A DNA stretch of 27,741 bases from positions 1-27,741 of IMG/VR virus record IMGVR_UViG_3300030099_002756. One strand, given 5' to 3'. The translations under genes were made by a program, and so were the position numbers. The stretch's first letter is position 1. Each line of letters opens with the position of its first letter. Positions 1 to 27,741 of the stretch are shown here, one piece after another. The notes beneath the pieces are model-generated. The model ran no database searches, was not told the DNA's origin, and worked only from the letters and a program-made list of their open reading frames with translations. The stretch comes from a virus.

Positions 1-29
1 ATTTCGTACAAAGAGCGCACCTTACTGGG

Positions 30-3000
30 GTGTGGATGGGTGAGCAGTTAGAACAGGCAGACATAGCCGATACGACTCCCTCTCAGCTTTTCGCAGAGTT
101 GAAGTCGCCTTCCGGTAAGCCGTTTCTTTGTGTACAAACTGTTAGAAAAAATATAGACAGTGACAGTGCCACTGGCGGTCAGACTACTACACCAGCTATT
201 ATATATGATGGACCACTAAACACAAGACTTGACGGGGATATTTTTACTGCAAGAATAGCAGTACGTGGTTTTATGGCCTCTAACACTATAGCGATATGGG
301 ACGACATGAAGGTAAGGTTTAGGGTAGGATTTCCTATATCAGAAGCAGGTATCTTAAATGATGAGGGATATACGGGAACAGCCGCTATAGACTATACACT
401 AGACTTAGCAGACATAAGCTATGACACGCAGGGGTTGTTGTTTAGTGGTAGCAGCGCACAAAGCTACACTAACGACAACTCTTGGATTGATGTTGATTTC
501 AAGTTTAACTATACTGCTAATACTTTTAATGTATATGTAAATGGCTCATCACATGCGACAAACGTAGCCATGACAGATGCCGCAAAAGACGGTACATCTG
601 ATAGTGCCACAACAGCTTCTAATCTATACGGCTACCAGATAAACATAGACTCCGACGAAACAGATGGAACCTATGGTTACGTTTCTTATCTGATGCTAGA
701 TAGGGCTGGTTTGGTAAGATATCTAACCGATGACTTTACCTCTAGCGATGAAGCGTTGGTAGATAAACTTAGCGTAAAACAAAGTAACAATGGCATATCT
801 ACCTGTAGTGTAAAGCTACACGATGACCCAGCACTGACTGGCGGTGCTTTGGGTAACGCCGCAACAGACTATCTGCTAAATCTACGTGGTCTTTTTGTTT
901 CTTCAGCACCTATAGATTGGAACCTGTTAGTATTCGCTGATACCGATAACAGAATAGACAGACCAGTATGGAGAGGCACTATAGATACATTTAGCATCAC
1001 ACAGAAAGCTAGAGGCAGAGAGTTAGACATAACTGCTAATGACTCTTTAGAATCTCTCAACAACCAGATACCGCTCTGGGATGTCGGGCAGAAGTCACAG
1101 AACGAAACTGGTGATGACACAACTTACTGGTCTTACTCAGCACAGGGCTTCAGAGATGCTATGTATCTAGGGGCGGGTAAGCTAAAGTTATTAAACAATG
1201 ATGTAGGGTTTGACAGTGACAGTACATTTTTAGAAACATCAACACAGAGGACTCAGTTGGGTTCTGGTCATCCTATACAGATGTACAACAACGAGAATAC
1301 AAACACTGGACCAAACAACATAGAAGATTTCTATGAAGGCGTGGGTATAAGAAGCATACAAGAAAACGCTCACGCATCAAATAATAATATAGAAATAAGA
1401 TTGACTTCTGCATTACATGGTCTTACTGGCGGAGAAACAGTAAGCATACAAAACTCAAACAACCACGATGATACAAGCGTCACCGTGGTAACGGCAAGTT
1501 CTAGTAGTGCTACGATAACTGTATCTGGTTTGACATACACACCAGAATCCGTTGATAATCTTATACTGTATGCCGGTGCTAGAGGAATACATGAGGGGGC
1601 TGCTGATTTTGTAAATGATGATGGCACTGTACATGATGGTGGTGAAACAACAGAGGGGTTATGTACTACTGAGTGGGAAAACTTCAGAGATACATACCCG
1701 TCATCTGATTACTACACTAATGAGATTGACGGCCCACACTATCTCAAGTTTATTTTTAAGAGTAATCCAAATCTAAAAATCGGTGACTTGTTTGCTATGA
1801 ATCGTAGAACAAAGAATCATGATGTTCCTACATACAAAGTAAATATCTTTAATCAAATACATAGAGTCAGAAGAATAGTAAAATTCAGAAATTATTTTAC
1901 TGAAAGCGATTTGACAGAAAACAGTGTTCTTTATCTTGTGGAAACAGACACGCAAGGAGGAGAAACAACTAACACGCATTACGGCGACCTTACATCTGGT
2001 ACTGGTCTTCTAAGTGGTAATGATAGATATGAGTGGACTAAAGAGCAAGGTCTTTTATCTGGCACATTCATTACTGGCTCTAATCATCTAAGAGCAAAGC
2101 ATAGGGTTCTACACGCAAGATGGATGAGGGACTTGCCGCAATCTCTTTGGTTTAAGTATCACTTTGGTTTGGTGGAAAGAGATTCTAAGAATTTTTCTGC
2201 CTCTAATTACGTAACTTCCGGTCAAACAATAGACTCAACGGATAAGGTAATAGAATTGTCACAAACGGCGTATAACAACGCCCCTACTTCTGGTGTGGCA
2301 GAAATATGGACCGCACCTAATTTAACAACTGGAACAGCAGAAACGTTTGTGGGTAAGTTTTTGTATCAAGGAAAGGTAAATGTAAGTAGCAACTACTATC
2401 TTATTGGGTGCAAGTACATTGATTTTACATTTTCTACAACTACAAACAGTCACGTAATAAAGTACCAAGACATTAGTAGTGACTACAAGCACATATGGTT
2501 GCTTTGGTCTGATATGAGAAACAACGGCTTGGCAAATGCCGACGGTTCTACTAGAAAGAAAAACTTTGGTTTGCAGTACCCACTGTCTGAGAATTATGAC
2601 TTTGATTTATTCTACATAGACCAAGTGGATGCCGATGGCAACATAGACAAGTTTGCCTCGCTCAAGACTGGTGAGGATTTAGATGTGTGGAATCTGGATT
2701 CTACTGCCGACCCCTGCACTGGTGGTCCATTTTCCAAGCCAGTAGATTACGAAAACCCGGAGTCATGCACTATTGAATTGGCTAACACGGCTGACCTTAG
2801 AGTTTCAGATGTCGCACACGGTCTTTCAGTTGGTGACTACATATACATCTTCAATAGTACAGCGCATGATGGTCACTATCAAATAACTGCCAAAACTAAT
2901 GACACATTCGATATAGGTAGCTCATGGACCACTGGTGGTACAGCAGATACTGGTAACACTGGCGGTATTTTCTATGCGCCAGTAACAGGCTCGCATAAGG

Positions 3001-6000
3001 ACTTAGCCAAGTACCAAGACTGGGAGGACAAGGCTGGCTCTTTCCTAGTCATAGACTCATCGCCTTTCTTCAACCTAAACACCCATACTAACGGGGCTAG
3101 GACAGGCCGTAATGCTGGTGGTTTTACTGACCTAAGCGATTATGTTGCTACTCAGCATGGTTTCCCAGCTCTTATAGACAACTACTGGGCAGAGGCTACA
3201 CCTTCCTACCAAACAGTAGATGAGGGCTTCAGAGAACACCCTAATCAAGACAAGCTGATATCAGACGCACAGATATCACCAGAGGGTCTAATACAGTACG
3301 ATTGTGGTATTACAGTAGATGATGCTACTAAGTACGATGATGCTGGTATGGGTATTATCAAGGTAGTATATGATAGAAACTCAAGTGAAAACGATACGAC
3401 ACAATACTTCTTTTCTTGGAAGAGTAAGTTAGAAACTCTCTACACAAAAACTGGTAACAACTCTGGTAGAGCAGATGTAAGTGGTGGTTGGGAAGGAATA
3501 GATGCTATTGTCCTTTCTCATGCCAGTGGTACTCATGAGGCTTCCGGTGTAAAACCCGGTATGATTCTCAAAAGAACGGATGGCACATCTGGTGCTGTAA
3601 CAAGACACACCGTACTAAGACTAGGTGACGCAACCAATGTCGGTGATACTAGCGGTGCTAACACTGATACCACTATCATAGTCAGCAAGAGAAATGGTGA
3701 TATGGTATCTGGTACTACGGTTACTTGGGCGGCAAACGACACTTATGAGATACCTGTACAACTGGGACACATACAGATTATAAGTGACACTTATAGTGAC
3801 GATGCTACCTTTAGAACCTCCACACTAGAGGAAAGAGAGGAGCTTATACAGAGTGATATTGCTGCTTCCTACGACGGCGGCTGGGCTACTACTGGTAACA
3901 GAAATTTGACCTTTACTACAGACACTACTTTAGAAACAACACCGGATAGGTTTGAGGTACACGCTACAATCACATCTTCTTTTATGCTAAGATTAATGAT
4001 GCACATAGACGGTTACTATGAGGCTAAGAACAGTGGTACTTACTTCAACAGTGACAAGTTTAGATTCCTATGGAACGCAGCCATCACAGATTCTTGGTTG
4101 CCATCTGCTAGACTACCCTGCATCTTCGACATCAACAATGTCCCTGTAACTTCACTGATGACTACCTACAATGACACAAGTAGCAACGACAGTTATGGTT
4201 CTGTGTTAGACAGTAGGGGTAAGAGTCTGGGTAGCATTATAAAGGACTTAGGTAAGAAAAGCGGGTATGGTACAACAAACTCAATCAAGACTTCTTTCTC
4301 TGGCTTGGTAGGGCGTGACAACAGAATAGAGTTTAGACCCAAGTATAACTCTGGCGTATCGCTAACTAGAAACAATAGCATGATATCCAAGATAAGCGCA
4401 CAGGTCAGTGGTCAAGTCACAAACGTAAGGGTTTACTACAATGACAACCAATCGTTTGTTGATTTCCCTGCTACCAATCTAACTGACACTACAAGATGGA
4501 AGATACTAGAGCATCCCAAGATAAAGAGTAGTAGGGAGGCGTTGATTGTTGCACAACAACAATACTCTACCTACAGTAACACTTCTCTTAAAATGAGTGT
4601 CAGTCCTATCATGGAATCTGGTGCTGAGAACAAGATGATTGAAACTGGTAGATATGGGTACATCGCAGACCCATACATAGCCCTTCGTGGTACTAACGAC
4701 AATGTAGCCAACTGTACAAACTGGACGTACTTGGGTACTGGTGGTGCTTTGTTCCCCGGCATGGTAAACGGTTTGCATGGTAACATGAGTACAAACGATG
4801 CCTCTGCCCGCAACGACGACTCTGTATCTAGGTTTGGTATCAGCCAAGACACGGGTACTGGTGATGTATCATGGGAAACAAACTACTACTGGTACGGTAG
4901 TAACTCGATATCCAATGCAGTACAGATAGTGCATATACCTAACAGTGTACCGTTTGTAAGCGATAGTAGTAGTGAGCCTCTTAGAATATGGGTTGATTTG
5001 AAAAACCAAACAGGAACAAGCATAGACGAGGCAGAGTTTACTGTGCATATAGCAGATTACAGATTCAACGCAACGGCGGCGAAGGACCTACATAGCTCAC
5101 AGTACAGCAACAACACATCATCCAAAGACGTAAAGCACAGTGGGTACTATCAGATAGATGTGCCACAGTCATACTCAACTTCACAGGGCAAGATAGTTTT
5201 TTCTTTCAACGCAGAATACTGTCGTGCCTTGCTACGTCATAGATGTGGCGACCCCTCACAGACGGCACATGGCTCGGCAAACTATATCTTAGACAGTAGC
5301 GTAGACAATGGTAGTGGTTCTGTAAATGCAAACAGTATCTTCCCTATAGGCAAGAGGCCATACACAGAAATGGGTGGTGGTTTCCGCAACACAAGAAAGG
5401 AATGGTATGCGCCTAGAATACAGATATGTAGGGACCTATCCTTTGTGCCAGCTACCTTTGTGTCAGTGACAGATTTAGGTCTTGAGATGAATGCAGAATC
5501 TATGGTTATACAGGACGTAAAGTGGGGAGCTTCTTCAAGTGATGTGGACGAGCTTGTACTTACTTTAGAGAGAGATGAGTCACTTTCCTCGCAAAGACTC
5601 ATTGATTACATTTTTAATAAAGATAATGATGGTCTACAACAAGGTAGTGGTGGTAGTGGTAACAACCACAACCCAGAACAGGGAGGTAACACCCCCGTAA
5701 AACCACCTGTCAATGACCCAACCGTAGACCTAGACCCAGATGTAGACCAGAGCTTAGGAGATAGCTATGATGACCTACAGGACGGTAGTTTTGAGTTAGA
5801 TGATGGTATGACTGTAGGTAAGATGTCTAGAAAAACCTACGGTAATCTGAAAGGTAGAATGAGCTTGCCAAACGACAACCTATCCGGTGGTGCTACATTT
5901 TCTGTCTTAGGGCAGCAGAAGCCAGCCGTAGTGCCATCCACCATGCGAGGCATAGAGGGTATGGATGTAGACGTGTCTATCGTTGGTGGTACTGCGTCTA

Positions 6001-6473
6001 GAACGGCAGACGGGTTTATCTTTGCAGGTAAGGGTCTAACGGCCGCAGACGAAATCATAGAATCACAAGAGGTTTCGCTTGAAACGTCATTCGTCGTACC
6101 AAATGACATTTTAAGCAACAGGATGAGCATACAGGCTACTAGCACACACTCACCGCTATCGGCTTCTGGTAAGACATGTGCGGTGTTATACGTGACAGTT
6201 AGTAACGAAAACGCCGGTGTTACAGTTACTAATGAGGTAAAGGTATATACTGGCACTAGCAACAAGATAATTGACATACTACCAGAGCAGACCATATCCG
6301 GCCTAAGAAAGTCTAACAATAGAATACTGGTAAGAATAACTAGGAAGCCCGGTACAGGTAGCGATACAGCAGATGCCACAAGCGTCATACTCAAGAACCT
6401 AAGTGTCAAGATGCAGAGAGCGTCTGCCAACACAGGTTCATCAGCAGACAAGTTTTCTGCAAGCAGAACCTAG
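30..6473 (+). CDS. Giant tail/baseplate-type structural protein (about 2,147 aa), possibly 5' partial
   Basis: Very long, Ser/Thr/Asn/Asp/Gly-rich, beta-type protein without membrane segments, typical of virion tail or baseplate components. Residues about 60-230 look like a concanavalin/LamG-type jelly roll (a YVNGSSH strand near residue 170). Two copies of a tail-protein module appear at about residues 460-510 (HGLTGGETVSI) and 925-975 (HGLSVGDYIYIF). Around residues 1390-1510, a segment with LGSIIKDLGKKSGYG followed by VTNVRVYYND resembles the C-terminal part of phage tail-hub proteins. A Gly/Pro/Asp-rich linker at about 1860-1920 precedes a C-terminal beta domain. GTG at 30 and ATG at 36 (GGGG five bases before) are possible starts, but the frame is open back to base 3, so the gene may begin outside the window. 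It is the only plus-strand gene and its stop overlaps that of the convergent nuclease gene. The exact tail role is inference. Confidence 0.7.
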   Translation: MWMGEQLEQADIADTTPSQLFAELKSPSGKPFLCVQTVRKNIDSDSATGGQTTTPAIIYDGPLNTRLDGDIFTARIAVRGFMASNTIAIWDDMKVRFRVGFPISEAGILNDEGYTGTAAIDYTLDLADISYDTQGLLFSGSSAQSYTNDNSWIDVDFKFNYTANTFNVYVNGSSHATNVAMTDAAKDGTSDSATTASNLYGYQINIDSDETDGTYGYVSYLMLDRAGLVRYLTDDFTSSDEALVDKLSVKQSNNGISTCSVKLHDDPALTGGALGNAATDYLLNLRGLFVSSAPIDWNLLVFADTDNRIDRPVWRGTIDTFSITQKARGRELDITANDSLESLNNQIPLWDVGQKSQNETGDDTTYWSYSAQGFRDAMYLGAGKLKLLNNDVGFDSDSTFLETSTQRTQLGSGHPIQMYNNENTNTGPNNIEDFYEGVGIRSIQENAHASNNNIEIRLTSALHGLTGGETVSIQNSNNHDDTSVTVVTASSSSATITVSGLTYTPESVDNLILYAGARGIHEGAADFVNDDGTVHDGGETTEGLCTTEWENFRDTYPSSDYYTNEIDGPHYLKFIFKSNPNLKIGDLFAMNRRTKNHDVPTYKVNIFNQIHRVRRIVKFRNYFTESDLTENSVLYLVETDTQGGETTNTHYGDLTSGTGLLSGNDRYEWTKEQGLLSGTFITGSNHLRAKHRVLHARWMRDLPQSLWFKYHFGLVERDSKNFSASNYVTSGQTIDSTDKVIELSQTAYNNAPTSGVAEIWTAPNLTTGTAETFVGKFLYQGKVNVSSNYYLIGCKYIDFTFSTTTNSHVIKYQDISSDYKHIWLLWSDMRNNGLANADGSTRKKNFGLQYPLSENYDFDLFYIDQVDADGNIDKFASLKTGEDLDVWNLDSTADPCTGGPFSKPVDYENPESCTIELANTADLRVSDVAHGLSVGDYIYIFNSTAHDGHYQITAKTNDTFDIGSSWTTGGTADTGNTGGIFYAPVTGSHKDLAKYQDWEDKAGSFLVIDSSPFFNLNTHTNGARTGRNAGGFTDLSDYVATQHGFPALIDNYWAEATPSYQTVDEGFREHPNQDKLISDAQISPEGLIQYDCGITVDDATKYDDAGMGIIKVVYDRNSSENDTTQYFFSWKSKLETLYTKTGNNSGRADVSGGWEGIDAIVLSHASGTHEASGVKPGMILKRTDGTSGAVTRHTVLRLGDATNVGDTSGANTDTTIIVSKRNGDMVSGTTVTWAANDTYEIPVQLGHIQIISDTYSDDATFRTSTLEEREELIQSDIAASYDGGWATTGNRNLTFTTDTTLETTPDRFEVHATITSSFMLRLMMHIDGYYEAKNSGTYFNSDKFRFLWNAAITDSWLPSARLPCIFDINNVPVTSLMTTYNDTSSNDSYGSVLDSRGKSLGSIIKDLGKKSGYGTTNSIKTSFSGLVGRDNRIEFRPKYNSGVSLTRNNSMISKISAQVSGQVTNVRVYYNDNQSFVDFPATNLTDTTRWKILEHPKIKSSREALIVAQQQYSTYSNTSLKMSVSPIMESGAENKMIETGRYGYIADPYIALRGTNDNVANCTNWTYLGTGGALFPGMVNGLHGNMSTNDASARNDDSVSRFGISQDTGTGDVSWETNYYWYGSNSISNAVQIVHIPNSVPFVSDSSSEPLRIWVDLKNQTGTSIDEAEFTVHIADYRFNATAAKDLHSSQYSNNTSSKDVKHSGYYQIDVPQSYSTSQGKIVFSFNAEYCRALLRHRCGDPSQTAHGSANYILDSSVDNGSGSVNANSIFPIGKRPYTEMGGGFRNTRKEWYAPRIQICRDLSFVPATFVSVTDLGLEMNAESMVIQDVKWGASSSDVDELVLTLERDESLSSQRLIDYIFNKDNDGLQQGSGGSGNNHNPEQGGNTPVKPPVNDPTVDLDPDVDQSLGDSYDDLQDGSFELDDGMTVGKMSRKTYGNLKGRMSLPNDNLSGGATFSVLGQQKPAVVPSTMRGIEGMDVDVSIVGGTASRTADGFIFAGKGLTAADEIIESQEVSLETSFVVPNDILSNRMSIQATSTHSPLSASGKTCAVLYVTVSNENAGVTVTNEVKVYTGTSNKIIDILPEQTISGLRKSNNRILVRITRKPGTGSDTADATSVILKNLSVKMQRASANTGSSADKFSASRT

Positions 6474-7159
6474 TAGTTTTCTCGTAACTTTAGTATATCT
6501 TTGGCTCTTTTTCTACCAATGCCGGGAACACTCATGATTTCTTTTTGTGTAGTCCTAGTCCTTAGAATCTTGGGTATGCTACCAAACTTCTCAAGCAGGT
6601 CCTTAGCCATATCTGGCGTTATACCACGCACAGTAGAGAGGACAGCTACACGGGGGTCTAGCTCTGCATTTTTTACTGACTTGTGTAGGTGAGGTGAGTG
6701 CTTGGATAACTGCATACCCTGTTGTGTATGATTGACTACCAGCCAGTCTGTAAAGTCATCCATCGTGGTTAGCTCCATATATCTTATTTTTGGGAACCGT
6801 TGGTAGAAAGTAGTCTTGAATTGCTGTATGACTTTCCTCATACGTGCCATCTCCATAGCTACCTGTCTAGCATTTGGTCTACCACCGGGTATGTAGGGCT
6901 TCAGCTCTGTGCCATACACCACCAGCATAGGATTGTCAAACTCCTCTTGTAAGTCCCTTAGTTGCGCTACTATGGTGCGTGTGCGCCCAAAGCCCATAAT
7001 GGACCTGTATAGGTCGTTTATCTCCTTTGCTTCTACACCCCAGCTACCTAGAATGTAATCGGCGGCCTGTAACCTACATACTTTTACCTTTTCTTTACCC
7101 ATACGCATGAGTAATTTATTGACGACTTTGGGGTTTTCCCTGTCATCTACCAGAAGCAT
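6470..7159 (-). CDS. XPF/ERCC4-type structure-specific endonuclease with tandem helix-hairpin-helix
   Basis: About 229 aa, the size and order of short archaeal XPF proteins that lack a helicase domain. The N-terminal nuclease domain shows VDDRE (residues 4-8), AD at 33-34 and VEAKEIND (42-49), matching the family's GDxxxERKxxxD signature, but Arg of ERK is Ala. The C-terminus (about 170-225) has two helix-hairpin-helix units, including VPGIGRKRAKDIL. The family cuts branched or flapped DNA as a dimer, usually with PCNA, which is also encoded here. I chose ATG at 7159, 29 nt downstream of a TATA-like TTAAATA, because the nuclease core starts at once (MLLVDDRE). An in-frame start at 7222 would overlap the upstream microgene. 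A role in recombination or replication-fork processing is inferred. Confidence 0.85.
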   Translation of the reverse strand: MLLVDDRENPKVVNKLLMRMGKEKVKVCRLQAADYILGSWGVEAKEINDLYRSIMGFGRTRTIVAQLRDLQEEFDNPMLVVYGTELKPYIPGGRPNARQVAMEMARMRKVIQQFKTTFYQRFPKIRYMELTTMDDFTDWLVVNHTQQGMQLSKHSPHLHKSVKNAELDPRVAVLSTVRGITPDMAKDLLEKFGSIPKILRTRTTQKEIMSVPGIGRKRAKDILKLRENY

Positions 7160-7180
7160 GAAACTTCTACACACTGATAC

Positions 7181-7188
7181 ATATTTAA
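7181..7188 (-). promoter_or_regulatory. TATA element of the ERCC4 nuclease gene
   Basis: TTAAATAT on the minus strand, with its first T 29 nt upstream of the ATG at 7159, the same distance as the other TATA boxes here. It lies six bases after the stop codon of the preceding microgene. Weaker match than the TTTATAACCGT boxes. Confidence 0.5.
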
Positions 7189-7193
7189 GAAGA

Positions 7194-7349
7194 TTACCAC
7201 CCTTGCGTGTGATATATCTCATCTTCTATAATCATGATGTGTGTTTTGCATGACACACAGTATCTTTCCATAGCCGTGTGCAAAGACCATTCTCCTTGAC
7301 AACACAGGCACTTATCTAATTCTTTACTCGTTACTCCTTGTAGCATCAT
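7194..7349 (-). CDS. Cysteine-rich microprotein (51 aa), zinc-ribbon type
   Basis: Small gene between primase and ERCC4 nuclease. Two adjacent ATGs (7349 and 7346) follow the primase stop by one base, and GGAGG lies about seven bases before, inside the end of the primase gene, so the two are probably translationally coupled. Cysteines occur as CLCC (residues 14-17) and CVSC (31-34), a spacing that can form one zinc site. No specific function is recognised. It belongs to a group of similar tiny Cys-pair proteins across this window. Confidence 0.7.
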   Translation of the reverse strand: MMLQGVTSKELDKCLCCQGEWSLHTAMERYCVSCKTHIMIIEDEIYHTQGW

Positions 7350-7350
7350 T

Positions 7351-8349
7351 TTACTTCCTCCTTACTCCATCGTGCGCCCAACAGGGTCCGGCATCTACAC
7401 AACATTTAGTGGGTATATGCTCGTAGTCAATCATACTAGCTACGTGGAATCGTGTGGTGCTTTCATTGTAATCTCTCCAATTTAGTTTTGAGATAAACTT
7501 AACTATACTCTCTATAGAATCGTTCCTCTGTTGTGGTGTAAGTGTGGATGGGTGTGCGAACCAACGTAGATTGTCTGCTAAATGTAGAACCAACGCTATC
7601 CTAACGTCGTGCTTAGGATTCTCATGGCTCATGGCTTTTTCTAGGCATGGTGGTATCGGTATAAGACCGGCACTTCCTATCTCTCCGTTGAATTCTGCTG
7701 TAGAGTACACTTCTTCTTTCTTAGGGTTGTCTGCTATCCACTTCCGTATATTGAACCCACCCCTCGGTGCTTCTCCTCTAAACGGGTCTAGGTGAGATAG
7801 AGATTGTTGTGGCTTGTCTGGTATGTTATACCCCAACGGGTCACGCATAAACTCGATAGTGTCTATATTTACAGACCATCTGCCTCTTGCCGGGTTGTAT
7901 GTATCTGGCACTCTAGTTAGTTTTTGTGGGAACCCAACACCATCTAGTGTTTTAAGTCCATTAGCCATCCTTCTTTGGTATCTATCTAGGTGTCTTGATA
8001 TCATAGTGCCTTTCAATGGTGTGTCGAAGAATTGATGGACGTGGAAACCACGACCGGTAAAGACTGTTCTTACATCGCCGGACAGTTTAGAAACTAGAGA
8101 GGCTACGTCTTTTTTTACATCTTCTATAGTACCACCCTCTAGCATATCAAAGTCCCACCAAGCCCTATCCATAACAACAGACTCTATATCCATCTTCCAC
8201 GACCTTCTTTCCTCGGTTCTTTCAAAGGAGTATAGAGAAGTGTAGCAAGAGGCTTTGCCATTTACTTTTGTGATATAATTATCAAACTCATTTCTACTTT
8301 CACATAAAGTGCGTCGCAGACCTATTTCTCTTGGGAAACTCAGAGGCAT
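7351..8349 (-). CDS. Archaeo-eukaryotic primase fused to a PriL-like Fe-S C-terminal domain
   Basis: About 332 aa. The catalytic core shows the three AEP motifs: WWDFD (metal-binding Asp66 and Asp68), TGRGFHVH (about 98-105) and RVPDTYN (about 146-152). The C-terminal part has the signature of the primase large-subunit Fe-S domain: PPC (Cys235), a helical segment, then IPTKCC (316-317) and GPC (323). The protein thus seems to combine PriS-like catalysis and PriL-like Fe-S functions in one short chain, making primers for the PolB encoded just upstream. ATG at 8349 is preferred because it follows the stop of the 45-aa zinc gene by four bases; a start at 8394 would overlap that gene. Confidence 0.85.
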   Translation of the reverse strand: MPLSFPREIGLRRTLCESRNEFDNYITKVNGKASCYTSLYSFERTEERRSWKMDIESVVMDRAWWDFDMLEGGTIEDVKKDVASLVSKLSGDVRTVFTGRGFHVHQFFDTPLKGTMISRHLDRYQRRMANGLKTLDGVGFPQKLTRVPDTYNPARGRWSVNIDTIEFMRDPLGYNIPDKPQQSLSHLDPFRGEAPRGGFNIRKWIADNPKKEEVYSTAEFNGEIGSAGLIPIPPCLEKAMSHENPKHDVRIALVLHLADNLRWFAHPSTLTPQQRNDSIESIVKFISKLNWRDYNESTTRFHVASMIDYEHIPTKCCVDAGPCWAHDGVRRK

Positions 8350-8353
8350 GGTA

Positions 8354-8491
8354 TCACTCCGTCTGCTGACTTCCACATTCACAGGCCCATACAATTAGTT
8401 TTTCTGGTAAAGAACCTTCCTGTCCGTTTACACGCCATACTTCTTCGGACCCTTCCCATCGGTCCTCAGACCCACAAGCTATACACTTCAT
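8354..8491 (-). CDS. Zinc-ribbon microprotein (45 aa)
   Basis: Small gene filling the space between the Cas4-like nuclease and the primase. It begins two bases after the nuclease stop and ends four bases before the primase ATG. CIACG at residues 3-7 and CECG at 37-40 form a CxxC/CxC pair separated by about 30 residues, a classic zinc-ribbon spacing. It sits within a co-translated replication operon, so an accessory or DNA-binding role is possible, but no family is recognised. Confidence 0.75.
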   Translation of the reverse strand: MKCIACGSEDRWEGSEEVWRVNGQEGSLPEKLIVWACECGSQQTE

Positions 8492-8493
8492 AA

Positions 8494-9345
8494 TTATAAC
8501 CCCCACTCCGTAATTCCATTCAATTCAGCCTCACAATTAAGTGAGAAATCACACCACATAGGGCAGAAATAGTCGTTCCATTTCATAGGCCACTGATGGG
8601 AAGTCAAAGACTCAATAGTGTCATATAATGATTCCTCAAAGGCATTATAGGAACGCTGAGAAAATGGTTCTAACAAAGCAAACCCACGTTCTGCACCTAC
8701 CCACATCGTTTTACCCCTCTTGTTACCCTCATATAGTAGCTTATCATCTCCGTCTTCTGGTATCTCATAGTCTGGGCAAACATACAAGAAATGAGTTACC
8801 TCATCGTACCCCAACATACCCAATAATCTACTGTAATACACCAACTCTTTTCTTGTTCTCGATAGCTTAGACATACCCATGTTACCTGTTTTTAGCTCTA
8901 CTAGCACAAGACCACCGGTTTCTGGGTGTCTAAGCACACCATCAACAAGACCCACCCAAACTATAGGGTGTCCGTCAAACTCCTCATAGACTTCGTGCTT
9001 TACCTCCGCCTCTACTACATCAAAACCACCTATATCGTAGGCTATTTGGTGCAACATTAGATTGAGAGAGTCTACACCGTCATCCTCCTCTACGCCCTGC
9101 TCTATAGCAGTAGGTATTATCTGCTCTGGGCCTTGTAGTAGACCGGCTTCCATGACGTTGTGTATCTGAGTACCACGTATCATCTGCTCTGTAGCAGGTG
9201 GTCTAGGTATGTCAGCTATGTAACGCCAGTAAAACTGTCTGGGACACATCATGTAACCCATCAAAGATGACTTACTAATCCTATATACCTCCGCGCCTAT
9301 GGGATTGTAGGATGACAAAGAAATTTGTTGTGGTGTTGCTCTCAT
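8494..9345 (-). CDS. Cas4/RecB-like PD-(D/E)XK nuclease with Fe-S type cysteines
   Basis: 283 aa. Residues 26-40 hold the start of the Cas4-type core with Cys34 (MMCPRQFYW), then RGTQIHNVME, the acidic GLVDGVL strand (about 132-138) and the catalytic LVELKTG (about 148-154), followed by the helix RTRKELVYYSRLLG. Three cysteines near the C-terminus (CPMWCDFSLNC) complete a four-cysteine set that in Cas4/AddB-type nucleases binds a [4Fe-4S] cluster. Such enzymes resect DNA ends in recombination. No cas genes or CRISPR array are present, so this is taken as a replication/recombination nuclease. Its ATG overlaps the stop of the upstream zinc gene (TAATG). Confidence 0.85.
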   Translation of the reverse strand: MRATPQQISLSSYNPIGAEVYRISKSSLMGYMMCPRQFYWRYIADIPRPPATEQMIRGTQIHNVMEAGLLQGPEQIIPTAIEQGVEEDDGVDSLNLMLHQIAYDIGGFDVVEAEVKHEVYEEFDGHPIVWVGLVDGVLRHPETGGLVLVELKTGNMGMSKLSRTRKELVYYSRLLGMLGYDEVTHFLYVCPDYEIPEDGDDKLLYEGNKRGKTMWVGAERGFALLEPFSQRSYNAFEESLYDTIESLTSHQWPMKWNDYFCPMWCDFSLNCEAELNGITEWGL

Positions 9346-9638
9346 TATTCTTCCTCAGAAATACCATCATCCCAATTCTCAAAGGTGGTTTGTTGCTTTC
9401 CGAATATATCTTTACCACAATGAGGACACACATCGCTTTTTTCTATAGCTTTCATGTTGGGTCTAAGTAACTCCTCTTTACAACCCTTACAGATTATTCT
9501 TTCTACCTTACCTTCTTCCTCTAAATGAGTGTAAACTAAGGTCTGTAACCTCAACAAGTCACCACCCATCACTTGTAGTATTCTAGTCATTTCATTAGCT
9601 AGTGCTTGAACATCTTCTTTGGTAGCTTTTTGACTCAT
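9345..9638 (-). CDS. Small protein with C-terminal zinc ribbon (97 aa)
   Basis: First gene of the nuclease-primase unit. The N-terminal half (residues 1-45) is predicted helical (KEDVQALANEMTRILQ), the second half carries CKGC (about 50-53) and CPHC (about 71-74), a normal zinc-ribbon spacing, and the tail is acidic. ATG at 9638 is 30 nt downstream of a strong TTTATAACCGT box, so the message is probably leaderless. Function unknown. Confidence 0.75.
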   Translation of the reverse strand: MSQKATKEDVQALANEMTRILQVMGGDLLRLQTLVYTHLEEEGKVERIICKGCKEELLRPNMKAIEKSDVCPHCGKDIFGKQQTTFENWDDGISEEE

Positions 9639-9657
9639 GTATTACACACTCCTCATC

Positions 9658-9668
9658 ACGGTTATAAA
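9658..9668 (-). promoter_or_regulatory. Extended TATA promoter of the nuclease-primase operon
   Basis: Minus-strand TTTATAACCGT, first T 30 nt upstream of the ATG at 9638, five bases after the polB stop codon. With a normal archaeal TATA-to-start distance of about 25 bases, transcription would begin at or next to the start codon. Confidence 0.75.
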
Positions 9669-9673
9669 CAATT

Positions 9674-11905
9674 CTATATCCATTGTATATTTGACAACCC
9701 ATCCTTAGCATTAAGTAGGGGCTGTGAATCCCACTTAGCCAATTCATAGTAAGGCAATATTTTCTTTATGATAAATCTATCAGTCATCTCCTTTGAGCCT
9801 ATCTCTGTTATACCCTCTATCTCTGAAGGGTCGTCAAATGCAATATACTTACCGTCTTTATTCAATGTTACTAAGAAGAAAGAACCAGCACGATAACCTT
9901 TACCTAAGAATTCGTTAGCCCACGCCGCCCCTGCCGAGGAGCCGGACAACACTTTGTACTTAGACAGGTCACGCTCAATCTTGCCCTTCATGCACAATTC
10001 TTTTAGGTCTATTTTACCCGCCATTATGCTACTAATTAGTGATAAATTACGCTGTGTGACAGCCTCCTCCGTTTCCTCTTTTAGAATGCCAGATATAGTG
10101 TTTTCCATAGCCTTTTTCATGACAGGAGGCATACGGGATTGCTTCATCTCAATGCCTTTAACGTAAATGTTTGGGTTATGCCACTCACCATCGGTCCAAG
10201 CTACTCTACCTGTGTAACGATTTTTAGCTACCATGATAAGGCGACTACACCATTTCTCAAACTCTACCTCTATCGGGGCCATTTTCTCATTTATCACAGG
10301 TAATAATCTCATACCGTCATCTGGGTAGGGTATCTCGCAAAACACAGAGTCAGTATGCCCGTATATGACATTGAATCCTACTCTTTGTGCCTCTACCATA
10401 AGCTCTCCTAGAGTGTGCCTAGATGTATATGTGATGGCAGCCGCTATATCTGGGTGATACATACCATACTTGGCATCACCACATACACCATACATAGAAG
10501 CTACTAGGGTTTTTGCAGCAAACTGCATACAATCCCACTTTCTTTTCTCTGCTCCGTCACTTACCATCATTTTTACCTTGAATTTATTACGAAGGTCGGT
10601 CATCTTATCCATTTGTCTAACTAACAGACCTTTACCTTGTTGTGTGAAACACGTACCATTACCACAATCCTGTCCGTTTGGGTCCAGTGTGTCCCAAGAT
10701 ATGTTGTACTTAGAGGCATTACTATGATACATCGCCTTGATATCTAGGATTCCCACGTTATCATACACTCCCGGTTCTACATCTAGAATATCAGCACCTT
10801 CATAATCCACTTTAGCAAACTGCGGTCTAGTGGGTATTCTCCTGTCAAAATCTGGGTCTATTAGAACCAGTTGAGAAAACATTTTTGTGATGAACGGAGT
10901 AGAACGTAGGTCACACTGTACAATGTGTTGTAGGGAAGTATAGTAATCTAGTGCATTTACGGCCTCATCTAGCTTAGGTAGTAATCTTACGTCTTGTCTG
11001 CAATAATGAACGTACAAAGCGGGGTCATCCCACCATGTTTCATCGTGGCCCTTCTCTAACTCTACTTTCTTTTCTCCTAATATTTCGTAAGCTACGTCAT
11101 CTAGTTTGTAAGAAGGCAACTTACCGTTCTTTAGCTCCCATAACTTAGAAACTGCGAGCATCAAATCAATACAGTTTCTACCTACTATGGGTTGCGCCCA
11201 GTCCTTGTACTCATATCTTAGTTGCCTCATAGGAGATAGTAGGTTTTCTTGAAGACCACACACCCTGCAACGCTCTATTATTTGTTTTATGTCAGCACCG
11301 ACCACGTACCACCCAGTAATTATGTCTGGGTCCTGTTTTCTCATGTGCTTGATAAAATGTATGAGCATAGACCTCTCGTTTTCAAACGCCAATGCCGGTG
11401 TTTCATACTCATACTCTCCGTATTTATGATGTGGTTCGCCTTGTCCTTCTTTCAGACCCTGTACCGATGGCTTCACAAACCACACATATTCTTTCTCGGT
11501 AAAGTTATCATATACTACTATTACCCTAAGTTTATTTGTTGTTGGCGACCACTCACAATCCATGTACCAAGTCCTATGGTTGTAGTTTTCTATGGGTTCG
11601 TTGCCGTCATTTATGTAGTCAGATAGGACACGATTGGTATATGGTATGTTTGCCTCCCATGTGTCCCTTTCATCGGCTATTTTCTTGATATCGAAAGGAC
11701 TAGCACAAACTATCTTAGTAAGTTTCTCGCCGTACAGACCTACGTAACCACGTTCTCTTTTTACAGTAGTATCTAGGTACTTATCTTCTTCTGTTCTTAC
11801 GAAGCAGTAAGGCCAGTAACCAGTAATATTTTTTTCGTATCTTAAACCATTCTTGTAACGGCCTCTGACAATGATATCTCTGCCTCGACCACGTTCTATA
11901 ATCAT
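9674..11905 (-). CDS. polB: Family B DNA polymerase with 3'-5' exonuclease
   Basis: 743 aa. Exonuclease motifs: Exo I DCE (Asp116, Glu118), Exo II around TGWYVVGAD (Asp205) and Exo III YCRQD (301-305). Polymerase motifs: A at LDIKAMYHS (Asp388), B at KTLVASMYG (465-473), C at YGHTDS (515-520), then KNRYTG and VKGIEMKQS of the thumb boundary. Motif C normally reads YGDTDS; here the first Asp is His, while the second Asp is kept. Motif A lacks the usual SLYP. The enzyme is the presumed viral replicase, working with the PCNA and RFC encoded nearby. Its ATG overlaps the stop of the upstream 51-aa zinc gene (ATGA), so the two are co-translated. Confidence 0.95.
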   Translation of the reverse strand: MIIERGRGRDIIVRGRYKNGLRYEKNITGYWPYCFVRTEEDKYLDTTVKRERGYVGLYGEKLTKIVCASPFDIKKIADERDTWEANIPYTNRVLSDYINDGNEPIENYNHRTWYMDCEWSPTTNKLRVIVVYDNFTEKEYVWFVKPSVQGLKEGQGEPHHKYGEYEYETPALAFENERSMLIHFIKHMRKQDPDIITGWYVVGADIKQIIERCRVCGLQENLLSPMRQLRYEYKDWAQPIVGRNCIDLMLAVSKLWELKNGKLPSYKLDDVAYEILGEKKVELEKGHDETWWDDPALYVHYCRQDVRLLPKLDEAVNALDYYTSLQHIVQCDLRSTPFITKMFSQLVLIDPDFDRRIPTRPQFAKVDYEGADILDVEPGVYDNVGILDIKAMYHSNASKYNISWDTLDPNGQDCGNGTCFTQQGKGLLVRQMDKMTDLRNKFKVKMMVSDGAEKRKWDCMQFAAKTLVASMYGVCGDAKYGMYHPDIAAAITYTSRHTLGELMVEAQRVGFNVIYGHTDSVFCEIPYPDDGMRLLPVINEKMAPIEVEFEKWCSRLIMVAKNRYTGRVAWTDGEWHNPNIYVKGIEMKQSRMPPVMKKAMENTISGILKEETEEAVTQRNLSLISSIMAGKIDLKELCMKGKIERDLSKYKVLSGSSAGAAWANEFLGKGYRAGSFFLVTLNKDGKYIAFDDPSEIEGITEIGSKEMTDRFIIKKILPYYELAKWDSQPLLNAKDGLSNIQWI

Positions 11906-12057
11906 CCAACCACTTCTACTGTACTTCTATCCATCTTCATGTGGTTACAATCTTGACAAAAGTATATGTCGCCCTCTCCTTCTACACTATCATAAAACTC
12001 CCAAGAAAAAGTAGCACCACACATTTCACAAGTCATCCACGGAAACTTTCTTTTCAT
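11902..12057 (-). CDS. Zinc-finger microprotein (51 aa) leading polB
   Basis: A CEMC pair (residues 10-13) and a CQDC pair (34-37) spaced by 20 residues indicate one zinc site; the N-terminus is basic. I place the start at ATG 12057, because it is 29 nt downstream of TTTATAAGCGT and begins directly before the zinc domain; an in-frame start at 12114 would lie inside the PCNA gene. The ATGA overlap with polB suggests tight coupling. Function unknown; a polymerase accessory role is possible from position alone. Confidence 0.75.
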   Translation of the reverse strand: MKRKFPWMTCEMCGATFSWEFYDSVEGEGDIYFCQDCNHMKMDRSTVEVVG

Positions 12058-12075
12058 GTTTATCACTACTCTACT

Positions 12076-12086
12076 ACGCTTATAAA
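12076..12086 (-). promoter_or_regulatory. Extended TATA promoter of the zinc gene-polB unit
   Basis: Minus-strand TTTATAAGCGT, with the PCNA stop codon (TAA, 12082-12080) inside the box. First T is 29 nt upstream of the ATG at 12057. Confidence 0.7.
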
Positions 12087-12904
12087 TTAGATGCTTGGAA
12101 GATATAATCACCATCGCCTAGAGATATTATCATGGGATAACCCATATCAGCATGGGTGAAGTCCCACACACCTATTGTAGCGTCATGGCTTAGATTAGCA
12201 AAGATATGCTCAAGACCACCGTTGTAGGTAGCACAAAACCCATAATCGGTATTACAATGCACCCCCTTTATCATCGTATGTGTTTTACCTTTTAGCTCAC
12301 CGCCGACTCTTATCTCTAAATCAGAAGGAGAATCAAACAATACCTCGTATTTGTTAAACTTCTGACCATTCATCGAATCACATCTGAATGCTTCGTACAG
12401 CGTAGTAGTATCTAGGTCAGCGAATACCCAATCGCACTCTAGTAGAGTGCCATCATTAGCGGTGTAACTTAGGTCATCTACATTTATTTTCTTAGCAAGA
12501 ACACTAGACTTCTCCTCCCATTGTGCTATACTACTTGGGTTATGTGGGAAAGCCTTCGCTTCTTTACTAGCTGATAGTGTAGTCTGTTTGTTAGTGGATT
12601 TGAAAGTAACTTTATCATTCTTTGGTTCGATGTTAAGAACACCACCATGATACTTCAAGACACCTAGAGTGGTTTCTATATCAGTGATTACTACTTCTCC
12701 CTCACCAGTGCAGGGTATGGATAAACGCATGATAGAAGTCTGACCGTCCTTTACTAAAGAAAGGAGCGAGAGTCTACCGTTACTTGCTTTTAAGATAACA
12801 CTATACACCTGTGGAATACTTTTACCGTCAATGGTTTGTTTTCTCTGAGCTAGAGTGAGAAGCCACTTCAGAGAGTTTGTTTCTACTGTTATCAAATAAA
12901 TCAC
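12080..12904 (-). CDS. PCNA-like sliding clamp
   Basis: About 274 aa from the GTG at 12904. The N-terminal ITVETNSLKWLLTLA matches the start of archaeal/eukaryal PCNA, and the C-terminus (GYPMIISLGDGDYIF) matches the family's last strands (P-x-x-I...GD-x-G...YFLAP). The middle is divergent. The ring would tether PolB and possibly the ERCC4 nuclease to DNA. The GTG overlaps the TGA of the upstream ATPase gene as GTGA, a typical coupled start. A further GTG at 12931 would lengthen it within the upstream gene, and a TTG at 12895 is also possible. It shares a transcript with the RadA/Sak4-like gene. Confidence 0.85.
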   Translation of the reverse strand: MIYLITVETNSLKWLLTLAQRKQTIDGKSIPQVYSVILKASNGRLSLLSLVKDGQTSIMRLSIPCTGEGEVVITDIETTLGVLKYHGGVLNIEPKNDKVTFKSTNKQTTLSASKEAKAFPHNPSSIAQWEEKSSVLAKKINVDDLSYTANDGTLLECDWVFADLDTTTLYEAFRCDSMNGQKFNKYEVLFDSPSDLEIRVGGELKGKTHTMIKGVHCNTDYGFCATYNGGLEHIFANLSHDATIGVWDFTHADMGYPMIISLGDGDYIFQASNL

Positions 12905-13851
12905 TCTACCATGAAAGGAAGACCGTACCACTCTACGTTGCCATTCTTTACACGAAGAACATCGTGTGTGCTACCAACCTTCTCTATGTTGTTACCCTTC
13001 ATCTCCTCGATAGTGGCTCTTACGACCCACTCACCGTCTTGTAGGTTTCTGTCGCCCTCAACTCCGGCTGCCGGGTCTGCCTTTTTCATGTAGCGAGATA
13101 GGAATACCTGCTGAGAAAACTTTCTCATCGTTCCCTTCTCCCACTCCGGTCTGAAGCCTACGGTCATGAGTACCTTCTTACCTGTACCATCATCCATGTA
13201 CTGTGATACTGGCTTTAGGTGAAAGGTAAAGTAAACCTTAGCTACGTTCAGACTGTGTAGTCGTGATAGGATATTCCTGTAGAGCCTGTTGCGCTCTCTC
13301 CACTCCTTCTGATTGAAGGTATCTCCTTCTTCTTCTATGATACCCCTAGCTAGTAGCGACGCTCTCATAGCGTGTTCGCACCACTTTAGGAAGGTAGAAC
13401 CACCATCAAAGATTACACCGCCAATAGTATCTGGCGACTCCTTGACTATGTTTGCTAGGATGTTTACATAGTATGATGTCTTATCTAACAACGCCTTGTA
13501 GTCTACGTTGTTGTCCTCATCAAAGATTGACTCATCAGTTTCATCGTGAAGCGGAAGCACTACGATGTTATCTTTGTTGGGGTACACATAATCTACAGTG
13601 GACTTTGCTGAGTTATCTACATCAAAGATATAGATGGTCTTACCCTCGTTGATTTCCTTGTCTAGCAAGGAAAGAGCTAGTCCGGTCTTTGCTGTGTTCT
13701 CATGACCAACAAACGCACATCTATGTGTGACGGCGTTCATTGAGTTGTTTGTGAATAACTCCCTGTAGTAAGCCTCATCGAATCTAGTCGTAGGCTCGAC
13801 GGTCTTTGTTGTCTTAACTTCTTTTGTCTGTGCTTGTGTTCCCCAGCTCAT
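12901..13851 (-). CDS. RecA/RadA-superfamily (Sak4-type) ATPase
   Basis: 316 aa with a single RecA-like core. Walker A is at residues 49-56 (GHENTAKT), where the Gly before Lys is Ala, and Walker B at about 144-149 (GVIFDG). TFHLKP near residue 207 fits a motif of the C-terminal half of the core. No N-terminal HhH of cellular RadA is present, and the size fits the Sak4-like recombinases of viruses. These are single-strand annealing or recombination factors. The gene starts a unit with PCNA and its ATG is 30 nt downstream of TTTATAACC. A Sak4 role is inferred from fold and context. Confidence 0.75.
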   Translation of the reverse strand: MSWGTQAQTKEVKTTKTVEPTTRFDEAYYRELFTNNSMNAVTHRCAFVGHENTAKTGLALSLLDKEINEGKTIYIFDVDNSAKSTVDYVYPNKDNIVVLPLHDETDESIFDEDNNVDYKALLDKTSYYVNILANIVKESPDTIGGVIFDGGSTFLKWCEHAMRASLLARGIIEEEGDTFNQKEWRERNRLYRNILSRLHSLNVAKVYFTFHLKPVSQYMDDGTGKKVLMTVGFRPEWEKGTMRKFSQQVFLSRYMKKADPAAGVEGDRNLQDGEWVVRATIEEMKGNNIEKVGSTHDVLRVKNGNVEWYGLPFMVE

Positions 13852-13870
13852 ATCTACTCCTCTATTTATT

Positions 13871-13881
13871 ATGGTTATAAA
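13871..13881 (-). promoter_or_regulatory. TATA promoter of the RadA/Sak4-PCNA unit
   Basis: Minus-strand TTTATAACCAT directly after the groEL stop codon (TAG then TTTATAACC). First T is 30 nt upstream of ATG 13851, pointing to a leaderless start. Confidence 0.75.
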
Positions 13882-15420
13882 CTACTCGGTTGGTGCTATG
13901 ATAGCGCAATCAGTCATCAATACCAAAGAAGCTATTGATACCGCACTCTCCACACTGTTCAAGACTACCTGCATGGGGTCAAGAACACCATCTGTTTTAG
14001 CATCCTCTATCTCACCAGTTTTACCGCAAATGTAAAGACCTTCATTGACAAGTCTTGAATCACTAGATGGGAATGTTGTAGCACCAGTATTCTCTACGAT
14101 AGTATTGAGTGGTGTTTGCATAGCCTTCTTGAACAACAATCTGACGGGTAAGGTCTTTGCATCTTCAATCTCCATACTTTCAGCATACCTCCATAGTGTT
14201 GCGCCCCCGCCGATGACCACACCGGACTCAAGAGCGAGCTTACAAGCATTGACCGCATCATCCACTCGCTCCTTAGTTTCTACCTGCTCTACATCGGAAG
14301 CACCTCCAACGTAAATCGTGGAGATGCCTTCATTCATGCGGTTAAGTCTGTTCTGCATTTGCTCTTGTAACCACTCGTTTTCTTCTTCTTCGATAGCGTC
14401 AAATAAAGCCTCGCTATGTTGCTCTAACGAGGGTAGGTTTTCTTTTAACGTAAGAGTAGTAGTCGTAGAGTTTGAGTGTAGCCTTTCACACTCACCCAAC
14501 TCCTCGCTAGTGGCCTGTGTGATAGACTCATTTAAAGAAGCCTTGAATAACTTACTACCTGTGGAAGCTGAAACGTCTTCTAACCATTCTTGTTGTTGCT
14601 GTGGCATACCCGGTACTTTTACGATACAAACAGATACTTTACCTTGTACTATATTTACCAAAAGATTCTGTAGCATCTGTGGGTTCACGTCGGGACAGAA
14701 AACCACCAGTGGTCTGCCCTCTTGTATGCTAGCTTCAAGAGCCGGTATCAATGTATTGAAGCTCTCTATACGCTCAGTAGTAGTTAGTATTAGTGGATTA
14801 GTAAACTCACACTTCCCTTTACCAGAGTTAGCCATGAGAGTATGAACCATACCAGAGGCTATCTCTAGACCGGCACTACTTCTAACATAGGTATCTTGGG
14901 TCGGTGATTTTTCTATAGTAATGCCACCGCCTTCCTTAACTACATCAGATATTAGCTCACCTAACTCTCGGTCGTTGTTAGATGCTATGGTGGCTACGTC
15001 TACTATGTCAAAATCAGTTATCGCATGTTCCTCGATATATCGTGTGACCTCTTCTAGACACTCCTTTAATCCATCACGTATTACTAAAGGGGAAGTACCG
15101 TTCTCCATAAGAGTAAGAGAACCGTTACACAATGTCTGTGCTATCAACGTAGCTCCTGTAGTACCATCACCAGATTTCTCCTGTGCTTCCGATGCTACTT
15201 CTTTGAGAAGGTCTATACCCATCTGAACATATGGGTCTTTGTCTGTTACTGCTCTCGCTATCGTAACACCATCATTGAGGATGACTGGCATCCCCATAGG
15301 ATTCTGCACGATGACTGTCCTAGCTTGGGGTCCGAATGTTCCCTTGATAGAGGATGCTAACTTATTGACACCCTTGAGTAGCTTACTTCTAGCCTCTGCT
15401 CCTGTAATTATTGTTTCCAT
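13882..15420 (-). CDS. groEL: Group I chaperonin (GroEL-type Hsp60), virus-encoded
   Basis: 512 aa, against about 540-550 for bacterial GroEL. It is group I rather than an archaeal thermosome: GVNKLASSIKGTFGPQAR (17-34) matches the equatorial N-terminus of GroEL, with LNDGVTIA (catalytic Asp50), GDGTTGAT (84-91), RVDDAV and ESGVVIGGG (385-406, including the hydrolysis-related Asp) and GVLDP (478-482) all in place. The Gly-Gly-Met tail of GroEL is missing. It forms ATP-driven folding rings, presumably for virion or replication proteins. GGAGGT lies six bases before the ATG, inside the end of the groES gene, so expression is by Shine-Dalgarno coupling rather than a leaderless start. Confidence 0.95.
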   Translation of the reverse strand: METIITGAEARSKLLKGVNKLASSIKGTFGPQARTVIVQNPMGMPVILNDGVTIARAVTDKDPYVQMGIDLLKEVASEAQEKSGDGTTGATLIAQTLCNGSLTLMENGTSPLVIRDGLKECLEEVTRYIEEHAITDFDIVDVATIASNNDRELGELISDVVKEGGGITIEKSPTQDTYVRSSAGLEIASGMVHTLMANSGKGKCEFTNPLILTTTERIESFNTLIPALEASIQEGRPLVVFCPDVNPQMLQNLLVNIVQGKVSVCIVKVPGMPQQQQEWLEDVSASTGSKLFKASLNESITQATSEELGECERLHSNSTTTTLTLKENLPSLEQHSEALFDAIEEEENEWLQEQMQNRLNRMNEGISTIYVGGASDVEQVETKERVDDAVNACKLALESGVVIGGGATLWRYAESMEIEDAKTLPVRLLFKKAMQTPLNTIVENTGATTFPSSDSRLVNEGLYICGKTGEIEDAKTDGVLDPMQVVLNSVESAVSIASLVLMTDCAIIAPTE

Positions 15421-15422
15421 AA

Positions 15423-15701
15423 TTATACCTCCAACAATTCTACTTCCTCACCACACAATACTGCACCTATAGCTGTGTAATGTGCCATCAATGGTGATGT
15501 AGGGTTAGAAGGCTCTACTTTGTTTAGCTCTGTGGGGTTTACATTTAAGCTAACTATATCTGCTTGGTAAAGCTCGACGGGAACAAACCCGCCGACACTT
15601 AGAACGACATACGGCGCATCAACTATGAGGCCGTAATCGCTGACTTCTTCGTGCTTTGTCACAAGAACAAACTCACCTAGAGCCTTCCAACTCCTATCCA
15701 T
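15423..15701 (-). CDS. groES: GroES-like co-chaperonin
   Basis: 92 aa, close to the roughly 97 aa of GroES. The pattern follows GroES along its length: LGEFVLVTKHEE for the first strand, YGLIVDA for the mobile-loop GGIVL motif, VVLSVG for EVLAVG, QADIVSL for VGDIVIF, and a final VELLEV strand. The mobile loop looks shortened. It sits directly upstream of groEL, the same groES-groEL order as in bacteria, and starts directly after the stop of the preceding gene. It would cap the GroEL ring. Divergent, so the call rests on pattern plus context. Confidence 0.75.
   Translation of the reverse strand: MDRSWKALGEFVLVTKHEEVSDYGLIVDAPYVVLSVGGFVPVELYQADIVSLNVNPTELNKVEPSNPTSPLMAHYTAIGAVLCGEEVELLEV
15427..15432 (-). 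promoter_or_regulatory. Shine-Dalgarno site of groEL
   Basis: GGAGGT on the minus strand, six bases before the groEL ATG at 15420 and within the last codons of groES. It shows that internal operon genes use Shine-Dalgarno initiation while first genes appear leaderless. Confidence 0.7.
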
Positions 15702-16880
15702 CTACGCTTCCCACCCTTCATTTACTGGCTCATCAGTGAAGTCGGGTGTTACCATTTGCTGTACTTCGTCAAAAGCCCACCAACCATTGACGGTCATGCG
15801 GTCTTCATCTTCCCTACTTCTCCAAGCCTGTCCGTGTATCAGTAGCTTAGTACCCACACCGAAGGATGGAATCTCATCACAATAGACATCTATAGTACCT
15901 GCCATAGATGTGATATCAACATCACCACACACTAGAATAGCACCACCGTTATCTCTTGGGTCTATGTGTATTACCTCTGTGACAGTGGCACAAGTCCTGT
16001 CCCACCATCCATCAGTGCCGTTGTGTGTGTCGTAATACTGCCTTAGAGCCGAAAGGTTTGGCAACATGTTGTCCTCTCCAATCAACCCACCAATCATGTC
16101 TAACGGGGAGCCACTGAAGATGTTAGCTAAGTCTGTGTTCACTGTAGGTACAGATACGTCAGCGTTTAGATAGCATCTTCCGTTTCTTCCTGTCTTCAGT
16201 GGTATGCTCAGTGGTGTAAAGGTAGGGAATTGCATATCTGCCGACTTACCGCTACCACTGACCTTGATTAGTGATAGCTCTTTGTCGCCCTGTCTTCGTC
16301 CATAGAACATGCACGTTCTCTCCCTTTCATCCTGTGGGCGAGGCGCACCATACTTGAAGTTTGCATCCCCGCTTGGGAATGTTGGGTTACTCTTGTCCCA
16401 CACCACATAGAAGTGCGTGTTGGCATCTAGTTGCATAGTGTGTTTTGGTAGGCTGTGAACATCACTCTCAGCACCGAAGCCGAACATCTCAGATGCCAAC
16501 CTTGTGTAAGTACCGTCGTTGTTATTTTCAAACAGCACTACTGCACCGCTGTTTACTAGAGTCATCCTAACTTCTTGTGGTGCTGAAATCATCTGGTTCT
16601 TCATCTTATTGTATAGAATCTTACCCCACTCCTTCGGTCTTGGGACAGAGATAAACATACCCTCGTATATATCTGCACCTGCTCGGCGCATCCTAGCATT
16701 CTCGCTTGTGATGTTTCTACCTGCTACTCTAAGAGCTAGGATAAAACAATCGTCATCCGAGCGACCTGCATTCTTCCATGCGGGTCCCTGCTCTGCAAGA
16801 ACCTCATCGGCCCTCGCTCGCACCACATCGGGTGCGACATTCAGTGTCTTGGCTATATTGTTCAACATATCGTCACTCAT
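15702..16880 (-). CDS. Candidate single-strand DNA-binding (OB-fold/RPA-like) protein
   Basis: 392 aa, no family recognised with certainty. The N-terminal 55 residues are helical, followed by beta-rich segments. A C-terminal segment (about 305-375: TVTEVIHIDPRDNGGAILVC ... KLLIHGQAWRS) has the strand pattern of an OB fold. No single-strand binding protein is otherwise visible in this otherwise complete replisome, and the gene lies between RFC and groES, so an RPA-like role is a reasonable inference. The ATG at 16880 has AGGTG five bases before it and lies 46 nt from the TATA box, so it has a leader of about 15-20 nt. Confidence 0.45.
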   Translation of the reverse strand: MSDDMLNNIAKTLNVAPDVVRARADEVLAEQGPAWKNAGRSDDDCFILALRVAGRNITSENARMRRAGADIYEGMFISVPRPKEWGKILYNKMKNQMISAPQEVRMTLVNSGAVVLFENNNDGTYTRLASEMFGFGAESDVHSLPKHTMQLDANTHFYVVWDKSNPTFPSGDANFKYGAPRPQDERERTCMFYGRRQGDKELSLIKVSGSGKSADMQFPTFTPLSIPLKTGRNGRCYLNADVSVPTVNTDLANIFSGSPLDMIGGLIGEDNMLPNLSALRQYYDTHNGTDGWWDRTCATVTEVIHIDPRDNGGAILVCGDVDITSMAGTIDVYCDEIPSFGVGTKLLIHGQAWRSREDEDRMTVNGWWAFDEVQQMVTPDFTDEPVNEGWEA

Positions 16881-16915
16881 TTTTTCACCTGTTTCAGTTG
16901 CTTTCGCTTTTTATT

Positions 16916-16926
16916 ACGGATATAAA
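16916..16926 (-). promoter_or_regulatory. Extended TATA promoter of the OB-candidate/groES/groEL operon
   Basis: Minus-strand TTTATATCCGT, two bases after the RFC stop codon. The surrounding 17 bases (16911-16927) are identical to those of the RFC promoter at 17821-17837. First T is 46 nt before the start codon, leaving room for a short leader with AGGTG. Confidence 0.7.
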
Positions 16927-16928
16927 CA

Positions 16929-17807
16929 TTACGTTATAATCATCCTTATATAATTGGCCTTGACAATATCCTCATCAACACCACTTATGATATCTCTCTC
17001 CGCAGTAATCGAAGCATCAATAACTTGGAGTCTTTTACTCAAGCTGTGATGCCACTCATCTATTGCCTCTTGCATTACGTTCCTCACTATCTTTCTGATA
17101 TCGCCATCTAACATTTTTAAAGAAGTGTCAAACTCTTTATCATTTATACATAGTGATAAGAATAGTTTTGCGTTAAAATTTTTTTCGGTAAGAGAGAGAA
17201 GAAACTCATGTGCGCCTTCTTGCATAGAGGCAAACGCTTGTAGTGCGTTGATTGCATTTCTTAGGTCGCCCTCATGTGCTTCACAGATTAGATTGAGTTG
17301 CGTGTATGTTATAACCACACCTTCCGCCCCACAAATATATTCCAATCTTTCTTTCATGGCCTCTTTACCTATAGGCAAGAAGTGTATCTGTAAACACCTT
17401 GACTTAATCCAGTCACTTACTTTACTGATATCATTACATGCTAGTATGAAGTAACCGTGTGCGTTTTCTATAACCCCCTTTAGAGCCGACTGTGCTTCTG
17501 GTGTGAGTTGGTCTGCCTCATCCAACAGTATGATTTGGTTGCGGTTGCCAGAGCTTGTCAGTGGAATAAGCTCCTCCTCTACGAAAGCTATACCCCTAGT
17601 CTTTTTAGAAGAAGCGTTGAATGTGTGTATGGTGTAGTCTAACTCTTTAGCTATGACATGAGCTAGTGTAGTCTTACCACGACCCGCCCCCCTACTGTGT
17701 AGTAGTAAGTGTTGCATACTTTGAGTAAGATAATCAAGCTCCTTAGCACCACCCACTAACTCATCAAAGGTCTGTGGTCTGTATTTGTTGGCCCATAGTT
17801 GTTCCAT
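16929..17807 (-). CDS. RFC small-subunit-like clamp loader ATPase
   Basis: 292 aa. The N-terminal WANKYRPQTFDELVG is diagnostic of RFC small subunits. Walker A is GAGRGKTT (40-47), Walker B IILLDEAD (92-99), sensor I ACND (123-126) and the SRC arginine-finger motif is at 136-138. The collar domain is short compared with cellular RFC (about 320 aa). It would load the viral PCNA. No RFC large subunit is visible; a possible partner is the 219-aa protein at 18829-19488, or a host subunit. ATG is 29 nt downstream of TTTATATCCGT. Confidence 0.93.
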   Translation of the reverse strand: MEQLWANKYRPQTFDELVGGAKELDYLTQSMQHLLLHSRGAGRGKTTLAHVIAKELDYTIHTFNASSKKTRGIAFVEEELIPLTSSGNRNQIILLDEADQLTPEAQSALKGVIENAHGYFILACNDISKVSDWIKSRCLQIHFLPIGKEAMKERLEYICGAEGVVITYTQLNLICEAHEGDLRNAINALQAFASMQEGAHEFLLSLTEKNFNAKLFLSLCINDKEFDTSLKMLDGDIRKIVRNVMQEAIDEWHHSLSKRLQVIDASITAERDIISGVDEDIVKANYIRMIIT

Positions 17808-17825
17808 AAACTAACTTTAGTTATT

Positions 17826-17836
17826 ACGGATATAAA
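17826..17836 (-). promoter_or_regulatory. Extended TATA promoter of the RFC gene
   Basis: Minus-strand TTTATATCCGT one base after the stop codon of the preceding gene. First T is 29 nt upstream of the ATG at 17807. Confidence 0.75.
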
Positions 17837-17837
17837 C

Positions 17838-18170
17838 TTATACACTCTTTTCAGTTATGTAAGCTAGGCCACTGTCGTACAAATCTATTAGTTGTGCGTT
17901 TGATGGCGTACTCATAGGCTCACCGGTGGTTCTTTTTACCATAAGAGAAAGAACGATACCGGACAAAACACCACGGATAAAATCGTCCGACAGCTCTAAC
18001 ATTTCTTCTTCAAACTCCTCCTCATCGAAGGCTTGTAACAAGAAAGTTCTAATCAAGGAAGCGTCAAACATGTTTTCTTGGGTCATTATTCTACTGAAGT
18101 CCAAAGCCCTGTTGTCGTGCATCATAGCTGATATGATTGTGTGAATGTCATCACGCATCTTACCTACCAT
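17838..18170 (-). CDS. Acidic helical protein of unknown function (110 aa)
   Basis: Helical, with an acidic middle (residues about 40-58, EEEFEEEMLELSDDF) and a hydrophobic stretch after it (VLSGIVLSLMV), which may be a buried helix rather than a membrane span. No recognised family. Three in-frame ATGs exist (18179, 18170, 18158). The one at 18170 is chosen because it is 28 nt from the TTAATA element, as for the other leaderless genes here. It sits between the winged-helix/zinc gene and RFC. Confidence 0.65.
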   Translation of the reverse strand: MVGKMRDDIHTIISAMMHDNRALDFSRIMTQENMFDASLIRTFLLQAFDEEEFEEEMLELSDDFIRGVLSGIVLSLMVKRTTGEPMSTPSNAQLIDLYDSGLAYITEKSV

Positions 18171-18189
18171 TATAACCATATCCTAACTG

Positions 18190-18198
18190 TAATATTAA
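18190..18198 (-). promoter_or_regulatory. TATA element of the 110-aa gene
   Basis: Minus-strand TTAATATTA containing the stop codon (TAA, 18197-18195) of the upstream gene. First T is 28 nt before ATG 18170. Weaker than the TTTATA boxes but in the same arrangement. Confidence 0.5.
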
Positions 18199-18593
18199 TT
18201 GTTTCTAAGACAGTGAAGACACACCTTTGATTCTGGTGGGAAAACCCGTATCTTCCCACACTCGCATTGTTCCGCCACCGCCCTCTGCTTAGGTGTCATA
18301 ACGGTTGGACTACGGGTATAAACTATTTCATCCCGGTGCTGTATGAGTGTCCGGTCAATATCATAGACCAAATGCTTTGCTTTGACGCCGACAGCGTTCT
18401 CAACCATCTCAGAACCAACTGATATTATCTGTGGATTTTTTGACAACAAAGCCGAAAGACTATGAGGGGAAGGTACTGCTCGTACATTCTTCTCTGAAGA
18501 TAGTTTTTGTGCCACGCCCTCCTTTGTCATAGCACCATGCTCCCATAGTATGTCTACTATGAGTCGCCGGACTCGGCGGTTATTGGCACTCAT
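18195..18593 (-). CDS. Winged-helix protein with C-terminal zinc ribbon (132 aa)
   Basis: Residues about 5-60 form a helix-turn-helix pattern (RLIVDILWEHGAMTKEGVAQ ... LSALLSKNPQIISVG), with the wing region after it. The C-terminus has CEC (110-112) and CLHC (125-128), a zinc site. It is one of four winged-helix-like proteins in the window and the only one with a zinc module. It starts 29 nt after a TATA box of its own. A transcription-regulator role is likely but the target is unknown. Confidence 0.65.
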   Translation of the reverse strand: MSANNRRVRRLIVDILWEHGAMTKEGVAQKLSSEKNVRAVPSPHSLSALLSKNPQIISVGSEMVENAVGVKAKHLVYDIDRTLIQHRDEIVYTRSPTVMTPKQRAVAEQCECGKIRVFPPESKVCLHCLRNN

Positions 18594-18612
18594 GTATAAG
18601 AGTTAGTGTTAA

Positions 18613-18622
18613 GGTATTATAA
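18613..18622 (-). promoter_or_regulatory. TATA promoter of the winged-helix/zinc gene
   Basis: Minus-strand TTATAATACC containing the stop codon (TAA, 18619-18617) of the small membrane-protein gene. First T is 29 nt upstream of ATG 18593. Confidence 0.65.
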
Positions 18623-18838
18623 GTCGTTCCCAACGTCTGCCCATAAAATAGCATCTGCGAAAGAATTCTCCTCGTACTCACGGGCTGTGTCGCAATTAGT
18701 ATGTTTTATAGGTTTTTCTATAGCTACCCACTCAAAACTATGTGGAGATAGTATTATGATAAATAATTGCATAAACGGGAACAACAAACCCAAAGAAAGA
18801 AAAAATACTAGAAAGAAACAAACTTCGATTAGAGCCAT
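18617..18838 (-). CDS. Small membrane protein (73 aa)
   Basis: Residues about 6-31 form a strongly hydrophobic stretch (CFFLVFFLSLGLLFPFM and on), enough for one long or two short membrane spans; the rest is acidic and soluble. The ATG overlaps the end of the upstream gene by ten bases, so it is the last gene of the helicase operon. Possible roles include holin-like or membrane anchor, but nothing in the sequence decides this. Confidence 0.6.
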   Translation of the reverse strand: MALIEVCFFLVFFLSLGLLFPFMQLFIIILSPHSFEWVAIEKPIKHTNCDTAREYEENSFADAILWADVGNDL

Positions 18839-19488
18839 GACAAAGCCTTCTCTTTAGTGCGCTTCATACCCTTTGGTACATCGCCACTATCTCTCACTTT
18901 GTTAGCTACGGTTATAGAGTTTTCCAGAATAACCTCCCAGTGTTGGTCTGTGCTTCTGAAAATCTCTGGTCGCTCTTTACTTTTACCCTTTTTCTTAGGC
19001 CACTTTACTCTGACTCTGCTAGGCTTGATGCCATAGATTAGTGACGCTTTCATGTACTCCTGTGGTAAGGTGTACAGAACCTTTGAGATTCTTCGCCAGA
19101 CATCTATGTCGTCCACGTTCTCCTTCAAGAACCAAAGCAGTAGTTGCGTTGGTTGGTCTTTGTACAATTCTTTTACCCTATCTCTATTACCCCAGTTGAG
19201 CAAGGCACGAACCAATACAAAGGCATCGTCATTACTTTTACCCTTAAGGTTGTCATCCACCACACACAAGTCCTTAGCTTTCTTGTTGAGCTTCGGCTCT
19301 TTGTCTGTTACCACGACAAGTTTGTTCTTTATCACAGGCGACCACTGAATCACATCATCGGAAGTAAACTTATCAGAGTGTAGGATGTAGGTAGTTTCTT
19401 TTAGGTTAGGAATACTATCTAGGTTGTTGTACATAAGGATTTCATTGTCGCTCCTAAACGGAGTGGCATCCTTTGTGAAGATAATCAT
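18829..19488 (-). CDS. Unknown protein (219 aa), possible clamp-loader partner subunit
   Basis: The N-terminal 80 residues alternate strands and helices (TTYILHSDKFTSDDV, NKLVVVTDKEP), like a P-loop-less Rossmann-type domain. Residues about 85-150 (DDAFVLVRALLNWGNRDRVK ... LLLWFLKENV) resemble the collar-side helical domain of clamp-loader delta/gp62-type subunits. The C-terminus is lysine-rich. No ATPase motifs are present. Only one RFC gene is seen, so a non-ATPase partner would make sense, but this is inference from weak pattern similarity. It overlaps the upstream gene as ATGA. Confidence 0.7.
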   Translation of the reverse strand: MIIFTKDATPFRSDNEILMYNNLDSIPNLKETTYILHSDKFTSDDVIQWSPVIKNKLVVVTDKEPKLNKKAKDLCVVDDNLKGKSNDDAFVLVRALLNWGNRDRVKELYKDQPTQLLLWFLKENVDDIDVWRRISKVLYTLPQEYMKASLIYGIKPSRVRVKWPKKKGKSKERPEIFRSTDQHWEVILENSITVANKVRDSGDVPKGMKRTKEKALSWL

Positions 19489-19745
19489 TCTTGGTTCCTC
19501 ACGAATGGGTCATGTCCATAGATATAATTCTCTACTCTTTTTAATTGGCTACCCGATAGGTTCCAGACATCACATATGGATGTCTTAGGTACTTTGTACT
19601 CAGCATGATACCATTGGATTCCCTTCGGTGTTATCAAAGCCATCACACCATCCTCTATCATAGCCTGTATCAGCTTAGGTATTTCTTCCTTAAATATAGG
19701 GCGTGTGGCAAAGTATCTGGTGGGTTGCACCCTCCACTTCTTCAT
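19485..19745 (-). CDS. Conserved-looking small protein of unknown function (86 aa)
   Basis: Basic N-terminus, then a helix (EEIPKLIQAMIEDGVMALIT) followed by short strands. This could be a small winged-helix or viral accessory fold, but no motif decides it. ATGA overlaps at both ends (19742-19745 and 19485-19488) place it firmly in the helicase operon. Confidence 0.7.
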   Translation of the reverse strand: MKKWRVQPTRYFATRPIFKEEIPKLIQAMIEDGVMALITPKGIQWYHAEYKVPKTSICDVWNLSGSQLKRVENYIYGHDPFVRNQE

Positions 19746-20359
19746 TCCACGACCTCGTAATCTACATCAATAGGTGTGGTTAGTAGGTTCAGTTTTCTCT
19801 CCACATCATCTAGTAGTTTGGGTTGGTCTGCTAAGGTTTCCACAAGAATCCTACTGACATCACTGAGCTGATTGTTTACTAGCAGTAGTTGAGAATCTAC
19901 GCCTATCTCTTTCTTGAGCTGACCCACTAGCTTCAGCGATGCGTTAGCCTGTGCTATCAATCTAGAGGCATCAGTCACAAACTCCGATGTGATACCACCC
20001 TCTGCCTCTTTACGTGCCTCTAACTCATCAAGATAGTTTCTAATCCTAATCACAATGTCTTCAGCGGAGTCTAAGGTGTTGATAGATTGTGAACGTGCTT
20101 GCTCCATGTGCATAGCCTCGGTAGGGTCATACTCCATGTGTGAGTCCATGTGGTTCATCACTGTGCCATCGGGCCAGTTATATTTAGCTTCAAGATAACT
20201 AGGTGTTGCTTCTTCATTGAACACCTGCTTCTCTAACTCCTTTCTGTCTTTGTGGTCACACATCTCACAACCACCCGACAGAACCCACCTTAGCACTTCT
20301 ATGGCAAAGGCATCGTTCTCGGTAGCCAATCTTCTCTGTATCTCTATCTTTGACCTCAT
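19742..20359 (-). CDS. DNA-binding protein with Cys/His-HTH motif, small-terminase-like
   Basis: 205 aa. Residues 31-75 follow a phage HTH pattern: CEMCDHKDRKELEKQV, then a helix-turn-helix ending in MNHMDSH. The C-terminal half is helical (ASRLIAQANASLKLVGQLK), as in small terminase or packaging-linked proteins. The start is ATG 20359, which shares one base with the helicase stop (TGATG); an in-frame GTG at 20374 is less likely. The large terminase is not in this window. A replication-initiation role is an alternative, because the neighbour is the helicase. Confidence 0.65.
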   Translation of the reverse strand: MRSKIEIQRRLATENDAFAIEVLRWVLSGGCEMCDHKDRKELEKQVFNEEATPSYLEAKYNWPDGTVMNHMDSHMEYDPTEAMHMEQARSQSINTLDSAEDIVIRIRNYLDELEARKEAEGGITSEFVTDASRLIAQANASLKLVGQLKKEIGVDSQLLLVNNQLSDVSRILVETLADQPKLLDDVERKLNLLTTPIDVDYEVVE

Positions 20360-21681
20360 CAGTTTGACCCCCACACTATCGGCTCACTCTCTTCTGACAC
20401 TGGCCCGAACCTACAGATAACACCCTTTCGACCACGCCTTTTTACGCTTGGTTCTACCTCACTGTACCAAGTCTGGCCTTCTAGGTTTTCTATAAGCCAT
20501 CGCTTTGCGCTCTGGTAGTCGCCCGCTGTTATCATACGACTAATCTCTTTTAGTAGTTGCGACTTGGGTACGTCCTTCATCCAGAAGGCGGAGCGTATCA
20601 GCTCTAGGTCAGCATCCATCACACGCCTTCGCATAGACAGTGATTGATTTAGTATTGCCTCTAAAGTATCATCTAGTTTTATGATTAAAGGTTCTCCACC
20701 ACGATAGGTAGGTTGCATCATAGCATAACCTATGCACATTCTTCTGAATAGGTCGGCCTCAAAGGAGCGCACGTCTGGTCTGTCTATCCAACGCATGATG
20801 TCGTCATCAAAGAGAATACCGGTTGGAGGATTCCTTACTGCTTCGTGCATCCTGTTTCTTATCCATTCTTTTATCTCAATATTAAGATTGGCTACAGCTA
20901 ATCTCTCATCTTTCTGCATGTTAGCCTGTGCGTGTTGGGCTAGTTTGTACTGCCTCTCTTTTTCTGGGGTCATCTCTATGTCTATGATGAAGAACCTTCG
21001 GTCTAGTCCAGAGTCAAGCTCAAACCTAGCGGGCTGTGTCCCGGCCCATACCGTGTATCGTGTGGTATATCTTACCCACCCGTTACGCATAGCCTTCTGC
21101 ACCCTACCGTTGTCTAGGCTTGTGAGCAGTTGGTTCTTCATGTCTAAGCTGTGGTCTTTCTTGGATGCGTCAGACATGGATGAGAATTCCTCAAAGCCGA
21201 GGAAGCCACCACACATCTCACGGGCGATAGGTCGCCCTGCTATCTCGCCCTCATCATCTACAGACCCGAACATACCGGCCTCTGTGATAGAGTTTGCACC
21301 CATCATGGTTCTCATACCCTGCCCCAAGTCAGCGTTAGAATTGTACACAAGTCCTGTGCCTTCAGCTAGAAACATTAGGATGAGTACGGACTTACCGCTA
21401 CCTTTGGCTCCTCGCATCAAGATGTGTATGCGTGTGTCTGGTAGCTGTGACATGGGTGTGTAGAACGGGATGTTGTTGTGCCTCAGTGGGCAGTTTTCTA
21501 TGATGAAGTCATTCTCCTCATCCACCAACGGGCTGTCGGGGTCGAAGTCACATCGGCTACACTTGTTTAGTGCGTTGAATATGTGGCCCCCGATACTACA
21601 TAGGAAGATAGGTATTTTATCCTCGACATCAACGAAGTAGTTACGCTGTGCAAACTCAATAGTTTTATCGAAGATATTCAT
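20359..21681 (-). CDS. MCM-like AAA+ replicative helicase
   Basis: 440 aa, shorter than cellular MCM (about 650-700). N-terminal cysteines (C28, C41, C44, C64) may form a zinc site. The AAA+ core has Walker A GAKGSGKS (91-98), a Walker B region GGFLGFEEFSSM (158-169) in the position of MCM's CCIDEFDKM, then a helix plus hairpin (NQLLTSLDNGRVQKAMRNG) as in the PS1 hairpin clade, sensor I WAGTQP (212-217) and the arginine finger GLDRRF (225-230). Asp of the canonical DE is Glu. A C-terminal helical region (about 370-420) fits a winged helix. ATG 21681 has GGAGGT about eight bases before. It is the presumed replication helicase. Confidence 0.75.
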   Translation of the reverse strand: MNIFDKTIEFAQRNYFVDVEDKIPIFLCSIGGHIFNALNKCSRCDFDPDSPLVDEENDFIIENCPLRHNNIPFYTPMSQLPDTRIHILMRGAKGSGKSVLILMFLAEGTGLVYNSNADLGQGMRTMMGANSITEAGMFGSVDDEGEIAGRPIAREMCGGFLGFEEFSSMSDASKKDHSLDMKNQLLTSLDNGRVQKAMRNGWVRYTTRYTVWAGTQPARFELDSGLDRRFFIIDIEMTPEKERQYKLAQHAQANMQKDERLAVANLNIEIKEWIRNRMHEAVRNPPTGILFDDDIMRWIDRPDVRSFEADLFRRMCIGYAMMQPTYRGGEPLIIKLDDTLEAILNQSLSMRRRVMDADLELIRSAFWMKDVPKSQLLKEISRMITAGDYQSAKRWLIENLEGQTWYSEVEPSVKRRGRKGVICRFGPVSEESEPIVWGSN

Positions 21682-22463
21682 TGTTGATTACCTCCCATGT
21701 GTTCCGCATGTCTTAGTGCTTCCATCATTTCCCTGTAATAAACAGTGTCATACTCAAGACCATGAATGTCATACATGAAATCCAAGAGTCTGTCTGCTTC
21801 TGATATGTTTAGGTAAGTGGTGTTGTCGTTACCACATAGGACTAACCAAACTCCTCGGATTGGGTTGGTACAGAAAGAGTTGAACAGGCTACACATAATC
21901 CAAGTAGGCGACGGCACTATCAATTGTAAGTCATCTATCACCTCACCGTTTGTTAGCTGTAGCACCTCCTCCTCTGGCTCTCGATAGTCATACACAATCA
22001 ATTCGTTTGGTGGTATCTGTGGTTGGTCATCGAAGATAAAATTCTGCATGACGTGCGATGTCAGATACACCAACTCATCCACACCCCTTTTACTACACTC
22101 CATTATGACATCCCTCATAACCGGGTAGTTATAGAGCCAAGACTTTGTTTGCTCTGGTGATGGTGTGTAGGCGTGAGATATTCTTAGGATAAAGTAACGT
22201 CGCCCATCTAAGTTTCTCATCTCATACATTCTCCACTCTGGGAATGTAGGCATCGGTAGGCTGTTCATTGGCTCTACTTGATGTAGCTTTGAGAATATCC
22301 TACAGATGGGTTGTCTTTCACCTACAAGACTAGCACCCGCCACGAAGGAGGCATACCCGGCCTCACCTTGATAATAAACTACTAAGGTGGTAGGCTCCTT
22401 AGTCATAACTTGTTCCGACCATACAAGGTCAGTGTCACCCGTTGAAGTTATTTTACTACTCAT
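21678..22463 (-). CDS. PAC2-like (proteasome assembly chaperone family) protein
   Basis: 261 aa. The order of elements follows the PAC2 fold: an N-terminal strand and turn TTLVVYYQGEAGYASFVAG (25-43), a PICRIF strand (52-57), the helix-strand IMECSKRGVDELVYLT (120-135), then a helix ending in RGVWLVLCGND (203-213) and an SEADRLLDFMYDIHGL helix (221-236). The cellular family assists proteasome ring assembly in archaea and eukaryotes. Presence in a virus is unusual; the target could be the host proteasome or an unrelated ring. Identification rests on pattern only. The gene overlaps both neighbours in the helicase operon. Confidence 0.5.
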   Translation of the reverse strand: MSSKITSTGDTDLVWSEQVMTKEPTTLVVYYQGEAGYASFVAGASLVGERQPICRIFSKLHQVEPMNSLPMPTFPEWRMYEMRNLDGRRYFILRISHAYTPSPEQTKSWLYNYPVMRDVIMECSKRGVDELVYLTSHVMQNFIFDDQPQIPPNELIVYDYREPEEEVLQLTNGEVIDDLQLIVPSPTWIMCSLFNSFCTNPIRGVWLVLCGNDNTTYLNISEADRLLDFMYDIHGLEYDTVYYREMMEALRHAEHMGGNQQ

Positions 22464-22791
22464 CTAATCTCTCCTTTATTTTTTCTTGTAGGAACATGGG
22501 AAACTTCTTGATTGGTTTTCTTGAGGCTATGGCTCTGCTTACTGCTACATCTAGTGGACGTGCATCCCACACACCTAACTTACCACGCTCACCAATCTTC
22601 TCAAACAAGACCGACGCTCTTAGTATGCAACCAAGAGATACTGGTGTAGTCCCGTAGTTGTAGCCGAAGCGGTCTGAGTAGCACTCAGAGTTGTACCAAT
22701 CGCATAGCTCTATAGATGTCATTGGCCCCTGCTCCTGTAGATACTTGTACACTTTTGATTGTAGTCTTTTAGTCTGCCCTCTGCCACCCAT
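22456..22791 (-). CDS. Winged-helix-type DNA-binding protein (111 aa), first gene of the helicase operon
   Basis: Basic start (GGRGQTKRLQSKVYKYLQEQ), then the turn GPMTSIELCDWY and a recognition-helix-like segment (TTPVSLGCILRASVLFEKIG), ending in a wing (GKLGVWDARPL). Fits a winged helix. ATG at 22791 lies 28 nt downstream of TTATAACCGT, which itself follows the 14-base upstream element, so this gene and its operon belong to the same promoter class as the small-gene operons. Autoregulation is possible. Confidence 0.7.
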   Translation of the reverse strand: MGGRGQTKRLQSKVYKYLQEQGPMTSIELCDWYNSECYSDRFGYNYGTTPVSLGCILRASVLFEKIGERGKLGVWDARPLDVAVSRAIASRKPIKKFPMFLQEKIKERLDE

Positions 22792-23009
22792 ACCCTGTCC
22801 TCTCCTGTCACGGTTATAATTATTTTTGTCATGTGTCGCAAGCGTAAAAAATTAAAACGCTTTACTGCTCTGCATATTTTTATTTCTTTTATTTCTTCAA
22901 AGGTGTTTTAGATTTCTTTTCTTCTTTATCTTAACACACTATTGAATTAATTGAAGAATAATTAGATAGGCTTTCAGTGTAACGTTTTTTTATTTTTGTG
23001 ATGTTGGAA
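22792..23009 (-). other. AT-rich intergenic region, the largest gap in the window
   Basis: Holds the promoter of the helicase operon at its left end. The rest (22846-23009) is very AT-rich, with T runs on the plus strand (for example GTTTTTTTATTTTTG at 22984-22998) and AATTAATT. No gene could be read in it. A termination zone for the upstream operon or a replication origin are both possible. Confidence 0.5.
22810..22845 (-). promoter_or_regulatory. Promoter with 14-base upstream element (helicase operon)
   Basis: Upstream element at 22832-22845 (plus-strand TGTGTCGCAAGCGT, exact consensus), then TTATAACCGT at 22810-22819. Distances: element to TATA 26 bases, TATA to ATG 28 bases, element to ATG 54 bases. 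Confidence 0.8.
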
Positions 23010-23873
23010 TCAAGAAAAAGAATTGATGACCGTTTGGTAGGCCCAATGATAATATTCTTTCTGTAACTTAGTTTTATCGTGAAAGTCATTGAGCCTGTCT
23101 GCATTCATCATCTTCCTTTCGATACTCTCCGGTAACTTACCGAGTATATCTTGGCTAAACTTATCTAAACTAGAATCAATTACTTCTAGGACATCACCTA
23201 GCTCTACTGCATCTATAGTGTGAACCCACCCTACTACTCTGTGATATTTCTCTACAAGCATAGTAGCACCGGTAGGCGTTTCTACCGTACCCCAAATGTA
23301 GGTGTTGTTATTGACAGATAATATATTTATGCTAAACTTATAGAGTCTTGTGCGTCGTACCCCACTATCATAGTAACGTGTAAGGAAATTATCTTTTGTA
23401 AAGCGCATGTATGGATACACTCTACCTTTGTAACTTATTCTAGGCAACCCATCTTTTTCGTAACCTTCTAGGTAATTAGCGTCTATGAAATCATATGTTG
23501 TTTGAAGATACTTACTACCGGTAGCTGATGAAACGACATGGGTTATCAATCCCTTGTCATGCCATATGTCTATCTTCATCTTCGGTTGGCTATCTATGTA
23601 ACCCTGTAAGATTTCGCTTAGTGGTGGTCTGTGGCTTGGTGGTACTTCATAGATAGTCTGCATCATTTCTGTGTATTGTAGTGTTGGGTCTATACACTTC
23701 AAGAAATTGAAAAGGATATATCGGTCTGTTATCTTGTACTGTTCAGTGTGTTCATATGTGTAGGATAGTAATATCATGGGTTGTTTTCTACCATTATATT
23801 TAACCTTATTATACTCTCTAGCCTCTACGGCCTTCAAGCCCTTAAGACTTAGTGACTTGTATCTACTGGTCAT
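23010..23873 (-). CDS. Protein of unknown function (287 aa)
   Basis: The largest unknown of the small-gene module. Mixed alpha/beta with many aromatic residues (for example RYILFNFLKCIDP, YPYMRFTKDNFLTRYYDSG) and a helical C-terminus; no Cys clusters, P-loop or membrane span. ATG 23873 overlaps the upstream gene by eleven bases, so it is third in an operon with a winged-helix protein and an 84-aa protein. No family recognised. Confidence 0.8.
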   Translation of the reverse strand: MTSRYKSLSLKGLKAVEAREYNKVKYNGRKQPMILLSYTYEHTEQYKITDRYILFNFLKCIDPTLQYTEMMQTIYEVPPSHRPPLSEILQGYIDSQPKMKIDIWHDKGLITHVVSSATGSKYLQTTYDFIDANYLEGYEKDGLPRISYKGRVYPYMRFTKDNFLTRYYDSGVRRTRLYKFSINILSVNNNTYIWGTVETPTGATMLVEKYHRVVGWVHTIDAVELGDVLEVIDSSLDKFSQDILGKLPESIERKMMNADRLNDFHDKTKLQKEYYHWAYQTVINSFS

Positions 23874-24117
23874 TCTCTTCCCTATCCCTTTGGTTCATAG
23901 CTTTGACTCTATTGGCTCTAGTCATAGTGTTCTTGAATTCTTTTACCATGTACTGAGGGGTCTTCTGCTTGAAGGAGCCTATGCTCATCCACTTAGTACA
24001 ATCCTCTACCAACTGTCTAAGCTCATTGACTCTCTTATTCTTAGTGTAGGGGAATACCTCTTTGGCTTTCTCTGTCTCTTTACTTTTATCGTCAAGATAA
24101 TCTTTGTACTTTCTCAT
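23863..24117 (-). CDS. Highly charged helical protein (84 aa)
   Basis: Lys/Glu-rich, helical, with a basic central region (KNKRVNELRQLVEDCTKWM) and a charged C-terminus (NQRDREENDQ). Starts with an ATGA overlap to the upstream winged-helix gene. Unknown function; a nucleic-acid or protein-binding adaptor would fit the composition only. Confidence 0.7.
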   Translation of the reverse strand: MRKYKDYLDDKSKETEKAKEVFPYTKNKRVNELRQLVEDCTKWMSIGSFKQKTPQYMVKEFKNTMTRANRVKAMNQRDREENDQ

Positions 24118-24380
24118 ACCTCTGCCCCTTCCTCATCGTAGTAGTATCTGTTTACCTTGTAGCTCATCGAAGTCCTGTTGTTGAATCCGTCCATGACCCT
24201 ATCCTGTACGTCGCCCTTTCTCACTTCTTTCATACCCCTAATGAGATTGCCGATATGTCTAGCGTTGCTGATGAATTTTTTTCTCTTCATCTTATTGAAT
24301 ATCTGTTCCGCTGTAAGACCGTCTGGGTTGGCCTTGAGTGTCCTTAGTATCTCGCTTCTGATTGCCTTCTTTCTCATAGA
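24114..24380 (-). CDS. Winged-helix protein (88 aa)
   Basis: MRKKAIRSEILRTLKANPDG is followed by LTAEQIFNKMKRK and NARHIGNLIRGMKEVRKGD, the three-helix pattern of a winged helix, then a wing and an acidic tail. I start it at ATG 24380 rather than 24440, because the TATA box (TTATA at 24401-24405) lies between them and 24380 is 26 nt from it. The gene leads an operon with the 84-aa and 287-aa proteins and is controlled by a promoter with the 14-base upstream element. Confidence 0.75.
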   Translation of the reverse strand, partial: SMRKKAIRSEILRTLKANPDGLTAEQIFNKMKRKKFISNARHIGNLIRGMKEVRKGDVQDRVMDGFNNRTSMSYKVNRYYYDEEGAEV

Positions 24381-24400
24381 ATCCCTACCCTTTTTGTATG

Positions 24401-24431
24401 TATAAGTATTTCTATTCTGACTCGCAAGCGT
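24401..24431 (-). promoter_or_regulatory. Promoter with 14-base upstream element (winged-helix operon)
   Basis: Upstream element at 24418-24431 (plus-strand TGACTCGCAAGCGT, two mismatches to consensus), overlapping the 3' end of the MazG-like gene. TATA (ACTTATAC) starts 25 bases further. ATG 24380 is 51 bases from the element. Confidence 0.7.
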
Positions 24432-24672
24432 TAATCGCATCTATAATATCTTGGTCTACAAGTACACCCTCAGATAAAGACACGTCGTTTATCAACCGCT
24501 GTAGATAAACACTCGCGTCCAGAAGCTCCTCTTGGAGATGGACTAACCACTCCATGATGTTAAGGTCGTCCCTCTCCATAGTAACGCCGTACTTGGCCTT
24601 ACCTACATTCGCTCTATGTCTTATCTTCCATATTACTTTTTCCTCAATACTACTCAATTTTACCACGTCCAT
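24412..24672 (-). CDS. MazG-like nucleotide pyrophosphohydrolase-type protein
   Basis: About 86 aa. The segment KAKYGVTMERDDLNIMEWL, followed by a QEELLDASVYLQRL helix (Glu48, Glu49, Asp52), matches small phage MazG-like proteins that carry the EExxD metal-binding helix. Such enzymes hydrolyse non-canonical or regulatory nucleotides. Only one EExxD helix is seen, so activity is uncertain. ATG 24672 overlaps the upstream gene by 23 bases; a TTG start at 24687 or a later TTG are alternatives. Confidence 0.65.
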   Translation of the reverse strand: MDVVKLSSIEEKVIWKIRHRANVGKAKYGVTMERDDLNIMEWLVHLQEELLDASVYLQRLINDVSLSEGVLVDQDIIDAINACESE

Positions 24673-24970
24673 TGTTGTAATCTGCAAAGTGTCTATCGTA
24701 ATCCCTCTGGGTACAAGTGAAAAGGTACGGGCTAGTTGGACTCTCCCTATACTTCTTGAACATCTTGTTCCTAGATAACTTAGCTAAGAATGAGTGGTAG
24801 TGTATAGTGCCTCTTTTATTACGGTAAAGGTTTCCGTTTTTGTAAGTCATGTTCTCAAAGATATTACTAGCTGTACATGGTTTACCTTGCTCTATCAACC
24901 AACGACCGGCGCACTCAAACGCCCTAGCGAACCTAGTCTTTCTAGCGTTGATACCGTTAAGCTCTTTCAT
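24650..24970 (-). CDS. Probable winged-helix/HTH protein (106 aa)
   Basis: Helical N-terminus (RKTRFARAFECAGRWLIEQG), then KPCTASNIFENM and a helix HYHSFLAKLSRNKMFKKY with a following strand (YLFTCTQRDY). The pattern is like the other winged-helix genes of the window, with an insert between helices. ATG 24970 has GGTGG five bases upstream and overlaps the stop of the 24-aa microgene (ATGA). Confidence 0.65.
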   Translation of the reverse strand: MKELNGINARKTRFARAFECAGRWLIEQGKPCTASNIFENMTYKNGNLYRNKRGTIHYHSFLAKLSRNKMFKKYRESPTSPYLFTCTQRDYDRHFADYNNGRGKIE

Positions 24971-25041
24971 CTGTTCCACCTATCTCTCCAACAACCACAC
25001 TGTCTATCGTTGTAATGCCCACACAACAAACACTTCTCCAT
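24967..25041 (-). CDS. Cysteine-rich microprotein (24 aa)
   Basis: Very short frame supported by coupling on both sides: ATG overlaps the previous stop (TAATG) and its TGA overlaps the next ATG (ATGA). Cysteines CLLC (4-7) and CGC (15-17), with a His between, could bind one metal. Too short for family assignment. Confidence 0.45.
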   Translation of the reverse strand: MEKCLLCGHYNDRQCGCWRDRWNR

Positions 25042-25196
25042 TAGTGTCTCACATCCACGTCGGGAACCCAGTCGCCGTTCTGGTACTCGTTGTAGCAACA
25101 ATCACAGACGACATCACCCCAGTCGTTGAAGAAGTAGATGGTAGTGCCTTCCCCATCTTCGATAGGATTATGACAATCCTCTAGGTCACAAATCAC
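25041..25196 (-). CDS. Cysteine-rich acidic protein (51 aa), zinc-ribbon type
   Basis: GTG start with an exceptionally strong GGAGGAGGAGGAAGA before it. Cysteines at 3 and 8 (CDLEDC) and at 31, 33 and 34 (CDCC), a CxxxxC/CxC spacing about 23 residues apart. GTG overlaps the preceding TGA (GTGA) and its stop shares a base with the next ATG. Function unknown. Confidence 0.65.
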   Translation of the reverse strand: MICDLEDCHNPIEDGEGTTIYFFNDWGDVVCDCCYNEYQNGDWVPDVDVRH

Positions 25197-25267
25197 TCTT
25201 CCTCCTCCTCCTTTCTTTTAGGGTAATACTTAGCACCTTGATTGTAGTATATCGTCGGTGTCTTCAT
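25193..25267 (-). CDS. Microprotein (24 aa) with polyglutamate end
   Basis: Bracketed by ATGA (with the 72-aa gene) and GTGA (with the next). Basic and aromatic first half, then five Glu in a row at the C-terminus. The GAG/GAA codons of that tail are also the Shine-Dalgarno repeat of the next gene, so the frame may exist mainly to couple translation. Confidence 0.4.
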   Translation of the reverse strand: MKTPTIYYNQGAKYYPKRKEEEEE

Positions 25268-25482
25268 TGTATCTCATTCCCATTCATATCCATTAGTGAC
25301 ACCTTCGGGGCTTTGAACCATGTAAGCTCTAAGTTACGCCCCTCGTCTTCGGTGTTCTCAACTACTAGAGTGAACCACCATAATTTATCGTTGTGCTTGT
25401 AAAAGCCCGTAGGGTACTTCGTTGAAAGATATGTGAATTCTAATTCCGGTGTAGCGTAATTCATTGTTATTTTTACATCCAT
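25264..25482 (-). CDS. Small beta-rich protein of unknown function (72 aa)
   Basis: Alternating strands with many aromatics (LEFTYLSTKYPTGFY, KLWWFTLVVEN, LELTWFKAP), suggesting a compact beta fold. First gene of an operon: ATG 25482 is 28 nt downstream of GTTAAAAG and 53 bases from the 14-base upstream element. Also has AGGAGG upstream, so both leaderless and Shine-Dalgarno starts are possible. Confidence 0.7.
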   Translation of the reverse strand: MDVKITMNYATPELEFTYLSTKYPTGFYKHNDKLWWFTLVVENTEDEGRNLELTWFKAPKVSLMDMNGNEIQ

Positions 25483-25503
25483 GTCTATGCCTCCTAGTCT
25501 TTT

Positions 25504-25535
25504 CTTTTAACTCTTGTCCTGTGTGTCACAAGCGT
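25504..25535 (-). promoter_or_regulatory. Promoter with 14-base upstream element (72-aa gene operon)
   Basis: Upstream element at 25522-25535 (plus-strand TGTGTCACAAGCGT, one mismatch), inside the end of the 60-aa gene. TATA-like TTAAAAG starts 25 bases further and includes that gene's stop codon (TAA, 25509-25507). Confidence 0.7.
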
Positions 25536-25689
25536 ACATGTTATTCTCTTTGAGCAATCTGTAATCAGCCTCACTCAATCTCTTGTCCACCTGCGTCTTT
25601 CTCCAACGACCTAGTACGCCGTTGTTCACTCCTCTAATAGTTTTACCTTTGTTGTATCTTTTTCTCATTCTACTTCCTGTACTTGCCAT
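25507..25689 (-). CDS. Basic small protein (60 aa)
   Basis: Strongly basic (RMRKRYNKGKTIRG ... GRWRKTQVDKR), a probable nucleic-acid-binding or ribosome-associated peptide by composition only. It starts four bases after the stop of the 49-aa gene. Its last codons contain the upstream element of the next promoter, which constrains them. Confidence 0.6.
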   Translation of the reverse strand: MASTGSRMRKRYNKGKTIRGVNNGVLGRWRKTQVDKRLSEADYRLLKENNMYACDTQDKS

Positions 25690-25693
25690 TGTA

Positions 25694-25843
25694 TCACTCC
25701 ACGATATATTCTATTTGTCTTAGCACATACTGAAGTGCCTCAACCCAACCCTCTGTGTCGGGTTCCCAATAATACTCTAAGTCAGCCTTCTTAACTTTCA
25801 ACATCCCTTCTATCTCTTCTACTAATGCTCCTATCTTATTCAT
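25694..25843 (-). CDS. Acidic helical microprotein (49 aa)
   Basis: ATG overlaps the stop of the 169-aa gene (ATGA) and the frame ends four bases before the next ATG. Two amphipathic helices (IGALVEEIEGMLKVKKADLE and VEALQYVLRQIEYIVE) joined by a Trp/Pro turn. No family recognised. Confidence 0.65.
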   Translation of the reverse strand: MNKIGALVEEIEGMLKVKKADLEYYWEPDTEGWVEALQYVLRQIEYIVE

Positions 25844-26349
25844 TGTATCAACTCCATCGGCCACCAATCGGGGGCATCTCTACCCTTCTTCCATTGGGCG
25901 AATCTACTTTTATCGTGAATGTAGTAGTCACGATATGCGGTGACGGCATCTACATTTTTGTACTCATCGGGCATGGCCTGTGCAAATGGCGTTAGCTCTC
26001 CCTCTGGTATCAAGAATGCCATAGTGTACAGATACTCTATGCCCTTCTCGCATGAGTGTACTTTGCCGAACCTCTTGGTGTACTCGTCGCACAGCATAGC
26101 ACCGTGGTAGCAAGCCCACAGGTAGTTTGAACGTGAATCTCCCACCCAACGGACGCAAGGGTGAAAATGATAACCTCCCTTGAGGGGCGTACCTTTGCTT
26201 GTTAGTGGCATCATGTCGGGTGTAGCACCGTGACGGATGACGGCGGAGCCTAGTTGTTGGTAAAGCTCCACGACCATCTTAGGAACGTGCTTGTCACAGT
26301 ACATCTTTGCTGACTGTATCGGGTCTTCGTCTAGTATGAATATGTTCAC
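25840..26349 (-). CDS. Conserved virus/phage protein with DxDPxxxA...CDKHVxKM motif (169 aa)
   Basis: N-terminal MNIFILDEDPIQSAKMYC followed by DKHVPKMVVELYQ is a pattern I recognise from uncharacterised proteins of cyanophages and large viruses, often with HPC...W...S.NYLW and ALCDEYT..FGKVH segments. All are here (HPCVRWVGDSRSNYLW and LCDEYTKRFGKVHSCEKG). The conserved His, Cys and charged residues suggest an enzyme, but I do not know its activity. The GTG start overlaps the previous stop (GTGA) and has GGAGGAG five bases upstream. Confidence 0.75.
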   Translation of the reverse strand: MNIFILDEDPIQSAKMYCDKHVPKMVVELYQQLGSAVIRHGATPDMMPLTSKGTPLKGGYHFHPCVRWVGDSRSNYLWACYHGAMLCDEYTKRFGKVHSCEKGIEYLYTMAFLIPEGELTPFAQAMPDEYKNVDAVTAYRDYYIHDKSRFAQWKKGRDAPDWWPMELIQ

Positions 26350-26579
26350 TGTATCTCCTCCATATAATCCCGTAGGTATAATCCTCGTCTTACAGGCTTC
26401 TCTAGCACCGGGTCTTTATCAACTTTGGGTTCCGGTGTCGCAAGCGTGGGTTGGTAGTTTGCGAAGCACGTCGGACACTCTGGTAGCTTTGCGTACTCGG
26501 CATCGGTGACGTACTCACCGGACTCTGGTACAGGCGTACCGCATATCCTATCATATCCTCTTGAGATATGCTTCATCAT
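26346..26579 (-). CDS. Small Cys-containing protein (77 aa)
   Basis: Cys13 and a CPTC pair (35-38) may bind metal; the second half is proline- and charge-rich (TPEPKVDKDPVLEKPVRRG). Start ATG 26579 overlaps the stop of the 20-aa frame (ATGA); a GTG at 26591 is possible. The promoter element for the next gene lies within this coding region. Confidence 0.6.
   Translation of the reverse strand: MMKHISRGYDRICGTPVPESGEYVTDAEYAKLPECPTCFANYQPTLATPEPKVDKDPVLEKPVRRGLYLRDYMEEIQ
26414..26447 (-). promoter_or_regulatory. Internal promoter with 14-base upstream element (169-aa gene)
   Basis: Upstream element at 26434-26447 (plus-strand GGTGTCGCAAGCGT, one mismatch), then TTGATAAAG starting 25 bases further. 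No start codon lies at the usual leaderless distance, so transcripts would carry a leader of about 45 bases before the GTG at 26349, which has GGAGGAG. Confidence 0.55.
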
Positions 26580-26638
26580 TCTAAGTCCCACTCCTCAAAG
26601 ACCCACTCGTCTGTTTCAACTCTTACCACTAGCTTCAT
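26576..26638 (-). CDS. Possible microprotein (20 aa)
   Basis: Short frame with an ATGA overlap at each end (26635-26638 and 26576-26579). Acidic with three Trp. Support is only the coupling pattern; it may serve as a linker frame for ribosomes moving between neighbours. Confidence 0.35.
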   Translation of the reverse strand: MKLVVRVETDEWVFEEWDLE

Positions 26639-26805
26639 GCTTCTTCCTCCCATTGAGGCCACCCATAATCGGACAGGTCAATGGCCCCATGCTCTTGAGC
26701 GAGGGCCACGACTTCCTCCAACCATTCGTTGCGCTTACGCAACCGCTTGATTTCCTTTATGGCAGAGAAAGCCAAATCCAATGCCCTCTTTACTTCATCA
26801 CTCAT
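26635..26805 (-). CDS. Helical small protein (56 aa), coiled-coil-like
   Basis: A long amphipathic helix (ALDLAFSAIKEIKRLRKRNE and WLEEVVALAQEHG), then an acidic tail. ATGA overlaps with the genes on both sides. A coiled-coil or HTH-like adaptor would fit, but no family is recognised. A small inverted repeat (GTTGCG/CGCAAC) lies inside the coding region. Confidence 0.6.
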   Translation of the reverse strand: MSDEVKRALDLAFSAIKEIKRLRKRNEWLEEVVALAQEHGAIDLSDYGWPQWEEEA

Positions 26806-27047
26806 TCAATCACCTTCTCCCTGTAGTCCGGGTGTTCCTCTGGTAGTAAGTGCCTTCTTCGCTCCATCATATTGACAAGCAGTTTCATCAGTTTCTTAGC
26901 TCCCTTGTCGAATCTCTCCTCTGCCTTTTCTTTTCTTGGGGCTACTACCATAGTTTCTTTTACGATAGATATATCTATGTCATCAAGGATATGCTGTAGT
27001 ATCTCGTACTCAACATGGGCATGATTTTTACACCTAATGACAACCAC
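26802..27047 (-). CDS. Basic helical protein of unknown function (about 81 aa)
   Basis: Core is ILQHILDDIDISIVKETMVV, followed by a basic helix (KAEERFDKGAKKLMKLLVNM). The start is uncertain: GTG 27047 limits overlap with the upstream gene to 14 bases, whereas ATG 27125 would overlap by 92. Ends with an ATGA overlap to the 56-aa gene. Confidence 0.5.
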   Translation of the reverse strand: MVVIRCKNHAHVEYEILQHILDDIDISIVKETMVVAPRKEKAEERFDKGAKKLMKLLVNMMERRRHLLPEEHPDYREKVIE

Positions 27048-27468
27048 ACTCCCCTGTCTTGTGCGTGTCGTGTGGCATACCGTGGTTGCACACATCATAG
27101 ACCCCGGCTTCTTTCCTGTCTTCATAGGCTTTCTCTGTCACCCACCATAGCCTTGTTTGTCTTCTCCTCTGTGGCTCGACAATGAATTCTTGCTCTAGGC
27201 TCTCAACGTAGTCTGCAAACTCCTCCTCTGTGATTGTTGATGTAGTCCAATCATACCTGTTCTTTTTGCCATTCCATGACGGTAATTCTGGCCCGTCTAC
27301 GGATGAACCCGCCTCAATCAACCACTCATACAGATTCATGTGTCTACCATGACCTATCATGTTTCTGTCATCTATGTAACTGATGAACCACTCTAGGAAG
27401 TCGGCTTCCCTCTCAGCATTCGTTCTTACCCTCATGGGCTTCTTCTCCTGTGTCGCTTTTTGCTCCAT
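27034..27468 (-). CDS. Unknown protein with Cys/His-rich C-terminus (144 aa)
   Basis: Charged N-terminus, an Arg/Glu helix (NAEREADFLEWFISYIDD), an acidic middle (TITEEEFADYVESLEQEF) and a C-terminal CNHGMPHDTHKTGECGCH that could bind metal. ATG 27468 is chosen because it is 27 nt downstream of TTAAAGG and 52 bases from the 14-base upstream element. No family recognised. Confidence 0.65.
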   Translation of the reverse strand: MEQKATQEKKPMRVRTNAEREADFLEWFISYIDDRNMIGHGRHMNLYEWLIEAGSSVDGPELPSWNGKKNRYDWTTSTITEEEFADYVESLEQEFIVEPQRRRQTRLWWVTEKAYEDRKEAGVYDVCNHGMPHDTHKTGECGCH

Positions 27469-27489
27469 GATACTCCATCGAAGCCGTAC

Positions 27490-27520
27490 CTTTAACTGTT
27501 CCGTTCTGTGTCGCAAGCGT
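27490..27520 (-). promoter_or_regulatory. Promoter with 14-base upstream element (144-aa gene operon)
   Basis: Upstream element at 27507-27520 (plus-strand TGTGTCGCAAGCGT, exact consensus), then GTTAAAGG with its first T at 27495, 25 bases further, and ATG 27468 after another 27. Confidence 0.75.
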
Positions 27521-27567
27521 CACCATTCGACTTGTGACCCGACGACGGGGGTAAGTTACTATTACCG

Positions 27568-27660
27568 TTATTCTTCTTCTGACCTTATCCAAAATCTCTT
27601 GCCACATACTCGACACCTCGACTCACCCGGTACTCTAGGACACACCTTACAATCTGACAT
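27568..27660 (-). CDS. Zinc-ribbon microprotein (30 aa)
   Basis: CKVC (4-7) and CRVC (16-19) followed by a basic aromatic KRFW and an acidic end: a minimal zinc knuckle. ATG 27660 overlaps the preceding microgene by 14 bases. A competing frame (27413-27616) on the same strand lacks these motifs. Confidence 0.5.
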   Translation of the reverse strand: MSDCKVCPRVPGESRCRVCGKRFWIRSEEE

Positions 27661-27712
27661 AGCCGTTTCCTCTACAGTAGTAACAAGCATCTTGTTCCTT
27701 TTCGCCTGTCAT
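27647..27712 (-). CDS. Cys-pair microprotein (21 aa), near the window edge
   Basis: ATG 27712, with CYYC (10-13) followed by RGNGYV, as in half of a DnaJ-type or ribbon zinc motif. Its promoter would be at the window edge (TTTACAATA at about 27726-27734). Support is weak and rests on the Cys pair and the tight arrangement with the next gene. Confidence 0.35.
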   Translation of the reverse strand: MTGEKEQDACYYCRGNGYVRL

Positions 27713-27741
27713 AGCCGTGTAGTGTATTGTAAACCCTCGGC

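Follow-up and report, generated by a model that had tools for sequence, protein, structure and literature searches.

A repeated upstream element marks a promoter class in the small-gene block of Magrovirales-like marine viruses and points to candidate winged-helix regulators

The viral DNA analysed here, a stretch of 27,741 nucleotides referred to as the window, carries a block of small genes in which one 14-base sequence recurs upstream of TATA-like boxes. Does this repeat mark a class of promoters that is switched as a unit, and which protein would read it? The original prediction took it for an activator or repressor site of one temporal promoter class, linking the small-gene operons with a helicase operon and possibly bound by a winged-helix protein of the virus.

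The five predicted copies are present and lie on the same strand, the minus strand, as do all features whose coordinates are given below. Copy 1 (22832..22845; ACGCTTGCGACACA on the gene strand), without mismatch, spans -54 to -41 relative to the ATG of a gene for a 111-amino acid winged-helix protein, is kept at orthologous promoters and is followed by the TATA-like box TTATAA (22814..22819) within TTATAACCGT. Copy 2 (24418..24431; ACGCTTGCGAGTCA), with two mismatches, occupies the same interval upstream of an 87-amino acid winged-helix gene, with TTATAC as its box (24400..24405); the spacing in orthologs is 40-41. Copy 3 (25522..25535; ACGCTTGTGACACA), with one mismatch, precedes a 72-amino acid gene and is embedded in the 3' end of a 60-amino acid gene, whose stop codon overlaps the box TTAAAA (25505..25510). 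Copy 4 (26434..26447; ACGCTTGCGACACC), also with one mismatch, is located in the coding part of an 81-amino acid gene and has the box TTGATA (26417..26422), while the next start codon is a GTG at 26349, 84 nt downstream; this arrangement is found also in contigs G008, G050, G053 and L254. Copy 5 (27507..27520), likewise without mismatch, is again ACGCTTGCGACACA and precedes a 144-amino acid gene, with the box TTAAAG (27490..27495).

The distance from the 14-mer to the TATA-like box is 11-12 nt on the gene strand, four of the five copies have an ATG 38-40 nt past the 14-mer, and three copies are embedded in the 3' coding portion of the gene upstream. Four copies have the exact 10-base core TCGCAAGCGT, which is absent from the rest of the window, and the element is missing from all replication-gene promoters at 7-18 kb, as had been anticipated. 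In the window alone the copies exceed chance modestly: a relaxed search (up to 3 mismatches) gives 5 versus 1.4 expected, and 2 of 100 shuffles reach 5. The proposed dyad CGC-AA-GCG is a weak description of the site, because a single orientation is in use and conservation extends in an asymmetric way (ACGCTTGCGANRCA).

It is the related viruses, with 87 exact cores in 17 contigs and a rigid spacing, that settle the reality of the repeated element. Between the end of its gene-strand consensus, ACGCTTGCGANRCA, and a TATA-like box lie ~12 bases, and the start codon follows 40-41 bases from that end. An open ATG is found 38-43 nt downstream of 69 cores, out of 87 exact or 89 oriented ones, versus ~5% of random positions, and in 62 cores the distance is exactly 40 or 41 nt; the binomial tail of ~1e-71 for this coupling assumes independent sites, which these are not fully. 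Where an open ATG stands at the proper distance, the core has one orientation in 69 cases and the other in 2, and the reversed core gives no exact site in the 17 contigs. About 20% of the exact cores have no ATG at 38-43 nt, some of them being in coding sequence without a promoter. A de novo positional k-mer search that was blind to the finding recovered ACGCTTGC at -54 in G003, G019, G037, G038, G043, G045, G050 and G053, and at -55 in G041 and G052. Copies were thus found at non-random positions and orthologous promoters in related viruses have the element at the same spacing: those of the two winged-helix genes retain it, at 39-42 nt in most cases, even where protein identity has fallen to 31-50%. 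Placement and orthology together strongly support a shared cis-element that marks a single class of promoters in the small-gene block.

All viruses bearing the element belong to one clade of the DNA polymerase (PolB) tree with a support of 100/100, and near relatives outside this clade do not have it. In two relatives, G058 and G059, the 14 bp are replaced within an otherwise conserved promoter of the 111-amino acid protein gene, showing that the element is a separable module, and neither contig has a copy within one mismatch. When the block loci of these two contigs were searched by position for a tag in its place, nothing clear emerged. The same search for an own tag in distant relatives gave no clear candidate in G020, G029 and G031, and only a weak AAACTCACCAAA in G021.

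The core promoter next to the element has a fixed position and a variable strength, its best match to TTTATATA being mostly 4-6 of 8. The TATA centre is ~26 nt before a pyrimidine-purine initiator signature at the A of the ATG, an A-rich stretch lies upstream of TATA, and the BRE is not fixed. Pyrimidines occupy position -1 of 76 of 82 element ATGs (93%) versus 59 of 158 operon-internal ATGs (37%; p 4e-18), and of 92% of the ATGs in a second, element-free TATA class. Since a pyrimidine directly precedes 93% of the element ATGs, there is good support for a leaderless archaeal type of transcription that would start at the A of these codons. With such a start the element would occupy -54 to -41, next to the BRE/TATA region on its upstream side. 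The GAGG resembling a Shine-Dalgarno sequence before 67 of the 82 element ATGs is a point against strictly leaderless mRNAs, which would not need it; read-through from upstream promoters would account for this motif.

Which protein could read the site? The best candidate is wHTH-A, the 87-amino acid protein (24114..24377), which has a conserved helix around NARHISNLLRGMK and a carboxyl tail EGAE[IV] (alignment A1). The second candidate is wHTH-B, the 111-amino acid protein (22456..22791; alignment A2), with a weak match to DUF3860 (22.5 bits versus a cut-off of 27). Both genes have the element in their own promoter. The predicted models (pLDDT 79 for wHTH-A and 86 for wHTH-B) point to winged helices, with 2od5 as the nearest structure, a protein from an uncultured marine organism that putatively binds nucleic acid (Foldseek top match with probability 1.00 for wHTH-A; E 6.5e-4 for wHTH-B), while sequence searches for relatives in the PDB returned chance matches only. 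A 109-amino acid protein (24650..24979), winged-helix-like by inspection and without a family match, is a third possible regulator. A transcription factor B encoded by the virus was rejected as reader, with no PF00382 match in 20 contigs.

The distribution of wHTH-A agrees with such a role in part. Apart from one that is truncated, all contigs that bear the element and span the block encode it, and it is missing from five relatives without the element (G016, G018, G020, G025 and G030); this co-occurrence profile comes down to essentially a single split of the tree, and wHTH-B and the 84- and 113-amino acid proteins follow the clade nearly as well. G058 and G059 encode wHTH-A homologs yet carry no copy of the element within one mismatch, so that the pairing of protein and site is not strict; in these two viruses the regulon may have decayed. 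The winged-helix part of the original prediction is thus plausible on account of two predicted winged helices with the element in their own promoters, and is weakened by these two contigs.

The genes around the regulators differ in their conservation. Those for the 84- and 287-amino acid proteins (23010..24117) follow wHTH-A, with which they are probably co-transcribed, and among the contigs searched are found only in the element-bearing clade. The presumed operon of copy 1 continues past wHTH-B with genes for a 261-amino acid protein and a 440-amino acid P-loop protein (20359..22463), which are conserved also in element-less relatives. The supposed link to a helicase operon holds by position, copy 1 preceding the 111-amino acid gene that heads the operon, but the 440-amino acid product has the P-loop GAKGSGKS and no helicase family match. 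Gene turnover in the block is quick: no other contig tested has a homolog of the 144- or the 56-amino acid gene. Block proteins had almost no matches in PHROGs and NCBIfam, the exception being phrog_624 for a 169-amino acid protein.

The reading that we favour, and consider probable, is that the 14-mer serves a virus-specific class of promoters as their upstream regulatory site; it would be read by a winged-helix protein and the class switched as one regulon, activation being the preferred sense. On the gene strand the unit is ACGCTTGCGANRCA, ~12 nt, a TTAWAA box, ~22 nt and the ATG, and many genes of the small-gene block have it upstream in a single orientation. The putative reader would be encoded by the virus, with moderate support for this assignment and wHTH-A as best candidate; bound at a fixed phase to TATA, it would help or block the loading of TBP/TFB. 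The block would then be switched together, with feedback on the regulator through the element in its own promoter. Archaeal upstream activating sites lie directly upstream of BRE/TATA. An activator is favoured over a repressor because the site is upstream of the core promoter, its orientation and spacing are fixed and the TATA boxes are often imperfect.

The alternative that survives best, although we hold it to be unlikely, is that the element is the operator of a virus-encoded repressor: host TBP/TFB would drive the small genes from the outset, and the winged-helix protein would shut them off later by binding the element. This architecture is that of the early genes of SIRV2, whose cluster includes the winged-helix protein Aca8, a proposed repressor that shuts off early genes (PMC11065993). 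The element before both winged-helix genes fits autorepression too. Its location argues against this role, as it lies upstream of BRE/TATA at a fixed phase and orientation and not over TATA or the start site; in archaea such a position is more usual for activation.

That the virus exploits a transcription factor of its host to read the site appears improbable. Early viral promoters often must work before viral proteins exist, and there is a precedent in Sta1 of Sulfolobus, which activates SIRV promoters. However, a scan of 84,980 cellular genomes, one per species, found the composite motif in no archaeal genome and in 23 scattered bacterial ones, always as a single match and never in multiple copies, on which ground an element of host origin was rejected. 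The restriction to one virus clade also argues against a host reader, near relatives that presumably have similar hosts being devoid of the element.

Sigma-70 promoters of bacteria have TTGACA at -35, ~17 nt, TATAAT at -10 and a start 5-9 nt further down, with a Shine-Dalgarno leader. A bacterial-type promoter, with TTGCGA as -35, a 16-nt spacer, TTAAAT as -10 and then a Shine-Dalgarno sequence and ATG, is very improbable: the GAGG 8-12 nt before the ATG and the TTGCGA-16-TTAAAT arrangement are compatible with a sigma-70-like layout, and all the cellular matches are bacterial, but the initiator-like pyrimidine at -1 in both TATA classes, the archaeal type of the replication genes (RFC small subunit, Hef-like ERCC4 nuclease, PolB) and a conservation that covers ACGC and NRCA, past any -35 box, speak against it. 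Equally improbable is a non-transcriptional role as a recombination or cassette-boundary sequence or as an RNA signal, which the highly variable small-gene content of relatives could suggest but which is at odds with the rigid coupling to TATA and ATG, with the module replaced in the otherwise intact G058/G059 promoter and with RNA folds of the five window copies that have no common structure (z -2.1 to +1.6), a result that led also to rejection of an RNA structure or terminator.

A wider form of the favoured regulatory reading can be put forward tentatively. At least two parallel lineage-specific regulons might control adjacent small-gene blocks, one through the ACGCTTGCGANRCA tag read in fixed geometry by a DUF3860-like winged-helix activator of the virus, and the second through dozens of palindromic CTACAAA-type sites whose flanks depend on the lineage; the tag could be lost or replaced as a module while the promoter around it stays unchanged, as in G058/G059.

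Gene content suggests that viruses of this clade probably infect ocean archaea. The best-covered named matches of PolB are haloarchaeal tailed viruses. No tRNA that could link to a host was found in any contig scanned. PolB, RFC small subunit, ERCC4 nuclease, GroEL and PD-(D/E)XK nuclease, together with tailed-virus structural genes in relatives of the window virus, recall the Magrovirales (PMC10768690, PMC10160649), the magroviruses of Marine Group II/Poseidoniales (PMC10768690, PMC12999244, PMC10160649). The archaeo-eukaryotic primase PF01896 and the TFB PF00382, the latter present in the Aoguangviridae exemplar, were not found in the searched contigs, all of which are partial, so the virus is called only Magrovirales-like. 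No such promoter element is described in the magrovirus literature searched (PMC10768690, PMC12999244, PMC10160649).

How transcription is programmed in uncultured viruses of marine archaea is little known, and most of their small genes are without annotation. A tag of fixed geometry makes a regulon definable from sequence alone, and it yields named candidate regulators as well as dozens of genes that may serve host takeover or anti-defence; by the same logic, two inhibitors were found in viruses of the Sulfolobales, a new one of CRISPR-Cas and one of a toxin-antitoxin immune system (PMC11065993). G052 compared to G058/G059 offers a natural pair in which related promoters have or lack the 14 bp.

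Among known systems, the element resembles archaeal upstream activating sites, such as those of GvpE and Ptr2, in its position directly upstream of BRE/TATA at a fixed phase to the core promoter. It differs in being virus-borne and repeated over a whole gene block, with an activator that is only putative. The SAS/ESAS repeats of Cluster K mycobacteriophages are also found near the starts of many small genes and conserved between related phages; they are short, asymmetric and mostly in one orientation, about half having an additional inverted repeat (PMC3203893). SAS, with the consensus GGGATAGGAGCCC, lies close to the translation start in a phage of bacteria, whereas the element has a different sequence and is found 40 nt upstream of the ATG, at a fixed phase upstream of an archaeal-type TATA, so that the likeness is one of analogy only.

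The closest known kind is that of the regulatory sequences of early and anti-defence genes in SIRV2 and other Sulfolobales viruses (Bhoobalan-Chitty et al. 2024, PMC11065993). There too, one virus-specific sequence and a TATA box precede many small, mostly uncharacterised genes, and a small winged-helix protein, here a predicted fold, is encoded in the same cluster under the same promoter. The near-identical part in Sulfolobales viruses is the BRE/TATA core with its flanks (PMC11065993), whereas here the constant part is a separate site of 10-14 bp that spans -54 to -41, and TATA varies. Those sequences belong to early-timed or anti-defence genes of rudi-, lipothrix- and bicaudaviruses, while the element described here would be a new variant of this kind in tailed, Magrovirales-like marine viruses whose host is deduced from gene content.

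The window is an entire virus record of 27,741 bases in which the five copies of the 14-base element were recovered by search at exactly the coordinates of the original prediction. On the gene strand the copies at 22832 and 27507 read ACGCTTGCGACACA, while those at 24418, 25522 and 26434 read ACGCTTGCGAGTCA, ACGCTTGTGACACA and ACGCTTGCGACACC, respectively. Each 14-mer is followed after 11-12 nt by a TATA-like hexamer and four of the five lie 38-40 nt from an ATG, as had been proposed. The copy at 26434 has its TATA-like box in place and its start codon 84 nt off, an arrangement found again in the related virus contigs G008, G050 and G053. The evidence from the window alone, with five relaxed matches versus 1.4 expected and four exact 10-mer cores on a single strand, is suggestive.

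Many of the 36 viral loci gathered as relatives via PolB carry the element in unchanged orientation. When 8-mers recurring at a set distance upstream of ATGs were sought de novo, blind to the finding, ACGCTTGC came out among the top signals at -54 (G003, G019, G037, G038, G043, G045, G050 and G053) or -55 (G041 and G052). Scanning all IMG/VR with the composite pattern gained further contigs; multi-copy matches are nearly all recognisable relatives and the scattered single matches look like chance. In 17 element-bearing contigs, an open ATG is found 38-43 nt past the 14-mer for 69 of the 87 exact cores with sufficient downstream sequence, at exactly 40 or 41 nt for 62 of them; in these contigs no exact site exists for the reversed core, and almost none for permuted control cores. 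Counted by orientation, 69/89 cores have a correctly spaced start ahead of them and two have one in the opposite direction; for random positions in element-bearing contigs the figure is 5%. Non-redundant sites give the consensus ACGCTTGCGARRCA, an A-rich spacer, TTAWAA, GAGG(A/T)G, an A-rich stretch, Y and ATG. Copies of the tag occur also within the coding sequence of a 73-aa ORF (18617-18838, minus strand), whose C-terminal peptide SFADGILWADVGNDL and its variants are conserved across relatives. These copies, exact or near in G003, G006, G010, G028 and G046 and degenerate in the window (18686), mostly have no TATA at the usual distance.

Homologs of the winged-helix genes wHTH-A (87 aa; 24114-24377, minus strand) and wHTH-B (111 aa; 22456-22791, minus strand) are 31-88% identical, and most of their promoters retain the element, spaced by 39-42 nt. 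Where the upstream gene overlaps the element, its C-terminus is encoded by it (e.g. DACESE* or DACDTE*), while in other genomes that gene ends before it. The nucleotides rather than the peptide are thus kept. A 169-aa protein (25840-26349, minus strand) strongly matching phrog_624 ('DNA binding protein', E 8e-55) is present in most relatives, and in G003, G038 and G050 the tag lies 40-41 nt before its own ATG.

A pyrimidine immediately precedes the ATG in 76/82 tagged genes versus 59/158 operon-internal genes (p 4e-18), and in 34/37 genes with TATA and no tag. Since the TATA centre also lies about 26 nt upstream of the ATG, the simplest reading is that the A of the ATG is the transcription start; with this start, the tag would span -54 to -41 and adjoin the upstream side of the BRE/TATA region. 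Tagged ATGs (67/82) and internal genes (115/158) are preceded by SD-like sequences equally often, from which we infer that tagged genes are probably translated from read-through mRNA as well. Replication genes have a second promoter class, which lacks the tag, with GTTTATAACCGTAAT or GTTTATATCCGTAAT about 28 nt upstream of the ATG and likewise a pyrimidine at -1 (9658-9669 and upstream of 13851 and 17807 in the window; several in G003 and G006). The promoter at 22814-22819 combines the box of this class with the tag.

The replication genes (RFC small subunit, Hef-like ERCC4 nuclease, PolB) are of archaeal type. By coverage and identity, PolB has its best named matches in haloarchaeal tailed viruses (24% identity), and one relative has portal, terminase and tail genes. 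The description of Magrovirales fits the replication gene set and GroEL found here (PMC10768690, PMC10160649); the contigs searched, all of them partial, yielded neither of two further genes reported for the group, primase and TFB, and the virus is therefore termed only 'Magrovirales-like'.

All element-bearing contigs group together in a single clade of the PolB tree (18 rows, support 100/100). The element is absent from the out-of-clade contigs covering the 261-aa gene downstream of wHTH-B (G016, G018, G020, G021, G025, G030 and G029, where coverage of the block side is limited to about 2.5 kb). It is absent also from G058 and G059, two contigs found via wHTH-A. G058 shares 94% identity in the 440-aa protein and 85% in wHTH-B with the bearer G052, whose wHTH-B promoter closely resembles that of G058/G059 except for the 14 bp. 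Scanning the genomes of 84,980 species of bacteria and archaea gave 23 single matches, all bacterial, and none that was archaeal or multi-copy. The tag-less G058 has short dispersed repeats of its own around 43 kb and elsewhere (AACACTAGTGT, AGTATATATAC and AAATCCAAAA; loci L263-L265).

A second family of dispersed sites has the core CTACAAA, with many copies in near-perfect palindromes; a contig enriched for it has about 40-100 copies. It is found in G018 (47-53 kb, locus L100), G030 (65-72 kb), G016 (0-4 kb), G053 (33-39.4 kb), G046 (21-28 kb), G048 and G050. The palindromes are TGCTACAAATTTGTAGCA in G016/G018/G030, ACTACAAATTA/TAATTTGTAGT in G050/G053, AACTACATAAC in G048 and AACTACAAATCA in G046. 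In G018 one copy immediately precedes several TATA boxes (TGCTACAAAAAAACCTTATAA..ATG), while in G046 and G053 the sites fill a small-gene block adjoining the ACGCTTGCGA block.

The tag is likely read by a virus-encoded winged-helix protein. Models predict this fold for wHTH-A (pLDDT 79) and wHTH-B (pLDDT 86), and among PDB structures Foldseek ranks 2od5 first for each of them (E-value only 0.03 for wHTH-A). 2od5 comes from an uncultured marine organism and is a putative nucleic acid binding protein. wHTH-B also has a weak sequence match to DUF3860. The shared resemblance suggests that the orphan structure 2od5 may itself be a viral regulator. wHTH-A is present in all bearers covering the block, truncated contigs excepted, and absent from five element-less relatives. 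The suggestion that a winged-helix protein encoded here is the regulator is thus supported by predicted fold and occurrence and weakened by G058 and G059, which retain wHTH-A without the element. Because of this exception, and as the correlation is mostly due to one tree split, wHTH-A is graded only as first candidate. In all wHTH-A homologs acidic residues lead into a terminal GAE[IV], and this tail is possibly a contact peptide.

We favour a mechanism in which an activator bound at the tag would contact TBP/TFB. The main rival is an Aca8-like repressor acting at the same site; the position upstream of the core promoter, the single orientation, the fixed phase and the often imperfect TATA boxes argue for the activator. 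The analogy with viruses of Sulfolobales, in which regulatory sequences are repeated before small early genes (PMC11065993), makes it probable that the tagged genes are early. Start-associated repeats are also described in Cluster K mycobacteriophages (PMC3203893). The magrovirus literature found by search has no mention of promoters. Set against these known cases, what is new here is a discrete upstream tag, rigid in its geometry, in tailed marine viruses, probably of archaea.
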